Assembly (NCBI GenBank): GCA_025408405.1
Contig: JANYJE010000068.1
Span: 1 to 64,000 of the forward strand
DNA: 64,000 nt
Direction of reading: 5' to 3'
Origin: Nitrosomonadales bacterium
GTDB taxonomy: Bacteria; Pseudomonadota; Gammaproteobacteria; Burkholderiales; Gallionellaceae
Both the position numbers and the translations under genes were made by a program. Of this stretch, positions 1 through 64,000 are shown piece by piece (position 1 is the first letter of the stretch; each line of letters opens with the position of its first letter). The notes under the pieces are model-generated. The model was not told the origin of the DNA, did no database searches, and saw only the letters and a program-made list of their open reading frames with translations.

Positions 1-90
1 GCAGCTAAAAAAGCTGTAGCCAAAAAGCCAGCAGCTAAAAAAGCTGTAGCCAAAAAGCCAGCAGCTAAAAAAGCTGTAGCCAAAAAGCCA
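1..90 (+). repeat. three exact 30-bp tandem repeats within the histone-like gene
   Basis: The unit gcagctaaaaaagctgtagc + caaaaagcca occurs three times without a mismatch at 1-30, 31-60 and 61-90. Each unit encodes AAKKAVAKKP. The array probably continues left of the window. Exact identity at nucleotide level suggests recent expansion by slippage or recombination. Confidence 0.95.
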
Positions 91-228
91 GCAGTAGTTG
101 CAAAGAAACCAGAGGCGGCTAAGCCGGCATCTCCAGCAGCAACGCCACTGGCTCCTTCTGCTCAGGCACCCGTGCGTCCGGCTGCAACCTGGCCTTTCCC
201 TACGCTAGGTATCGGCAAGCCTAATTGA
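1..228 (+). CDS. Lys/Ala-rich histone H1-like protein, C-terminal part (5' end outside window)
   Basis: An open frame runs from base 1 to a TGA at 226-228; the start codon is off the left edge. It reads AAKKAVAKKP three times, then a Pro/Ala-rich linker, and ends in WPFPTLGIGKPN. Lys/Ala/Pro repeats followed by a WPFPTG-like tail are typical of small betaproteobacterial histone H1-like nucleoid proteins, which bind DNA through their basic tail. The family is recognised from composition and tail only, because no folded domain is visible. A C-terminal tail of a larger protein cannot be excluded. Confidence 0.6.
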   Translation, partial: AAKKAVAKKPAAKKAVAKKPAAKKAVAKKPAVVAKKPEAAKPASPAATPLAPSAQAPVRPAATWPFPTLGIGKPN

Positions 229-300
229 TGGGCTGGGGTGCTGTGGAAGTGGCTCCTGGCGATTACTAGGGGCTGCCCACGGTTGCACCAGGGCATCGGC

Positions 301-330
301 AGGCGAGTCTGTTTGTGTGCGCCTTTTTTA
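301..330 (+). terminator. weak candidate terminator after the histone-like gene
   Basis: AGGCG pairs with CGCCT across a long loop and is followed directly by a run of T. The stem is only five base pairs, so this is a weak call. Confidence 0.3.
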
Positions 331-449
331 CCCTGTGTGTGGGTGGTATTTCTGCCCGCGAAATAATCACATTGTGACCGGTGTGAAGCTGGGTGGAATT
401 GCGTACTGACTGGCTCGTTCCTGATTCAGAATTAAACCAACCATTATGG

Positions 450-1028
450 CTAAGCCGTAGTGGGCTTGAGTGTCACCGAATATAAGGTGATGGGTGTGGC
501 GCTGTTTTTGTCGAACGCTATGCCTGCTTCTACACCGGCACGCGCAATCTCCTCGGCACTTTCATAGCGAGGGTAGGCGTGATGCAGCGCACCGAGGGCA
601 AATTCATGTCCCGATCCAATAGCCCAGAACTGCGTATATTCGAATACCTCGCGCATTGAATAAATGCCATACAGGCCGCTCGCATTGGCTATCAGTGCGG
701 TAATCTGGCTGGATTCATAAGGATCGTCTTCATCTTCTTTGGGGTTCAGGAAGCACTCCTCCTTCAGCACCGGATGCAACTTGCGGAAGGTTTCAAAAAT
801 TGCAGCCTTGCTGTTAAGCTGCAACTCCGGCATCTTGGTCAGCAAGCTGGCAAGAACCAGATGATGAGCGGCGCTGCCACATACGCCGATATGACTGTCG
901 GCCAGATGCAGGATCTTGTCGTGCGAACTATCCATGACAGCCGGCAAACGTGTATTGCCAAAGGTGGTAAGCGTATCGGCGGCGATTGCGATGACGCCAT
1001 TCTTTTTTACTGCGACGATGGTGGTCAT
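450..1028 (-). CDS. proteasome-type (HslV/BPH-like) Ntn-hydrolase protease
   Basis: This is a 192-residue protein starting MTTIVAVKKNGVIAIAADTLTT. The start closely resembles HslV (MTTIVSVRRNG...IAGDGQ), with a Thr after the initiator Met as the expected nucleophile and an Asp near residue 18. There is no hslU beside it, and the rest diverges from HslV. That matches the betaproteobacteria proteasome homologue (BPH) group of self-compartmentalising peptidases, which act without a dedicated unfoldase neighbour. It is transcribed away from pabB, with only 25 bp between the two starts. HslV proper is the alternative, but the missing hslU argues against it. Confidence 0.75.
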   Translation of the reverse strand: MTTIVAVKKNGVIAIAADTLTTFGNTRLPAVMDSSHDKILHLADSHIGVCGSAAHHLVLASLLTKMPELQLNSKAAIFETFRKLHPVLKEECFLNPKEDEDDPYESSQITALIANASGLYGIYSMREVFEYTQFWAIGSGHEFALGALHHAYPRYESAEEIARAGVEAGIAFDKNSATPITLYSVTLKPTTA

Positions 1029-1053
1029 GGTTATTTATCCTGATTGGTATTGA

Positions 1054-2430
1054 GTGATTTTAACACCGATGTTTTATAGTGCTGCGCTTCCTTATCGCAA
1101 AGATGCAACTGCTTACTATGCAGCAATTGCGGATCTGCCTTGGGCAGTGTGGCTGGATAGCGGTGGCCGCGGGCGCTATGACATTCTCACAGCCAATCCT
1201 GTGGCAACGCTGGTGACACGCAACGGGACAACGCAAGTCGGCGATGAAAAAGGCCAGTTCGACTCGCCACAAGACCCATTCACCCTGATACGTGAACAAT
1301 TGGGAGCTCCTGTAAATGGCGCACCGGATATTCCTTTTGCAGGCGGGGCGCTGGGTTACTGGGGCTATGATCTGGCGCGCCGCATGATGTCTCTGCCAGA
1401 CATCGCGCACGATGCCGACAAGCTGCCGGATATGGCGATAGGAATATACGACTGGGCGCTGGTTATCGATCACCTGCAACAATCGGCACGCCTGGTTTCT
1501 TACCAGCTCAGGCCAGTAACTGCTCACATGCTGCCGCAGTTGCTGACGCGTCTGCAAGGTGAAACCTTGACGCAAGGTGAACCCTTCCATGTGCACGGCC
1601 GGATTGCATCAAATTTTACCCGCGCAAGTTACCAGCAGGCATTTGCTGCCATACAAGCTTATTTGCATGCCGGCGACTGCTACCAGGTCAACCTTGCGCA
1701 ACGCTACACGGCGCGAGCCAGCGGCGATGCGTTCACAGCATACTGCACACTGCGGCAACTCAATCCAGCCCCTTTTTCAGCCTACCTTAACCTGCCGCAA
1801 GTGCAGATTCTATGCGCTTCTCCGGAGCGTTTCCTGCAGGTAAAAAATGGCGAGGTGGAAACAAGACCCATCAAGGGAACGCGTCCGCGCATGAGCGATA
1901 CTGTAGAGGATGCAGAGATGCAGCAGGACTTGCGCAGCAATCCCAAGGATAGAGCCGAAAATTTAATGATTGTCGACCTGTTGCGCAACGATTTGAGCAA
2001 GAGCTGTGTGCAGGGTTCAGTCAAAGTGCCCAGGCTGTTCGAGATAGAGAGCTACGCAACGGTACATCATCTGGTCAGCACTGTGGTGGGGCTGCTGGCA
2101 ACAGGACGCGATGCATTGTCGCTGCTGTGCGACTGCTTCCCCGGTGGCTCGGTGACGGGGGCACCGAAACAGCGAGCAATGGAGATTATCGAGCAGCTGG
2201 AGCCACACCGGCGCGGCATATATTGCGGTGCAATCGGATATGCAGGTTTTGACGGCAATATGGATACGAATATCGCCATTCGCACGCTGGTGTATGCAGA
2301 TGGGGAAGTCAGGTGCTGGGCGGGCGGCGGCATCGTGGCAGACTCGCAGGAAGCAGCCGAATATCAGGAAACGCTGGACAAGGCGGAAGCCATGCTGGAA
2401 CTGTTGCGACGTCATGGCGGTGTGCAATAG
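1054..2430 (+). CDS. pabB: aminodeoxychorismate synthase component I
   Basis: PabB converts chorismate plus glutamine-derived ammonia to 4-amino-4-deoxychorismate in folate synthesis. The 458-residue frame has the chorismate-binding fold: an N-terminal half with LPWAVWLDSG, then PIKGTRPR, KDRAENLMIVDLLRNDLS and GGSVTGAPKQRAMEII in the catalytic half. The Lys of PIKGT is the residue that marks PabB rather than TrpE. The frame begins at a GTG (1054); an ATG at 1069 is preceded by GAGTGA and may be the true start. No pabC fusion is present. It converges with spoT. Confidence 0.92.
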   Translation: MILTPMFYSAALPYRKDATAYYAAIADLPWAVWLDSGGRGRYDILTANPVATLVTRNGTTQVGDEKGQFDSPQDPFTLIREQLGAPVNGAPDIPFAGGALGYWGYDLARRMMSLPDIAHDADKLPDMAIGIYDWALVIDHLQQSARLVSYQLRPVTAHMLPQLLTRLQGETLTQGEPFHVHGRIASNFTRASYQQAFAAIQAYLHAGDCYQVNLAQRYTARASGDAFTAYCTLRQLNPAPFSAYLNLPQVQILCASPERFLQVKNGEVETRPIKGTRPRMSDTVEDAEMQQDLRSNPKDRAENLMIVDLLRNDLSKSCVQGSVKVPRLFEIESYATVHHLVSTVVGLLATGRDALSLLCDCFPGGSVTGAPKQRAMEIIEQLEPHRRGIYCGAIGYAGFDGNMDTNIAIRTLVYADGEVRCWAGGGIVADSQEAAEYQETLDKAEAMLELLRRHGGVQ

Positions 2431-2502
2431 CAGGCAAGCAGAAGATGCGGCGAGGCCAAGCAATGAATAGAGCTGCTGATGCAGGCGGCGGGGAACGCGG
2501 AA

Positions 2503-4644
2503 TTATGGTGATTTGGCCTGGGTTAGGGGCAGGCTGTTTTTCATGCGCGTGATGCGCACCACCTCGGGTATCTGGCGCAGGCCGCGCAGCACCTGCGCCA
2601 GATGCAGGCGATTATTAACCTGCAGGCAGAAGTAAAGCGTGGTGTAGTCCCCTTCATTGCTGAACTGCACGTTCTCGATGTTGGAACCGGCATCGGCAAT
2701 GGACGCGGCAACCTTCGCCAGCACACCGCGCTGGTTGGCGACCACCAGCTTGATGCTGACATCGAACAGCTTGTTGATGTTCTTATCCCAGGCAACATCC
2801 AGCCATTCATCTGCGCCGCTGCGCCCTTTGCGCAATACCGGGCAGTCATGGGTGTGTACGACCAGTCCCTGGCCGCTCTTCAGCACCCCGATAATGGGGT
2901 CGCCTGGAATCGGACGGCAGCATTTGGCAAATTGCACGGCGGTTCCCTCAGTGCCGAGTATGGTGATAACACTATTGGAAGCGCTTACCTGCCCGGCCGT
3001 TTCATCGCTTACGCGCGCCAGCTTGCGTGCGATCACCATGTTGAGGCTGCGCCCCAGGCCGATATCGGCAAAAATTTCCTGCCGTGATTTGGCGCCGGTT
3101 TCCTTGAGCAGCTTGTCCCAGCGTGCGTTATCTATCTCCGCACCTTTTAAGCCCAGTGAGCTCAGAGCCTGGTTCAGCAGGCGCTCGCCGAGAGCGGCCG
3201 ATTCGTCCAGATGCATGGTTTTCAGGGCATAGCGTATCTGGCTGCGCGCCTTGCTGGTGACCACATAGCTGAGCCATGAAGGGTTGGGATGGGCGTGCGG
3301 TGCGGTAATGATTTCAACGCGGTCGCCGTTTTTCAGTTCGGTGCGCAGGGGTACCAGTTCAAAATTGACCTTGGTGGCGACGCAGCGGTTGCCGATGTCG
3401 GTATGCACGCTGTAGGCAAAATCGACCGCAGTGGCACCGCGCGGCAGAGAAAGAATTTTTCCCTGCGGAGTGAAAACGTATACCTCGTCCGGGAACAGGT
3501 CGATCTTGAGGTGCTCCAGAAATTCGACCGAGTTGCCACTCTGGTTGAGGCTTTCCAGCAGGTTTTGCAGCCACTGGTGGGTTTTGATATGCAATTCGTT
3601 GATAGGGGCTTCAGCCGTCTTGTACAGCCAGTGCGAGCCTACGCCCGCTTCGGCGATCCGGTCCATTTCCACCGTGCGTATCTGGATTTCGATCGGCGTG
3701 CCAAAGGGGCCGAACAAAGTCGTGTGCAGTGACTGGTAACCGTTAGCCTTGGGGATGGCGATGTAATCCTTGAACTTGCCCGGAAAAGGTTTGTACAGCC
3801 CATGCAGCGCACCCAGAGCGACATAGCACGACGCTACATCGTCTACCAGTACACGAAAACCGTAGATATCCAGCACCTCGGAAAAAGCCAGCGACTTGGC
3901 CTGCATCTTCTGATAAATGCCATAGAGATGTTTCTCGCGGCCTTTTACTTCGGCGTGAATCTTGTATTCATCCAGGCGCTGGCGTATAGCGTCAAGGATT
4001 TTTCCAACCACTTCGCGGCGGTTGCCGCGTGCCACCTTGAGCGCCTTGGAAAGCACCGAATAGCGGTTGGGATGCAGGTGCATGAAGCTCAAGTCCTGCA
4101 ACTCATGGTAAATCTCGTTCAGCCCCAGGCGATTGGCGATGGGGGCGTAGATTTCCATGGTTTCGCGTGCAATGCGTTCGGATTTCTCGCGCGACATCGC
4201 ATTCAGGGTGCGCATGTTGTGCAGGCGATCGGCCAGCTTGATCAGGATCACGCGCACATCGCGTGCCATCGCCATCAGCATTTTGCGGAAATTTTCCGCC
4301 TGCGCATCCTCGATTGTTTCAAACTGCAGCTTGTCGAGTTTGCTCAAACCGTCCACCAGCTCGGCCACCGGCTTGCCAAATTGCGTGGCAATATCATCGG
4401 TGCTGACATCGGTGTCCTCGACGACATCGTGCAACAGTGCCGCAATGATGGCCTGGGTGTCGAGGTGCAGCTTGGTAAGAATGCGTGCTACGGCGATGGG
4501 GTGAGAGACATAAGCTTCACCAGATTGGCGCAGCTGCCCATGGTGAGCCGATTTGCTGAATGCAACAGCGCGCTGGATGTTTTCAACATCCTCAGGTTTC
4601 AGGTAGGCTGAAACTTCCTGTAGCAGTGACTCGGCATCTGACAT
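2503..4644 (-). CDS. spoT: bifunctional (p)ppGpp synthetase/hydrolase SpoT/Rel
   Basis: SpoT makes and degrades the alarmone (p)ppGpp in the stringent response. The 713-residue protein shows an HD hydrolase domain (ALLHDVVEDTDV near residue 70), the RelA/SpoT synthetase domain (DIYGFRVLVDD and YKDYIAIPKANGYQSLH-like region), a TGS domain (VYVFTPQGKILSLPRGATAVDFAYSVHTDIG) and a C-terminal ACT domain. The intact HDxxED supports an active hydrolase. It is the last gene of the leftward yicC-gmk-rpoZ-spoT block. A hairpin in the gap from rpoZ may set its expression apart. Confidence 0.96.
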   Translation of the reverse strand: MSDAESLLQEVSAYLKPEDVENIQRAVAFSKSAHHGQLRQSGEAYVSHPIAVARILTKLHLDTQAIIAALLHDVVEDTDVSTDDIATQFGKPVAELVDGLSKLDKLQFETIEDAQAENFRKMLMAMARDVRVILIKLADRLHNMRTLNAMSREKSERIARETMEIYAPIANRLGLNEIYHELQDLSFMHLHPNRYSVLSKALKVARGNRREVVGKILDAIRQRLDEYKIHAEVKGREKHLYGIYQKMQAKSLAFSEVLDIYGFRVLVDDVASCYVALGALHGLYKPFPGKFKDYIAIPKANGYQSLHTTLFGPFGTPIEIQIRTVEMDRIAEAGVGSHWLYKTAEAPINELHIKTHQWLQNLLESLNQSGNSVEFLEHLKIDLFPDEVYVFTPQGKILSLPRGATAVDFAYSVHTDIGNRCVATKVNFELVPLRTELKNGDRVEIITAPHAHPNPSWLSYVVTSKARSQIRYALKTMHLDESAALGERLLNQALSSLGLKGAEIDNARWDKLLKETGAKSRQEIFADIGLGRSLNMVIARKLARVSDETAGQVSASNSVITILGTEGTAVQFAKCCRPIPGDPIIGVLKSGQGLVVHTHDCPVLRKGRSGADEWLDVAWDKNINKLFDVSIKLVVANQRGVLAKVAASIADAGSNIENVQFSNEGDYTTLYFCLQVNNRLHLAQVLRGLRQIPEVVRITRMKNSLPLTQAKSP

Positions 4645-4664
4645 GAAAAGTCATGAGTAGAAAA

Positions 4665-4695
4665 TTCTCCGGCTGTATCAATATCAACCGGAGAA
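4665..4695 (-). terminator. hairpin between rpoZ and spoT, possible attenuator
   Basis: TTCTCCGG at 4665-4672 pairs perfectly with CCGGAGAA at 4688-4695. Read on the minus strand the stem is followed by TTTTCT, a short U-run. It lies between the rpoZ stop and the spoT start, so it could reduce read-through into spoT. Confidence 0.45.
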
Positions 4696-4701
4696 GGCAG
4701 A

Positions 4702-4908
4702 TCAAGCCATGCCGCGGTTAAGTATTTCCAGGCCGACCTTGCCTTCGCTGATCTCGCGCAAGGCAATCACGGTGGGCTTGTCATTGCTTTCGTCCACCAG
4801 ATAGCCGGCGCCATTGGCCAGCTGGCGTGCGCGGTAAGCGGCAGCCAAGGTCAGTTCAAAGCGGTTGGGTATGTGCTTCATGCAATCTTCAACGGTAATG
4901 CGAGCCAT
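4702..4908 (-). CDS. rpoZ: RNA polymerase omega subunit
   Basis: Omega is the small subunit that helps RNA polymerase assemble and contributes to a ppGpp site. The 68-residue protein starts [30 protein letters not shown], the standard RpoZ motif, with the usual [11 protein letters not shown] further on. It is shorter than the E. coli protein at the C-terminus, which is common in this class. It follows gmk by two bases, so the two genes are probably co-transcribed. Its position next to spoT is conserved in proteobacteria. Confidence 0.95.
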
Positions 4909-4910
4909 GA

Positions 4911-5528
4911 TTACTCCTGTTTGTGTAATTGATTGATTAAATTTGCCTGGCGCACGAGTTGCCGGTCACTGCGCAGCCCGGCGGCGACGACGACAGCATT
5001 GAGTTGTTGCAGAGCTTCGTCCAGCTTGTCGTTGATAATAACATAGTCGAACTCGACGACATGAGCGATGTCTTCCTGCGCCGACTGCAGGCGGCGGGCG
5101 ATGACTTCGGGGGCGTCCTGGCCGCGCCCCTTCAGGCGGGTTTCCAGCGCTTGCAAGGAAGGCGGCAGGATGAAAATGGGAACGCAGATGGGAAATTTGT
5201 TGCGCACCTGGGCTGCCCCCTGCCAGTCTATTTCCAGCAGAATGTCGCGGCCGCTTTGGAGTTTCTGGTTGATCCAGGACTGCGAGGTGCCGTAAAGATT
5301 GCCGTAAACCTCGGCGCTTTCCAGAAAATCGCCATGACGCATCATGGTCAGGAAGGTCTCGCGGCTGACAAAGTGGTAATCCTTGCCGTCAACTTCGCCG
5401 GGACGCGGCGCGCGCGAGGTATACGACACGGACACGTCGATACCCGCGTTGATGGCCAGCAGCGCCTTGACCAGACTGGTTTTTCCGGCTCCCGAGGGCG
5501 CGCTCACTATAAAAAGATTTCCGCTCAT
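4911..5528 (-). CDS. gmk: guanylate kinase
   Basis: Gmk phosphorylates GMP to GDP with ATP. The 205-residue protein begins [19 protein letters not shown], containing the P-loop, followed by [21 protein letters not shown], the GMP-binding segment. Length and motifs match the family throughout. It sits between yicC and rpoZ with gaps of four and two bases, pointing to one transcript. The product supplies guanine nucleotides that the downstream spoT turns into alarmone. Confidence 0.96.
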
Positions 5529-5532
5529 GTTG

Positions 5533-6399
5533 TCACTCCAGATTTTGAATTTGCTCGCGCATTTGTTCGATTAAGATTTTCATTTCCATGGAAGCGCGCG
5601 ATACCTCCGCGTCTACCGATTTTGAGCCCAGGGTATTGGCCTCGCGGTGCAACTCCTGCATCAGGAAATCGAGGCGTTTGCCTACGGCCCCGCCTTTTGC
5701 CAGCACGCGTTCCATCTCGGTCAGGTGGCTGTGCAGGCGCGACAGCTCCTCGTCCACATCGATCTTGCTGGCAAACAGCGAAATTTCCTGGCGCAGCCGC
5801 TCATCGTCGCCGCAACCCAGGGCTTCACGCAGGCGCAGCTGCAATTTTTCCTCGTAAGCCTTGATGGCGGCCGGTATGCGCGGTGCTATGGCGATGCGCA
5901 GGGCGTTGATTTGTGCGACGCGCTGCAGCAAAAAATCTTTCAGGTTGTCGCCCTCACGCGCGCGCGCTTCTGCGAAGTCGCGCAAAGCCTGCTGCAACAG
6001 CTCCATCACGTTGGCCTGCAGGCTGTCTGCGGGCAGCCTGTTGCTTTCCAGTATGCCGTCCCAGCGCAGGACATCGGCCACGCTCAATTCGCGAGCGTTG
6101 GGCATGATGGCGCTCACTTCGCTGCTCCACTGCGCTATCTGCTGCACTAACGGCAAATTGATTCGGGCCGGGGTGCTGGCAGATGCACGCGCAACAAAGC
6201 CAATGCGGCATTCCACCTTGCCACGGCACATTTGGGCTGCAATGGCCTCGCGCAGCGTCTGCTCCAGCAGGCGCAGCTCATCGGGGACGCGCAGCTGCAA
6301 ATCCAGATAACGGTGGTTGACTGCGCGAATTTCCAGCGTAAGCGAACCGGCTTGCAACTCCGCGGCTGCTGCGGCAAAACCGGTCATGCTGTAAATCAT
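5533..6399 (-). CDS. yicC: YicC family endoribonuclease
   Basis: The 288-residue protein starts MIYSMTGFAAA and contains the family markers EIRAVNHRYLDLQLRVPDEL and a C-terminal segment RLDFLMQELHREANTLGSKSVDAEVS. YicC proteins are endoribonucleases; the E. coli member is linked to decay of small RNA. It is the first gene of the leftward block ending in spoT and is divergent from the PP2C gene, with a 133-bp AT-rich gap holding both promoters. Confidence 0.93.
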   Translation of the reverse strand: MIYSMTGFAAAAAELQAGSLTLEIRAVNHRYLDLQLRVPDELRLLEQTLREAIAAQMCRGKVECRIGFVARASASTPARINLPLVQQIAQWSSEVSAIMPNARELSVADVLRWDGILESNRLPADSLQANVMELLQQALRDFAEARAREGDNLKDFLLQRVAQINALRIAIAPRIPAAIKAYEEKLQLRLREALGCGDDERLRQEISLFASKIDVDEELSRLHSHLTEMERVLAKGGAVGKRLDFLMQELHREANTLGSKSVDAEVSRASMEMKILIEQMREQIQNLE

Positions 6400-6532
6400 T
6401 GCGCTCTCCTAATCAAGTCCGGGGAATAAAAAACGGGCTGAATGCGCCATATTATATTACGATAACGTTCTGCTACTGATTTCAGTATGAACATACTGTT
6501 TAGGCTCCCGGATTTTTTCAACAATCAACTAA

Positions 6533-7327
6533 ATGAATTTTGCTGTTTACCAAGCTACCCATCAAGGGGGGCGTAAATACAATCAGGATCGCGTGGCTTA
6601 CGCCTACACCGACCAGGCATTGTTGCTGGTGCTGGCTGATGGCATGGGCGGCCATTCACACGGCGAGATTGCGGCACAGATCACCATACAGGTTTATATG
6701 CAGGCGTTTTCCGTGGCGGCCAAGCCGCGCGTGCAAGACCCAGAAGAATTTCTGGCCAGGATCATGCGTCATGCGCATGAAACCATCATCCAGTTTGCAC
6801 ACGATCAGGGGTTGAGCGGCAATCCGGGTACCACCTGCGTGGCGGCACTGGTGCAGGATGGCCATGTATGCTGGGCGCATGCTGGGGACTCGCGCTTCTA
6901 CCTGTTGCGCGACACCGCAGTCACTGCGGTAACAACAGACCACTCGGTGGTGCAGCAGTGGGCGGACTGGGGGATCATTACCCAGGAAGAAATGAAAACC
7001 CACCCGGATCGCAACAAGATCACCAACTGTCTGGGCGGATCTGATGACCGTTTTTTTGTTGAAACCGCTCCCGAAATTCCGTTGCAGCAGGGGGATGTGC
7101 TGCTGCTGTGCAGCGACGGGCTGTGGGGGCCGCTTAGCGCGGAGGAGTTGGCGAAAACACTGGAAGTTGCCCCATTGCCGTTGGCGCTGGAGCAGCTGAT
7201 GGGGCTGGCCCTGTTCCGCGAAAATGTCGGTGCTGATAACACCACCGCCGTGGTGGTGCGCTGGGGCGATGCGGAAAAAGATCACAACGTAAGCGAGCCG
7301 TTTTTCGGGGTGCTCGACGAGCGCTAA
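6533..7327 (+). CDS. PP2C-family serine/threonine phosphatase
   Basis: This is a 264-residue cytoplasmic phosphatase of the metal-dependent PPM/PP2C family. Visible motifs are LADGMGGHSHGEIAA, GTTCVAALVQDG, HAGDSRFYLLRD, CSDGLWG and GADNTTAVVVRWG, covering the metal-binding aspartates. There is no membrane or sensor domain. No cognate Hanks kinase sits beside it, although such pairs often occur; the kinase in the mobile element far to the right is unlikely to be its partner. It precedes rph by 56 bp. Confidence 0.9.
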   Translation: MNFAVYQATHQGGRKYNQDRVAYAYTDQALLLVLADGMGGHSHGEIAAQITIQVYMQAFSVAAKPRVQDPEEFLARIMRHAHETIIQFAHDQGLSGNPGTTCVAALVQDGHVCWAHAGDSRFYLLRDTAVTAVTTDHSVVQQWADWGIITQEEMKTHPDRNKITNCLGGSDDRFFVETAPEIPLQQGDVLLLCSDGLWGPLSAEELAKTLEVAPLPLALEQLMGLALFRENVGADNTTAVVVRWGDAEKDHNVSEPFFGVLDER

Positions 7328-7344
7328 TCGCCGCATGCACGCGC

Positions 7345-7350
7345 TATAAT
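7345..7350 (+). promoter_or_regulatory. candidate -10 box of rph
   Basis: A perfect TATAAT lies about 35 bp upstream of the rph ATG, just after the PP2C stop. No convincing -35 hexamer is seen at the right spacing, so this is only a candidate. Confidence 0.35.
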
Positions 7351-7383
7351 GCGCAGCGTTTTTAACTTCCCGAGATATTTACC

Positions 7384-8100
7384 ATGCGTCCCAGCCAGCG
7401 CCAGCCCAACCAGTTACGTTCCATCCGCATTACACGCCATTACACCAAGCACGCCGAGGGCTCGGTGCTGATCGAGTGCGGCGATACCAAGGTGATCTGC
7501 ACGGCCAGCGTGGAAGAGCGCGTGCCGCAGCACAAGAAGGGCAGCGGCGAGGGCTGGGTCACCGCCGAATACGGTATGCTGCCGCGCTCCACAGGCAGTC
7601 GCATGGACAGGGAAGCGGCGCGCGGCAAGCAGTCCGGCCGCACCCAGGAAATTCAGCGCCTGATCGGGCGCAGTCTGCGTGCCGTGGTTGATCTCGGCAA
7701 ACTCGGTGAACGCACCATACAGATCGACTGCGACGTGATCCAGGCCGACGGCGGCACGCGCACTGCCAGTATCACGGGCAGCTTTGTCGCGCTGCACGAT
7801 GCTATCTCGGGCTTGATGAACAAGGGGCTGGTCAAGGAAACTCCGCTCAAGGACTTCATCGCCGCCATCTCGGTCGGCATCTATCAGGGCACGCCCGTGC
7901 TCGACCTCGACTATGTAGAAGACTCTGATTGCGACACCGACATGAATGTGGTGATGCTGGGCAACGGCCACTTCATCGAAGTGCAGGGCACGGCGGAAGG
8001 ACACGCCTTCTCAAGGGCGGAGATGGATGAACTGCTGGAACTGGCGAAATCCGGAATCGCTCAGCTGATCGAGATGCAGCGCGCCGCATTGGCAGCATAA
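7384..8100 (+). CDS. rph: ribonuclease PH
   Basis: RNase PH trims tRNA 3' ends by phosphorolysis. The 238-residue protein starts [45 protein letters not shown] and continues with [17 protein letters not shown] and [19 protein letters not shown], all diagnostic of Rph. Full length, no frameshift. It is followed after four bases by rdgB and then hemW, so rph-rdgB-hemW look like one operon, an order common in betaproteobacteria. Confidence 0.96.
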
Positions 8101-8104
8101 ACCC

Positions 8105-8692
8105 GTGCAGAAACTCGTTCTCGCCTCCAACAACCCCGGCAAGCTGCGCGAATTCCAGGCCATGCTTGCACCCCTCGGCATCGAGGTGTTGACGCAGGAA
8201 CAACTCGGCATAGCAGAAGCCGACGAACCGCATTGCACTTTTGTCGAAAACGCCCTGGCCAAGGCGCGCCATGTCAGCAAGTTAAGCGGCCTGCCTGCGC
8301 TGGCGGACGATTCCGGTATCTGCGTCACTGCCCTGGGCGGGGCGCCCGGCGTACAGTCGGCACGTTATGCGGGCGAGCCGAAATCGGATGCGCGCAACAA
8401 CCAGAAACTGCTGCAAGCCATGCACGGCGTGGCCGACAGGCGTGCGCACTACTACTGCGTGCTGGTGCTGGTGCGCGCAGCCGCTGACCCGCAGCCGCTG
8501 ATCGCGGAAGGTGAATGGCACGGCGAGATAGCGCACGCGGAACGCGGCGCTGGCGGCTTCGGCTATGACCCGCTGTTCTGGTTGCCGCAGCTGGGCAGGA
8601 TGAGCGCGGAGTTGAGCTGCGATGAAAAAGCGCAGCTCAGCCACCGCGCACAGGCGCTGCAAGTTCTGTTGCAGCGCCTGCCGCACGCATGA
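8105..8692 (+). CDS. rdgB: XTP/dITP diphosphatase (non-canonical purine NTP pyrophosphatase)
   Basis: RdgB removes inosine and xanthosine triphosphates from the nucleotide pool. The 195-residue protein starts at a GTG (8105) as MQKLVLASNNPGKLREFQAML and has LPALADDSGICVTALGGAPGVQSARYAG and GGFGYDPLFWLP, the HAM1/RdgB signature. It starts four bases after rph and overlaps hemW by four bases (ATGA), which indicates translational coupling. Confidence 0.95.
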   Translation: MQKLVLASNNPGKLREFQAMLAPLGIEVLTQEQLGIAEADEPHCTFVENALAKARHVSKLSGLPALADDSGICVTALGGAPGVQSARYAGEPKSDARNNQKLLQAMHGVADRRAHYYCVLVLVRAAADPQPLIAEGEWHGEIAHAERGAGGFGYDPLFWLPQLGRMSAELSCDEKAQLSHRAQALQVLLQRLPHA

Positions 8693-9882
8693 GCGTGATT
8701 CCCCTGCAACCGTTTGGCCTGAAATCGCAAGCCGTTAATTTCCAGGCGCTGCCGCCGCTGTCGCTGTACATCCACATTCCCTGGTGTGTGCGCAAATGCC
8801 CATATTGCGATTTCAATTCGCACGAGGCACGCGGCGGCCTGCCGGAAGATGACTATGTGGCCGCACTCACGCGCGACCTGGAAGCAGCGCTGCCGTTGGT
8901 GTGGGGGCGCAAGGTATACAGCGTATTTATCGGCGGGGGCACGCCCAGCATTTTTTCCGCGCAGGCGATAGCGCGAATCTTAAGCACCGTGCGCATGCTG
9001 CTGCCGCTGGACGTGAATGCGGAGATCACGCTGGAGGCCAATCCAGGCACGGTAGAGGCTGCGAAATTCGCGGGTTTCCGCGATGCCGGAGTGAACCGAT
9101 TGTCGCTGGGCATCCAGAGTTTTAACGAGACGCAGCTCAAGGCGCTGGGCCGGATACACGATGCAGGCGAGGCGCACCGTGCGCTGGAGATTGCGCAGCG
9201 GCATTTCGACAACATCAACCTCGACCTGATGTATGCGCTGCCGCAGCAGACGCTGGCTGAGGCCGAGCAGGACGTGCGGACCGCTTTGAGTTGCGCGCCG
9301 CAGCATCTGTCCTGCTACCACCTCACGCTGGAACCCAACACCCTGTTCCATCGCTATCCGCCGGCCTTGCCGGACGATGATGCGAGCGGCGAAATGCAGC
9401 AACACATAGAACAGCTGCTGGCCGAACACGGCTACAAGCATTACGAAACTTCGGCCTTTGCACGGCCCGGAAAACAGTCGCGCCACAACCTGAATTACTG
9501 GCAGTTTGGCGATTACCTGGGCATAGGTGCGGGTGCGCACAGCAAGCTGAGCTTTCACGACAAGGTCATCCGCCAGGCGCGCTACAAGCAGCCGCAAGCC
9601 TATATGGAGCAGGTGCGACTGGGTGCGCCTGTGCAAACCGAACAGACGCTGACGCGCGACGATCTGTGTTTCGAATTCATGATGAATGCCTTGCGCCTGA
9701 ATGAGGGCTTTGCCGCCCATCTGTTCAGCGAGCGCACCAGTCTGCCGCTGTTGTTGATAAGGCGCGAGCTGGAGCAGGCCGAGCAACGCGGCCTGCTAAT
9801 GCGTGACCAGCAGCGCATAGCGCCGACCGAAAAAGGGCGCGTGTTTCTGAACGATTTGCTGCAGATATTTTTGCGCGATTAG
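8689..9882 (+). CDS. hemW: radical SAM heme chaperone HemW
   Basis: HemW is a radical SAM protein that binds heme and hands it to target enzymes. The 397-residue protein contains SLYIHIPWCVRKCPYCDFNSHE, the C-x3-C-x2-C cluster site, and GGGTPSIF. It lacks the extra Cys (CxxxCxxCxC) seen in the true coproporphyrinogen oxidase HemN encoded near 13 kb, which is why it is called HemW. The start overlaps the rdgB stop. Confidence 0.92.
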   Translation: MSVIPLQPFGLKSQAVNFQALPPLSLYIHIPWCVRKCPYCDFNSHEARGGLPEDDYVAALTRDLEAALPLVWGRKVYSVFIGGGTPSIFSAQAIARILSTVRMLLPLDVNAEITLEANPGTVEAAKFAGFRDAGVNRLSLGIQSFNETQLKALGRIHDAGEAHRALEIAQRHFDNINLDLMYALPQQTLAEAEQDVRTALSCAPQHLSCYHLTLEPNTLFHRYPPALPDDDASGEMQQHIEQLLAEHGYKHYETSAFARPGKQSRHNLNYWQFGDYLGIGAGAHSKLSFHDKVIRQARYKQPQAYMEQVRLGAPVQTEQTLTRDDLCFEFMMNALRLNEGFAAHLFSERTSLPLLLIRRELEQAEQRGLLMRDQQRIAPTEKGRVFLNDLLQIFLRD

Positions 9883-9901
9883 CCGTCAGGTTTGTATCCA
9901 G

Positions 9902-10012
9902 ATAATTCATTAGAAATCGCTGTTGTAGGAGCGCAACTTGTTGCGCGATGCCTAGTGAAGATCGCCCGACAAGTCGGGCTCCTGCACAACCAGAACGTGC
10001 TAATGGATAATA
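9902..10012. repeat. REP doublet (REPIN-like) between hemW and trmB
   Basis: TGTAGGAGCgcaacttgttgcgcgat at 9924-9949 is followed by an inverted copy, atcgcccgacaagtcgggctcctgca, ending near 9986. The outer flanks ATAATTCATTAG and CTAATGGATAAT are themselves inverted (10 of 12 match). The GTAGGAGC core with an adjoining short palindrome is the usual layout of REP sequences mobilised by RAYT transposases. It sits between two convergent gene ends and could also act as a transcription stop. Confidence 0.65.
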
Positions 10013-10017
10013 TGAAT

Positions 10018-10692
10018 TTAAATCTTCTTGAACACCAGATCCCACACCCCGTGCCCCAGCTTTAAGCCGCGATTTTCAAACTTGGTGAGCGGACGGTAGG
10101 CGGGTTTCTCGGCGTAATCTGCGGCTGTGTTTTGTAGTGCGGGCTCCGCGCTGAGCACGGCCAGTACCTGTTCGGCATAGTCCTGCCAATCGGTCGCCAC
10201 GTGAATATATCCGCCGCTTTTAATTTTCTTCACCAGCTGTGCCACGAAGGGTGTCTGGATCAATCGGCGCTTGTTGTGGCGCGCCTTGTGCCACGGGTCG
10301 GGGAAAAAGATGTGCACGCCGTCGAGCGATTCATCCTGCAGCATGTCGCGGATCACTTCGACCGCATCGTGCTGGATGATGCGGATGTTGCCAAGCTGCT
10401 GTTCGTCGATTTGTTTGAGCAGGCTGCCGACGCCGGGCGGGTGCACTTCCAGCGCCAGGTAATCGTTGTGCGGGTGATGGAGGGCGATGTGCGCGGTGGG
10501 CTCGCCCATGCCGAAGCCGATTTCCAGAATCTTGGGCGCGGTGCGCCCAAAGCTGGCATCCAGATCAAGCAGCTGTGCGGCATAGACAATGCCGAAGCGC
10601 GGCATCAAGTTGTCCAGGCTGCGCTGCTGCGCGGGTGACACGCGGCCCTGGCGCAGCACGAAGCTGCGGATGTGTCTGTCGCGCAGTTCCAT
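10018..10692 (-). CDS. trmB: tRNA (guanine-N7-)-methyltransferase
   Basis: TrmB makes m7G46 in tRNA using SAM. The 224-residue protein has [18 protein letters not shown] at the start, the SAM site [18 protein letters not shown], then [34 protein letters not shown], which is diagnostic of TrmB. Its ATG overlaps the thiG stop by one base, so it is probably translated from a thiS-thiG-trmB transcript. Confidence 0.95.
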
Positions 10693-11492
10693 CAGATGTG
10701 CTTTGCCGGTGTGATCATGCCGCTGGTGGGGGAGCTGGGGGAGGCGCTGTAGAGTTTCTTGGGCATGCGTCCGGCAAGGTAGGCGGCGCGTCCTGCCTCA
10801 ACGCCCAGTTTCATCGCAGTAGCCATCAGCACCGGGTTCTGTGCGGCGGCAATCGCGGTATTCATCAGCACGCCAGCGCAACCCAGCTCCATCGCGACCG
10901 CCGCATCCGAGGCCGTGCCTACGCCGGCATCGACGATGACAGGCACCTGCACGCGATCCATGATGAGTTGCAGATTCCACGGGTTGAGGATGCCCATGCC
11001 CGAGCCGATCAATGAGGCCAGCGGCATGATGGCGACGCAGCCGATGTCTTCCAGCTGGCGCGCGATGATGGGATCGTCCGAGGTGTAGACCATCACCTGG
11101 AAGCCGTCCGCAACCAGCGTCCTGGCGGCGGCGATGGTTTCCACCACGTTAGGGTAGAGCGATTGCGGATCGCCCAGCACTTCCAGCTTGACCAGGCTGT
11201 GTCCATCCAGCAGCTCGCGTGCCAGGCGCAGGGTGCGCACCGCGTCGTCGGCGCTGTAGCAGCCCGCCGTATTGGGCAGCAGGGTGTATTTCGACGGCGG
11301 CAGAATGTCGAGCAGATTCGGCTCGTTCGGGTTTTGCCCGATATTGCTGCGGCGGATGGCGATGGTGATGATTTCAGCGCCGCTGGCCTCGATGGCGGCC
11401 TGGGTCTGCGCGAAGTCGCGGTATTTGCCGGTGCCTACCAGCAGGCGCGAAGCATAGGATTTACCCGCGATGATCAGATTGTCGTTGCTCAT
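10692..11492 (-). CDS. thiG: thiazole synthase
   Basis: ThiG builds the thiazole phosphate of thiamine from DXP, dehydroglycine and ThiS thiocarboxylate. Motifs include [35 protein letters not shown] with the Schiff-base Lys region, and [21 protein letters not shown]. The ORF track starts 12 bp earlier (METK); the start MSNDN is preferred because GGAAACG lies ahead of it and it fits the family. thiS lies just upstream. Confidence 0.95.
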
Positions 11493-11562
11493 TTTCGTTT
11501 CCATGAATTAATTTAATCCGGGACCCAATGCAGGGTGGGCGCCGTGAATTTTTTGCGCTGAG

Positions 11563-11772
11563 TCAGCCGCCGCCGACCGCAACAACGACTTCAAGTTTGT
11601 CGCCATCGGCCAGCATTTGTTGATTGAATTGGCCGCGCGGCACGATTTCGCCGTTGCGCTCCAGCGCGATGCGTTTATTGCTCAGCTGCATCTGCTCCAG
11701 CAGCTCGGCGATGCTGAGAGGCTGAGCAAATGTGGAGAGTGAGCCGTTTATGGAGACTGAAATCACTTTCAA
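11563..11772 (-). CDS. thiS: sulfur carrier protein ThiS
   Basis: This 69-residue ubiquitin-like protein ends in VVAVGGG, and the terminal Gly-Gly is adenylated and thiocarboxylated to carry sulfur to ThiG. The N-terminus starts MKVISVSINGSL. It is the first gene of thiS-thiG-trmB and is divergent from the tRNA-Gly gene 36 bp away. No TPP riboswitch can fit in that gap, so control by thiamine is not evident here. Confidence 0.92.
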   Translation of the reverse strand: MKVISVSINGSLSTFAQPLSIAELLEQMQLSNKRIALERNGEIVPRGQFNQQMLADGDKLEVVVAVGGG

Positions 11773-11808
11773 AGTTGTATCTGGTTAAGGTAACATTGAA
11801 TTCTACAT

Positions 11809-11882
11809 GCGGGTGTAGCTCAATGGTAGAGCAGAAGCTTCCCAAGCTTACGATGAGGGTTCGATTCCCTTCACCCGCTCCA
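11809..11882 (+). tRNA. tRNA-Gly(CCC)
   Basis: The 74-nt sequence gcgggtgtagctcaatggta... folds as a tRNA with acceptor GCGGGTG/CACCCGC, D-arm GCTC/GAGC, anticodon loop TTCCCAA, and T-arm AGGGTTCGATTCCCT, with encoded CCA. The anticodon is CCC. It closely resembles E. coli glyU. The outermost anticodon-stem pair appears to be a G-A mismatch. Confidence 0.95.
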
Positions 11883-12018
11883 TATTTCCGGCTCAAGCCG
11901 CACCGTTGCTTTACTTCCATCCCGGTACTGGCCTGCCTTTAAATTGGTATGCGCCAGTGCGCTTTGCAGCTAAGCGGCAGCCCGATATAACAGATTTTTT
12001 TGTGATGCGGTATGTGCT

Positions 12019-12756
12019 TTAAAGCGGTGCCGCAGGGTGTTGTCCGACCAGGTCGAACAGGCGGCGCACGTCGCTCAATTCGATGGATTTGTTATGCACC
12101 GTGATCAAGCCGTTGCTCTGCAGCTGGGACAGGGTGCGGCTCACGGTCTCCAGTTTCAGTCCCAGATAACTGCCGATCTCCTGCCGGGTCATGCGCAATT
12201 CAAAGGCATTGGCCGCATAACCGCGGGCGGCGAAGCGTTGTGACAGGTTCAACAGGAACGCGGCCAGGCGCTCTTCCGCGTGCATCGATCCGAGCAACAG
12301 CATAATGCCCTGGTCGCGCACGATCTCGCGGCTCATGATCTTGTGCAGGTGTCGCTGTAGCGCGGGCAGTTCACGGCTGAGTGCCTCCAGTTGGTCGAAG
12401 GGTAGCTCGCAGATCTCGCTGTCCTCCAGGGCGATGGCATCGCAAGCGTGGATTTCCGAGCTGATCGCGTCCAGGCCGATGATTTCACCTGCCATCTGAA
12501 AACCGGTCACTTGTTCGCGGCCATCCTCATGCAGTACCTGGGTCTTGAAGAAGCCGGTGCGGATGGCGTAAAGCGAAGTAAATTTGTCCCCGCTGCGATA
12601 GAGAAAATCGCCGCGGTGGTAGCTGCGCTTGATGCTGGTCAAGGCGTCGAGGTGTTCCAGTTCTGCGTTACTCAAGTCGACCGGCAGGCATAGCTCGCGC
12701 AAGTTGCAACTTGAGCAGGCGATGCGCAGGGTGAGGGCTGAAACAGAATTTTGCAC
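12019..12756 (-). CDS. fnr: FNR-type oxygen-sensing transcription factor
   Basis: This 245-residue Crp/Fnr regulator carries C14, C17 and C23 in CSSCNLRELC plus C116 in SEICELPF, matching the four Cys that bind the oxygen-labile [4Fe-4S] cluster of FNR. The C-terminal HTH has MTRQEIGSYLGLKLETVSRTLSQL, with the E-xx-SR recognition residues of FNR. It should therefore bind TTGAT-N4-ATCAA. It is divergent from hemN and an FNR-like box lies in the shared gap, so regulation of hemN and of itself is likely. Confidence 0.93.
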   Translation of the reverse strand: MQNSVSALTLRIACSSCNLRELCLPVDLSNAELEHLDALTSIKRSYHRGDFLYRSGDKFTSLYAIRTGFFKTQVLHEDGREQVTGFQMAGEIIGLDAISSEIHACDAIALEDSEICELPFDQLEALSRELPALQRHLHKIMSREIVRDQGIMLLLGSMHAEERLAAFLLNLSQRFAARGYAANAFELRMTRQEIGSYLGLKLETVSRTLSQLQSNGLITVHNKSIELSDVRRLFDLVGQHPAAPL

Positions 12757-12809
12757 TTGATTTTGACAGGGATATTGCTGTTATTAAGGGCGCCAATATG
12801 CCATGTATT

Positions 12810-12823
12810 TTGACCTAGATCAA
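12810..12823. promoter_or_regulatory. FNR box between fnr and hemN
   Basis: TTGAC-CTAG-ATCAA differs from the FNR consensus TTGAT-N4-ATCAA at one position. It lies about 65 bp before the hemN start and 53 bp before the fnr start. The spacing suits activation of hemN under low oxygen or autocontrol of fnr. Confidence 0.8.
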
Positions 12824-12888
12824 ACGCAATTTTAGGCTTGCTGGCATAGTGCACAACCCTCCTCGGATCAATGGAATAAATACGCGCT

Positions 12889-14283
12889 ATGAGCACTACT
12901 ACAAGCAATCTGGAAGTCGACCTGGATTTGATACGCCGTTTGGACAGGAACGGTCCGCGTTATACGTCTTATCCCACTGCCGATCGTTTCATGGAAGCGT
13001 TCAACGCGGAAAGTTATAGTCAGTGGGTGGCGAAACGCGAGATTGGCGGAGTCACGCGCCCGCTATCGCTTTATATCCATATCCCGTTTTGTAACACTCT
13101 GTGTTTTTACTGTGCGTGCAACAAGGTCATCACCAAGGATCGCAGCAAGTCCGCTGAGTATGTGCGTTACCTGATCAAGGAAATGGCGATGCAGGCGCAG
13201 TTGCTCGGCCCAGACCAGGTCGTTGAACAATTGCATTTTGGCGGGGGAACTCCCACTTTCCTCAGCGACGATGAGATTCGCGAGGTGATGGCTGCGATCC
13301 GGCAGCACTTCAAGCTGGTCGAGGACGGGGAGTATTCCATCGAGATCGACCCGCGCAAGGTGAGCGACGCGACCATCGCCCTCTTGGGCGCGGTCGGATT
13401 CAACCGCATCAGCCTGGGCGTGCAGGATTTCGACGAGGCGGTGCAGCGTGCGGTGAACCGCATCCAGGGCGAGGAAGAAACCCTGCAGGTAATGCGTGCC
13501 GCGCGTGCCAATGGTTTTAAATCGATCAGCATCGACCTGATCTACGGCCTGCCCAAGCAAACTCTGGAAGGCTTCGACAAAACGCTGGACAAGGTGATCG
13601 CAGCCAACCCGGACCGTTTGTCCATCTACAACTACGCGCACATGCCAACCATCTTCAAGCCACAGCGGCGCATTCACGAAGAGGATTTACCCGCTGCGCA
13701 GGTGAAGCTGGATATTCTCAGTCTCGCAGTGAATAAACTGACCCAGGCGGGCTACGTCTATATCGGCATGGATCACTTCGCCAAGCCGGAAGATGAGCTG
13801 GCTGTGGCGCAACGGCAGGGCAGGCTGCACCGCAATTTTCAGGGATACTCCACTCATTCCGACTGCGATCTGGTTGCGCTTGGCGTGAGCGCTATCGGCA
13901 AGATCGGCCCTACCTATAGCCAGAATTTCCGCGAACTGGAGGATTACTATGATGCCCTGGATCGCGATGTCTTGCCTATCATGCGCGGGCTGGAGCTCAA
14001 TGCCGATGATCTGGTGCGCCGCGCCATCATCCAGGCGCTAATGTGCCACTTCGAGCTAGCCAAGGAATCTTTCAATATCGCCTACCTGATCGATTTCGAT
14101 CAATATTTCGCTACTGAACTGGCCGAGCTCAAGGAATATGAGCGCGAAGGCCTGCTGAAAATTTCTCCGCAGTGGATCAGCGTGACTCCCAAAGGCCGCA
14201 TGTTAATCCGCAATATTTGCATGGTTTTTGACAAATATCTGCGCACCAAACAGGAACATGCGCGCTATTCCAAGGTAATATAA
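12889..14283 (+). CDS. hemN: oxygen-independent coproporphyrinogen III oxidase
   Basis: HemN oxidatively decarboxylates coproporphyrinogen III to protoporphyrinogen IX without oxygen. The 464-residue protein contains SLYIHIPFCNTLCFYCACNKVITKD, with the CxxxCxxCxC motif specific to true HemN, and HFGGGTPTFLSDDEI. Full length. The gene is divergent from fnr with an FNR box between them, so it should be induced at low oxygen, fitting a microaerophile that makes many cytochromes. Confidence 0.95.
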   Translation: MSTTTSNLEVDLDLIRRLDRNGPRYTSYPTADRFMEAFNAESYSQWVAKREIGGVTRPLSLYIHIPFCNTLCFYCACNKVITKDRSKSAEYVRYLIKEMAMQAQLLGPDQVVEQLHFGGGTPTFLSDDEIREVMAAIRQHFKLVEDGEYSIEIDPRKVSDATIALLGAVGFNRISLGVQDFDEAVQRAVNRIQGEEETLQVMRAARANGFKSISIDLIYGLPKQTLEGFDKTLDKVIAANPDRLSIYNYAHMPTIFKPQRRIHEEDLPAAQVKLDILSLAVNKLTQAGYVYIGMDHFAKPEDELAVAQRQGRLHRNFQGYSTHSDCDLVALGVSAIGKIGPTYSQNFRELEDYYDALDRDVLPIMRGLELNADDLVRRAIIQALMCHFELAKESFNIAYLIDFDQYFATELAELKEYEREGLLKISPQWISVTPKGRMLIRNICMVFDKYLRTKQEHARYSKVI

Positions 14284-14313
14284 CGCATTGAATCAGGAAT
14301 TCTAAGGACAGTA

Positions 14314-15558
14314 ATGAAACGAGTGGAAGATTTCCGCCTGCGCTTCGGCAAGCAGGAATTGGTGCCGATCATGATTGGTGGGATGGGCGTGGATATTTCC
14401 ACTGCCGAGTTGGCTCTGGAAGCGGCGCGCCTGGGCGGGGTAGGGCACATTTCCGATGCCATGCTGCCTACTGTTACAGACCGGCTCTATGACACCGACT
14501 TTGTAAAAGAAAAACTCAAGCAGTACAAGTACAACCTCGAAAATTCCGACAAGTCCGCAGTGAAATTTGATCTCGGCCAGGTGGCTGAAGCGACGCGCCT
14601 GCACGTCAGCAAGACCATGGAGGCCAAGCGTGGCTCCGGCATGGTGTTCATCAACTGCATGGAAAAACTCACCATGAATGCGCCGCGTGAGACGCTCACG
14701 GTGCGTTTGCGTGAAGCGCTCAACGCCGGGATAGATGGCATTACCCTGGCAGCCGGTCTGCACCTGGGGTCGCTTGCGCTGATCGAGGATCATCCGCGTT
14801 TTCGCGATGCCAAGATAGGCATCATCGTTTCCTCGTTGCGCGCCTTGCAGTTGTTCTTGCGCAAAAACGCCAAAATGAACCGACTGCCTGATTATATAGT
14901 GGTGGAAGGACCTCTGGCTGGCGGCCACCTGGGCTTTGGCATGGACTGGGCGCAATATGATCTGCGCACCATCACTGTTGAAATCATGGAGTACCTGCGT
15001 AGCGAGAAGCTGGATATCCCGCTTATTCCTGCGGGAGGAATCTTCACCGGCAGCGATGCTGCGTCATATCTGGAGATGGGCGCGGCAGCCGTGCAGGTGG
15101 CAACCCGTTTTACCGTGGCCAAGGAATGCGGGCTGCCCAAAGATGTGCAGCAGGCGTATTTCAAGGCCAGCGAAGACGATATAGAAGTGAATACCATTTC
15201 GCCCACCGGCTATCCCATGCGCATGCTGAAAAACAGCCCGGCGATCGGTTCTGGAATACGCCCGGGCTGTGAGTCCTATGGTTACATTCTGGACGCCAAC
15301 GGCAACTGTTCCTATATCGATGCCTATAATCGCGAAGTGGTGTTGCATCCGGATGAAAAGAAAATCTCCGTCATGGACAAGACCTGCTTGTGCACCCACA
15401 TGCGCAACTTCAAGTTGTGGACCTGCGGGCACTACACCTACAAGCTGAAAGACACCACGCGCAAACTGGCGGACGGCTCATACCAGGTGCTGAGCGCCGA
15501 GCATATTTTCCATGACTATCAGTACAGCACGGACAACAAGATAGTCTTGCCGGCCTAG
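14314..15558 (+). CDS. nitronate monooxygenase-like FMN enzyme
   Basis: The 414-residue protein has the TIM-barrel flavin fold of the NMO/FabK group: VPIMIGGMGVDIS at the N-terminus, VVEGPLAGGHLG in the middle, and IPLIPAGGIFTGSDAASYLEMGAAAVQVATRF as the FMN phosphate site. After the barrel it has an extra C-terminal region with CLCTHMRNFKLWTC, a C-x-C-x10-C cluster not usual in plain nitronate monooxygenases. It starts 30 bp after hemN and may be co-transcribed. The substrate is unknown, and the name is family-level only. Confidence 0.8.
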   Translation: MKRVEDFRLRFGKQELVPIMIGGMGVDISTAELALEAARLGGVGHISDAMLPTVTDRLYDTDFVKEKLKQYKYNLENSDKSAVKFDLGQVAEATRLHVSKTMEAKRGSGMVFINCMEKLTMNAPRETLTVRLREALNAGIDGITLAAGLHLGSLALIEDHPRFRDAKIGIIVSSLRALQLFLRKNAKMNRLPDYIVVEGPLAGGHLGFGMDWAQYDLRTITVEIMEYLRSEKLDIPLIPAGGIFTGSDAASYLEMGAAAVQVATRFTVAKECGLPKDVQQAYFKASEDDIEVNTISPTGYPMRMLKNSPAIGSGIRPGCESYGYILDANGNCSYIDAYNREVVLHPDEKKISVMDKTCLCTHMRNFKLWTCGHYTYKLKDTTRKLADGSYQVLSAEHIFHDYQYSTDNKIVLPA

Positions 15559-15754
15559 AGATCGCAGCGGCCGATTCTGTACGGCTGCCGCTGTACCCTG
15601 CGAAGCGCAACTGAGTCCCGGTTTGCGCTTCATTTATTGCATAGCGCATCAACCTGCAGCAGCTACTCCGGGTTCCCTTAATACCCGTCCGCTCGCTACG
15701 ATTTTTGACGCTATGTATAATCCAACCTAGTGTTGTTTCCATAGGGGTGACGTC

Positions 15755-18001
15755 ATGAATAAATATCTCAAGTATGGCCTGTGGGCGCTGGCGGGTGCGC
15801 TGGCTCTGCTGGTTGCGATAATGGCTTACATCGCTGCAACCTTCGACCCCAACGCATACAAGGCACAGATCATCCAGCTGGTGAAGGAAAAAAACCAGCG
15901 CACCCTGAAGCTGGACGGAGACATCCGGCTTACTTTTTTTCCCAGTATCGGTGCGCGCCTGGAAAAAATTTCCATTTCTGAGTTCGACAGTGAAAAAGAA
16001 TTCGCCGCGATAGACGCGGCGAGCGTTTCCGTGGCCCTGCTGCCACTGCTCTCCAGGCAGGTGGTGGTGGACGAAGTCAGCGCGAGCGGCGTGAAAGTCC
16101 AGATCGTCAAATTCAAGGATGGCCGCAACAATTTCGATGACCTGCTGGGAAAAGCGAATAAAGCAGAAAGCGCGACGCCAGGCCAGGACGCGGGCAAGCC
16201 GGGCGCTGCAGTGGCATTCGATATCGCGGCAGTGAAAGTTGAAAAGGCGCAGCTGGGTTATCGCGACGAGGCCCGTGGAGCGCAGTACGCACTCAAAGAC
16301 ATCAATCTCAAGACCGGGCGCATCGCCAATAACACACCCTGCAACATAGATTTTGCAGTGGTAATGCAGGCGAACGCGCCCAGGGTGGACATCGCAGCGC
16401 AACTCAAAACCATACTGACTTTTGATCTTGAAAACATGCGCTACAAAATCGAGGCGCTGGATTTGCAGGCCAAGGGCGCGGTGCTGGACATCAACAATCT
16501 CGATCTGCAGGCCAGCGGTGACGCCAGCGCGAATCTGAACACACAGGAATTCAGCGCCAGGAAGCTGCAGCTAACGGCCAGCGGTGTGAAGGGTAAAGAC
16601 CGCTTCGAGACCAAATTAAATGCGCCAGAGCTGAGCCTGACCCATGATAAGTTCTCCGCGGACAAGGTGACGCTGAAGGCCAAGCTGGACGGGGATGCAG
16701 GCAATGTCGATGCAGCGCTGTCCTTGCTCGATCTGCGGGGAAATGCGCAGTCGTTCAAGAGCAGCGCGCTTACCCTGGAGGTGGAGCTGAAACAGCCGGA
16801 ACAGGCTTTTAAAATCAGGCTCGCCACACCACTGGTCGGCAGTGTGGAGGCCAAACAAATCAATCTCGCCGATCTGGTATTGGCCGTGAGCGCCACGGGT
16901 GACAAGCTCCCCAACAAGTCGCTCAGCAGCGAGATGAAGGGCAGCGTGCAGATCGACGCGGGGCGGCAGAGCTTGCAGCTGAACCTCGCGGGCGGCCTGT
17001 TGCAAAGCCAGGTCAAGGCCAAGCTGGCGGTGAACGGCTTTAGCAACCCGGCGATTCGTTACGATCTTGATCTGGACCAGCTGGATGCAGATCTGTACCT
17101 GCCGAAGCAAGCAGCAGCCAAGGCCGAGACCAAGACGGCAGCTGTGCCGGAGAAAGAGCAGCCGTTCGATCTGTCTGCCTTGCAGAAACTCAACCTGGAA
17201 GGCAGCTTGCGCATCGGCAAACTGAAAGTGGCGAATATCCAGTCCTCGCAATTGCGCGTGGACGTGAAGGCGCATAACGGCCAGGTCAACGTCAGTCCGC
17301 TGTCGGCCAGGCTCTACCAGGGCAGCGTAAGCGGCAGTGTGGTTGTCAATGCGGCACAGAAAATTCCGGGTTTCGCGGTCAAACAGAACCTGAGCGGCAT
17401 CGATATTGCCCCGTTGCTGAAAGATGCCGTTAACCTGGACATGCTGGCAGGCCGGGGCGATGTCGCCGCCAATATCAGCACCCAAGGCAATACCGTATCG
17501 GCGCTGAAGAAGGGGCTGAATGGCACGCTTGGACTTAATCTGGCGGATGGTGCTATCAAAGGTATCAATATCGCCAAGAAGTTACGCGAGTTCGGCAAGG
17601 GCGGCTCTGCGGATACCGAATCTGCCAAGCAGGGCGAGAAGACTGATTTCAGCGAACTGAAAGCCAGCTTCAAGGTGAAAAATGGGGTCGCACATAACGA
17701 GGACTTGTCGCTGAAATCGCCGCTGCTGCGCCTGTCGGGGAAAGGCGATGTCGATATCGGCAATGACAGTATCGACTACCTCGCCCGAGCAACGCTGGCG
17801 GGCACGCTGGAAGGCCAGGGCGGCAAGGATGCGGTGGGCGGCATCACCGTGCCGGTGCGATTGAGCGGGCCTTATACCGATTTAAAATACAAGTTCGAAT
17901 TCGGTTCCCTGATCTCCGAGGGGGCCAAGCAAAAACTCGAAAGCAGGAAGGAAGAGCTCAAGAGCAAGCTGCAGGATCAGCTCAAAGGCATGTTCAGATA
18001 A
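15755..18001 (+). CDS. AsmA family inner-membrane protein
   Basis: This 748-residue protein has one N-terminal membrane segment (LWALAGALALLVAIMAYIAATF) followed by FDPNAYKAQIIQLVKEKNQRTLKLDGDI, the AsmA entry motif. A long beta-rich periplasmic part and the conserved C-terminal SFKVKNGVAHNEDLSLKSPLLRLSGKGDVDI follow. AsmA-like proteins are thought to carry phospholipid between the two membranes. A good AGGGGTGA ribosome site precedes the ATG. It stands alone, ahead of mutY. Confidence 0.9.
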   Translation: MNKYLKYGLWALAGALALLVAIMAYIAATFDPNAYKAQIIQLVKEKNQRTLKLDGDIRLTFFPSIGARLEKISISEFDSEKEFAAIDAASVSVALLPLLSRQVVVDEVSASGVKVQIVKFKDGRNNFDDLLGKANKAESATPGQDAGKPGAAVAFDIAAVKVEKAQLGYRDEARGAQYALKDINLKTGRIANNTPCNIDFAVVMQANAPRVDIAAQLKTILTFDLENMRYKIEALDLQAKGAVLDINNLDLQASGDASANLNTQEFSARKLQLTASGVKGKDRFETKLNAPELSLTHDKFSADKVTLKAKLDGDAGNVDAALSLLDLRGNAQSFKSSALTLEVELKQPEQAFKIRLATPLVGSVEAKQINLADLVLAVSATGDKLPNKSLSSEMKGSVQIDAGRQSLQLNLAGGLLQSQVKAKLAVNGFSNPAIRYDLDLDQLDADLYLPKQAAAKAETKTAAVPEKEQPFDLSALQKLNLEGSLRIGKLKVANIQSSQLRVDVKAHNGQVNVSPLSARLYQGSVSGSVVVNAAQKIPGFAVKQNLSGIDIAPLLKDAVNLDMLAGRGDVAANISTQGNTVSALKKGLNGTLGLNLADGAIKGINIAKKLREFGKGGSADTESAKQGEKTDFSELKASFKVKNGVAHNEDLSLKSPLLRLSGKGDVDIGNDSIDYLARATLAGTLEGQGGKDAVGGITVPVRLSGPYTDLKYKFEFGSLISEGAKQKLESRKEELKSKLQDQLKGMFR

Positions 18002-18067
18002 GCCGGCGCCCACTGTTCAATAGAGGTGCGGTTAAGCCGGACAACCACATTACGCTACGCAATCCAT

Positions 18068-19117
18068 ATGCAGTCCTTTTCCCAACGCCTTATCGCGTGG
18101 CAACGCCTGCACGGGCGCCACGGCCTGCCCTGGCAGAACGCTTCCGCCTATCACGTGTGGCTGTCAGAGATCATGCTGCAGCAGACCCGGGTTGCCACCG
18201 TGATTCCGTATTACCAAAGATTCATCGCTTCTTTTCCGGACGTCAGCGCACTCGCGGCTGCGAGCGAGGAACAGGTGCTGGCGCTGTGGAGCGGACTCGG
18301 CTACTACGCCCGCGGGCGCAACCTGCGCTGCGCCGCGCAGATCATCGCCGAGCGTCATGCCGGTGAATTCCCGCGCGCTTTCGAGCACCTCATCGAGCTG
18401 CCCGGCATCGGCCGCTCCACCGCCGCTGCCGTCTGCGCGCTGGCTTTTCATGAGCGCCGCGCGATACTGGATGGCAACGTCAAGCGCGTGCTGGCGCGCT
18501 ATTGCGGTATCAAGGGTTGGGCGGGCGAAAAGAAGGTGGAAGAAAAATTCTGGCAGCAGGCTGAAGCGTTGTTGCCTCAACATGATGTCGCCATCTACAC
18601 TCAGGCATTGATGGACATGGGTGCTACCGTCTGCACACGCAGCAAACCGAAGTGCGTCCTGTGTCCGGTGCAGGCAGATTGCGTCGCGTTGCAGACCGAA
18701 CGCACTGCCGAACTCCCCACACCGCGCCCGAAGAAGGCCGTTCCGGAACGTTCAGCGGTCTTCCTGCTGCTCATGCATGGCAGCGACATCCTGCTGGAGA
18801 AGCGGCCCGGTAGCGGCATCTGGGGCGGGTTGTGGAGTTTGCCGCAGTTCGATGACGAGGAGGCTGCGCAGCACTGGTTTGCGCAGAGCGGAATGGATGC
18901 ACGCAGCGGGGAAAGGTTGAACACGTTCACGCATACCTTCACGCATTTCAAGTTGCTTATCACCCCGTTGAAGGTGCAGCTCGCGCGCAAGCCGTTGCGG
19001 GTGGAGCAGGCGGGGAGGATATGGATGGATGCAGGGGAGGCATTGGGGGCGGCGATACCGACGCCGGTGAGGATGATTTTGATCAAGTCCGTTCGCCCTG
19101 AGCCTGTCGAAGGGTAG
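18068..19117 (+). CDS. mutY: A/G-specific adenine glycosylase
   Basis: MutY removes adenine mispaired with 8-oxoguanine. The protein shows LPWQNASAYHVWLSEIMLQQTRV, the helix-hairpin-helix LPGIGRSTAAAVCALAF, the [4Fe-4S] site CTRSKPKCVLCPVQADC, and a C-terminal NUDIX-like domain for 8-oxoG recognition. The ORF track starts at GTG 18026, but the ATG at 18068 (MQSFSQRLIAWQ) matches the family better. The last eight residues, VRPEPVEG, are encoded by an interspersed repeat that has taken over the stop region. Confidence 0.93.
   Translation: MQSFSQRLIAWQRLHGRHGLPWQNASAYHVWLSEIMLQQTRVATVIPYYQRFIASFPDVSALAAASEEQVLALWSGLGYYARGRNLRCAAQIIAERHAGEFPRAFEHLIELPGIGRSTAAAVCALAFHERRAILDGNVKRVLARYCGIKGWAGEKKVEEKFWQQAEALLPQHDVAIYTQALMDMGATVCTRSKPKCVLCPVQADCVALQTERTAELPTPRPKKAVPERSAVFLLLMHGSDILLEKRPGSGIWGGLWSLPQFDDEEAAQHWFAQSGMDARSGERLNTFTHTFTHFKLLITPLKVQLARKPLRVEQAGRIWMDAGEALGAAIPTPVRMILIKSVRPEPVEG
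19090..19114 (+). repeat. RPEPVEG-type interspersed repeat at the mutY 3' end
   Basis: gttcgccctgagcctgtcgaaggg is a short sequence known to be scattered widely in betaproteobacterial genomes; read in frame it gives RPEPVEG. Here it supplies the mutY C-terminus. It marks the left edge of a repeat-rich patch. Confidence 0.7.
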
Positions 19118-19131
19118 GCGATTTCTAAAAT

Positions 19132-19729
19132 CAACACCGTCGGGGGTAGCCCGACAGCTAGTCACTTTTCTTGCTTCGCCAAGAAAAGTAACCAAAAGAA
19201 GGCGACCCCGGATCCGCCACCCCTTTGGGGTTCCCTGCGTTGCTCGGCAGGTCAGGCGGCTGCGGAACTCGCACGATCCGCTACGCGTCCACGTGCTCAG
19301 ACAGTCCTCGCCGACTACCCCTGACCCGCCTGCGCTACTCGGTGGCGGATAAGGGGAAGGTAAATCAAAACCAAACCAGCCTGCCGCGTGCGCCAAGCGC
19401 ACGCCTCATGTGAATCAAAACAAAGTGTGGGCGCAGAGCGCCCACACTGCATTTTTGGGTTTGACTTTGAATTTGAGGTTTTGAAGTTGCCCCCCTTCTG
19501 TATCGCTGAGGGCGGGCGATCAAATTGGGATGAAGGCGAGCACTGTTTGAGCTCCGCGGCAGCCCACGTTGTGTGTGGGCTGCTAGGGCGAGTTGCGCAG
19601 CCGCCCAATTTGATTGCTCGACCGAGGGCACCCGCAGGGCGATACGGCAGGGTCGCCTTTTCTTTGGTTACTTTCATTTGGCGAAGCAAAAGAAAGTAAC
19701 TGGCTGTCGGGCCACCCCCGACGGTGTTG
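19132..19729. mobile_element. MITE-like 0.6-kb element with ~80-bp terminal inverted repeats
   Basis: The left arm, from caacaccgtcgggggtagcc to ggcgacccc (19132-19209), is matched by the right arm, gggtcgcc...ccacccccgacggtgttg (19650-19729), read in reverse. Both arms contain TTGCTTCGCCAA flanked by AAAGTAACC-type segments. The roughly 440 bp between the arms encode no transposase, and the ORFs called there look like shadows. This fills the whole gap between mutY and the XRE gene. A non-autonomous inverted-repeat element is the best reading. Confidence 0.7.
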
Positions 19730-19780
19730 GGTTTGATATTACATACGGCGCAATACCCGTTGGATTTGCGCCCTACAGAG

Positions 19781-20050
19781 CTACAAGTGGCGATGTGTTT
19801 TAGATTTTGAGCTTAATGCTGATTGATAAGTCTCAACAAACATTGCGATGTCTATATTTAATATATTGGCTAGCTCAATAAACTCCGAAAAATCTAATCG
19901 CCTTTCTCCTCGCTCATATTTTGAAATAAAGCTTTGGGGCTTGTTCAGTTTCTCCGCTATTTGAACTTGCGTTAACCCAGACTCCATCCTTGCTGAAACA
20001 AGCAGTGATCGAAAGATTTTGTACTGCTGACTATGTAACGAACTGGGCAT
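19781..20050 (-). CDS. XRE-family HTH transcriptional regulator
   Basis: This small regulator has one Cro/CI-type HTH: LLVSARMESGLTQVQIAEKLNKPQSFISKYERGERRLDFSEFIELANIL. The ORF track starts at 20086, but that would place the first 12 codons over an inverted repeat that looks like an operator. The ATG at 20050 (MPSSLHSQQYKIFRS) is preferred. It is divergent from the outer-membrane barrel gene and probably controls itself and perhaps that neighbour. No toxin partner is seen. Confidence 0.8.
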   Translation of the reverse strand: MPSSLHSQQYKIFRSLLVSARMESGLTQVQIAEKLNKPQSFISKYERGERRLDFSEFIELANILNIDIAMFVETYQSALSSKSKTHRHL

Positions 20051-20055
20051 GCGCC

Positions 20056-20101
20056 CAGAGTAATAACCTGTTGTTGAATATCCCAAAACAGGTTACTCTG
20101 A
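20056..20101. promoter_or_regulatory. inverted-repeat operator between XRE regulator and barrel gene
   Basis: CAGAGTAA-TA-ACCTGTT at 20056-20072 is matched in inverted orientation by AACAGGTTACTCTG ending at 20100, with about 14 bp between the arms. It lies directly upstream of the preferred XRE start and 37 bp before the barrel gene. It is a natural binding site for the adjacent HTH protein. Confidence 0.6.
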
Positions 20102-20137
20102 GTCGGCTGTTATCGAAATAATATAAAGGGAAATATC

Positions 20138-20722
20138 ATGCAAAAAATTGCAATCATTGCACTGTTGTCCGTTTTCGTAGCAACGCCAGCTTTGGCGGAT
20201 AACTCGGGAAAATTTTATGTTGGTGGTAGTTTGGGTTCTGCCAGCTTTGCCGATGCAAATGTTACTATTAACGGCACTCCGAATACCTTTCCAAACCCCG
20301 GTGCGTTAGGCTTGGTGGGTGGCTATCATTTCAATCAGAACTTGGCAGTGGAGGTTGGATATACCTCTTTTGCCAAATCCACGCTTACTGGCACAAGTGG
20401 TGATGTTACCCTGAAAACCCAATCGCTTAATCTTGCCGCCGTGGGAACTTATCCATTGAATTCTGCATATGATGTGCTCGGAAAATTGGGAATCTCCAGC
20501 AATAGCTATACTGAAGAAACGACAGGTAGTTTGGTATTTGCATCAGGCGGAACCTCTCAGACAGGATCGCAAAGCAGCGTATTGTTTGGCCTTGGTGCGC
20601 AATATCATGCCACATCGCAATTAAGCTTCCGTGCGCAGTATGAGAGCTTTGGTAAAATCGCCAGTGGATCAAATGCTCCTTCAATATCAGCACTTTCGCT
20701 GGGTGTTTTTTACGACTTCTAA
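20138..20722 (+). CDS. outer-membrane beta-barrel protein (OmpA/OmpW-like)
   Basis: This 194-residue protein has a Sec signal peptide (MQKIAIIALLSVFVATPALA) and then alternating beta strands such as KFYVGGSLGSASF, LGLVGGYHFNQNLAVEVGYTSF and LSLGVFYDF, ending in Phe as outer-membrane barrels do. An eight-stranded barrel is expected. The function is unknown. A ribosome site (AAAGGG) precedes the ATG, and a strong terminator follows the stop. Expression may be governed by the divergent XRE regulator. Confidence 0.8.
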   Translation: MQKIAIIALLSVFVATPALADNSGKFYVGGSLGSASFADANVTINGTPNTFPNPGALGLVGGYHFNQNLAVEVGYTSFAKSTLTGTSGDVTLKTQSLNLAAVGTYPLNSAYDVLGKLGISSNSYTEETTGSLVFASGGTSQTGSQSSVLFGLGAQYHATSQLSFRAQYESFGKIASGSNAPSISALSLGVFYDF

Positions 20723-20746
20723 GTTGGTTAACAGACTTGAGTTGAG

Positions 20747-20771
20747 AAAGCCGGGTTTGCCCGGTTTTTTT
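20747..20771 (+). terminator. Rho-independent terminator of the barrel gene
   Basis: AAAGCCGGG-TTTG-CCCGGTTTTTTT: a GC stem followed by seven T, 25 bp after the stop codon. Confidence 0.85.
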
Positions 20772-20841
20772 GCGCCGTAGCAGTTTTGAATTTACGCCCA
20801 AGGCGTTATATTTTTAGACGAGTTATCTCTTCACGTAATTA

Positions 20842-20964
20842 TCAAGTTTTCTTGGCAGAAAACATCCCTAAAACATGGATGCCTTGTTCAATTACTGGCT
20901 GATTGAGCAGCCGCTCGAAGAATGCATTGAATGGTGATTGATCTACAAGATTGCCATCTACCGT
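20842..20964 (-). pseudogene. possible coding remnant downstream of ubiX
   Basis: On the minus strand directly after ubiX, one frame reads VDGNLVDQSPFNAFFERLLNQPVIEQGIHVLGMFSAKKT and stops. The composition is protein-like and the frame is shifted from ubiX, with no start codon of its own. It may be the last 40 residues of a decayed gene, or chance. I do not recognise the family. Confidence 0.25.
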
Positions 20965-20965
20965 T

Positions 20966-21562
20966 TTACCCCCAGCGCTTCGTCAGCGACTGCGGCACGC
21001 CCAAATGATCCAGTACCCTCGCCACCACAAAATCCACCAGCTCCTGCACGCTCTGCGGATGGTAGTAGAAGCCAGGATTCGGCGGCATGATCACCGCCCC
21101 CGCGTGTGACAGTTTGAGCATGTTCTCCAGATGGATCGCCGAGAACGGCATCTCTCTCGGCACCAGTATCAAAGTGCGTTTCTCCTTGAGCATCACATCT
21201 GCCGCGCGGCAGATCAGGTCGTCGCTGATGCCAGCGGCGATCTTGCCCAGCGTGCCCATGGTGCAGGGGCAGATCACCATCGCATCGCCGGGGTTGGAGC
21301 CGGAGGCCATCGGCGCGAACCAGTCGTCCCGGCCATACACCTTGAGTTCACCGCTGAATGCGCCGAAGCGTTCGCGCAATATTTTCTCGGCATCCTGTGG
21401 GCGTGCGGGCAGCACGAAGTCCATCTCCTGCTTGGCGACGATCTGTGCTGCTTGCGAATACACGAGCTGCACGCGCACGCCGCTCTGCAGCAGGCATTGC
21501 AACAGACGCATGCCATAAGGCATGCCGGAGGCACCGGTTAAAGCGAGAGTGATGGTTTTCAT
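20966..21562 (-). CDS. ubiX: flavin prenyltransferase UbiX
   Basis: UbiX makes prenylated FMN, the cofactor of UbiD decarboxylases in ubiquinone synthesis. The protein starts MKTITLALTGASGMPYGMRLLQCLL, the flavin-binding signature, and contains PCTMGTLGKIAAGISDDLICRAADV and ILVPREMPFSAIHLENMLKL. The ORF track adds 11 residues, but the MKTIT start fits the family length. It is monocistronic here; ubiD is not in the window. Confidence 0.95.
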   Translation of the reverse strand: MKTITLALTGASGMPYGMRLLQCLLQSGVRVQLVYSQAAQIVAKQEMDFVLPARPQDAEKILRERFGAFSGELKVYGRDDWFAPMASGSNPGDAMVICPCTMGTLGKIAAGISDDLICRAADVMLKEKRTLILVPREMPFSAIHLENMLKLSHAGAVIMPPNPGFYYHPQSVQELVDFVVARVLDHLGVPQSLTKRWG

Positions 21563-21643
21563 CAATTCATCCTCATTGATGGTGGGTTCCCCCACCTGAC
21601 CCTGAAGGAACTACTAGCCATTCGACTAGGCTACCAAACAACG

Positions 21644-22141
21644 TCAGCCAAGTCGCTGGTTATCCTCAGGAGGAAGAGGGGACTGCTGTGTATTATCCAT
21701 GAAACGCGCGGCGATCAAACCGTTCACCGTGCCGAAAATCAGGGCAGCTATCGCGAAGATGGGGAAGAGATAGGCGATACCGGCGTGCGGGATAAGCCAC
21801 AGATACACCACGAGCATCTGCCCGGCGATATGCGCGAAGGCGGCGAGGATGCTGTGGGTGACGGCACCGAACCAGCGCTGCGGCAGGTGCCGGCTCAGGG
21901 CGAGGGTGGCCAGGCTGCACACGGCGCCGGACAGGCTGAGGAAAAATCCGGGCGCGAGGAAGCTGCCCAGCAACAGGCTGCCTGCCAGCACGCGCAACAG
22001 CGACACCCACACGGCGGTGCGCCAGCCATAGCGATGCAGCACGATCAGGGTGACGATGTTGGCCAGCCCCGGCTTGACGCCGGGCAAGGGAGAAGGAATA
22101 GCGGCTTCCAGTACGGACAGGCCCAGCGCGATGGCTGCCAT
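21644..22141 (-). CDS. Gx transporter family membrane protein
   Basis: This is a hydrophobic protein with about five membrane segments and the family motif SVLEAAIPSPLPGVKPGLANIVTLIVLHRYGWR near the N-terminus. The group is related to heptaprenyl diphosphate synthase component I and to S-component-like transporters. The ORF track starts at 22339, but the first 66 codons read through a hairpin repeat; the ATG at 22141 (MAAIALGLSVLE) gives the usual length of about 165. It follows a NusG-II protein gene, a common pairing. The substrate is unknown. Confidence 0.75.
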   Translation of the reverse strand: MAAIALGLSVLEAAIPSPLPGVKPGLANIVTLIVLHRYGWRTAVWVSLLRVLAGSLLLGSFLAPGFFLSLSGAVCSLATLALSRHLPQRWFGAVTHSILAAFAHIAGQMLVVYLWLIPHAGIAYLFPIFAIAALIFGTVNGLIAARFMDNTQQSPLPPEDNQRLG

Positions 22142-22179
22142 GCGCGCGATGTGATGATCTTCTGCGCTAGCGTTTAGCA

Positions 22180-22258
22180 GGGTTGAGGATTGAGGATTGA
22201 GGATCGAGGGGTGAGCAGCGATGTTCACTCGTTCCTCAATCCTCAGTCCTCGATTCTG
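22180..22258. repeat. GGATTGAGG hairpin repeat, copy 1
   Basis: ggttgaggattgaggattgaggatcgagg is followed by an inverted copy, ttcctcaatcctcagtcctcgattctg. A second copy lies after hrpA (42036-42088) and a half copy after maeB (44418-44433). The hairpin separates the NusG-II gene from the preferred Gx start. Confidence 0.7.
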
Positions 22259-22262
22259 TGGT

Positions 22263-22643
22263 TCAGTAGCTGAGGCTGTCATAGCGCTTGCTGCTGCCGG
22301 AAAGTTCGACGCTGACCTGGTTGGGCAGGCAGACGGCAATTTCGCCCGCCTGCTTCAGCCAGCCCTGGCGCACGCAGTACTGGCGCGGGCTGGGGTCGGA
22401 GGCGATGCGGGCCTGTGCATTGTGGATGGCGATCCGGCTCAAGCCGAGCGGGCCGGGGACTTCGATCAGCGCGTCGCGCGACAGGGTTACTTCGCGGAAT
22501 ATTTTTCCGCCGCTGCGGATGATCGCATGGTCGGCAGCGCCGCCGTGCCAGACACTGGCTGCGAGCCAAGCGCTGAAAAATGCGCCGAGCAGCAGCACCA
22601 GCCAGTCGCCGGGCTTGATCGCGTGCAGGGTGCTATGCATCAT
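22263..22643 (-). CDS. NusG domain II-containing protein
   Basis: This small protein has one membrane segment (PGDWLVLLLGAFFSAWLAASVW) and a beta-rich domain with REVTLSRDALIEVPGPLGLSRIAIHNAQARIASDPSPRQYCVRQGWL, the NusG domain II-like pattern. Such proteins are usually encoded beside Gx transporters and sometimes ApbE. The Cys-containing loop C-x-RQGW is conserved in the family. The start at 22643 (MMHSTLHAIKPGDW) is preferred over the longer ORF. The role is unknown. Confidence 0.7.
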   Translation of the reverse strand: MMHSTLHAIKPGDWLVLLLGAFFSAWLAASVWHGGAADHAIIRSGGKIFREVTLSRDALIEVPGPLGLSRIAIHNAQARIASDPSPRQYCVRQGWLKQAGEIAVCLPNQVSVELSGSSKRYDSLSY

Positions 22644-22790
22644 CTCGGAGAAAGCATTTGGCCACAGAGAACACACGATGACACGCCGCTTGCGCTGAAT
22701 CCCCCAATGGGTGCAAAGCGAAAAACATCGAGTGCCGCACTTTCTCTGTGTCCTCTGTGGCTTGAGCTGCGGTTTTAAGGTTCATGACTG

Positions 22791-23654
22791 TTAGTGCGCG
22801 GTGATTAACTCGCGGTGGCGCAACAGCACTTGTTGTTGTGACTCGAAATGGCGCGCCAGTTTCTCTGCCAGATAGACCGAGCGGTGTTGACCGCCGGTGC
22901 AGCCGATCGCCACGGTGAGGTAGCTGCGGTTGTCGGCGATGAAGCAGGGCAGCCAGTCGGTGACAAAGCTGCGGATGTCGGCATACATTTTTTGCGCCGA
23001 CGCTGTGCTCTCCAGAAACTCGATCACCGGCGCATCGCGGCCAGTCAGCGGGCGCAACAACGGGTCATAGTGCGGGTTGGGCAGGCAGCGCACGTCGAAC
23101 ACCAGGTCGGCGTCGAGCGGGATGCCATGCTTGAAACCGAACGACTGGAACAGCAGGGTCAGGCGTGCGCGGTCGACGTGGATAAAATCCTTGATCCAGG
23201 CTTGCAGGGCATTGGCACGCAGGTCGCTGGTGTCGATGTGATGGCCGATGCTGGCAATATCTGCGAGCAACTCGCGTTCGCGCTGCACGCATTCAGGCAG
23301 GGTCAGGCCCGGCTTTCCTTCAGCCGCAGCATCGCTCAGGGGGTGGCGGCGGCGTGTTTCGGAAAAACGCTTTACCAGTGTGTCGCTCTGCGCATCGAGG
23401 AACAGCAGGTGCACGTCTATGCCGCGCTGCTTGAGCTGTTCGATTTGCTGCGGCAGTTGCTGCACGCTGCCGCCGCTGCGCACGTCGATGCTGACGGCGG
23501 TACGGGTGTAACCGGCGCGGTGCAGGTTCTCCATCAGTGCGGGCAGCAGCTCGGCGGGCAGGTTATCCACGCAGTAGAAGCCACTGTCCTCGAGTACCTT
23601 GAGGGCGACGCTCTTGCCGGAGCCGGACAGTCCGCTGATGAGAAAGAGCTGCAT
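22791..23654 (-). CDS. rapZ: RNase adapter protein RapZ
   Basis: RapZ is a nucleotide-binding protein; in E. coli it guides RNase E to the sRNA GlmZ. The 287-residue protein has the P-loop [32 protein letters not shown], then [21 protein letters not shown] and a C-terminal [20 protein letters not shown]. It overlaps hprK by one base and ends the kdsD-to-rapZ leftward cluster. The local context ties it to PTS-Ntr and HPr kinase control. Confidence 0.95.
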
Positions 23655-24592
23655 TATTGTTCCTGCATGTGCTGTTCGTGGCGTGCCATGAATTCCTGCA
23701 TGGAGTCGATACCGCGCTGCTGTAGCACAAAGTTGCGTGCGGCAGCCTCAACCAGCACGGCGAGGTTGCGCCCGGCCATGACCGGAATGCTGACCGTCCT
23801 GATTTTTACACCGAGGATTTCCTGGTAGCTGGCATTCAGCGGCAATCGCTCCAGTTGCGAGACGTCTCCGCCGGGCGGACGGTGCAGGTGGACGATGAGT
23901 TTCAGGCTTTTTTTGCGGCGCACGGAAGTTTCGCCAAACATGGTGCGGATGTTGAGCATGCCCAGGCCGCGCACCTCCAGGAAATCGCGCAGCAGTTCGG
24001 GGCAGCGCCCCTCCAGGGTTTCGGGCGAGATGCGGAACAGCTCGGTGACATCATCCGCCACCAGGCCGTTGCCGCGCGTGATCAGCTCCAGCCCCAGTTC
24101 GCTCTTGCCGACCCCGCTGTCTCCGGTGATCAGCACACCTACGCCCAGCACGTCCAGGAACACGCCATGGCGCGTGGTGGAGTCGGCCAGGGCCTTGGTG
24201 ATGTAATGGCGCACCAGCCACATCAGGTGCACGCTGCCCTGCGGCGAACGGAACAAAGGCGTCTGCGTGCGGTTGGCGTAAGCTACAAGCGCCTCCGGAA
24301 TTTCGCTGGCACCTGCCACAATCAAACACATCGAACCACCGAGTTCGAGTTGCTTCAGGGCGGCTTCCAGGTCTGCCGGGGAAAGGCTGCACAGGTAGTC
24401 GATTTCAATGTTGCTGAATACCTGCACCCAGTTGGGGTGGATGAGATTCATATGGCCGACCAGGCCGTGGTTGGAAGCATTCACCAGCTCGCTGTCGAGG
24501 ATCTTGTCGGCACCGTTGGTTCCGGCAACCCAGCTCAGCGCCAGGCGCTCCTGTTTGTCTTCAAACACCTGACGGATGTTGACCTGTGCCAT
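23654..24592 (-). CDS. hprK: HPr kinase/phosphorylase
   Basis: HprK phosphorylates and dephosphorylates HPr on a serine. The 312-residue protein has [30 protein letters not shown] (Walker A) and the signature [17 protein letters not shown]. In betaproteobacteria it belongs to an incomplete PTS used for regulation and not for sugar uptake. It sits between ptsN and rapZ with nearly no gaps. No ptsH or ptsI gene appears nearby. Confidence 0.95.
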
Positions 24593-24594
24593 GA

Positions 24595-25053
24595 TTATTC
24601 AGCTTTCCAGTGGCTAAACAAACGATGAATTTTCGCAGCGTCGTTGCTGTTCTGCAATTGCTCACGGAACGTCTTGCTGCTGAACATCTGTGCCAGTTCG
24701 GCGAGCAGCTGCAAGTGCAAGTCGGTCGCGCGTTCCGGCACCAGCAACACGAATATCAGGTTAACAGGCTGTCCGTCCGGAGCGTCAAAGGGGATGGGGT
24801 TTTGCGTTTTGACAAAGGCGGCGACGCCGTCACGCAATCCCTTCACGCGGCCATGCGGGATCGCCACGCCCTGGCCCAGGCCGGTAGAGCCCAGCTTTTC
24901 GCGTGCAAACAGGCTGTCAAAAACCTGGCTGCGGGCAATTTGGCGGGAATTTTCAAATAACAGTCCAACCCGCTCGAACACGCGCTTCTTGCTGGTGGAT
25001 TCGGCATCCAGCAGAATATTTTCGGGGGGCAGGAGTTTGCTGATCAGGTTCAT
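24595..25053 (-). CDS. ptsN: nitrogen PTS enzyme IIA (EIIA-Ntr)
   Basis: This 152-residue EIIA domain has LGSTGLGQGVAIPHGRVKGL with the phosphorylated His, and the usual FVLLVPERATDLHLQLLAELAQMFS. It is a regulatory phosphoprotein that in other proteobacteria controls potassium transport and sigma-54-linked traits. It stands three bases ahead of hprK and downstream of hpf and rpoN, the conserved order. Confidence 0.94.
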   Translation of the reverse strand: MNLISKLLPPENILLDAESTSKKRVFERVGLLFENSRQIARSQVFDSLFAREKLGSTGLGQGVAIPHGRVKGLRDGVAAFVKTQNPIPFDAPDGQPVNLIFVLLVPERATDLHLQLLAELAQMFSSKTFREQLQNSNDAAKIHRLFSHWKAE

Positions 25054-25105
25054 TGATTTAAACCGCAGAAAAGTAAAGAGCGGTCAATGACCGCTCGGTT
25101 AAAAA

Positions 25106-25429
25106 TTATTCTGCTGCAGTATGTTTGCCGGATTCATCATGGCGGCGCGCAGCATTTTTATCCTTGTGCTTGAGGATCTGGCGATCGAGCGAGTCAATCA
25201 GGCTGTCGATGGCCACGTACAGGTTGCTGTCCTCGGTTTCGGCATGAATCGTCTTGCCGCTCAAATGCACGCTGGCCTCGGCCAGTTGTTTGAGTTTGTC
25301 CACGGACAGAACTACGTTGATGTCGATGACGTTGTCGAAATGGCGTTTGACCTTGTCGAGTTTGGTTGTCACATGCTCGCGGATGGCAGGGGTGATTTCG
25401 AGGTGACGTCCGGTGAGGTTGAGGTTCAT
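25106..25429 (-). CDS. hpf: ribosome hibernation promoting factor (short HPF)
   Basis: This 107-residue protein starts MNLNLTGRHLEITPAIREHVTTKLDKVKRHFD and has LKQLAEASVHLSGKTIHAETEDSNLYVAIDSLIDSLDRQI, the HPF/YfiA domain. It lacks the C-terminal extension of long HPF, so it is the short type that works with RMF-like partners to inactivate ribosomes in stationary phase. It lies just downstream of rpoN. Confidence 0.94.
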   Translation of the reverse strand: MNLNLTGRHLEITPAIREHVTTKLDKVKRHFDNVIDINVVLSVDKLKQLAEASVHLSGKTIHAETEDSNLYVAIDSLIDSLDRQILKHKDKNAARRHDESGKHTAAE

Positions 25430-25447
25430 GGCCTGCTCCTAGTTAGG

Positions 25448-26887
25448 TTAGAGGGATTTACGAAAATTGACCGGGAGAATATGCAGCAGTTCCCGGTACT
25501 TTGCCACGGTACGCCGGGCAACCAATATGCCCTGCTGTGCCAGGATTTCAGACATGCGACTGTCGGTAAGAGGATGCTTTGCATCTTCTTCATCGACCAG
25601 TTGCTTGATTAATGCGCGGATGGCGGTGGACGAGCATGAGCCACCGCTTTCAGTGGCCAGGCCGCTGCCAAAGAAATATTTCAACTCACAAATTCCTGCC
25701 GGGGTGAGCATGAATTTCTGCGTGGTGACGCGCGATATGGTGGACTCGTGCAGCTCCAGCTGCTCGGCGATTTCGCGTAGCACCAGAGGGCGCATGGCGA
25801 TGTTGCCATGCTCGAAAAACTGGTGCTGGCGTTCGACGATAGCCTGCGAAACGCGCAGGATGGTGTCGAAGCGCTGTTTCAGGTTCTTGATGAACCAGCG
25901 CGCCTCCTGCAGTTGCCCCGACATTTCCTGCGCATTGGTTTCACTGCGGCGCTGCAGGATGTTGGCATACAGCTGGTTGATGCGCAGGCGTGGCATGGCT
26001 TCCGGGTTCAGGCGCGCACGCCAGATGCCGCCATGACGTTCCACCAGCACATCAGGCACTACATAGTCGGCGGCGCGCTGCTCGAATGCGGCTCCGGGCC
26101 TGGGCTGCAGGTGCACGATCAGATTCTGTGCCACACGCAATGCGGCATCGTCGCAGCGCAGCGCTTTCTTCAGTTTGTTGAAATCGTGTGCGCCCAGCAG
26201 GTCGAGGTGGTTGTTTACCAGACGCAGCGCCAGATCCCGCCCACGGGTGGCTTGCGGCATGGCCTGCAGCTGCAGGGCAAGGCATTCGCTCAGATTGCGC
26301 GCGCCCAGTCCGGGCTCGTCCAGATGCTGCAGCTGAACCAGCGCGGTTTCCAGATCGTCCAGGGAAATGTCGAGCTGCTCGGGCAGCAGTTCCAGGATTT
26401 CCTGCAGCGGCTGGGCCAGGTAGCCGTTATCATCGAGTGCATCGATGAGCAGGCCGATGATTTTCTTATCGCGCTCATCGAGCTGTCTAAGGTTCACCTG
26501 GCTGATCAGATGTTCGCGCAGGCTGGGCTTTTCGGCCGCAAATTCAGCATAGCCCTCATCTTCATCATCATGGCTGCCAGAGGAGGGGCTGGCGCTGGCA
26601 AAGCTGGGCTCCGCCCATTCCGCATCGGCGGGCGCGCTGTCAGCTTCGGTCTGGTTGTCCGCGCTGGTGCCGTCTGAACTCGATGCGCTGCCCGGGCTCA
26701 GGGCAGTAGCTTGGGTGTAGGGGGGGCTGGCGTCTTCTTCACGCTCGAGAAAAGGATTTTCATCCAGCAGTCGCGCCGATTCCTGATTGACTTCCAGCGT
26801 CGACAGCTGCAACAGGCGGATAGCCTGCTGCAACTGCGGGGTAAGCGTCAGTTGCTGGGATTGCCTGAGTTGTAGGACGGCTTTCAT
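25448..26887 (-). CDS. rpoN: RNA polymerase sigma-54 factor
   Basis: This 479-residue sigma-54 has the Gln-rich N-terminal activator region (LRQSQQLTLTPQLQQAIRLLQLSTLEV), an acidic linker rich in Ser, Glu and Asp, the core-binding part, and the C-terminal RpoN box ARRTVAKYRELLHI. The HTH TQKFMLTPAGICELKYFFG precedes the box. It directs transcription from -24/-12 promoters with enhancer proteins. The position after lptB is standard for proteobacteria. Confidence 0.96.
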   Translation of the reverse strand: MKAVLQLRQSQQLTLTPQLQQAIRLLQLSTLEVNQESARLLDENPFLEREEDASPPYTQATALSPGSASSSDGTSADNQTEADSAPADAEWAEPSFASASPSSGSHDDEDEGYAEFAAEKPSLREHLISQVNLRQLDERDKKIIGLLIDALDDNGYLAQPLQEILELLPEQLDISLDDLETALVQLQHLDEPGLGARNLSECLALQLQAMPQATRGRDLALRLVNNHLDLLGAHDFNKLKKALRCDDAALRVAQNLIVHLQPRPGAAFEQRAADYVVPDVLVERHGGIWRARLNPEAMPRLRINQLYANILQRRSETNAQEMSGQLQEARWFIKNLKQRFDTILRVSQAIVERQHQFFEHGNIAMRPLVLREIAEQLELHESTISRVTTQKFMLTPAGICELKYFFGSGLATESGGSCSSTAIRALIKQLVDEEDAKHPLTDSRMSEILAQQGILVARRTVAKYRELLHILPVNFRKSL

Positions 26888-26923
26888 TCTGGGGTGTTTG
26901 GCTTGCGCTGTGCCTTTGCGGCT

Positions 26924-27646
26924 TTATAGTTTGAAGTGCTCGCCGAGATATACTTTCCTCACGCCTTCATTATAGATGATTTCGTCGGGTTTGCCTTCCG
27001 CCATCACCGTGCCGGCATTGATGATATAAGCGCGATCGCAGATACCCAGGGTCTCACGCACGTTGTGGTCGGTAATAAGCACGCCTATGTCGCGTTGCTT
27101 GAGAAAACCGATGATTTTCTGGATGTCCAGCACGGCAATGGGGTCAACACCGGCAAAGGGTTCGTCCAGCAAAATAAAGCGCGGGTTGCTGGCCAGTGCG
27201 CGTGCAATTTCCACGCGCCGCCGTTCGCCGCCAGACAGGCTGATGGCGGGATTGTTGCGGATGTGGGTAATGTGCAGGTCGTTCAGCAGGCTCTCCAGCC
27301 GTGCTTCCAGCTCTTCCTTTACATAGCCTTGCAGCTCCAGTACGGCCTGGATGTTTTCAGTGACGGTCAGGCGCCGGAAGATGGAGGCTTCCTGCGGCAG
27401 GTAGCTCAATCCCAGGCGGGCGCGGCGATGAATGGGCAGGTGGGTGACGTTCTTGTCGTCGATGAAGATGTCGCCGCCATCGGCGGCGACCAGTCCCACT
27501 ATCATGTAGAAGCTGGTGGTTTTGCCGGCCCCGTTGGGGCCCAGCAGCCCGACGACTTCGCCGCTCCTGACCGACAGGGAAACATCCTGTACCACGGTGC
27601 GTGAGCGATAGCGTTTTTTCAGCGAGGTGGTGCGAAGTTCACTCAT
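26924..27646 (-). CDS. lptB: LPS export ABC transporter ATP-binding protein
   Basis: LptB powers extraction of LPS from the inner membrane with LptFG. The 240-residue protein has Walker [10 protein letters not shown], signature [15 protein letters not shown] and Walker [14 protein letters not shown]. It overlaps lptA by four bases, which suggests translational coupling. lptFG are not in the window. Confidence 0.96.
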
Positions 27647-28242
27647 TGCTTGGGTTCGGTAATCGTAGTGGTAGGTTTGATGGGTAAGGGTGGCCCGGCA
27701 GGTGCGACAGCGGAAGCCTTGTTTTGCGGCTGAATGACCACGGTGACGCGGCCTGTACTCGGCGTGCCCGCATCCTGTTCTGCAGGGGTTCCGCTGACCT
27801 GGAAGATTTCTGTCCTGGTGTTGTAAATAATATGTTCGCCGCGAACATCATCCCCCGCGCGCTTGATCCTGGCCTGCCCAAAAAACTCGGCGATTTCGCT
27901 ATGGGTATTATATTCAATGCGCTCACCGTAAGCCTCGACATACTCTGCAACCGCCTCGCGCTTCTGGCGGAAGTGGGCGAGCTGGCCGGTTGCCGTGCAT
28001 TGTTGAAATCCATCCTTGTCCTGCACGACGACAATTTTGTCGGCCTGTATGGACAAGGTTCCCTGCAGCATCTGCACATTGCCCTCAAAGGAGTTTATGT
28101 GGCTCACATCGTCAACGCTGACGCTGTTTGCCTCCAGATGCATGGGTTTGTTGCGGTCGGCGCGTTCGGCAAGGGCAACTCCTGCGTGGCACAGCAGCAG
28201 CAGTCCCAGCAGCCAGGGCGAATTATTTCTTGACAGGTTCAT
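27643..28242 (-). CDS. lptA: LPS transport periplasmic protein LptA
   Basis: LptA forms the periplasmic bridge that carries LPS to the outer membrane. The 199-residue protein has a signal peptide ([15 protein letters not shown]), then the OstA-like jellyroll with [36 protein letters not shown] and [18 protein letters not shown]. The Pro/Ala-rich C-terminus is longer than in E. coli. Its start overlaps lptC by 20 bases. Confidence 0.92.
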
Positions 28243-28798
28243 AGGTGCTTCTTACGCGTGACAGCAGCTTGACGGTGCGCTCCTTGTTGTTGAGTTCCAT
28301 GCCGACGGCTTGAATGTTGGTGCGCGCATCGGCCATGGTGACAAAATGGTCGGTGTCGGCAATATCCCGGTCGGGGATGACATGCATATAATTGCTGCGG
28401 AAAGTCTGCTCACTCTGTGTGGCATAAGCGGGGCGCACGATTAATACATCATCGTACAGGAACACCTCGTCGCCTTTGCTGGAAATAGTCCCCCTGAGTG
28501 CCGAGGTGCGCATGGGCGGGTGTTCTGCAAGCAGGCTGACGAGTTGCGGAGCGTCCAGGTGTGTGCTGTCATCGTCCGGGTAGTGCCACATCTTCTGCGC
28601 GGACATGATGAAGCGGGGTCTGCCCTGGGTATCCAGCGAGGTGGCAGTGAAATTGTTGATGATGTAATCGGGGTCGTGACGCAGGTTGCTGTCGGATGCG
28701 GGTGCGATTGGCTGCACCTGTTTGTTCAGCCAGTAAGTCGCCGCGAGCAGCAGCAACAGGGGCAGCAAGGGGAGCCAGGAAAACAGGCGCTCTTTCAT
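28223..28798 (-). CDS. lptC: LPS export protein LptC
   Basis: LptC is a bitopic inner-membrane protein linking LptBFG to LptA. The 191-residue protein has one N-terminal membrane helix (WLPLLPLLLLLAATYWL) and the motif DPDYIINNFTATSLDTQGRPRFIMSAQKMWHYPDDDSTHLDAP. It overlaps kdsC by four bases upstream and lptA downstream, as usual. Confidence 0.93.
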   Translation of the reverse strand: MKERLFSWLPLLPLLLLLAATYWLNKQVQPIAPASDSNLRHDPDYIINNFTATSLDTQGRPRFIMSAQKMWHYPDDDSTHLDAPQLVSLLAEHPPMRTSALRGTISSKGDEVFLYDDVLIVRPAYATQSEQTFRSNYMHVIPDRDIADTDHFVTMADARTNIQAVGMELNNKERTVKLLSRVRSTYEPVKK

Positions 28799-29313
28799 GT
28801 CAGATAAGGCGCCAGTTGCTGGTCCAGGGTGCCCTGTGCCGACATGATCAGCTCACAGGCCTCGCGCACGGCGCCGTGGCCGCCTTCGCGCTGGCTGATG
28901 TAGTGGGCATGATCACGCACTATCTGCGGGGCATTGGGTACGCTGATGGCAAGCCCCACGCGGCGCATTACCGGCAAGTCCACGACATCGTCGCCCATGT
29001 ATGCGGCGGCTTCCGGCGCGAGCTTCAGGCTCTTTAGCAGCGCTTGCATCACTTCCAGTTTGTTTTCCACGCCCTGGAACAGCTGCGTAATCCCCAGATT
29101 TTTCGCGCGCAGTTCAACGCAACGCGAGGTGCGGCCGGTGATGATGGCCAGTTCCACCCCGGAGGCCTTGAGCATTTTCAAGCCGTGCCCGTCGAGCGAA
29201 TTAAAGCGCTTGAACTCCTCACCGGAGTCAGCCAGATACAGGCCGCCATCGGTCAGTATGCCGTCCACGTCGAAGGCGATCAGGCGTATGGATTTGATTT
29301 GTTCGGCTAGCAT
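28795..29313 (-). CDS. kdsC: 3-deoxy-D-manno-octulosonate 8-phosphate phosphatase
   Basis: KdsC dephosphorylates Kdo-8-P in LPS core synthesis. It is a small HAD-family enzyme with IRLIAFDVDGILTDGGLYL and the later VAYMGDDVVDLPVM-like motif (AAYMGDDVVDLPVMRRVG). The start at 29313 (MLAEQIKSIR) is preferred over 29331 because AAGGA lies eight bases ahead. It lies between kdsD and lptC. Confidence 0.94.
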   Translation of the reverse strand: MLAEQIKSIRLIAFDVDGILTDGGLYLADSGEEFKRFNSLDGHGLKMLKASGVELAIITGRTSRCVELRAKNLGITQLFQGVENKLEVMQALLKSLKLAPEAAAYMGDDVVDLPVMRRVGLAISVPNAPQIVRDHAHYISQREGGHGAVREACELIMSAQGTLDQQLAPYLT

Positions 29314-29347
29314 GCAATCATCCTTGGGCATCCGGTGTTCTGCATAA

Positions 29348-30334
29348 TTAAATCACTTTCGCGCGCAGCAGATCGTGCATGTTCAATGCACCCACCAGCT
29401 TGTTGCCGGCATCGGTCACCAGCATCTGGTTGATGTTGCGCTCTTCCATGATGCGCACGGCCTCGACCGCCAGCGCATCCGCCGTGGTGCTGTGCGGCTT
29501 GCGCGACATGACAGTGTTGACCATCGTGGTGGCAAAATCCAGCTTCTTCTCCAGTGTGCGGCGCAAATCGCCATCAGTATAAATGCCCAGCACGTGGTTC
29601 GCCTCATCCACGATGGCCGTCATGCCCAGCCCCTTGCGCGACATTTCCAGGATGGCGTCCGCCAGCGTGGCGTTGTGCGGCACCGCAGGAATTTTCTGGT
29701 CGGTGTGCATGATGTCGCGCACATGGGTGAGCAGGCGTCGTCCCAGGCTGCCGCCGGGGTGAGAACGGGCAAAATCTTCCTCGCCGAAACCCTTGGCATC
29801 GAGCAGCGCCACGGCGAGAGCATCGCCCAGGGCCAGGGCTGCGGTGGTGCTGGCAGTGGGGGCCAGCCCCATCGGGCAGGCTTCCTTGTCGACTGCGCCA
29901 TTGAGATGGGCATCGGCCGCCAGCGCCAGGCTGGAACCCGGATTGCCGGTCAGGCTGATGAGTTTTGCCCCCTGGCGCTTGATCACCGGCACGATGGTCA
30001 TCAGCTCGTCGCTCTCTCCCGAATACGACAGCGCGATAAACACATCCTCTGAGGTGATCATGCCGAGGTCGCCATGGCTGGCTTCGCCGGGGTGCACGAA
30101 ATAAGCGGGAGTGCCGGTACTGGACATGGTGGCGGCGATCTTGCGTGCGATGTGGCCGGACTTGCCCATGCCGCTGACGATCACCCGTCCTTCGCAGGAC
30201 AGGATGATGTTGAGCGCGTGCAGAAAATTATCGTCGATGCGCTGTGTGAGCGCCTGCACGGCGGCGGCTTCGATGATAATGACTTCGCGTGCCAGAGCCA
30301 GTGCGTGAGGGGCGGCAGAGAGGGATGTTTTCAT
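29348..30334 (-). CDS. kdsD: D-arabinose 5-phosphate isomerase
   Basis: KdsD interconverts ribulose-5-P and arabinose-5-P, the first step to Kdo. The protein has a SIS domain (VIVSGMGKSGHIARKIAATMSSTGTPAYFVHPGEASHGDLGM) and two C-terminal CBS domains. The ORF track starts at 30388; the ATG at 30334 (MKTSLSAAPHALALAREVI) is the likelier start. It is the first gene of the leftward LPS/rpoN/PTS cluster and is divergent from the antiporter gene. Confidence 0.95.
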   Translation of the reverse strand: MKTSLSAAPHALALAREVIIIEAAAVQALTQRIDDNFLHALNIILSCEGRVIVSGMGKSGHIARKIAATMSSTGTPAYFVHPGEASHGDLGMITSEDVFIALSYSGESDELMTIVPVIKRQGAKLISLTGNPGSSLALAADAHLNGAVDKEACPMGLAPTASTTAALALGDALAVALLDAKGFGEEDFARSHPGGSLGRRLLTHVRDIMHTDQKIPAVPHNATLADAILEMSRKGLGMTAIVDEANHVLGIYTDGDLRRTLEKKLDFATTMVNTVMSRKPHSTTADALAVEAVRIMEERNINQMLVTDAGNKLVGALNMHDLLRAKVI

Positions 30335-30469
30335 GGCGCAGATTATATCAGTGCGCCCCGCTTCCAGTGAAATTTGCCGAGAACTCAACTAGATAAATTT
30401 TGAAAGCGCGGCTGAGTTGAGGCATTATCGGGGCAATTCAAACTTGGTTCCCCATAACCCTATTGTAGT

Positions 30470-32440
30470 ATGGACAATACCCTGCAACTTGTTTTAGTCC
30501 TGCTCGCTGTCGCCGTGCTGGTGGTGGTGCTGTGCCGCATGTGGAACCTGCCGGCCATGCTGGGTTATCTTGCAGTCGGGATTGTGATCGGGCCGCATGC
30601 CCTGGGCTGGATTCCTGATAACCCGCAGGCGCGCCACCTGGGCGAGTTCGGCGTGGTGTTCCTGATGTTCAGCATCGGCCTTGAATTCAGCCTCGGAAAA
30701 TTGCGCAGCATGCAGCGCACGGTATTCGGCCTGGGCGGGGCGCAGGTGATCCTGACCCTGCTCGGCGTGGCGGGCGCGGTTATGGTGCTGGGGCTGGATT
30801 GGCGCGCGGGTGTGGCACTGGGCGGCATCTTCGCCATGTCTTCCACCGCCATCGTCAGCAAGATGCTGGTCGAGCGTGCGGAGCTTAGTGCGCCGCACGG
30901 TCAGCAGATCATGGGCGTGCTGCTGTTTCAGGATCTGGCGGTCGTGCCGCTGCTGATCATCATTCCTGCACTGGCCAGCTCGCCCGGTGCTTTGACCATG
31001 ACCCTGGTGCTGGCGCTGATCAAGGCTGCCATCGTGCTGCTGGCACTGCTGGTATTCGGCCAGCGCCTGATGCGTCCCTGGTTCCACCTGGTGGCGCAGC
31101 AGAAATCTTCCGAGCTGTTCATGCTCAACGTGCTGCTGATCACGCTCGGCCTGGCCTATCTCACCGAGCTGGCTGGCCTGTCGCTGGCATTGGGGGCGTT
31201 CGTGGCGGGCATGCTGATTGCCGAAACCGAATACCGCTATCAGGTGGAAGACGATATCAAGCCGTTTCGCGATGTGCTGATGGGGTTGTTCTTCGTCACC
31301 ATCGGCATGCTGCTGAACCTCGGCGAGATGTTTGCAGAATTTGGCTGGGTGCTGCTGGTGCTGCTGGCCCTGTTGCTGTTCAAGGCCGGCGTGGTTGCGT
31401 TGCTGGTGCGCCGCTTTGAGGGGGATTGGGGGGTGGCGATTCGCAGCGGACTGGGTCTGGCGCAGGCGGGCGAATTCGGCTTCGTGCTGCTGACCGAGGC
31501 GTTTGACGCGCAGCTGCTGCCGCATGCGGCAGCACAGATCGTGCTGGCCGCCATGCTGCTGTCCATGCTGGTGGCGCCCTTCCTCATTCAGCATGCCGAG
31601 ATTATCGTGCGGCGCTTGTCGCCGGATGAATGGATGGGCAGGGCCATGCAGATGCATCAGATTGCCGTGCAAAGCATGGGCGCGGAGGGGCACATCATAC
31701 TGTGCGGCTATGGCCGCAGCGGACAGGCGCTGGGAAAGTTCCTGAGCCAGGAAGGCGTCTCATTTGTTGCGCTGGAGCTCGATTCGCGCAATGTGCGCCA
31801 GGCGGTGGCGGCGGGTGAAACGGTAGTGTATGGCGACGCCAGCAAGCGCGAAGTGCTGCTGGCCGCAGGCCTGCTGCGCGCCAAGACACTGGTGATTACC
31901 TACGCCGACCTGCACTCGGCATTGAAAATTCTGCATCACGTCAAAGCGGTACGCCCCGGCTTGTCGGTAGTCGTGCGCACTACAGATGACTCCAACGTGG
32001 AAGCGCTCAGGCAGGCCGGAGCTGCAGAAGTCGTGGCCGAAGTGCTGGAGGGCAGTGTCATGCTCGCCTCGCAGGCGCTGCTGCTGGCCGGTGTGCCGCT
32101 CAACCGCGTCATCCGCCGCATCCAGGAAAATCGTGCGCGCCGTTACAGCGTGTTCAGCGGATATTTCCGCACCACCACTGACAGCGTAGGCGACGCGACC
32201 GATTCATTCCAGCCGCGCATACTCAGCGTGTTGCTTGCAGAACGCGATGGAGCCGTTGGCAGGAGCCTGGACCAGCTTGACCTGGCCGGGCTGCATGTGG
32301 AAGTGAATGCCGTGCGCCGCCACAACGTGCGCGGCAGCCAGCCGGCAGGCGACATGGTGCTGCAGGCGGGGGATGTGCTGATGCTGCAGGGCCAGCCCAT
32401 GGCGCTGGCGGAGGCGGAGAAGCGGCTGCGCGAGGGTTAA
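30470..32440 (+). CDS. CPA2-family cation:proton antiporter (KefB/YbaL type)
   Basis: This 656-residue protein has about twelve membrane segments of the Na+/H+ exchanger fold (for example AVGIVIGPHALGWI, FSIGLEFSLGKL). A cytoplasmic TrkA-N domain follows with the nucleotide-binding motif IILCGYGRSGQALGKFL, and then a TrkA-C domain at the end. The layout matches K+ efflux or K+/H+ antiporters. KefB/C versus YbaL cannot be told apart safely. The neighbour ptsN could in principle regulate K+ handling, but that is speculation. Confidence 0.88.
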   Translation: MDNTLQLVLVLLAVAVLVVVLCRMWNLPAMLGYLAVGIVIGPHALGWIPDNPQARHLGEFGVVFLMFSIGLEFSLGKLRSMQRTVFGLGGAQVILTLLGVAGAVMVLGLDWRAGVALGGIFAMSSTAIVSKMLVERAELSAPHGQQIMGVLLFQDLAVVPLLIIIPALASSPGALTMTLVLALIKAAIVLLALLVFGQRLMRPWFHLVAQQKSSELFMLNVLLITLGLAYLTELAGLSLALGAFVAGMLIAETEYRYQVEDDIKPFRDVLMGLFFVTIGMLLNLGEMFAEFGWVLLVLLALLLFKAGVVALLVRRFEGDWGVAIRSGLGLAQAGEFGFVLLTEAFDAQLLPHAAAQIVLAAMLLSMLVAPFLIQHAEIIVRRLSPDEWMGRAMQMHQIAVQSMGAEGHIILCGYGRSGQALGKFLSQEGVSFVALELDSRNVRQAVAAGETVVYGDASKREVLLAAGLLRAKTLVITYADLHSALKILHHVKAVRPGLSVVVRTTDDSNVEALRQAGAAEVVAEVLEGSVMLASQALLLAGVPLNRVIRRIQENRARRYSVFSGYFRTTTDSVGDATDSFQPRILSVLLAERDGAVGRSLDQLDLAGLHVEVNAVRRHNVRGSQPAGDMVLQAGDVLMLQGQPMALAEAEKRLREG

Positions 32441-32478
32441 TTCAGGCTGGCTGCTGTTGATGTTGCTGCAAATGTCAT

Positions 32479-32715
32479 TTAAGCAGGAAAAGAACGGTCA
32501 TACAGGGTTTCTGGAGCAATATCGATATTCCCAGGCCAAACGACAGTACCATAATCGACCGCAGCCTGTGCAAACAAAGGAGAGTTCTTTAATTGCACAA
32601 AGGGTTTCCGGTCAATATATGGTGTCATATCGAAGATGCGTTTCTCACCATTCTCGAACTCAAGGTAAAGCTTGTGGCCAGCTTTGGCCTCGACCTTTAC
32701 TACATCTAAAAGCAT
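32479..32715 (-). CDS. DUF2442 family protein
   Basis: This small protein starts MLLDVVKVEAKAGHKLYLEFENGEKRIFDMTPYI and continues with KNSPLFAQAAVDYGTVVWPGNIDIAPETLY, the DUF2442 pattern. The ORF track extends 34 codons upstream into the gap and over the end of the neighbour; the ATG at 32715 is the family start. It follows the DUF4160 gene by 16 bp. Such pairs have been listed among putative toxin-antitoxin modules, but activity is not shown. Confidence 0.82.
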   Translation of the reverse strand: MLLDVVKVEAKAGHKLYLEFENGEKRIFDMTPYIDRKPFVQLKNSPLFAQAAVDYGTVVWPGNIDIAPETLYDRSFPA

Positions 32716-32731
32716 GTTCACAATAACTCCC

Positions 32732-33001
32732 CTAGCGCAAAGGTTCAATACGGAATGGTTGTTCGCCCGCAACTGCAAGCTCCCAGTCAGCAAACAGCTC
32801 ATCCTTGTGAATTTCAATCCACGCCTGAACCATTTTTAGTTGCTTTGGCGGGAAGTTTCCTGCCAGCACGCGACCATCTTCAATAGCAATAGACGCTTTG
32901 TCTTCTGCGTACCGAACATGGATGTGTGGCAAATTATGGCGCTCATCATCAGCAAACATAATGGCAACCAATATCCCGTAAAACATACTGATTGTTGGCA
33001 T
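32732..33001 (-). CDS. DUF4160 family protein
   Basis: This 89-residue protein starts MPTISMFYGILVAIMFADDERHNLPHIHVRYAEDKASIAIEDGRVLAG. The PHIH(V/A) motif and the MPTIS start are characteristic of DUF4160. It is the first gene of a pair with DUF2442. The function is unknown, and the pair may be a toxin-antitoxin-like module. GGAGG lies just before the ATG on the minus strand. Confidence 0.85.
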   Translation of the reverse strand: MPTISMFYGILVAIMFADDERHNLPHIHVRYAEDKASIAIEDGRVLAGNFPPKQLKMVQAWIEIHKDELFADWELAVAGEQPFRIEPLR

Positions 33002-33157
33002 TGCTCCTCCTGTCTGATTATCTTACACCGATTGCATAGGTTGTAGATTGACTACATCAATGCGCAGCACATTACGTGAATGGAAGATGCCAAAGCGTGC
33101 TTCGCGTCATGCAGCGAGGCGCATGGGCGTGATACGTGGTCGCTTGAGCTTTGGCAA

Positions 33158-33182
33158 TAAAAAAGCCCGCCGAAGCGGGCTT
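33158..33182 (-). terminator. Rho-independent terminator of the pseudopilin gene
   Basis: Read on the minus strand: AAGCCCGC-TTCG-GCGGGCTTTTTT, a perfect stem with a T-run. It lies about 20 bp after the pilin stop. Confidence 0.9.
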
Positions 33183-33204
33183 GAATGTCACGCCGGGTGA
33201 TTCT

Positions 33205-33918
33205 TCAGACGCCCATGCAGACCGTGTAGACGGCGGCATCGTCCCATGTTGCGCTGGAATTTGAAACGGCTACCGAGCCAACAGCAGTACCGGAAATGGC
33301 CATCATCGAGCCGCCAGCGGTGTTGCCGTCATCCAACTGGATATCCAGCTGCTTGGCAAACTTGCCGAGTATATTGGGCGAGCAGATGATGTAAGTGCCG
33401 CGGATCGGCAATGTCTTGGCCGCGTCGGCATAGATGGGGGCGGCACCAGCAGTAGCCGTACCGCTCTGGATGCCAATTTCACCGCCTGCCGCATTGACCG
33501 GCCTGTATCCGTCGCCAGGGGCAGGCGCAGCGGGAACGATCGTGGGGCCGGAAGTCAGGCCGGCCAGGCGCACATGCTGCCAGAACAGGTAAGCCTCCGA
33601 GTTGACATTGTAGTCGTCCCAGAACCCGTCAATCAGGCCATTTCCAACGATGCACTTGGGGCCTGCTGCGCAGGTTGTGCCGCCGGTCAAGTGAGTGTTT
33701 GCCGTTGCGAGGGTGGCGTCATCCCCGGGCAAACTCTTGAACTTGTCCTGGTAGCCATAGATATACACCGGGATGTTGCGAAAATCGGTGGCCAGGTTTT
33801 TCACCTTGGCGCTGTTGATCAACTCCTGACCCTTGAGCACGCCGCCGAGCAGCAGGCCGATAATCACCAGTACGATGGCGATTTCGATTAAAGTAAAGCC
33901 GGATTGATTACGTTTCAT
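33205..33918 (-). CDS. type IV pilin-like protein (prepilin N-terminal methylation site)
   Basis: The protein starts MKRNQSGFTLIEIAIVLVIIGLLLGGVLKGQELINSAKVKNLATDF, with the prepilin peptidase site G|FTLIE and the conserved Glu5. The hydrophobic helix is followed by a beta-rich domain with two Cys pairs (CAAGPKC, C...CMG). The ORF track starts at 33960, but the ATG at 33918 puts the short basic leader where prepilin peptidase needs it. No pil or gsp genes are nearby, so it is a stand-alone pilin or pseudopilin. Confidence 0.85.
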   Translation of the reverse strand: MKRNQSGFTLIEIAIVLVIIGLLLGGVLKGQELINSAKVKNLATDFRNIPVYIYGYQDKFKSLPGDDATLATANTHLTGGTTCAAGPKCIVGNGLIDGFWDDYNVNSEAYLFWQHVRLAGLTSGPTIVPAAPAPGDGYRPVNAAGGEIGIQSGTATAGAAPIYADAAKTLPIRGTYIICSPNILGKFAKQLDIQLDDGNTAGGSMMAISGTAVGSVAVSNSSATWDDAAVYTVCMGV

Positions 33919-34088
33919 GTTGTTCTCCAAAATTGTTTTTTGCATTATGTGTGCTTGCAAGCAAGAATAAGCAACAGCCGTGCCAGGTATGTTGTGTGCT
34001 TGATTTTAGGGGTTAGGCAGGCTGTGCCAGGTTTAAATGGCAGTCTGCAAACGGGCTGAGTGACGGAATTCTGACAGAGGGTGGCGAG

Positions 34089-35771
34089 ATGACGACAGGT
34101 ATATTGCACTATATGCGGCGCTCCAACCGCTGGTGGTCGATTGCCATGCTGGCGACTCTGCACTTCGCTTTGTTGGCGGGGGCGCAGACCCTGTGGGCGA
34201 AGTCGCTGCTGCTGACTCATCTGGGTTTGTTCTTGCTGTGGCAGCCGCTGTGGCGGGGTGAAAGCAAGTTAAGCCGGTGGAATGTCGTATTTATTCTGGG
34301 CTCCAGTGTGGTGGCCTTGTTCTGGCTCAACTGGTGGGTGCTGGCATTCTGGGTGAGCGGTTTGTTCGCCCTGGTGGGGGGGCGGGTGTTTGTGTTCCAG
34401 TCAAAATGGCAGCGCCTGCATTACCAGCTGGTAATGGTTTATCTGCTGGCGGTGCTGTTGTTCTGGATTACTCCCCACCTGTTTGATTTGCCCTCTGTGG
34501 ACGAGGCGACCAGGAGCTTGATGGAGCTGGCCCTGCCGTTGTTGCTGCTGAGCATGATGTTGGTGCCGCATGAACAAGAGCACGTTACCCGGGCTCAGAC
34601 GGTGGATTTTATTTACAGCATCATGCTGTTCATGCTGTTGACCCTGCTGGTGCTGGGGAGCCTGGCTTTTATGAGCCAGGCGCACACGGATTATTTTGGC
34701 GCCTTGTTGCGCACCCTGTTTATCATGGCGCTGCTGCTGTTCTTGCTGGGGTGGTTGTGGAATCCGCGCCTGGGCTTTTCCGGGCTGCAGCCGATATTTT
34801 CGCGCTATTTTCTGAACATCGGTACCCCGTTTGAGGGGTGGCTCAGGCATCTGGCAGAAGTGGCGCAACAAGAGCCGGGCCCGGCAAATTTTATGGTACG
34901 CGCCATGGATCACCTGTCCGAATTGCCATGGTTGTCCGGCTTGTCCTGGGAGTGCGAGGAAGGGCACGGCAATCTGGGAATGGCTTCTCCGCATCGTATT
35001 GAAGTGGCGGATCAAGACCTGCGCCTGACACTGTTCAGTCGCCAGGCTATCGCCCCTTCAGTGCTGGTGCACATTCATCTGCTGATTCAGTTGCTGGGGC
35101 ACTTTTATCAGGCCAAGCGGCGCGAGCAAAGCCTGCGCGAAATGGCGCGCCTGCAAGCCGTGTATGAGACCGGTGCCAGGCTGACGCACGATCTGAAAAA
35201 TATGTTGCAATCCTTGCTGGCGCTGACCTCCATCGCCGAGCACCAATCCGACCAGGCGCAGGCGGTGTTGCAGAACCAGTTGCCCGTGCTGGCGCAGCGC
35301 ATAGAGCTGACGCTGGCCAAGCTCAAAGCGCCACAACTGGTAACGGAGACAGCCACCTTGCCGCTGGCAAGGTGGTGGGAAAGCCTGCGCCAGCGCCAGC
35401 AGCACCGCAAGATCAAGTGGCTGGGCGAAGGCGCAACGGGCAAACAGCTTATTCCGGCAACCCTGTTTGACAGCATTGCCGACAACCTTATCGATAACGC
35501 CTGCAACAAGCTGCTGCGAGAGCCTGGCATCAACATCAGCGTAAGTTTGAGTGCGCACCCCCTGATTCTGACTGTGTGCGACAGCGGCAGCCCCATTCCC
35601 GATGCCGTCGCGCATCAGCTGCTGCACACCGTAGTGCCATCCGAGGATGGTATGGGGGTGGGGCTGTTTCAGGCGGCACGCTGGGCGGAGCAAGCGGGTT
35701 ACCGCATCAGCTTGCGCGCAAATGTGGCGGGACGAGTGTGCTTTGAATTGCAGCAGGCGGGCACTGTTTGA
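34089..35771 (+). CDS. orphan membrane sensor histidine kinase
   Basis: The 560-residue protein has about seven membrane segments in the first 230 residues. A GAF-like stretch follows, then an H-box (ETGARLTHDLKNMLQSLLAL) and a HATPase domain with N-box DNLIDNACNK, G1 VCDSGSPIP and G2 GMGVGLFQA. The H-box HDLKN and layout recall the PEP-CTERM kinase PrsK, but that link is inference. No response regulator or second kinase gene is adjacent. A GAGGGTGG site precedes the ATG. Confidence 0.8.
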   Translation: MTTGILHYMRRSNRWWSIAMLATLHFALLAGAQTLWAKSLLLTHLGLFLLWQPLWRGESKLSRWNVVFILGSSVVALFWLNWWVLAFWVSGLFALVGGRVFVFQSKWQRLHYQLVMVYLLAVLLFWITPHLFDLPSVDEATRSLMELALPLLLLSMMLVPHEQEHVTRAQTVDFIYSIMLFMLLTLLVLGSLAFMSQAHTDYFGALLRTLFIMALLLFLLGWLWNPRLGFSGLQPIFSRYFLNIGTPFEGWLRHLAEVAQQEPGPANFMVRAMDHLSELPWLSGLSWECEEGHGNLGMASPHRIEVADQDLRLTLFSRQAIAPSVLVHIHLLIQLLGHFYQAKRREQSLREMARLQAVYETGARLTHDLKNMLQSLLALTSIAEHQSDQAQAVLQNQLPVLAQRIELTLAKLKAPQLVTETATLPLARWWESLRQRQQHRKIKWLGEGATGKQLIPATLFDSIADNLIDNACNKLLREPGINISVSLSAHPLILTVCDSGSPIPDAVAHQLLHTVVPSEDGMGVGLFQAARWAEQAGYRISLRANVAGRVCFELQQAGTV

Positions 35772-35911
35772 GGTGTTGCTAATTCGATCCGGTATTGCTC
35801 AAAGAGCGCTTGGGTTGGTGCCGCTCGGCAAATTTGGAGCGGCAAAATCCTGCCAACTTTGTGTCTATATAGGGGCAAATGCAAAAATACAACAATAAAG
35901 CCACAAAGTTT

Positions 35912-35940
35912 TTGACAACAGTATTACCTTTCTGTATGTT
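35912..35940 (+). promoter_or_regulatory. sigma-70 promoter of the Cyc2-like gene
   Basis: A perfect TTGACA (35912-35917) is followed after exactly 17 bp by TATGTT (35935-35940). The expected start of transcription is near 35947, giving a leader of about 75 nt. An AGGGAGAGG ribosome site lies just before the ATG, consistent with high expression. Confidence 0.7.
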
Positions 35941-36022
35941 TGCCGGCTAGTAGTCGATCTATGAAACGCGACTATGAGATTATCGGGGTAACCTTACAAT
36001 TTTTTGATTTAGGGAGAGGTAA

Positions 36023-37450
36023 ATGAAAAAAATAGTACTTTCACTAGCAGCCGTCGTGGCTAGCGCAGTGTTTGCACCGGCAGCGTCCGCGTTGCCGGTA
36101 TTTGCGCGTCAAACCGGCATGGCATGTAGTGCCTGTCACTTCCAGCACTTCCCGCTGTTGAATGGCTTTGGCCGTTCGTTCAAGGCTTCCGGTTTCACTA
36201 TGTCCACAACCAATCTGGACGGCGAGAACCTGTCTATCCCTTCTAACCTGAACTTCGCCGGCTTGGCCAGCATGGGGTATGAGAAGAGCAACATGACTCC
36301 TCTCGCTTCAGCAAACGGTTTGGTTAACCCAGGTAATGGCTCATGGTACGTGCCAGGCACCAATGGCGAGATGTCGTTGTTCTTCGGCGGAAAAGTCAGT
36401 GAGAACGCCGGTTTCCTGGCTGAGTTGGGAGCTATCGGTGCTGCAGGTCTGGGTTCAGCCAAGCTGCCTATGCTGTTTGACGTGGCTGATGGCACCAAGG
36501 CGGGCATCGTGGCCTTTACCACCGGCACCCAGGGCGCATCCTACGGCTTTGAATACCTGAACACGGGTGCCAATGCCATCCACGCCATCACCAATGATGT
36601 TGGCTTTAACGGCCAATTCATCAATGCCGTTTCAGCGCAGCAATATATTAGTACTGGCTCTGGTGCGACAGGTTTGTCCTTGGTGGCGAACAACTCCATG
36701 GGCTTCATCAATATCACCAAGTATCACCAGGTTGGCCCGATGGACGTTGCCGGTACAATTAACGCTGCCGTTCCTGCTCCTGTTCCTGCAGCTGCAGGAG
36801 GTACGGGCGGAGACTTGTCCTCTACCTATATTCGCGTAGCGGCCACGTTTGATATCGCTGGTTGGGATTCCGCCGCGGGCGTTCAGAACTGGAGTGGCAA
36901 CTCTACTTCCGCTGCTCTGGCATATGTGGAAACCAAGGCGACTGCTGTTGACTTCCAGATGCAGGGCGAAGCAGCCAATATGCCACTGGGTATCTATGTA
37001 ACTTACGCCACGGCACCTGTGATGAGCGGTACCAATAACGGTACACCGATTGCAGGTACAGCAGCTACTGCTAGCGCCTTCAACAACGGCGGTACCGATA
37101 CGAAAAGCTCATTTAACGTTGCCGCTGAGCTGGGTGTAGTTCCCGGGGTTGCCACGGTGGGTGTAGCCGTACGCGTGGGTAAGAGCGGTCAATCGGTCTA
37201 CGCTAGCGCTGCGCTGGCTGGTGCTGCAGCTGCCGGAGTTACCAATGGTACTGAGAAATCGACCAATGCAACCGACAACGCCATCATGTTGACAGGTACT
37301 TACAAGCTGGCGCAGAACCAGTTGGTACGCTTGTCTTATGTCAAGCAAAGCGGTGACTACTGGGATGGCTTTGCTGCCGCAGCAACAGCGACGAATGCTG
37401 ACGCTACTGGCAGCACTTCCTACCGTCTGAGCCTGTACTCGTTGTTCTAA
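36023..37450 (+). CDS. cyc2: Cyc2-like outer-membrane porin-cytochrome (candidate iron oxidase)
   Basis: This 475-residue protein has a signal peptide ending ASA (residue 23), then a single c-type heme site C35-SA-C38-H39 within QTGMACSACHFQHFPLLNGFGRSFKASGFTM. The rest is a beta-rich segment with alternating strands ending in LSLYSLF, as expected for a 16-strand outer-membrane barrel. A monoheme N-terminus fused to a porin is the Cyc2 architecture, which takes electrons from extracellular Fe(II). CxxCHFQHFP and RSFKA are conserved in that family. It has its own promoter and terminator and no partner cytochrome beside it. Non-iron relatives of Cyc2 exist, so the substrate is inferred. Confidence 0.8.
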   Translation: MKKIVLSLAAVVASAVFAPAASALPVFARQTGMACSACHFQHFPLLNGFGRSFKASGFTMSTTNLDGENLSIPSNLNFAGLASMGYEKSNMTPLASANGLVNPGNGSWYVPGTNGEMSLFFGGKVSENAGFLAELGAIGAAGLGSAKLPMLFDVADGTKAGIVAFTTGTQGASYGFEYLNTGANAIHAITNDVGFNGQFINAVSAQQYISTGSGATGLSLVANNSMGFINITKYHQVGPMDVAGTINAAVPAPVPAAAGGTGGDLSSTYIRVAATFDIAGWDSAAGVQNWSGNSTSAALAYVETKATAVDFQMQGEAANMPLGIYVTYATAPVMSGTNNGTPIAGTAATASAFNNGGTDTKSSFNVAAELGVVPGVATVGVAVRVGKSGQSVYASAALAGAAAAGVTNGTEKSTNATDNAIMLTGTYKLAQNQLVRLSYVKQSGDYWDGFAAAATATNADATGSTSYRLSLYSLF

Positions 37451-37481
37451 GCAACAAGTCCAAGGTTGTAGCAATACAATG

Positions 37482-37508
37482 CAGGGAGCTTCGGCTCCCT
37501 GTATTTTT
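37482..37508 (+). terminator. Rho-independent terminator of the Cyc2-like gene
   Basis: CAGGGAGC-TTCG-GCTCCCTG with a UUCG loop, followed by TATTTTTG, about 30 bp after the stop. Confidence 0.9.
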
Positions 37509-37601
37509 GTGTCTGCAGCTGTCACGATTTAACAATCGGGACGGGCTCGAAATTTTAATCGCAATGTGGTAAAACGCAATTTTTAACGCTAGGAAAAATT
37601 A

Positions 37602-38102
37602 ATGAAAAGAATTATCTCTCTCGCGATCTTGAGCGTGTCTATCCTGCCGCTGGTTGCGCAGGCCGAAGAGCACTCCGAGAATTATGTCGGCATATCGGCC
37701 AGCAAGCTGACCTCTGGCGGTTCCAGCACCGGTGCCGGCATCGTGCTGGGGCATCGCTACAACGAGCATTGGGCTGCCGAAATAGCCTACGATGATTCTG
37801 GATTGCTCAGTGCTCTTCCAGAAAGGACCAGTGCCATTTCTATCGCGGCAGTGGGTTATCTGCCGCTCGTTGCCGATTTGGAAGCTTATGGGCGCCTGGG
37901 TTATGCGTCCGCCAGCACCAAGGATGGATTCGGTATAACAGTGACTCACGGCGACGTTACTTGCGGGGTTGGCGTGGAGTATCGTTTGAACGAAGAATAC
38001 GCGCTAGGCTTTGGCTGGAATCAGGTAATCATTGGCGACAATGTGGACATTCCGCGCGCCAACGAGAATTCCTATGCGCTGACGGTGCTGCGCAGTTTCT
38101 AA
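37602..38102 (+). CDS. small outer-membrane beta-barrel protein
   Basis: This 166-residue protein has a signal peptide (MKRIISLAILSVSILPLVAQA) and eight predicted strands, such as NYVGISASKL, AGIVLGHRYNEHWAAEIAYDD and YALTVLRSF with terminal Phe. It resembles OmpA/OmpX-type barrels. It follows the Cyc2-like gene but is separated from it by a terminator, so it is a separate unit. The function is unknown. Confidence 0.75.
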   Translation: MKRIISLAILSVSILPLVAQAEEHSENYVGISASKLTSGGSSTGAGIVLGHRYNEHWAAEIAYDDSGLLSALPERTSAISIAAVGYLPLVADLEAYGRLGYASASTKDGFGITVTHGDVTCGVGVEYRLNEEYALGFGWNQVIIGDNVDIPRANENSYALTVLRSF

Positions 38103-38132
38103 CTGCTCATGACTGGCAAGTAGTGCCGCTAC

Positions 38133-38165
38133 ACAGGGGGGACTTCGGTTTCCCCTGTTTTTTTG
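38133..38165 (+). terminator. Rho-independent terminator of the small barrel gene
   Basis: CAGGGGGGA-CTTCGG-TTTCCCCTG followed by TTTTTTTG, about 30 bp after the stop. Confidence 0.85.
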
Positions 38166-38196
38166 TGCCTGCCGCTTTCAGGTACAATCGCGCGCC

Positions 38197-41100
38197 ATGA
38201 CCTCGCCGCAAGAATCCTCCATCGCTGTTCCGGCAGCGAGCACGCCCCCTGAAAATTCGTTGCAGGCGCGCCGCGCCGCGCGCATCGCGGCTGTCCAGCC
38301 GATCGAGTATCCGGCCGAATTGCCGGTGGTGTTGCGGCGCGAGGACATCGCACAGGCCATCTCCCGGCATCAGGTGGTGATCGTGTGCGGCGAGACGGGC
38401 TCGGGAAAGACCACGCAATTGCCCAAGATTTGCCTGCAGCTCGGGCGCGGTGTGCACGGGGTGATCGCGCACACACAGCCGCGCCGGGTGGCGGCGCGCA
38501 CGGTGGCTGCCCGCGTGGCGCACGAGCTCAACACCGAGCTGGGCGGGCTGGTCGGCTACAAGATCCGTTTCAATGACCGCGTGGCGCCCGACACCTGTAT
38601 CAAGTTGATGACCGACGGCATCCTGCTGGCTGAAATCCAGAGTGACCCCGGGCTCCGGCATTACGACACCATCATCATCGACGAGGCGCACGAGCGCTCG
38701 CTCAACATCGACTTCCTGCTCGGCTATTTCAAGCAGCTGTTGCCCAGGCGTCCCGGGCTCAAGCTCATCATCACCTCGGCCACGCTGGATGCCGAGCGCT
38801 TTTCCAGGCATTTCTCGGCGGCGCCGGTATTGCAGGTGTCAGGCCGCAGCTATCCGGTGGAAGTGCGTTACCGCCCGCCGCAAGCGAATGAAGAGGGAGA
38901 AATACAGGACGTACCGCAGGCGGTGTGCGCTGCGCTGGACGATCTTGCCGTGGGCGGCTTGCGCGGCGATGTGCTGGTGTTCCTGCCGGGCGAGCGCGAG
39001 ATACGCGACACGGCGGAAGCCTTGCGCAAACACCATCTCCCGCAAAGGAAACAGGGAGGCGTGGAAATCCTGGCGCTGTTTTCGCGCCTGTCTGCCGCCG
39101 AGCAGGATCGCGTGTTCAAGCCTGCGTCCGGCACGCGCCGCGTGGTGCTGGCCACCAACGTGGCGGAGACTTCGCTTACCGTGCCCAACATCGGCTATGT
39201 GATCGACGCAGGCCTTGCGCGCGTCAACCGCTATAGTATCCGCCAGAAAGTCGAGCAGCTGCGCGTGGAAAAAATTTCGCGTGCGGCGGCCAATCAGCGT
39301 GCCGGGCGTTGCGGCCGCGTCATGAGCGGCATCTGCGTGCGCCTCTACGATGAGGCCGATTTCATTGCGCGCGCCGAATACACCGATGCGGAAATCTTCC
39401 GCGTGTCTCTGGCCACTGTCATCTTGCGCATGAGCGCGTTGCGTCTGGGCGAGGTGGAGAAATTTCCCTTTATCGAGGCGCCCGGCTCGCGCTCGATCGC
39501 AGATGGTTACCAGCTGCTGGCCGAACTGGGTGCCATCGACGCGGAGCGCCAGCTCACACCATTGGGGCGCGAGCTGGCCAAACTGCCGCTGGATCCCAAG
39601 ATTGCGCGCCTGCTGCTGGCCGGACGCCAATATCATTGCCTGCAGGAAATTCTGATTGTCGCCAGCGCGCTGTCGCTGCAGGATCCGCGCGACCGCCCGG
39701 CTGAGCGGCGCGAGGCGGCGGATGCCGCGCATCAGCGCTTTAACGACGAACGTTCGGATTTTCTCGCTTATATCAAATTGTGGGCGTGGTTTCAGGAGGC
39801 CTTGCGCCACAAGAAAACCAACCGCCAGTGGGCGAACGAGTGCCGCGAAAAATTCCTGTCGCCGCTGCGCCTGCGCGAATGGCACGAGCTGTATCAGCAG
39901 CTGCATGCACAGGTGGTGGAAATGGGCATGCGCATGAACGAGCAGCCCGCCAGCTACGAGCAGGTACACAAGGCGCTACTCACCGGCCTGCTCGGCAACA
40001 TCGGCTGCAAGGGCGTGGAGCGCGAGCCCTATTATCTGGGGGCGCGCGAGATCAAGTTTTTCGTCGCACCCAATTCGGTGCTGGCAAAGAAAGGCGCGAA
40101 GTGGATAGTTGCCGCCGAGATCGTGGAGACCACCAGGCTGTATGCGCGTTGCGTGGCGCGCATCGAGCCGGAGTGGCTGGAGGAAGTGGGCGCACATTTG
40201 ATCAAACGGACTTACTACGATCCGCACTGGGAAAAGAAGGCGGCACAGGTAGCCGCGTTCGAGCGCAGCACGTTGTATGGCCTGCTCATCAACCCCAGGA
40301 AGCGGGTGAACTACGGGCCGATGAATGTGGCGGAAGCGCGCGCCGTGTTTATCCGCCAGGCGCTGGTGGAGGGCGAGTTCAATACCGTGGCAGCGTTCTT
40401 CGCGCACAACAGGAAGCTCATACACGACATCGAGGCGCTGGAACACAAGTCGCGCCGGCCCGACGTGCTGGTGGACGACGAGTTGATCTTTGCCTTTTAC
40501 GACAGCCGCATTCCCGGGCCTGATTCCGGGCAACACATCCACAACGGCGCGGCGTTCGAGGCGTGGCGCAAGGAGGCGGAGCGCGAGCAGCCAAAACTGC
40601 TGTACCTGCAGCGCGACGACCTGATGCGCCACGAGGCGGCGGGGATTACCACCGACCAGTTTCCGCCGCAGCTGGTGATGAACAACGTGAGCTATGCACT
40701 GGGTTACAACTTTTCACCCGGCAAGAGCGATGATGGCGTCACCCTCACCGTGCCGCAGGCACTGATCAACCAGGTGTCGGCGCCACGCTGCGAATATCTG
40801 GTGCCCGGGGTGCTGGCGGAGAAGGTGGTGCAGCTGCTGAAAACCCTGCCGCAAAAAATACGCCGCAACCTGGTGCCGGTGCCGGAGTTCGCGGGCAATT
40901 TCTGCAGCGAGACCGAGCCTTCTGATAGCGGCTTGCTGCAGGCGCTGGCGCGTTACATCCGTGCCAAAAAACAGCTCGATGTGCCACTGGATGCGTTCCG
41001 CATCGAACAGCTGCCGCAGCACCTGCTGATGAATTTCGTGGTGGTGGACGAGCACGGGCGCAGCTTGCGCATGTCGCGCAACTTTGCCCAGTTGCGCGCC

Positions 41101-42033
41101 GAGCTGGCGCCGAAACAGGCTGCTGTGGCCATTGCACCCGCAACCAGCAGCGCACCCGGCGCTGCGGCAGCTGCGGCAAGTGCGCGCATGACCGAATGGA
41201 ATTTTGGCGAGTTCAAGCCGACCACCGAGATCGTCCGTGCCGGGCAAACCATCACGCTGTTCAACGCGCTGGTGGACGACAGCGATGCCGTGCTGCTGCG
41301 CGCCTACGATACGCGTGAAGAGGCGCAAGCCGCGCACCGGCTGGGGCTGCGCCGCCTGTTTATGCTGGCGCTGAAAGAGCAGGTGAAGTTTCTGGAAAAG
41401 AATCTGTTCGCAAACAAGGAGTACGGGCAGACCATGACCATGCAATTTTTGCCTTTCGGCAGTGCGCAGGATTTGCAGCGCCAGATTTTTGCCGTGACCT
41501 TTGATCGCTGCTGTCTGAATGATCCCCTGCCCACGCATGAAAATGAATTTGCCACGCGCTGCAAGGAGGCGAAGAGCAGGCTGAATCTGGTGGCGCAGGA
41601 AATCGCGCGCCTGCTCAGCGCCATCCTGCAGGAATATCACGCCCTGCAAAAAGCCCTGCCTGCATTCAAGGCGCATGGCGCAGCCATGCAGGACATGCGT
41701 GCGCAGTGCGAATGGATGCTGCACCGGGAGTTTGTCGCGCGCACGCCGTATGAGCGCCTGCAGCACATGCCGCGCTATCTCAAGGCGATCAACCTGCGTC
41801 TGGAAAAGCTGCGTGCCGACCCCGCGCGCGATGCGCGCCAGTTTGCGCAAATGGCGGCACTGCAGCAGGCCTGGCAGCGCAAGCTTGCGGCCCGGCAAGG
41901 CCATGTCGACAACAAGGTCGAAGAGTTTGGCTGGCTGCTGCAGGAACTGCGCGTGTCGCTGTTTGCGCAGGAACTGAAAACGCCGGTAATCGTGTCGGTG
42001 AAGCGGCTGCAGAAGATGTGGGAAGGGCTATAG
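38197..42033 (+). CDS. hrpA: ATP-dependent RNA helicase HrpA
   Basis: HrpA is a DEAH-box 3'-to-5' RNA helicase that helps rescue stalled ribosomes. The 1278-residue protein has motif I CGETGSGKTTQLPKI, motif II DEAHERS, motif III SATLDAERF, motif V VVLATNVAETSLTVPNIGYVID and motif VI QRAGRCGR, then the HA2/OB regions and the long DUF3418 C-terminus typical of HrpA. Full length. The start lies shortly after the barrel terminator. Confidence 0.95.
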   Translation: MTSPQESSIAVPAASTPPENSLQARRAARIAAVQPIEYPAELPVVLRREDIAQAISRHQVVIVCGETGSGKTTQLPKICLQLGRGVHGVIAHTQPRRVAARTVAARVAHELNTELGGLVGYKIRFNDRVAPDTCIKLMTDGILLAEIQSDPGLRHYDTIIIDEAHERSLNIDFLLGYFKQLLPRRPGLKLIITSATLDAERFSRHFSAAPVLQVSGRSYPVEVRYRPPQANEEGEIQDVPQAVCAALDDLAVGGLRGDVLVFLPGEREIRDTAEALRKHHLPQRKQGGVEILALFSRLSAAEQDRVFKPASGTRRVVLATNVAETSLTVPNIGYVIDAGLARVNRYSIRQKVEQLRVEKISRAAANQRAGRCGRVMSGICVRLYDEADFIARAEYTDAEIFRVSLATVILRMSALRLGEVEKFPFIEAPGSRSIADGYQLLAELGAIDAERQLTPLGRELAKLPLDPKIARLLLAGRQYHCLQEILIVASALSLQDPRDRPAERREAADAAHQRFNDERSDFLAYIKLWAWFQEALRHKKTNRQWANECREKFLSPLRLREWHELYQQLHAQVVEMGMRMNEQPASYEQVHKALLTGLLGNIGCKGVEREPYYLGAREIKFFVAPNSVLAKKGAKWIVAAEIVETTRLYARCVARIEPEWLEEVGAHLIKRTYYDPHWEKKAAQVAAFERSTLYGLLINPRKRVNYGPMNVAEARAVFIRQALVEGEFNTVAAFFAHNRKLIHDIEALEHKSRRPDVLVDDELIFAFYDSRIPGPDSGQHIHNGAAFEAWRKEAEREQPKLLYLQRDDLMRHEAAGITTDQFPPQLVMNNVSYALGYNFSPGKSDDGVTLTVPQALINQVSAPRCEYLVPGVLAEKVVQLLKTLPQKIRRNLVPVPEFAGNFCSETEPSDSGLLQALARYIRAKKQLDVPLDAFRIEQLPQHLLMNFVVVDEHGRSLRMSRNFAQLRAELAPKQAAVAIAPATSSAPGAAAAAASARMTEWNFGEFKPTTEIVRAGQTITLFNALVDDSDAVLLRAYDTREEAQAAHRLGLRRLFMLALKEQVKFLEKNLFANKEYGQTMTMQFLPFGSAQDLQRQIFAVTFDRCCLNDPLPTHENEFATRCKEAKSRLNLVAQEIARLLSAILQEYHALQKALPAFKAHGAAMQDMRAQCEWMLHREFVARTPYERLQHMPRYLKAINLRLEKLRADPARDARQFAQMAALQQAWQRKLAARQGHVDNKVEEFGWLLQELRVSLFAQELKTPVIVSVKRLQKMWEGL

Positions 42034-42035
42034 GT

Positions 42036-42088
42036 AGGATTGAGGATTGAGCGGGGTGGGTGTGCCAAGTCCTAGATCCTCAATCCTG
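42036..42088. repeat. GGATTGAGG hairpin repeat, copy 2
   Basis: aggattgaggattgag at 42036-42051 is followed by the inverted arm ctagatcctcaatcct at 42073-42088. It is the same family as the hairpin at 22180-22258. It sits directly after the hrpA stop. Confidence 0.7.
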
Positions 42089-42140
42089 TCATGCCCTCGG
42101 GTATATAATCCTTACAACCGATAATCGAGTGGGATTGAAT

Positions 42141-44411
42141 ATGGATGAGCAATTGCGCGAGGCGGCGCTGCAGTATCACCGCATAAGCCCGCCGGGAAAA
42201 ATTTCCGTGGTCGCCAGCAAGCCGATGCTGACCCAGCGCGATCTGTCGCTGGCCTATTCTCCCGGCGTGGCTGCGGCCTGTGAAGCCATCGTGGCAGACC
42301 CCGCCGAGGCGCGCAATCTCACTGCGCGCGGCAATCTGGTGGCGGTGATCAGCAACGGCACCGCGGTGCTGGGCCTGGGCGCAATAGGCCCGCTGGCGGC
42401 CAAGCCGGTGATGGAAGGCAAGGGCGTGCTGTTCAAGAAATTCGCCGGCATCGACGTGTTCGATCTGGAGATAGACGAGCGCGATCCGGACAAGCTGGTG
42501 GATATTATCGCCGCGCTGGAGCCGACCTTCGGCGGCATCAATCTGGAAGACATCAAGGCCCCCGAGTGTTTCTACATCGAGCGCAAGCTGCGCGAGCGCA
42601 TGCACATCCCGGTGTTTCACGATGACCAGCACGGCACCTCCATCATCGTAGGTGCTGCGCTGTTGAACGGGCTCAAGGTGGTGGGCAAGAAGATCGCAGA
42701 CATCAGGCTGGTCGCCTCCGGTGCGGGGGCTGCGGCGCTGGCCTGCCTGGATATGCTGGTGGGCCTGGGCGTGCGCATGGAGAACATCATCGTCACCGAT
42801 ATCAAGGGCGTGGTGTACCGGGGCCGCACTGAAGAGATGGATGACAACAAGGTGCGCTATGCGGTGGCAACAAACGCGCGCACGCTGGGTGAAGTGATTG
42901 CCGGCGCGGACGTGTTCCTGGGCCTGTCTGCCGGAGGCGTGCTGAAGCAGGAGATGGTCAAGCTGATGGCGGCGCGCCCGCTGATCTTTGCCCTGGCCAA
43001 CCCGACGCCGGAAATTTTGCCGGAGCTGGCGAAGGCTGTGCGTCCAGATGCCATACTCGCCACCGGCCGTTCCGATTACCCCAACCAGGTGAACAATGCC
43101 CTGTGCTTCCCGTACATGTTCCGCGGCGCGCTGGATGTGGGCGCGACCGCCATCAACGAAGAGATGAAGCGCGCCGCCGTGCATGCCATCGCCGAGCTGG
43201 CCGAGGCAGAGCAGTCGGATGAAGTGGCGGCGGTGTATGGCGGCGATAATCTCAGTTTCGGCGAGAATTACCTGATACCCAAACCCTTCGATCCGCGGCT
43301 GATTTGCAAGGTTGCGCCCGCAGTCGCCAAAGCCGCGATGGACAGCGGTGTGGCAGAGCGCCCCATCCTCGACATGGCGGCCTATCACGAACAGCTGTCC
43401 GCCTTCGTGTACCAATCCAGCATGCTGATGAAGCCGGTGTTCGACATGGCGAAGGCGAACCCGAAGCGGCTGGTATACGCCGAGGGCGAGGATGAGCGTG
43501 TGCTGCACGCGGCACAGACGGTGGTGGACGAGGGGCTGGCTTATCCCATCCTGATCGGGCGTCCTGCGGTGGTGGAACAGCGCATCGCCAAGCTGGGTCT
43601 GCGTATCCGCGCCGGCCAGGATTTTGAATTGGTGAACCCCGAGAACGACGCTCGCTTCCGCGAATACTGGAGCGAGTACCACCGGCTGATGCAACGCCGG
43701 GGCGTGACCGCGGAGGTGGCCAAGCGCGAGATGCGCCGGCGCGGCACCCTGATCGCGGCGATGCTGCTGCGCATGGGTGCGGCGGATGCCATGCTGTGCG
43801 GAACAGTGGCGCAGCCGCTGTACCATTTGCGCTATATCGACGAGGTTATCGGGCATCGTCCCGGCGGCAAGGTGTACGGCGCGATGAACATCCTGATGCT
43901 GCCCAGGCATACCCTGTTCATTTGCGATACCCATGTGAATCTCGATCCGAGTGCTGAGCAGATCGCCGAGATGACTTTGCTGGCGGCAGAGGAAGTGCGC
44001 TATTTCGGCATCACGCCCAAGGTCGCGTTGCTGTCGCATTCCAATTTTGGCAGCCACGACAATGCCTCGGCGCGCAAGATGGCAGAGGCGCGCGAATTGC
44101 TGGAACAGCGTGCACCGGAGCTGGAGGTGGAAGGCGAGATGCATGGCGATGCGGCGTTGTCGGAAAACATGCGTGCGCAGATATTCCAGGATTCGCGGCT
44201 GAAGGGGCAGGCCAATTTGCTGGTTATGCCCAACCTGGATGCCGCCAACATTGCATACAATCTGCTCAAGATGACGGCAGGGGATGGCGTCACCATCGGT
44301 TCCATTTTGCTCGGTGCGAACAAATCGGCGCACATCCTGACCTCGACCGCGACCGTGCGCCGCATTGTGAACATGAGTGCGCTGGCAGTGGCAGGTGTGA
44401 AAACGCACTGA
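42141..44411 (+). CDS. maeB: NADP-dependent malic enzyme with phosphotransacetylase domain
   Basis: MaeB oxidatively decarboxylates malate to pyruvate. The 756-residue protein has an N-terminal malic domain ([30 protein letters not shown]) and NAD-binding half ([20 protein letters not shown]). A C-terminal PTA-like domain follows ([23 protein letters not shown]...), which acts as an allosteric site for acetyl-CoA in this family. The ORF track begins at 42060 within the hairpin repeat; the ATG at 42141 ([21 protein letters not shown]) is the family start. Confidence 0.93.
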
Positions 44412-44453
44412 TAACAGGATTGAGGGCTCAGTCCCAACGATAAGGAGAAGAAC

Positions 44454-44708
44454 ATGACGGACGCATTAAACAAGCAGGAAGTTGCCATGTTGCGCAGTGA
44501 GCTGGAGATGATGATGGGGGAGCGCACCAGCCTGCTGAAAGTGGTCGGGGCTGCCGCCGTGCTGATGGCCAATACCGATGGCCGCGATCTGCCAGCGGAA
44601 GCGGCAGAGGCGGCCGAGATGTTGTCGAAGCTGGTGAATAGATTGCCCGAGGAAACGCTGGGTGAGGCGCTGCAAAGCGTGCATGCAGAAATCGGTGTAG
44701 GACGGTAG
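44454..44708 (+). CDS. small conserved hypothetical protein
   Basis: This is an 84-residue, mostly helical, acidic protein (MTDALNKQEVAMLRSELEMMMGERTSLLKVVGAAAVLMANTDGRDLPAEAAEAAEMLSKLV). AAGGAG precedes the ATG. It stands between maeB and a patatin gene, on the same strand with short gaps. I do not recognise a domain. Codon use and the ribosome site support a real gene. Confidence 0.65.
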   Translation: MTDALNKQEVAMLRSELEMMMGERTSLLKVVGAAAVLMANTDGRDLPAEAAEAAEMLSKLVNRLPEETLGEALQSVHAEIGVGR

Positions 44709-44736
44709 CAACTTTTTCGACGGGTGTCATTTGAGT

Positions 44737-45906
44737 ATGGAAAGAAAGATCGGCTTGATTCTGACAGGTGGTGGAGCGCGTGCAGCCTATCAGGTGGGTG
44801 TGTTGAAGGCGATTGCCGAGATTCTGCCGCGCCGGGCGCGCAACCCTTTTTCGATTATCAGCGGCACCTCGGCGGGTGCAATTAACGCGGTCACCCTGGC
44901 GGTGAATGCGGGGAATTTCCGTCAGGGTGTGCAATATCTGCTGGGTTTCTGGAGGCATGCCCAGGTGGATCACATCTACCGTGCCGACCCTATCGGTGTG
45001 CTGAGCAATACCTCACGCTGGATTGCCGGACTGCTACTGAGCAGCATGGGAAGCAACCGGCTGAATCGGGTGTCGTTGCTGAACAACTCGCCCCTGGTGG
45101 CGTTGCTGAACGAAACCATGCCGTGCGACAAGATCCAGGAAAGCATCGATTCCGGCCATTTGCATGCATTAAGCATTACCGCGTCCGGTTACACTTCAGA
45201 GCAATCGGTGACTTTTTACCAGGGAGCGAAAGGGATCAAGCCGTGGCAACGCGCACGTCGCCTGGGGATACCTGTCAGGATAGAAACCAGGCATCTGCAG
45301 GCTTCATCCGCCATTCCTTTCCTGTTCCCTGCGGTACGCCTTAACCGCGAATATTTTGGCGACGGTTCCATGCGCCAGATTGCGCCCATCAGCTCAGCCT
45401 TGCATCTGGGTGCGCAGCGCGTGCTGGTGATAGGCGTGGGACAAGGCGCCGATGATCAGGGCAAGCGCCGCCGCAGTTACTCGTATCCATCGCTGGCGCA
45501 GATTGCCGGCCACGCCATGAACAGTATTTTTCTCGATAGCCTGGAAATCGATCTGGAGCGCCTGCGCCGCATCAACCGCACCGTGGCCCTGCTGAGCGAC
45601 GAAAAACGCCAGAGCACCAGTCTGCAGCATGTCGATGTGCTGGTGATACAGCCCAGCGAGTCGATTGAGAAAATCGCGCAGCGTTATGCCAAAAATTTGC
45701 CGTGGGCCATCCGTTTCCTGCTGCGTCTGGTGGGCGCGATGCGCAGCGGCGGGGCAAATCTGGTGAGTTATCTGCTGTTCGAGAAAAGCTTCTGTCGTGC
45801 GCTGATTGAGCTGGGTTATCAGGATGCCATGCGGCGCAGAACAGAAATACTGACGCTGCTTAATACGCAGGCAGAGACTGCAGACAGTGAGCTGCCGCCG
45901 CAATGA
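44737..45906 (+). CDS. patatin-like phospholipase
   Basis: This is a serine-aspartate acyl hydrolase. It has the oxyanion motif LILTGGGARAAYQVGVLKAI, the nucleophile elbow ISGTSAGAINAVTL, and FGDGSMRQIAPIS with the catalytic Asp. It lacks a signal peptide, so it is cytoplasmic or inner-membrane associated, close to RssA-like proteins. The ORF track begins at TTG 44731; the ATG at 44737 is preferred. It overlaps birA by four bases. Confidence 0.88.
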   Translation: MERKIGLILTGGGARAAYQVGVLKAIAEILPRRARNPFSIISGTSAGAINAVTLAVNAGNFRQGVQYLLGFWRHAQVDHIYRADPIGVLSNTSRWIAGLLLSSMGSNRLNRVSLLNNSPLVALLNETMPCDKIQESIDSGHLHALSITASGYTSEQSVTFYQGAKGIKPWQRARRLGIPVRIETRHLQASSAIPFLFPAVRLNREYFGDGSMRQIAPISSALHLGAQRVLVIGVGQGADDQGKRRRSYSYPSLAQIAGHAMNSIFLDSLEIDLERLRRINRTVALLSDEKRQSTSLQHVDVLVIQPSESIEKIAQRYAKNLPWAIRFLLRLVGAMRSGGANLVSYLLFEKSFCRALIELGYQDAMRRRTEILTLLNTQAETADSELPPQ

Positions 45907-46940
45907 ACAATGTGACTCTCCCGGCACCGAAGGCGCTGACATTTTCCCTGCTGCGACTGCTGGGCGATGGCGAATTTCACTCTGGCGAAGTGCTGGCGCA
46001 GCGGCTGGGAGTGTCACGCGCCAGCGTGAACAATGCCCTGCACGGCATGGGGCAATACGGGCTGACGCTGCACAGCGTGCGCGGCCGCGGCTATTGCCTG
46101 GTTGCTGCGCCGCAATGGCTGGACGCTGCGCGCGTGCAGGAGCTGCTGGGCGCACAGGCAGGAGAGTTTCACATCGAGATTGGCGATCACGCACCCTCCA
46201 GCAATTCACTGCTGCTGCAGCGCGCGGCACAGCATGCCGCAAGCGGCAGCGTGCTGGCGCTGGAGTGGCAAAGCAGCGGGCGCGGCAGGCTGGGACGAAG
46301 CTGGCACTCCGGTTTGGGCAATGCGCTGACCTTTTCATTGCTGTGGCGTTTTGAGTGCGGGCTGTCCGGGCTGTCCGGCCTGAGCCTGGCCGCGGGCGTG
46401 GCGCTGATACGCGCCTTGCGCCAGTGTGGTGTGCACAGTGCGCGCCTGAAATGGCCGAATGATGTGCTGGGGCCCGATGCTGCCGGGGCAAGGGGGGGCA
46501 AGCTGGCCGGCATCCTCATCGAGGCGCAGGGCGATATGCTGGGGCCCAGTGCAGTCGTGATCGGTGTGGGACTCAACCTGAGGATGCCGCAGCAGGTGCT
46601 GCAACACATAGCGCAGCCTGTCACCAGCCTGGCGCAAATGACGGAGGCCATGCCCGAGCGCAACCTGTTGCTGGCGCTGTTGCTGCGCGAACTGGCGATA
46701 GTGCTGCGCGAGTTTGAACGGCACGGGTTTGCGGGTTTGCGCGCGGAATGGGAAAGCTATCATCTGTACCAGAATCAGGAAGTGCAATTGCTGTTGCCCG
46801 ATGGACGGGATGTGCGCGGTATTGTGCGCGGGGTGACGGCAGAGGGGGCGCTGCTGCTGGAGACGCCGGGCAGTGCGCAGCTGCAGGTTTTTAATGCGGG
46901 TGAAATCAGCATGAGGAGCGCCGCGAATGCTGCTGCTTGA
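45903..46940 (+). CDS. birA: biotin-protein ligase / biotin operon repressor
   Basis: BirA attaches biotin to acyl carrier subunits and, with its N-terminal HTH (GEVLAQRLGVSRASVNNALHGM), can repress biotin genes. The ligase motifs QSSGRGRLGRSWHSG and LKWPNDVL are intact, and a C-terminal SH3-like domain follows. The HTH makes it the bifunctional type. It overlaps the patatin gene by four bases and coaX by 14 bases, indicating coupling. Confidence 0.93.
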   Translation: MNNVTLPAPKALTFSLLRLLGDGEFHSGEVLAQRLGVSRASVNNALHGMGQYGLTLHSVRGRGYCLVAAPQWLDAARVQELLGAQAGEFHIEIGDHAPSSNSLLLQRAAQHAASGSVLALEWQSSGRGRLGRSWHSGLGNALTFSLLWRFECGLSGLSGLSLAAGVALIRALRQCGVHSARLKWPNDVLGPDAAGARGGKLAGILIEAQGDMLGPSAVVIGVGLNLRMPQQVLQHIAQPVTSLAQMTEAMPERNLLLALLLRELAIVLREFERHGFAGLRAEWESYHLYQNQEVQLLLPDGRDVRGIVRGVTAEGALLLETPGSAQLQVFNAGEISMRSAANAAA

Positions 46941-47658
46941 TGCGGGTAACAGCCGCTGCAAATGGGCGCTGGTTGAAAATGGCGTATGGGTGCGGCAAGG
47001 CGTGGCTGACAATGCGGATTGGCCGTCCCTGCGCGACAACCTGCAGCAGCAGGCACCGCCCAGCCTGCTGCGCGTATCCAACGTGGCCGGGGCGGCGATG
47101 GCGCAGAACTTGCGCGAGCTGGGCGAGAGCTGGTCATGTTCCGTGCAGTTTGCGGTTGCACAGGCCGAGCAGTGCGGCGTGCGGAATTTATACGAACAAC
47201 CCGCGCAATTGGGCAGTGACCGCTGGCTGGCGCTGGTTGCCGCCTGGCACAGGACGCGCAGTGCCTGCCTGGTGGTGAATTGCGGCACGGCGACGACCAT
47301 AGACGCGCTTTCCGGCAGCGGAGAGTTCCTAGGAGGCCTGATACTGCCGGGCATGGATTTAATGCGCTACAGCCTGATGGGCAGCACCGCACAGCTGGCG
47401 CAACGGAACCCGCGCGAGGGGGAGCTGCGCGAATTTCCGCGCAATACGCAGGATGCGATTTTTAGCGGGGCAATGCGTGCGACAATCGGCGCGGTTCGGC
47501 AGCAGTACGCCTTGCTGGCAGGGCTGCAGGAAACCCGCTGTATCGTCAGCGGAGGTGCGGCAGCAGCCATACAGCCGCATCTGGGCATGGTGTGCGAGCG
47601 GGTGGACAATCTGGTGTTGCATGGGCTGCAAATAACAGGACAGGAGGCGGGAGCGTGA
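46927..47658 (+). CDS. coaX: type III pantothenate kinase
   Basis: CoaX phosphorylates pantothenate, the first step of CoA synthesis. The 243-residue protein begins MLLLDAGNSRCKWALVENG (ATP-binding) and has VVNCGTATTIDALSGSGEFLGGLILPG. It overlaps both birA and the following SPOR gene. The birA-coaX-SPOR order is common in betaproteobacteria. No coaA is seen. Confidence 0.94.
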   Translation: MLLLDAGNSRCKWALVENGVWVRQGVADNADWPSLRDNLQQQAPPSLLRVSNVAGAAMAQNLRELGESWSCSVQFAVAQAEQCGVRNLYEQPAQLGSDRWLALVAAWHRTRSACLVVNCGTATTIDALSGSGEFLGGLILPGMDLMRYSLMGSTAQLAQRNPREGELREFPRNTQDAIFSGAMRATIGAVRQQYALLAGLQETRCIVSGGAAAAIQPHLGMVCERVDNLVLHGLQITGQEAGA

Positions 47659-48416
47659 TGAGGCGGTTAGTCGTTTTGTTGTTACTGGTTAACATCATAT
47701 TTTTTGCGCTGATGCAATGGGGTGGAAAGCTGAACGGTGAGGGTAAAAACCCGCAGCCACTCGCGGCGCTTAACCCGGAAAAAATAAAGTTGCTCAGCGC
47801 ACCTGTTGTGGCCGCCACGTCAGTGGCAGCGTCGCCTGCGGTGGCACCCGTTCCGGCCGTGCCAATTGCGCCAGTTGTGCCAGTTGTGCCAGTGGCATCG
47901 CCCGTGGTTGCCGCTTCGGCAACCTTGCCTGCCCCCATCGTGCATAGCGCGGAAAACAGCTGCATGGAGTGGGGCGAGTTCTCCGGCACTGATCTGACGC
48001 GCGCCGAAAAAGCGCTTGCCCAGCTGAAGCTGGGCGCCAAATTGGCGCAACGCACGGTGGAATATACGCATGGCTACTGGGTCTATCTTCCCCCTTTCAA
48101 GACTCACGCTGGCAGGGTAAAAAAAATCCGGCAGCTTAAAGAGCTGGGGGTGGCAGATTATTTTGTGGTGCAGGAATCCGGGCGCTGGATGAACGCCATT
48201 TCACTGGGTGTATTTAAAACCGAAGAAGCGGCCAAGCACTTCCAGTCCGAGCTGAACAGGAAAGGCATTAAATCGACCCAGGTGGGGGAGCGTGCCAGCA
48301 AGCTTAAATTTACGGTGTTTGTGCTCAAGCAGATGGATGAGGAGGAATCCGCCCAGCTAACCGCCTGGCAGAAAGATTATGCGGGCAGCGAGCTGAAGAC
48401 AGTGGTGTGCAATTAA
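47658..48416 (+). CDS. SPOR domain-containing membrane protein
   Basis: The protein starts MRRLVVLLLLVNIIFFALMQWGG, a single N-terminal membrane helix, followed by an Ala/Pro/Val-rich periplasmic linker. The C-terminal domain, with KIRQLKELGVADYFVVQESGRWMNAISLGVFKTEEAAKHFQSELNRKG, matches SPOR, which binds denuded septal peptidoglycan. The ORF track begins earlier inside coaX; the ATG at 47658 overlaps the coaX stop. It is the last gene before the tRNA and mobile element. Confidence 0.8.
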   Translation: MRRLVVLLLLVNIIFFALMQWGGKLNGEGKNPQPLAALNPEKIKLLSAPVVAATSVAASPAVAPVPAVPIAPVVPVVPVASPVVAASATLPAPIVHSAENSCMEWGEFSGTDLTRAEKALAQLKLGAKLAQRTVEYTHGYWVYLPPFKTHAGRVKKIRQLKELGVADYFVVQESGRWMNAISLGVFKTEEAAKHFQSELNRKGIKSTQVGERASKLKFTVFVLKQMDEEESAQLTAWQKDYAGSELKTVVCN

Positions 48417-48439
48417 GTCCCGGCGCTGTTTTTTGATTA

Positions 48440-48468
48440 TTGACAGGCGGGGCTGAAATCAGGAGAAT
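48440..48468 (+). promoter_or_regulatory. candidate promoter of tRNA-Met
   Basis: A perfect TTGACA (48440-48445) is followed after 17 bp by GAGAAT and then a GC-rich stretch (GCTGCC). The -10 is weak. Its position about 90 bp before the tRNA suits a stable-RNA promoter. Confidence 0.4.
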
Positions 48469-48559
48469 GCTGCCTCCTCGTGATGGATTGCCGCCTTGGT
48501 TCAGAGCTTTGGAACGCACGCAGCCTGCGGGCTGATGGCAAGATTCAGTAAAAGTTTCC

Positions 48560-48636
48560 GGTGATATAGCTCAGGTGGTTAGAGCGCAGCACTCATAACG
48601 CTGAGGTCGGTGGTTCAAATCCACCTATCACCACCA
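48560..48636 (+). tRNA. tRNA-Met(CAU), insertion site of the mobile element
   Basis: The 77-nt sequence ggtgatatagctcaggtggt... has acceptor GGTGATA/TATCACC, D-arm GCTC/GAGC, anticodon loop CTCATAA, T-arm GGTGGTTCAAATCCACC and encoded CCA. The anticodon is CAU. The body resembles elongator tRNA-Met; a lysidine-modified tRNA-Ile2 is the alternative. The integrase gene starts 230 bp downstream, so the 3' end is the probable attL core. Confidence 0.92.
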
Positions 48637-48642
48637 AGATAC

Positions 48643-48675
48643 AAAAAAGCCAGTTCGTCCGAACTGGCTTTTTTC
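48643..48675. terminator. bidirectional terminator after tRNA-Met
   Basis: AAAAAAGCCAGTTCG-TCC-GAACTGGCTTTTTT, with A- and T-runs on both sides, eight bases after the tRNA. Confidence 0.9.
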
Positions 48676-48794
48676 TTTGCCGCTGCTCCGCAAAACACGA
48701 CTTTTGTATCAATAAAACAACGAGATAAAAATATTTTTCGTTGTTCATTGGTGTCCAAGGTCGTTCACGGAAGTTCACCAACGTCCAATTCGAT

Positions 48795-48847
48795 TGTGAG
48801 TATCGGTGTGAGTATTTATGCCGATTTTCGTAGACTGTGAGTATCGG
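48795..48847 (+). repeat. three direct repeats upstream of the integrase gene
   Basis: TGTGAGTAT occurs at 48795, 48807 and 48836; the first and third copies extend to TGTGAGTATCGG. The cluster lies between the tRNA and the integrase start. Repeats here are candidates for integrase arm-type sites or for binding of an excision factor. Confidence 0.6.
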
Positions 48848-48865
48848 ATTGAATTGGAGGCAATT

Positions 48866-50110
48866 ATGGGAATACTGTCGGACAAAGCGGTTCAGGCAGC
48901 CGCAACCAAGAGCAAGCAATACGGAATTAGCGATGGGGATGGACTCACGTTGATCGTCAAGACAACGGGCGCCAAGCTATGGTGGTTGCGGTATCGGTTT
49001 TGTGGAAAGGCGAAGACTTTATCGTTTGGCGAGTACCCTCTCGTTAGTCTAAAAGAGGCCCGAGAGAAAGCCTTCCTTGCCAGGAAGACATTGCTTGAAG
49101 GTCGCGATCCCTCGGCAGAAAAGATTGCCGCCAGGAAAGAGATCATCAAGATCCAGGAAGAAGAGAAGGCAAGTCTAGCTACAACATTTGAAAGCGTGGC
49201 TCGTGAGTGGTTTGGAAAATTCTCAAAATCCAATAACTGGGCGGAGAACCACTCCAGCAAAATCCTTGGGCGCCTTGAAAAGGATATTTTTCCGTGGCTA
49301 GGTGATAAGCAAGTCAGCGAAATTGAGCCACAAGAATTGTTGTCGGCGATTCGCCGAATCGAAAATCGAGGTGCGCTTGAGACTGCACATCGCGCATTGT
49401 CAGAATGTGGCCGTGTATTTCGATATGCAGTTGCCAGTGGTTTGGTCAAACGTGATCCGGCAGGAGATCTAAGAGGCGCATTACCACCCTATAGAAAGGA
49501 TAAGCACTTCGCAGCTGTTACAGATCCGAAGCAGGTTGGCATGTTGATGCGTGACATCGAAGCATACTCGGGGACAAATGTTGTACGAGCGGCATTCGCT
49601 TTGTCGCCGCGAGTCTTTCTCAGGCCTGGCGAACTTCGCAAGTTGGAGTGGGACTGGATCGACTTTGATTCAGCAATGATAACTATCCCAGCGTTTGCAC
49701 ATAAGACCGGCAAGAGAACGCAGGCCCCGCATCTTGTTCCGCTTAGCACCCAAGCGCTGCAGATTCTGAGAGAAATTCAGCCGCTGACAAGTGATGGCAG
49801 GCATGTATTTCCCAGTGAGCGCGACAAGAATCGCCCTATGTCTGACAATGCAGTTCGTTCAGCAATGAGACGCATGGGATGGACGGGGGATGAGATGACG
49901 CCCCATGGTTTTCGTGCGCTGGCAAGTACAATCCTGGACAACCTAGGTTATAAGCAGGAATGGATTGAGAGGCAGTTGGCGCATGATGAGCAGAATAAGA
50001 TTAAGGCAGCGTATAAGCGCGATTTGCATTTGATGTATATGCCCGAACGAAAAAAAATGATGCAGGATTGGTCGGACTATCTTGATGATCTAAAAATCGG
50101 CCGGCCTTGA
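48866..50110 (+). CDS. int: tyrosine-type site-specific integrase
   Basis: This recombinase inserts and excises the element at the tRNA gene. It has an N-terminal arm-binding DUF4102 domain (MGILSDKAVQAAATKSKQYGISDGDGLTLIVKTTGAKLWWLRYRF). The catalytic domain has the Arg in LRPGELRKLEWDW, HGFRALASTIL (H-xx-R) and the Tyr in LMYMPERKKMMQDWSDYLD. The ATG at 48866 follows GGAGG by five bases, so the longer ORF start is rejected. P4-like islands use the same family. Confidence 0.93.
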   Translation: MGILSDKAVQAAATKSKQYGISDGDGLTLIVKTTGAKLWWLRYRFCGKAKTLSFGEYPLVSLKEAREKAFLARKTLLEGRDPSAEKIAARKEIIKIQEEEKASLATTFESVAREWFGKFSKSNNWAENHSSKILGRLEKDIFPWLGDKQVSEIEPQELLSAIRRIENRGALETAHRALSECGRVFRYAVASGLVKRDPAGDLRGALPPYRKDKHFAAVTDPKQVGMLMRDIEAYSGTNVVRAAFALSPRVFLRPGELRKLEWDWIDFDSAMITIPAFAHKTGKRTQAPHLVPLSTQALQILREIQPLTSDGRHVFPSERDKNRPMSDNAVRSAMRRMGWTGDEMTPHGFRALASTILDNLGYKQEWIERQLAHDEQNKIKAAYKRDLHLMYMPERKKMMQDWSDYLDDLKIGRP

Positions 50111-50395
50111 TGCTGTCCCAAGTTGCTTGACTTGCGGTTGCTGAGCTAAACCAGTAACCACAGGAGTGTCGCACGCAGAAGGTCGGGCCGGCCAGGTAAA
50201 TGATGGGAGCGCTTGCTGGTTCATGAATGGATCAAGAGCTGCAAATTTTGCCGTTTTGGCGACTAAGCAGGAATGGCGCAATATGGCTGAAGATATAGAA
50301 GCCAGGATAAGTGAGGCCACTTGCCAGCAAGTTCGTCCTGATCTACCGTGCTAACCATTTGTGCCGTCGTTCCCCTGCATAGGACTACATTGATC
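50111..50395. other. 285-bp gap after the integrase
   Basis: No convincing gene, terminator or repeat is seen. The 62-codon ORF at 50166 lacks a ribosome site and any recognisable motif. Confidence 0.4.
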
Positions 50396-51262
50396 ATGAA
50401 TGTGAATAAACAAGCCAGTGTGCCCAATCTGTTGTCTTGCGACGTACCCTCGGATCCGTTCCCTTCTCTCCCGGCAATCGCGCTTCGCGCAAGAATGTAC
50501 TTGCGTTCGTTTAGTCCAGATAAGGTGGACGCTATTGCAGGACGAATAGACATGGAGTTGCATCAAGATCCCCGCCATTGCAGAGAGCGCCATGCTGGAC
50601 GTGTACAAAATGGCAACGACGTAGAGCGCCTGAAAAGGATTGTTGAAGATCGCGACTACCTCAACCATACCGGACTTCAGCTTCCAGCTCGCAAAGAATA
50701 TCCAGAAGGGCATGACTACGAACTTTTTGCCGTCCTGGCGCTTCGGCTTGTAGGGAAAACAATGGCGGTACTGGAGGCCAAACGCAAAAATTCAGCCAAG
50801 GCCGGAGAGTATGCGCTACAAGCCATGGATGCCGTTTGTCATGTCGAACATTTGACTGAGTCGGCTTGGCTTGCGTCGTATTTCAGATCTGAGCGAGAGT
50901 GGGATCAAGACCGGGTTAACGCACTGATTCTGGAAAAAACAAAGCAACATGAGTGGCTCCAAAACGAATTAGAGAAGCAACACAGGGAAAAATTGGAGCG
51001 CATGAAACAACTCAACAAAGCTCGGCACGCACTTGGCGAGCAGGCAAGGCAGTCTGTAATAGATGAATGGAATAAAAATCGAAATCAATTCTCAAGCGGC
51101 GAAGAAGCTGGAAATCACTTTGCGGATTGGCTCGCGGCAAAAGGCATCTACAAAGCCAGACGCAAGTCATCTAATGCCAGGCCCGAGCCATATAAAGCCC
51201 GCACCGTTAGAGACTGGATTCTCGATTACGCAAAAGACGAGGGATTCAAGTTCCGACCATAA
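50396..51262 (+). CDS. hypothetical protein of the mobile element
   Basis: This 288-residue soluble protein has no recognised domain in the N-terminal half. A strongly charged helical stretch (LILEKTKQHEWLQNELEKQHREKLERMKQLNKARHALGEQARQS) likely forms a coiled coil. The basic C-terminus ends in YKARTVRDWILDYAKDEGFKFRP. It lies between the integrase and the AlpA-type regulator, a place often held by element-specific genes. GTG 50348 is an alternative start; the ATG at 50396 has an AGGA upstream. Confidence 0.6.
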   Translation: MNVNKQASVPNLLSCDVPSDPFPSLPAIALRARMYLRSFSPDKVDAIAGRIDMELHQDPRHCRERHAGRVQNGNDVERLKRIVEDRDYLNHTGLQLPARKEYPEGHDYELFAVLALRLVGKTMAVLEAKRKNSAKAGEYALQAMDAVCHVEHLTESAWLASYFRSEREWDQDRVNALILEKTKQHEWLQNELEKQHREKLERMKQLNKARHALGEQARQSVIDEWNKNRNQFSSGEEAGNHFADWLAAKGIYKARRKSSNARPEPYKARTVRDWILDYAKDEGFKFRP

Positions 51263-51263
51263 G

Positions 51264-51282
51264 CGGTCTCCGCCGGAGACCG
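51264..51282. repeat. hairpin just after the hypothetical gene
   Basis: CGGTCTCC-GCC-GGAGACCG is a perfect eight-base stem beginning two bases after the stop. It lacks a T-run, so it may stabilise the mRNA end or be a protein site. Confidence 0.4.
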
Positions 51283-51401
51283 TACGGTGTGCGACGGACG
51301 ACGTACGGCTTCCATCGGACACCGCTTTCACGAACCGAATGCCCCACCTTAGGATGTCTCCGTCGGCCAGCAATGGCCTTAATGGAACGGAAACATCCAA
51401 A

Positions 51402-51617
51402 ATGAACCACCTCCCTGCAACAGGTTTCCTCCGCCTTAGGCAAATTATTGGCGAACCAACGGCCAACCCGCCGATCCCTCCGCTTATCCCGGTCTCCAAG
51501 TCTACTTGGTGGGCCGGAGTGAAATCTGGACGGTTTCCGCAGCCAGTGCGAAAACTAGGGCTCCGCATCACGGCGTGGCGCGTTGAAGATATACGCGCCC
51601 TGATCGATGCCGCGTAA
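51402..51617 (+). CDS. AlpA-family HTH regulator
   Basis: This 71-residue protein has the form of AlpA/excisionase regulators: MNHLPATGFLRLRQIIGEP...PPLIPVSKSTWWAGVKSGRFPQPVRKLGLRITAWRVEDIRALIDAA. The S-x-WW-x-VK-x-G-FP-PV-KLG-R-WR motif is diagnostic. Such proteins act as excisionase or activate the integrase gene in P4-like islands. The ORF track begins far upstream in the preceding gene; the ATG at 51402 fits the family. Confidence 0.82.
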   Translation: MNHLPATGFLRLRQIIGEPTANPPIPPLIPVSKSTWWAGVKSGRFPQPVRKLGLRITAWRVEDIRALIDAA

Positions 51618-51659
51618 GCCATCATGATGACTTTCATCGTTTCTCAATACGTCGTCACA

Positions 51660-51727
51660 GATTGTTTCGCGAAGGCCTACATCCTAGCGGGTGAAGGCAG
51701 ACAACTTACTGGAGTCGAAAGTTAATC
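51660..51727 (+). other. candidate oriT upstream of mobC
   Basis: This non-coding stretch sits directly before mobC. It contains ACATCCTAGCGGG at 51680-51692, close to the MOBP nic sequence (Y)ATCCTG|Y of RP4 and R64. Position before the relaxosome gene supports it. No clear inverted repeat flanks the site, so the call is tentative. Confidence 0.35.
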
Positions 51728-52054
51728 ATGGTCGCCCTTTTCAAGAAAAAGCCGCACGACCAGAAAAGATCGATCCGATATGAAATCTTGTTGTCGCCCA
51801 CGGAAGCTGAAGACATTCGGTCGTTCGCCAAATTACGGGACTTATCTGTTGCTGATTTCATGCGCCGGGCGGCCTTGGGGAGACGCACGGATGTTCAATT
51901 TGAGACAGAAATAGTCCTTGCGCTTCGTGAGGTCGTCCAATCAATTCGCCAACTGCATTCAGCGTTTGCTGCAAAAGATATTTTCATTCTCAAATCAGAA
52001 CTGGCGCAGGTAATCGAACAGGCGCTCGCTGCCATGTTGCGGATCGGCAAATAG
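51728..52054 (+). CDS. mobC: MobC-like relaxosome accessory protein
   Basis: This 108-residue protein has RSIRYEILLSPTEAEDIRSFAKLRDLSVADFMRRAALGRR, a ribbon-helix-helix motif seen in MobC/NikA-type proteins that bind oriT and recruit the relaxase. The C-terminal half is helical. It is the first gene of a mobC-accessory-relaxase run. GGAG precedes the ATG. Confidence 0.75.
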   Translation: MVALFKKKPHDQKRSIRYEILLSPTEAEDIRSFAKLRDLSVADFMRRAALGRRTDVQFETEIVLALREVVQSIRQLHSAFAAKDIFILKSELAQVIEQALAAMLRIGK

Positions 52055-52114
52055 AGCTCTGTATCAAAGTCACGAATTGAAACTTGTACCACTAACGCAC
52101 ATAAGGAGATTAAC

Positions 52115-52711
52115 ATGCGTTTTAAATCGGCGACGAAAATGGGTGATGAGCTGGGTCTCAGCTATCACAAGATCAACAAAGTGCTGGCGCGAAATGGTTT
52201 ATATGATGAGGCAACGAGACGTCCCACCGCGCGTGCGCTCGAAAATCACTTGGCCGAAATAAAATCTACGACGAGTAGTTTTTCTGGCAAGGTCGTTGAA
52301 TTTAACGTTTGGAACGTCGATGAGCTGAAGCCCCTCTTCCCCCAACCCAAAAAAACAAAAAAATCCGGCCCATGTCAGTCGCCGCCTGAAGCGTTGGACA
52401 AAGTCTGTGACGCCTTTGCAGATTTTGGCCACATGCTCAAGATTGAAGTGAGCAATCCGAAAGATGGAATTAGTACGGAGGCGCAGTCTACGGTGATTGA
52501 GGCGTACTTTGGCGAGTCTTCCTGCTTGCGCGGCATCTTGCTGCTCCACCGATTCATGCGCCCGAACGAGGCAGCGGCAGCAAAGGCCGTTACGCTGCTA
52601 CTTGCGAACGAGTTATATGTCGCCGCCAAAGAAATCAATGTAAGGCGGGCGCAAACCAATCTGCGCACGATTGAAAGGACGCTTCAGTGGCTATGCGATA
52701 AGGCTCGCTGA
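52115..52711 (+). CDS. hypothetical mobilization accessory protein
   Basis: This 198-residue protein lies between mobC and the relaxase gene. Its N-terminus MRFKSATKMGDELGLSYHKINKVLARNGLYDE looks like a short HTH, followed by a basic linker and a helical C-terminus. AAGGAG lies before the ATG. It ends 16 bases before the relaxase start, so it is probably in the same operon. The function is inferred only from position. Confidence 0.6.
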   Translation: MRFKSATKMGDELGLSYHKINKVLARNGLYDEATRRPTARALENHLAEIKSTTSSFSGKVVEFNVWNVDELKPLFPQPKKTKKSGPCQSPPEALDKVCDAFADFGHMLKIEVSNPKDGISTEAQSTVIEAYFGESSCLRGILLLHRFMRPNEAAAAKAVTLLLANELYVAAKEINVRRAQTNLRTIERTLQWLCDKAR

Positions 52712-52727
52712 TTACTGCGCACCACCT

Positions 52728-55124
52728 ATGATCCCCGTCATTCTTCCAAAGAGGCAGACGAGGGTGAAAGGTGGCCGCGTTTTCAACAAACTAATCAGCT
52801 ACGTTGAGGGCGCCGCCGCCTTTCAAGCTGCCTCAGGGGATCAACAGTTTGACAATATTCTTAACTACACGGCCAATCCCGTGGATCAGAAACGCGGCGG
52901 GGAGAAGTGCATTGCGATCCGTACGCACGGCGTAACCGACTTGAGTTCCGCGACCATCGAAATGAATACAGTAGCTGCACGCAACACGAGGTGCGAAGAC
53001 CCAGCATACCATTTTGTGCTGGCATGGCCCGAGTTTGAGAGGCCCCACCCAGATGAGATTTTTGAAGCGGCCGAGCATGCCCTTCGGTCGCTCGGGCTAG
53101 CCGATCATCAATACGTTTTAGCTGTCCACGCCAATACGGACAACCTCCACTGTCATGCTGCCGTTAACCGTGTAAACCCCACCACGTTCAAGTCCCGCAA
53201 TGTCGAATGGGCACACAAAACAATTCATCTGGCCGCACGCCAGGCCGAAATCAAGCATGGGTGGGCCCATGACAATGGTATCTACATTGTCCAGATCGAT
53301 GACCAGAATCGAAAATCCATTGTTCTTAACCCTGATCTCGACTACCGTGTCTCTCGCCGGTTGCAGTCCTCCGCAAGCATACTGCCGACTTGGCATGACC
53401 CGGATAGCCTGGAGTCCTGGCTCAAATTCAAGGTGGCCAAAACGGTAATGCAGGCACTGCCCTCCCTCACAAACTGGAATGCATTACACGACCTGCTGGC
53501 TGCCTACGCCATCACGCTGACTGATAGTGGTGGTGGTGGGCTGCGACTACATGCCACATCTCAGACGACGAGCGAAGTTATTAGCCTCCCAGCCAGCAAG
53601 GGTTTGAGAATTCTGAAGCGTGGTGAACTGGAAGAGCGATGGGGAAAATTCGCACATAGCCGGTTAACTGTCAGTGTCGTACCAGATACATTACGCTTAA
53701 CCCCGCGCAGCATAGCGGGCCAGGCAAGCAGCTCTCAGAATGCCGCAAGTGATCTAGGCGCAGATTCGCCGGACAGGAAGCCAAGGGCGCGCGATGAATC
53801 ACTGCGAGCAAAGCGTCGCGATCAACGTGCTGCTGCTCGTGCGGATCTTCGTCACCGCTTTGCACAGTATCAGCGGTTCGTGCGAGAAGGTGACGTTGAT
53901 TATTTCAAGAACAAATCCGACCTTCGTGCCGAGCTTAGCCAATCGATCAAAAGGATCAATAAAGATGCCAAAGCACTGCACTCAGCCTGTCGCCTTGCGT
54001 GGCGTGCCAATGTAAAAGGCTGTCTGCTAAGAATGGCGGCCATTGATTTTGAAATGTCGCATCAAAAACTTGAGGCCAAGACGATTTTCCAAACGAGAAT
54101 GCAATCGCTGCAGGTCACCCGTCTACCGCCTTTGACTTGGCGAAAGTGGTTATACGAACAAGCCAATCTTGGAGATCAGGCCGCTTTGTCGGCCTTGCGC
54201 GGCATTGTCTATCAAGCTCAGCGCGATGCAAAACGCAAAGATAAGATCACGCCATTACTGTACGAAGCAGAACCCGATACACCGGAGTCTTATACACGAA
54301 AATTCCACAAGGCCATGGCGCGACTGCTTGAGGAGGAACAAAAGGAGGCTGCCATTCGCTCCGCGCGACTTGATGCCATGCGCCCGTTCGAAACTGATGC
54401 GCTGCTCGTTAAGCACATCAACATGCAATGGCACGTTACTGAAAACGGCAATGTTGCCTACACCCATCACGATGGGCAGCATCTGTTCACAGATCGAGGG
54501 AACCGCCTGACCTTTGACCGCGTCGTTGTGGGTGATGACGACATCCGTCTGGCTCTTGCCCATGCGCAGCAGAAATTTGGCAATCAACTCACCCTGACCG
54601 GGGACGATCCAGTCTTTACCGCAAGGATGGCGTGCCTGGCCGATGACATGGGTATAACCATCTTGAATCCAGACATGCAACAGGTGATTGCCAGCCGCCG
54701 CAGAGAGCTCGCAATGCGGTACGCAAAGGAGCAACCCACTCCGACGACTCTAGCGAAGGCGACAACGCCAGAACAGCAGGAGGCATCGCCACAAAGTTCG
54801 GGGCACACCGGCCAGATCGACCAGGCCACCAACCACGAGCGCCTGCGCGCCATGGTGCTAGCGATTGACCCGCGTGCGGAATTTATAATCCCAGACTCAT
54901 CGACCAGTCATGCAACATACAGCGGGCCGGTTGCCGCTGTCTTTACGTCGGAGGAGCCCGCCCAAGGCTTTGCCCAGCATTTGGGGCGAAGCCTATATGC
55001 GCTACATTCGACTGACGCTCCAGCACACCATGGCCACGCCAATATCACGGTGCAATATCGCGACGGTGTGGCCATCGTGACGGTTCACGCTATCGGCAAA
55101 GGGAAAGATGGAAAGATTAGGTAG
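52728..55124 (+). CDS. MOBP-type relaxase with LPD7 domain
   Basis: This protein nicks oriT and leads the strand in conjugative transfer. The N-terminus has RVFNKLISYVEG with a candidate catalytic Tyr25, and the three-His motif HANTDNLHCHAAVNRV (H134, H141, H143). The middle is basic and helical. The C-terminal region EIRLTFDRVVVGDDDIRLALAHAQQKFGNQLTLTG-like segment matches the LPD7 domain of TraI-type relaxases. The ATG at 52728 is preferred over 52671, which overlaps the accessory gene. No type IV secretion genes are seen, so the element is mobilizable rather than self-transmissible within this window. Confidence 0.85.
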   Translation: MIPVILPKRQTRVKGGRVFNKLISYVEGAAAFQAASGDQQFDNILNYTANPVDQKRGGEKCIAIRTHGVTDLSSATIEMNTVAARNTRCEDPAYHFVLAWPEFERPHPDEIFEAAEHALRSLGLADHQYVLAVHANTDNLHCHAAVNRVNPTTFKSRNVEWAHKTIHLAARQAEIKHGWAHDNGIYIVQIDDQNRKSIVLNPDLDYRVSRRLQSSASILPTWHDPDSLESWLKFKVAKTVMQALPSLTNWNALHDLLAAYAITLTDSGGGGLRLHATSQTTSEVISLPASKGLRILKRGELEERWGKFAHSRLTVSVVPDTLRLTPRSIAGQASSSQNAASDLGADSPDRKPRARDESLRAKRRDQRAAARADLRHRFAQYQRFVREGDVDYFKNKSDLRAELSQSIKRINKDAKALHSACRLAWRANVKGCLLRMAAIDFEMSHQKLEAKTIFQTRMQSLQVTRLPPLTWRKWLYEQANLGDQAALSALRGIVYQAQRDAKRKDKITPLLYEAEPDTPESYTRKFHKAMARLLEEEQKEAAIRSARLDAMRPFETDALLVKHINMQWHVTENGNVAYTHHDGQHLFTDRGNRLTFDRVVVGDDDIRLALAHAQQKFGNQLTLTGDDPVFTARMACLADDMGITILNPDMQQVIASRRRELAMRYAKEQPTPTTLAKATTPEQQEASPQSSGHTGQIDQATNHERLRAMVLAIDPRAEFIIPDSSTSHATYSGPVAAVFTSEEPAQGFAQHLGRSLYALHSTDAPAHHGHANITVQYRDGVAIVTVHAIGKGKDGKIR

Positions 55125-55337
55125 CTTCTGACCATCCTTGGAGGCCTGAACGACCACTTTGAATGTGTTCTTTACACCGTTTTTGTCGATTCTAGCCTTC
55201 TTTTTTTCAAACAGCCTCAAGCTCACTTCCACATCGATGTCTGTCGGGCGAAAAGCGGAAGTAATTCCAAGCTGCGTGAAATGGCAACTAGGACAGAACT
55301 TCGGCCAATGCTGCGGTTGGGGATGGGCTGGCGCCAT
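55002..55337 (-). CDS. possible small gene antisense to the relaxase end
   Basis: This minus-strand frame reads MAPAHPQPQHWPKFCPSCHFTQLGITSAFRPTDIDVEVSLRLFEKKKARIDKNGVKNTFKVVVQASKDGQKLPNLSIFPFADS and more. It has a CPSCH motif and codon use like its neighbours, but its last 120 bases overlap the relaxase 3' end on the other strand. It fills the gap before the kinase gene. I do not recognise a family; it may be a real small gene or a remnant. Confidence 0.35.
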   Translation of the reverse strand: MAPAHPQPQHWPKFCPSCHFTQLGITSAFRPTDIDVEVSLRLFEKKKARIDKNGVKNTFKVVVQASKDGQKLPNLSIFPFADSVNRHDGHTVAILHRDIGVAMVCWSVSRM

Positions 55338-55418
55338 GTCTGTAATCTGGTACATTCCAGAACTTGGCACCGCACTTGCTGTGTTCCTTCCTCATTTGCG
55401 TCACGTTACGGTATATCC

Positions 55419-57281
55419 ATGAAAACACCCACGAAGTCCGAACTCCAAGCACGCATTTGCAATTTCATGCTCGGTAAACAACTGGGGGCTGGCGGTAATG
55501 CGGTGGTTTACGCTGCCAAGCGAGATGAAGAGCTGGTTGCAGTCAAGTTTCTGCTAAACACTGACGTAAAACGGTATTTGCGCTTCCGCGATGAGGTCCT
55601 TGTAGTGACTACCAGCCTCAAGGGCTCCAGCCGTGTAATCCCAATAATCGAACACCATCTCCCGGACACCGAAAGTCCGGAAATCCCGTGGTACGCGATG
55701 CCCGTCGCAACGCCGATTCGCAAACGCTTGAAAGGTGCGCCAAAGCGTGATGTTGTGAGTGCGCTGGCGGAATTGGCAGAAGGGCTGGGTGATTTGCACG
55801 ATACAAATGTCGCCCACCGGGACATAAAGCCAGAGAATCTCTTCTTCTTCGAGAATAGTTTTCGCTTTGGTGATTTCGGCATTGCGAAATTTCCGGATAG
55901 TGCTGGGTTGACGACTGCAACCGAGCCCATGGGCCCTCAAGGCTATATGGCCGATGAGATGATGCGCGATTCTGGGTCAGCAGATCCTTTCAAGGCAGAC
56001 ATATTCAGCTTGGCCAAGACGCTGTGGGTTTTGCTGACTGACCAGCGGCATCCATTTTTGGGGCAGTACTCGCGCTACGGGAATTACTCATTGGACGAAT
56101 TGCTACCTAAGGACCGCTTTGTGCATGAGCCAATTGATGATCTGCTGGAAAGATGCACTCATTCCATCCCAGACAAGCGCCTCGGCGCACGCGAGTTCGC
56201 ACAGGCACTGCGTAATGTGCTCGCCGCACAGGGCGACTTCGAGTTGCGCAATCCACTCCAGTGGGCCGGAGCGGAGGCTTGGGCAATTAGTGTGCCTTGT
56301 ACGCGTGTCGAGTGGACTGATCCGGCGGCAATCGTCCAAGTCGTGAAGATTCTCAGCCGTCGTGATTCGCTTAATCATTGCTTCCTTCCAGGAGGCGGTG
56401 GCTGGGACATCACTGATGCGGAACTGACGGAGGGCGGTGCGGCTATCCTCTTATGGCATGACACTGAATTGGCCACAGTGGTCAGACCGACCAGGTTGAC
56501 CCTCGAACGCATTCAGGGCGGCGCGCCAAGAAGCTATGCCACCCTAGAGTCGGCTACACTTAAAAAGCTAGGGGTACAGAAATGCAACAAATGGTATGAA
56601 AAGTTATTGCGCTGTGATGAATACACCTACATGGCGTTACCGCGCGAATATGATCCTTGGCCCAAGGGGCTCACAAGAATCTCGCGTTACTACGAACCTG
56701 GAATGTTCATCATTGCGCCCAAAGGCGGCATCTTTAACCACGAGGACAGCTACGAGGGAAAGGGTAACGCGCTGGGTCGAGACAAGCTTCGTGCAGCCTT
56801 TGAGAGCGGATTGATAAATAGGAATCAGGAACGAGTTACATTTGGCCTACGCAGGATCGTCCGGCTTGCTGAGCAAGTGCCAGTTCCGGACTCATCATTC
56901 CTTTCTAAGGTAGACCTGCAGATCTTGCAGAAGCTGTTAGAACTCGACCAGGCCATGAAGGGGGTAACAATGCCCTCCGATGAAGTAGTAAACCTCGCAA
57001 GCATCCGCGCCCATGTACCGGAAAGGGACGCAAAATACCAAGAGATTCTTAAATTTATTCGAACGCTGAGCCCAGTACAACTTGGGGAAGTAATGGCGTT
57101 ATTCCTATTTGGCCGCGGTGATATCGATGATCCTGAAGATGAATCAAAGATTGCAGCCCGTGAAGCAATGAATGACCCTTATTCCGCCGAATACTTCGCA
57201 GAAAAGTTCGGCAACAACAATTTTCTCAAAGCCGTTAATCGTTTTGGCTTTGAAATAGTTGGTTCTCTGTTAGAGAAATAA
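55419..57281 (+). CDS. Hanks-type protein kinase with DUF3775-like C-terminus
   Basis: This 620-residue soluble kinase has a Gly-rich loop LGAGGNAVVYAAK, the Lys in AVKFL (K43), the catalytic loop VAHRDIKPENL (D135) and FGDFGIAK (DFG 152-154). About 270 residues of unrecognised sequence follow. The end LSPVQLGEVMALFLFGRGDIDDPEDESKIAAREAMND resembles DUF3775. No membrane segment or PASTA repeats are present. It lies in the cargo of a mobile element right after the relaxase. Kinases of this kind are found in abortive-infection systems, which is a possibility and not a finding. The ATG at 55419 is preferred over the long ORF. Confidence 0.8.
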   Translation: MKTPTKSELQARICNFMLGKQLGAGGNAVVYAAKRDEELVAVKFLLNTDVKRYLRFRDEVLVVTTSLKGSSRVIPIIEHHLPDTESPEIPWYAMPVATPIRKRLKGAPKRDVVSALAELAEGLGDLHDTNVAHRDIKPENLFFFENSFRFGDFGIAKFPDSAGLTTATEPMGPQGYMADEMMRDSGSADPFKADIFSLAKTLWVLLTDQRHPFLGQYSRYGNYSLDELLPKDRFVHEPIDDLLERCTHSIPDKRLGAREFAQALRNVLAAQGDFELRNPLQWAGAEAWAISVPCTRVEWTDPAAIVQVVKILSRRDSLNHCFLPGGGGWDITDAELTEGGAAILLWHDTELATVVRPTRLTLERIQGGAPRSYATLESATLKKLGVQKCNKWYEKLLRCDEYTYMALPREYDPWPKGLTRISRYYEPGMFIIAPKGGIFNHEDSYEGKGNALGRDKLRAAFESGLINRNQERVTFGLRRIVRLAEQVPVPDSSFLSKVDLQILQKLLELDQAMKGVTMPSDEVVNLASIRAHVPERDAKYQEILKFIRTLSPVQLGEVMALFLFGRGDIDDPEDESKIAAREAMNDPYSAEYFAEKFGNNNFLKAVNRFGFEIVGSLLEK

Positions 57282-57320
57282 GAAAAGCTGACCTTCGTTT
57301 GCATAATAGCTAGCAAAAAG

Positions 57321-57443
57321 ATGGACAACTAATGCTCCATTAAGTCGGCTCAGACACAAAATATGGACTAATTCAGGATGGCACTAATTGTCCCATACGG
57401 CCGAATATCTGACAGGTATTGTCAGATGAAATCTGGATTACTA
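57321..57443. repeat. IS-end relics between the kinase and DUF5623 genes
   Basis: ATGGACAACTAATGCTCCAT (57321-57340) has an imperfect inverted copy, atggcactaattgtcccat, at 57378-57396, and ATGGACTAATTCAGGATGG (57363) is a third, direct form. Next, ctgacaggtattgtcagatgaaatctggattactaaacat (57410-57449) is about 75% identical to a sequence at 62717-62756. These look like ends of lost insertion sequences. Confidence 0.5.
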
Positions 57444-57444
57444 A

Positions 57445-57477
57445 ACATTAGCGCTGCTTCAGCAGCGCTAATGTTTG
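57445..57477. terminator. bidirectional terminator between kinase and DUF5623 genes
   Basis: AACATTAGCGCTGC-TTCA-GCAGCGCTAATGTTT is a perfect 13-14 bp stem between convergent genes, with a T-run on one side and an A-run on the other. Confidence 0.75.
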
Positions 57478-57485
57478 TCCCAAAC

Positions 57486-58805
57486 TCAAGATGCCCAGGT
57501 ACGCATCGAATTAACTGCAGAATCTACTTTTTTTAGGAGCGTCCTCAGTGGTGGACTATCCGGATAGTGCTTACCCAGTATTTGCTTTACACGCTCCAGA
57601 CTATTGATGTGACGACTGCTCTCGGCATGGGAGATGGATCGTGAGAATTGGTGACCGGACTCGTGATAATAGATGTCAAAGAACACTTCATCTGATAGTT
57701 CTTCACGGTTATATTCTCGCTGAACCCACTCATCGAGTTCGCTACGTACTGAGTCAAGTCGGTTGTAGACTCCATTGCGTTCAGATGAAACCACCAATAC
57801 GGATTTGAGCAGCCCCCCAATTTCTATATGCGCGTCAATTGGCATTCGATCTTTGGGTCGCCGACTTGGCCCAACAAAGGTTTGGATGTACTTGACTGAG
57901 TTGCGTTGACCACCCGATTTTTTCTGTTGCTTCGAATCCAATTTTTGTGTTTTCACATTCGCAATCGCCCCCGGACTAACGAAGATCGGAATAAGCGGCG
58001 ATGACTCTCCGTTCCATGTCTTTTCATCAATGGGTGCTGCCAGTCGATTTAGCGCTGCGACTATCGGGTCAAGAGGAATACCCCTCTCCGCATCGGCAAT
58101 CAAGTAGAGCTGTGAGCCGCCGGCTGGATTGTACATTCCAGTCCATTCTGGTTTCTGAATTACGAACCCATGACGCTGCGCCCATTCAGTTCGCTCCGCT
58201 GCTTGGCTCTCTGCGGCCTTTTCATAGGGCTCATCAGCAAAAAGGTAGCGCCTTGTATTGCGGTCATACCAAATGCTGTAGTGATCGCGCCCGGGCACAG
58301 CATTTGTCGAACGACCTCCCGGATAGGCCTTGCTATGGCTATTTGATGGGCGCAACTTTGTTACATCCATGAACTGTAAAGTACGAGCTAAAGCACAGGC
58401 TGCACGTCGCGCCTCAGATTGCGACTGAACTGACGTCCTACGCGCCAGATGATCAGGGCCTTCTGGTCTAAAGCCATTAAATGCACGGTGATAATCAAAT
58501 TGCGACACGGCAATCAAATCGTTCCAAGGTGTCGTGAGCATGGCGGTCAGTATTTCACGACCTTCGCTACCATCTTTTCGGTTTTTCCAAGAGGCTGTGA
58601 TGAACACACGATGCCAAAGATCTATCCGACTATCGCTATTTACCTTGGAGAGGAAGTTACTCGCATGGCGATAATTTTGATATCCGGCTGCACGCGCTGC
58701 AACATCCAAGGCTTCTGTGTGCTGGATACCTTGGACAACTTTGATTGATTTAGCAAGACGCTTGATGCCGTCTATAGAAGACGGACGAATTTCTTTACTT
58801 GACAT
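57486..58805 (-). CDS. DUF5623-like protein
   Basis: This 439-residue protein starts MSSKEIRPSSIDGIKRLAKSIKVVQGIQHTEALDVAARAAGYQNYRHASNFL. The DGIK-LAK...HTEALD-AA--AGYQNY-HA segment is the conserved start of DUF5623 proteins, often found in genomic islands. It has no signal peptide or membrane part. The start 58805 follows AAGGAG by six bases, better than 58823. The function is unknown. It faces the kinase gene across a terminator. Confidence 0.7.
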   Translation of the reverse strand: MSSKEIRPSSIDGIKRLAKSIKVVQGIQHTEALDVAARAAGYQNYRHASNFLSKVNSDSRIDLWHRVFITASWKNRKDGSEGREILTAMLTTPWNDLIAVSQFDYHRAFNGFRPEGPDHLARRTSVQSQSEARRAACALARTLQFMDVTKLRPSNSHSKAYPGGRSTNAVPGRDHYSIWYDRNTRRYLFADEPYEKAAESQAAERTEWAQRHGFVIQKPEWTGMYNPAGGSQLYLIADAERGIPLDPIVAALNRLAAPIDEKTWNGESSPLIPIFVSPGAIANVKTQKLDSKQQKKSGGQRNSVKYIQTFVGPSRRPKDRMPIDAHIEIGGLLKSVLVVSSERNGVYNRLDSVRSELDEWVQREYNREELSDEVFFDIYYHESGHQFSRSISHAESSRHINSLERVKQILGKHYPDSPPLRTLLKKVDSAVNSMRTWAS

Positions 58806-59096
58806 GACATTCTCCTTGTTCATGACGAAACGTCACCCGTCTGCCGCTTCTAGAACACGAATATGACATGTTCAAAAAGAGGATGTACCGGCAGTGCTGT
58901 CAACAGCTTTGCTATGACGGGTGGCTGGCTCCTGCCTAGAGCCAGCCGAGATTATTGCACCAATAACCCACGTAGCACAATGGGCTAATTACCTAGGCGA
59001 TAACGCGTTGAATTTTGTGAAATATCTGAGCTTGTGAAGATGGGAGGCTATACTATTATGGGCTTTTCTGACTTCCACTTTAGGCAATGAAACCGA
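58806..59096. other. 290-bp divergent gap with a hairpin
   Basis: The gap lies between the divergent DUF5623 and 95-residue genes. It holds GGCTGGCTC-ctgccta-GAGCCAGCC (58923-58947), a perfect nine-base stem without a T-run, and a TATACT (59049-59054) that could be a -10 for the plus-strand gene. No further gene is seen. Confidence 0.5.
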
Positions 59097-59384
59097 ATGT
59101 CCCGGTTAGATAAACAATCCTGGCAGGTAGTAGCCGCGGCACAGCGTTATGTGCGTACCGGAAACTCGTCTGAGATGAGAGAGTTTGATGTCGCGACGTT
59201 GAAAAAGGCGGACTATCAGTTGGGTGATAGGGATGTTGCTACTGGGTGGCGTAAGGCAATTCAAGACTTCATTAAAGAAAAAAACAATGCTCCAGAAGTT
59301 CTTGAAGTAAAGCCCGAAGCATTCGGCATCAAATTGAACGTTAATGAGCTTTTCAAACGAGCCCTCAGATGGTTTCGAAAATAG
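59097..59384 (+). CDS. hypothetical small protein, neighbour of the PLD-like gene
   Basis: This 95-residue basic protein reads MSRLDKQSWQVVAAAQRYVRTGNSSEMREFDVATLKKADYQLGDRDVATGWRKAIQDF, then a linker and a C-terminal amphipathic segment, LNVNELFKRALRWFRK, that could bind membrane. It has no clear ribosome site. The distance to the next gene is 97 bp on the same strand, so co-expression is likely. I do not recognise the family. Confidence 0.55.
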   Translation: MSRLDKQSWQVVAAAQRYVRTGNSSEMREFDVATLKKADYQLGDRDVATGWRKAIQDFIKEKNNAPEVLEVKPEAFGIKLNVNELFKRALRWFRK

Positions 59385-59481
59385 TACTTTTTCGGGCTAG
59401 CTTGCGTGGCAAATTATTCAAGTGTCGGGAATTGGTGGGAAAACGCATGACTGTACCTTTTAACTAGGGAATTTGATCGAT

Positions 59482-60987
59482 ATGGTACGACAGCTGGCTG
59501 TTTTATCAACACATCGCTTTACGATAGCATCCATACCCGAGTTGGTTGGCAAACTAGCGCAACATCAAAAAGCGCTCCTAAACATTGCGTGGGACAGCTA
59601 CGTTTCTCACGGGCGACTATTCCCTCTAAGAGGCCTCACAAATATTTTCGGGAAATTGACTATTAAGGAGGGTTTCTCTGGTTTAAACGGAAGCCTGATA
59701 TACGAAACCAACGAACAAGATGGGGCCTATTTTAAGTTAACGCTCTACGGTGCTTTCCTAACTGACCATGGGCCTGCTCTGGCCTCACTAATTGTCCGAC
59801 TTCTGGATCTCATCAAGGACCTTTGTAAAGAGGACAGCTATATAAAAAAACTGAATAGAGACCAAATTAAGGATCGGCTAGAGCTTTCAGATTCGGAAAT
59901 TCAAATCCTGTTTAGGCTTCTTACTCTTGGCTTGCCAAGCGGTATGCCGCTCTATTTGTCCAGTTACGCACCGGAGGGCGCTGAGTGGACGATCACCATT
60001 AATGATTTGGAAGTTTTCGAACTTCTCCGCTCTGATGAAACGTTAGCATATATGGACGAACATCTATCAGAGGGATATAGACCGGCAGAGCCATGTTCAT
60101 ATAGGGAACGATTAACATATCAGCACAGAAGAGCGGGCTCAGACTCACCAATTGTCGGCTTCGATAATTCCGCTGGATCGCTAGGCGTCAAATCCACCTC
60201 GACGGAGGACAAAAAACAATCAGATTTGAACCCATGGCCAGTTGTCCGTGGCTTCCTCCTGAACCTGTCTAGCTATGATGTGCCTAAAATCGTAGATCGA
60301 GCGGGGTTGACAGTCGATTGGTCTCTGACGGACAAACAGAATTATTCACACAAGATGCGCCTAGCGGAATATAGACCTCGGATTGATACCGCATACCAAG
60401 CGCTATCGAACGATAGTGACCGGCTTCGCGTTGCATACATTGTCACCCAAGAGCTCGCAAAACACGGCGCCACCGACGAGCTAAACGATGCGCTAGTTAA
60501 GATTGGCTGGGAACTTCGAGGAGGCGGGCTGGCTCCATCAAATAGTGTCGTCGGTGAATTGTTCTTTCAAGAGCAGAGTCAGCACGCTGCCTATGTAGAG
60601 ATCCGTGCGATTGTCCAAAAAGTGACGAGCAAAATTGCGATTATTGATCCATATATCGATCAGTCAATTTTAACGTTGCTTTCAACCTGCGCAAAACCAG
60701 GACTACGCGTCGAAATTCTCACATCATCACTACCTACCGATTTTGCTCTTGAAGGCAAGAAGTGGCTAAGTCAGCATGCGGGGAGTTCGCTTAATGTCCG
60801 TACAACCAAGGAATTCCATGATCGATTCATCATTCTTGATAACTCTGTATGTTGGCATATCGGTTGTTCCATCAAGGACGCCGGAAATAAGGCGTTTATG
60901 CTTAGCGAGTTGGAAGACCGCGATAACCGCGAGGCCCTGCTAGCACAGGCAAGAAAGTCATGGGACGCCGCCATGGTTGCGTTGTAG
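59482..60987 (+). CDS. PLD-like protein with unknown N-terminal domain
   Basis: This is a 501-residue protein. The first 200 residues contain a helical, winged-helix-like part (FLTDHGPALASLIVRLLDLIKDL...DRLELSDSEIQILFRLLTLG). The C-terminus has IAIIDPYIDQSILTLLSTCAKPGLRVEILTS and FHDRFIILDNSVCWHIGCSIKDAGNKAFMLSELED. That is the pattern of a single phospholipase D-fold domain, with HDR where the canonical HKD motif has HxK. It may be a nuclease or a non-catalytic sensor. Similar proteins occur in defence islands. The ATG at 59482 is preferred over TTG 59473. Confidence 0.65.
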   Translation: MVRQLAVLSTHRFTIASIPELVGKLAQHQKALLNIAWDSYVSHGRLFPLRGLTNIFGKLTIKEGFSGLNGSLIYETNEQDGAYFKLTLYGAFLTDHGPALASLIVRLLDLIKDLCKEDSYIKKLNRDQIKDRLELSDSEIQILFRLLTLGLPSGMPLYLSSYAPEGAEWTITINDLEVFELLRSDETLAYMDEHLSEGYRPAEPCSYRERLTYQHRRAGSDSPIVGFDNSAGSLGVKSTSTEDKKQSDLNPWPVVRGFLLNLSSYDVPKIVDRAGLTVDWSLTDKQNYSHKMRLAEYRPRIDTAYQALSNDSDRLRVAYIVTQELAKHGATDELNDALVKIGWELRGGGLAPSNSVVGELFFQEQSQHAAYVEIRAIVQKVTSKIAIIDPYIDQSILTLLSTCAKPGLRVEILTSSLPTDFALEGKKWLSQHAGSSLNVRTTKEFHDRFIILDNSVCWHIGCSIKDAGNKAFMLSELEDRDNREALLAQARKSWDAAMVAL

Positions 60988-61075
60988 CGGAATCGTTGAG
61001 TGAACGTCCGCAAGGTCCGCTATTTCGCGCACAAGGGACATTCAGACGTCCCGCTCGCAATTTCCGCTTAGGCCG

Positions 61076-62706
61076 GAGGCTGTGTAAAAACGAGTAACTA
61101 GCCGATCGTTGCGCAACTGGATTCCAGTTCGCCATTTTCAGGTGTTCGCGAAGGAGGAGGTTTTTTCTGCCAGTAATTACGCCATCACGCCTGTTGCATC
61201 GCTGCAATCATTCCTTTCACTCCCATTATCTGCATTACCCGCTTCATGTTGTACGCCAGGACATGCAGGCTCATCTCGGTACTGACGCGGTTCATTGTCC
61301 GCGTCAGGAAGTGCCTGGCACCCATCCAGTATTTGATCGTGCCGAAGGGATGCTCGACGGTCTGCCTTCGGATACGCATGGCCTCGGGTCTCATATCGAG
61401 CCGTTTTTGCATGCTTTCCAAGTTGGCCTCATGCTCCCATCGGCTGACTCGCCGTTCTTTGCCGGGCGTGCATTTCTCCTTGATCGGGCAGCGCGGGCAA
61501 TCCGAGCTCCAATAACGATAGATCAAGTGGCCCTTGTCGACGCTTTCGCTATGCCTGATCAGCCTGCTACCACCGGGACATAGGTATTGGTCTGCTTCGG
61601 GATCATAGATGAAGTCTTCCTTGTCGAAGCGCCCCTCCGCCTTGGCTGATGACGTCATCGGTTTGGATACATAGGCGGTGATCCCCGCTTCGTTGCAGGC
61701 CAGAATCTCATCTCCACTGTAGTACCCTCGATCAGCCAATACGTTGAGCTCTTCAGTCTCCATGGCCACTTTGGCCTGCTTTGCCATTCTTGAGAGCTGT
61801 GATCGGTCCGTGCCGATGTTGGTGACTTCGTGTGCAACGATCAGGTGATGCTGAGTCTCGACGGCTGTCTGAACGTTATACCCAACCATCCCGCGACTGG
61901 TACTGGTCGCCATGGCCCGTGCATCGGGATCCGTTAGAGAGACTTGGCCGGAGGGCGACGCCTTCAGTTGCACCTCAATCTCCCGTAGTTCCGCCATGTC
62001 CTTCTTCAGGGTGGCAAGCTTCTCTTTAAGGCGTGCAGTTTTTATTTCGGTGACATCTGACTGTTGGCGGTCGGCTGTGTCCATCGCAACCAGATACCGC
62101 TCGATGCATTGGTCTATCTGCTGCATGCGCTTCTCTAACTTGCCATGGGTGAAGTTGCGGTCATGGGCATTCACTGCCTTGAACTTGCTGCCGTCGATCG
62201 CCACGACAGCTTGCGAGAACAGGTTAAGGCGGCGACACAACATCACGAACTGGCGGCAGACATTGCGGATCGCTTCACCATTGTCCCGCCTGAAATCGGC
62301 GATGGTCTTGAAGTCCGGCGCAAGCTTGCCAATCAGCCACATGAGCTCGACGTTGCGCTGGCACTCGCGCTCAAGGCGCCTGCTGGACTGTATGCGATTC
62401 AGGTAGCCATACAGATACAGCTTCAGCAGGATCGAAGGGTGATAGGAGGGGCGCCCCGTTGCAGCAGGCTCTACGCCAGCGAACCCCAGTGCCCGCATGT
62501 CCAGTTCATCAATGAATGCCTCGACTGCACGAACAGGATTGTCTTCGGCGATGTAATCGTCCAGGCATTCTGGCAATAAGGTGGTTTGATTCCGGCTTTC
62601 GCCTTCGATGAATCGCTTCACGATCTTCCCTCCATGCGGACGTTACGGCATTAACGCATGAGAAAAGTTGCGGTGGACAGAACAGAGGTTGTTTTCACAC
62701 AGCCTC
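61076..62706. mobile_element. IS1182-family insertion sequence, apparently complete
   Basis: The left end GAGGCTGTGTAAAAAC (61076-61091) matches the right end gttttcacacagcctc (62691-62706) in inverted orientation with one mismatch. GCCG flanks both sides (61072-61075 and 62707-62710), a likely four-base target duplication. One transposase gene lies inside on the minus strand. Confidence 0.85.
61185..62621 (-). CDS. IS1182-family transposase
   Basis: This 478-residue DDE transposase starts MKRFIEGESRNQTTLLPECLDDYIAEDNPVRAVEAFIDELDM and has GRPSYHPSILLKLYLYGYLNRIQSSRRLERECQRNVELMWL, then VVAIDGSKFKAVNAHDRNFT and VLADRGYYSGDEI. The C-terminus carries CPRCPIKEKCTPGK and RRQTVEHPFGTIKYWMGARHFLTR. 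It is intact, full length and in one frame, so the copy may still be active. Confidence 0.93.
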   Translation of the reverse strand: MKRFIEGESRNQTTLLPECLDDYIAEDNPVRAVEAFIDELDMRALGFAGVEPAATGRPSYHPSILLKLYLYGYLNRIQSSRRLERECQRNVELMWLIGKLAPDFKTIADFRRDNGEAIRNVCRQFVMLCRRLNLFSQAVVAIDGSKFKAVNAHDRNFTHGKLEKRMQQIDQCIERYLVAMDTADRQQSDVTEIKTARLKEKLATLKKDMAELREIEVQLKASPSGQVSLTDPDARAMATSTSRGMVGYNVQTAVETQHHLIVAHEVTNIGTDRSQLSRMAKQAKVAMETEELNVLADRGYYSGDEILACNEAGITAYVSKPMTSSAKAEGRFDKEDFIYDPEADQYLCPGGSRLIRHSESVDKGHLIYRYWSSDCPRCPIKEKCTPGKERRVSRWEHEANLESMQKRLDMRPEAMRIRRQTVEHPFGTIKYWMGARHFLTRTMNRVSTEMSLHVLAYNMKRVMQIMGVKGMIAAMQQA

Positions 62707-62716
62707 GCCGATGATC

Positions 62717-62860
62717 TGACAATGTTTGTAAGATGAAGTCCAGACTATTAAACATCAGGCACGGTGTGTGGCGCTGCGATAGCGCTTTTCTAGCCCTTCT
62801 ATGGCCTTCCACCGGGTAGCTTCAATCCATTTGTAGCCAGTCTTGCGGCTAACCGAATTA
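62717..62860 (-). pseudogene. IS481-family transposase remnant
   Basis: On the minus strand, LCKTNSVSRKTGYKWIEATRWKAIEGLEKRYRSATHRA stops at 62762. SRKTGYKWIE is the HTH of IS481-type transposases, and only this part is left. Just beyond it lies ctgacaatgtttgtaagatg..., the sequence shared with 57410-57449. The fragment runs on from the end of the RHH gene. Confidence 0.5.
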
Positions 62861-63103
62861 GTCTTGCAGAGAATCCTCTAGCAGCGCCCCTATAACCTCG
62901 CTTTGCGTTTTCTTTTCGGCAAGTGCTTTCTTTCTCAGTATGTCTGCTTGGTCATGGGTAAGAAAAAAACTTACTTCAATACCATCTAAGAGCATTTTTT
63001 CTCGGTAAGAGGCTTGCCGTTGGGCAGGGGTACGTACGCCCTTAGGGTTTTTGGGGCGCCCCCTCTTCGCCGTCTTAATGTCAGTTTTTTCCAAGATATT
63101 CAT
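62858..63103 (-). CDS. ribbon-helix-helix DNA-binding protein
   Basis: This 81-residue protein starts MNILEKTDIKTAKRGRPKNPKGVRTPAQRQASYREKML and ends in IEVSFFLTHDQADILRKKALAEKKTQSEVIGALLEDSLQD, a ribbon-helix-helix pattern with a basic N-terminal tail. GGGGA precedes the ATG at 63103; the longer ORF (63178) has no site. It is divergent from the AAA+ gene. Paired CGTGA repeats in the gap are its likely operator. It could be an antitoxin or an autoregulator. Confidence 0.65.
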   Translation of the reverse strand: MNILEKTDIKTAKRGRPKNPKGVRTPAQRQASYREKMLLDGIEVSFFLTHDQADILRKKALAEKKTQSEVIGALLEDSLQD

Positions 63104-63120
63104 TCCCCGGTAATTAATTA

Positions 63121-63133
63121 TCACGCCCTCACG
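63121..63133 (-). promoter_or_regulatory. CGTGA-N3-CGTGA operator, left copy
   Basis: On the minus strand this reads CGTGAGGGCGTGA. It differs by one base from CGTGAGGACGTGA at 63183-63195 on the plus strand. The two copies are inverted within the RHH/AAA+ divergent gap. The left copy also sits inside ATTATC...GATAAT (63117-63138). Confidence 0.55.
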
Positions 63134-63182
63134 ATAATACATGAAGGCGCAATTTACGTATTGGAAAAATGCTTGCAATAAA

Positions 63183-63195
63183 CGTGAGGACGTGA
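63183..63195 (+). promoter_or_regulatory. CGTGA-N3-CGTGA operator, right copy
   Basis: CGTGAGGACGTGA lies on the plus strand about 65 bp before the AAA+ start and just ahead of a TATATT that could be its -10. It is the partner of the copy at 63121-63133. Confidence 0.55.
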
Positions 63196-63213
63196 CATTA
63201 TATTAGCGCAATT

Positions 63214-63259
63214 ATGGAAACAGCAAAACTCTTTGAAAGTCGACTTCTCGGGAGGCATC
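63214..63259 (+). pseudogene. possible VapB antitoxin start fragment
   Basis: ATG GAA ACA GCA AAA CTC TTT reads METAKLF, the standard start of many VapB antitoxins, and then diverges (ESRLLGRHH) into the AAA+ gene region in another frame. It may be a relic at an old insertion point, or chance. Confidence 0.25.
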
Positions 63260-64000
63260 ATGAAGGACAAAAGCATTTCTTCTTATTTAAAGCAGGGGCA
63301 TGAAAATGAAATTGAAGATGCTCAGGCGTTGGCCAATATGATTTTGGACAAACCAGAAATGAAGATGGGGCAGGGGATGGATGAATTTTCTCAGCAACTG
63401 TTTGTTGCAGTTGCAATGGACATCGTTTACGAAAAGGGAAAAAAGGGAAAATTTGATGACATGCTGGATTTTTTGGTAGATCCCGTATGGGATGATGCAG
63501 CGCAAATCATATGGATTTTTCAAACTTCAGAAGCCTTCCTTAATGATGGGGCGAAGAGATGGCTGGTAGATTTTTACGATTTGATTGCTCCCAAAGTTGA
63601 AGGTAAAGAAGAGTGGATGATTAAGCAGTGCTATTGGCAATGGGCAAATGCGTTTGCATTTGCTGGTATCACGGAAAGAGAGGTGCTTCCAATCGACTCT
63701 CGCGTACAGGTTTTCAATCAGACATTTGTTCTGGAGGCAATTAAATACACAGGCGACTTAAAAGGCGACAAATCAAAATGGAGCAATCGGGTTATTCAGT
63801 ACGCTCAGAAAAATCTGGGGTACCGCTTAGTACCAGATGCGGCGAGGGCAGGGTACGAGTTACAAAAAATTAGTCATGATTTTGAAAATCTCGCTGAACC
63901 AATTTCTCGTCTGCGAACTAGCCTCATTCTTGCCGGTTGCATGCGTCCTGATGATTTTCACGTTACCCCGATTCTGCTGCTGGGTGAACCTGGCATTGGT
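63260..64000 (+). CDS. AAA+ ATPase, N-terminal part (3' end outside window)
   Basis: The frame is open from ATG 63260 (GGAGG just upstream) for 247 codons to the window edge, which is why the ORF track omits it. The first 210 residues are helical, acidic and unrecognised (MKDKSISSYLKQGHENEIEDAQALANMILDKPEM...). The visible end, HVTPILLLGEPGIG, is the start of a Walker A motif in the style of Lon-like or other AAA+ proteins. The remaining domains are missing, so it cannot be assigned further. The gene is divergent from the RHH regulator. Confidence 0.7.
   Translation, partial: MKDKSISSYLKQGHENEIEDAQALANMILDKPEMKMGQGMDEFSQQLFVAVAMDIVYEKGKKGKFDDMLDFLVDPVWDDAAQIIWIFQTSEAFLNDGAKRWLVDFYDLIAPKVEGKEEWMIKQCYWQWANAFAFAGITEREVLPIDSRVQVFNQTFVLEAIKYTGDLKGDKSKWSNRVIQYAQKNLGYRLVPDAARAGYELQKISHDFENLAEPISRLRTSLILAGCMRPDDFHVTPILLLGEPGIG

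Follow-up and report, generated by a model that had tools for sequence, protein, structure and literature searches.

What does the gene at 36023-37450 of the window (the whole 64 000-nt stretch of DNA analysed) encode, and what at this locus deserves further attention? A sequence-only reading had proposed a Cyc2-type porin-cytochrome with an architecture known from iron oxidisers. We confirmed that the gene truly belongs to the known Cyc2 family, of which it is an ordinary member; sequence motifs, barrel model and tree placement all agree on the type, and since the literature already describes this architecture well, it is not new. The parts worth following, which matter more than Cyc2 itself, are a candidate operator and an exchange of cyc2 alleles.

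The Cyc2 family is defined by a signal peptide, one CXXCH, an AXPXFAR[Q/K][T/Y] motif upstream and a PXL motif downstream of it, and a 16-stranded OprO/OprP-like barrel (PMC8406198). In the window gene these elements are located as follows.

36023..37450, + strand: cyc2 for 475 aa, an uninterrupted frame from ATG through the TAA stop
36023..36091, + strand: signal peptide of 23 aa with cleavage after ASA, read from the sequence
36089..36154, + strand: cytochrome segment with the ALPVFARQT motif, CSACH (36125-36139) and PLL, from sequence and alignment
36251..37447, + strand: 16-stranded outer-membrane barrel ending in Phe, from an AlphaFold2 model and its OprO/OprP match

The precursor starts with MKKIVLSLAAVVASAVFAPAASA, a Lys-rich and hydrophobic N-terminus (MKK followed by a hydrophobic core) that ends in ASA-L; past the likely cleavage site the sequence continues as LPVFARQTGMACSACHFQHFPLLNGFGRSFK, and the C-terminal end is YSLF. 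The AXPXFAR[Q/K][T/Y] motif stands just before the heme site (ALPVFARQT-GMA-CSACH) and the PXL motif begins four residues past it (CSACH-FQHF-PLL). The protein has a single CXXCH in 475 aa, against a required length of at least 365 aa; it is continuous with FQHFP (CSACHFQHFP), and both Cys of the entire protein lie inside it. Thus, the signal peptide, the lone CSACH heme site with its HFQHFP and the barrel ending in Phe, all named in the sequence-only reading, were borne out. The same layout is common to dozens of homologues, and this is the only cyc2 copy that we found in its own genome (2.51 Mb in 98 contigs, 93% complete).

The AlphaFold2 model, computed from an alignment of 71 sequences, had pLDDT 81 and pTM 0.84, with low-quality prediction in the first eight residues and in four loops. 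After the N-terminal heme segment it contains exactly 16 long strands (mature residues 54-66, 94-103, 106-115, 122-132, 135-144, 192-201, 204-212, 244-255, 258-268, 283-294, 297-308, 338-350, 354-364, 396-407, 410-420 and 442-451). The top matches among solved structures, over residues 1-452, were OprO (4rjw, Z 21.8) and OprP (2o4v, Z 21.5), the published templates for the Cyc2 barrel (PMC8406198); other 16-stranded porins were tied with them or came within about 2 Z units (Z 20-21). A structure without a closed barrel would have spoken against the earlier reading; the model aligns end to end with the closed OprO/OprP barrels. This match supports the predicted fold but, alone, not the function. 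Sequence searches of the PDB with Cyc2 gave chance matches only and thus revealed no solved structure of a relative.

Homologue searches gave 64 matching stretches, which were spread over 63 loci and came mostly from Gallionellaceae where the organism was named; the barrel has diverged, and the relatives found share at most about 60% identity with the window protein. The Cyc2 motifs were present in all 86 aligned sequences (the Gallionellaceae set and Zetaproteobacteria). In mature numbering, residues invariant across both groups are P2, F4, R6, Q7, C12, C15, H16, P21, G27 and F30 in the heme part and R248, D287, Q289, Y404 and N409 in the barrel; we consider them candidate heme-packing and pore residues. 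A Pfam search gave no match and no porin family. No Cyc2 model was matched in NCBIfam, where a weak, sub-threshold match to 'mini_HHHH' was rejected, and a tblastn search against plasmids found nothing.

The tree was built from 88 sequences, among which the characterised proteins of Mariprofundus PV-1 and Leptospirillum (Cluster 3, Cyt572) were not individually identified; a reference for Cluster 2 was obtained through a rusticyanin search that led to a genome whose cyc2 belongs to a rus operon. The query fell inside a Gallionellaceae Cyc2 clade of 50 rows (SH-aLRT 100). The Zetaproteobacteria Cyc2 joined a larger group around this clade (support 87), while the proteins of rus-operon genomes formed a separate clade (99), together with four that come from further families of this order. 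According to the literature, Cyc2 of Gallionellaceae and Zetaproteobacteria make up Cluster 1, and rus-operon Cyc2 is of the Acidithiobacillus kind (Cluster 2). The query thus groups on the Cluster 1 side, away from the Acidithiobacillus-type proteins, and the placement outside known Cyc2 clusters that would have countered the earlier reading was not observed.

With Cluster 1 proteins (Mariprofundus ferrooxydans PV-1, Gallionellaceae; PMC8406198, PMC10734462) the window protein shares the signal peptide, the single CXXCH, AxPxFARQT and PxL, the 16-stranded barrel of the OprO/OprP kind, a length in the range of about 430-475 aa and a stand-alone gene; it differs in its divergence from every member found and in its allele, which belongs to another Gallionellaceae subclade than those of two genus mates (for one of the two, the allele compared stands at this very locus). 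It has in common with Cluster 2 (Acidithiobacillus-type, rus operon) the fused heme domain and barrel, but lacks the rus operon. No rusticyanin/Cyc1 operon was found beside the window gene, which is normal for neutrophiles.

In many Zetaproteobacteria we observed a second ORF whose match to Cyc2 is confined to the heme segment (profile positions 1-37; L130 is an example), and some of these ORFs are only ~90-150 aa long. Here the heme domain possibly stands alone or is fused in a different way.

The predicted transcription unit contains the following signals.

35912..35940, + strand: sigma-70-type promoter TTGACA-17-TATGTT, from a consensus scan; hexamers and spacing identical in genus mate G004
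36012..36019, + strand: ribosome-binding site GGGAGAGG, read from the sequence, three bases 5' of the ATG
37478..37505, + strand: intrinsic terminator hairpin; in G004, too, a CTTCGG hairpin and a T-run come after the gene

The promoter agrees with the consensus at 10 of 12 positions, in a scan that by itself did not rise above chance (two sites found versus 1.9 expected). Still, cyc2 of G004 is preceded by the same hexamers with equal spacing and within a common context (TTTTTGACA ... TCTGTATGTT ... AGTAGTC), so the promoter is probably genuine. The terminator is strong, with a 12-pair stem, a CTTCGG loop and a T-run. Intergenic gaps of 251 nt upstream and 151 nt downstream make cyc2 monocistronic by layout; the proposal that the gene stands alone with its own promoter and terminator thus holds at the level of prediction.

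Genome context was collected from targeted stretches of the own genome (G000). The search for MtoAB-like genes that the sequence-only reading had suggested was productive: contig C70 encodes in a row a monoheme cytochrome, a decaheme protein of the MtoA type (over the DmsE-family cut-off, ten heme motifs) and a porin over the MtrB/PioB-family cut-off. MtoAB and PioAB complexes resemble Cyc2 in transferring electrons across an outer-membrane barrel, but consist of two proteins with ten hemes and a 26-stranded barrel according to the literature, and MtoAB here occupies a locus of its own. Contig C34 carries a 21-heme cytochrome, whose number of hemes is PCC3-like when compared with the literature, and beside it a 939-aa protein that may be its porin. 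On contig C8 a multiheme protein, molybdopterin-like and FeS subunits and NrfD-type membrane proteins are read as alternative complex III from gene order and family matches below cut-off. Contig C56 has narGHJI (narG and narH over cut-off) and also genes read as bc1. A RuBisCO large subunit is present, as is a cbb3-like oxidase subunit (below the curated cut-off). Between the narGHJI and bc1 genes of the same genome there is also a hexaheme protein whose C-terminal part is PdsA/CcoP-like (L102, 9223-12932); its neighbours are a protein of the TAT type and an NrfD-like membrane protein.

Among genomes of Gallionellaceae iron oxidisers 83% have cyc2 and 37% have both cyc2 and mtoA (PMC10734462). 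The genome looks typical of a freshwater iron oxidiser, like the autotrophic Gallionellaceae iron oxidiser of that published picture, and Cyc2 marks it as a probable autotrophic Fe(II) oxidiser, with one route for dissolved iron (Cyc2) and another for mineral iron (MtoAB). We are highly confident that the product of the window gene is a Gallionellaceae Cyc2 of the Cluster 1 type, serving as outer-membrane oxidase of dissolved Fe(II). The activity itself is attributed by family analogy: Fe(II) oxidation and a potential of 208 mV are documented for the Cluster 1 Cyc2 from Mariprofundus (PMC8406198). As in characterised relatives (Cyc2 of PV-1), dissolved Fe2+ would enter the barrel from outside and pass one electron to the heme, which would form a plug at the periplasmic mouth of the barrel, and Fe3+ would leave. 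Periplasmic c-type cytochromes would then take over the electron and hand it to a terminal oxidase, providing energy, or else send it uphill through bc1 or alternative complex III to quinone, providing reducing power for RuBisCO-based CO2 fixation. MtoAB would serve mineral-bound or complexed Fe(II).

One could argue that a member of the Cyc2 family has shifted here to another role, such as transporting solutes or taking electrons from a different donor, leaving MtoAB as the real iron oxidase. Such a shift would fit a genome that also encodes MtoAB and a 21-heme cytochrome, and it would fit the diverged barrel, 45% identical to the syntenic gene of the genus mate. However, all family-invariant heme-domain residues and the five invariant barrel residues are retained, and cyc2 keeps its own conserved promoter; also, on dissolved Fe(II) the gene that S. 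lithotrophicus ES-1 expresses strongly is cyc2 and not mtoA (PMC10734462). We regard the shift of role as improbable. Even less credit is due to the idea of a general porin, or another outer-membrane protein, in which CXXCH arose by chance. Ordinary 16-stranded porins do match the barrel nearly as well as OprO/OprP, but in all 86 aligned sequences the CXXCH lies within the Cyc2-specific AxPxFAR[QK][TY]...PxL context, and Pfam assigned no porin family. Because of this conserved motif, the ordinary-porin and chance-heme readings were rejected, and what likelihood they retain is very slight.

The genes around cyc2 are as follows.

34089-35771: membrane histidine-kinase-like gene directly upstream of cyc2, HATPase_c just under the Pfam cut-off
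37602-38102: small OmpA-like barrel gene downstream of cyc2, from a family search
38197-42033: HrpA-like helicase gene downstream of cyc2, assigned by reading, not by family search

We compared the segment 34089-42033 with three loci of other genomes (L167, L168 and L170). Genes flanking cyc2 showed 77.6-98.8% amino-acid identity to those of G004 (except a pilin-like gene, 58.5%), whereas cyc2 at the same locus showed 44.9%. Against G012, from another genus, identity of the flanks dropped to 56.7-91% while that of cyc2 rose to 51.5%. In the tree the query belonged to one Gallionellaceae subclade (31 rows, 99), and the genus mates G004 and G003 to the other (24 rows, 97); holding the query, G004 and G003 together was rejected (AU p = 0.0005, for a group named after seeing the tree). 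A diverged cyc2 amid similar flanks, with an allele of the other subclade, indicates that cyc2 appears to have been exchanged in place, and in-place replacement is the reading that fits these comparisons best. The alternative may be an ancient tandem duplicate of cyc2 from which different lineages lost different copies: relatives often have cyc2 in tandem, and we saw tandem or nearby second copies in many Gallionellaceae (for example, at 11 loci). In-place replacement, which we prefer, would show at one locus the kind of transfer of Cyc2 previously inferred from trees (PMC12442345).

Upstream of many Gallionellaceae cyc2 genes, as well as of some porins, we observed a palindrome, TGTTGCA-N4-TGCAACA, whose centre lies about 25 nt 5' of the -35 element. 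With at most two mismatches it was present in 15 of 61 cyc2 upstream regions versus 0.08 expected in shuffles, a figure that flatters the motif, which was read from the same sequences; its centre was mostly 23-26 nt 5' of the TTGACA box. A separate scan of 80 genomes of the family located exact sites in 19 of them, a single one in each; the reversed control gave no site. Thirteen of these sites were shortly upstream of cyc2, several of them in genomes other than those from which the motif had been read, and four preceded porin-like genes; of the remaining sites one preceded a longer exported protein and one had no clear gene. We propose the palindrome as a candidate operator of Gallionellaceae cyc2. 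Its inner part, TTGCA-N4-TGCAA, is laid out like an FNR/FixK-type box. The pio iron-oxidation operon is regulated by FixK (PMC3050613). In the open-access literature searched we found no description of a cyc2 operator; a candidate one would give a first handle on cyc2 control in neutrophilic iron oxidisers.

35877..35894, + strand: degenerate palindrome copy AAATGCAAAAATACAACA, 4 mismatches of 14

The centre of the window copy is 26 nt before the -35 element, a spacing like that of the better copies at other Gallionellaceae cyc2 genes. Whether it is a working operator is uncertain, because only this degenerate copy is present. A search of the own genome with three mismatches allowed gave 276 sites versus 79 for the reversed control, too loose a search to define a regulon. 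We find the arguments evenly balanced for the broader proposal that cyc2 and ordinary porins of Gallionellaceae share an operator, in a class-I activator position and as part of a porin regulon, and that the window cyc2 coding sequence was exchanged from the other subclade with its core promoter kept.

The orphan histidine-kinase-like gene at 34089-35771 is kept beside cyc2 in several Gallionellaceae (the three compared loci and L063) and is a possible regulator.
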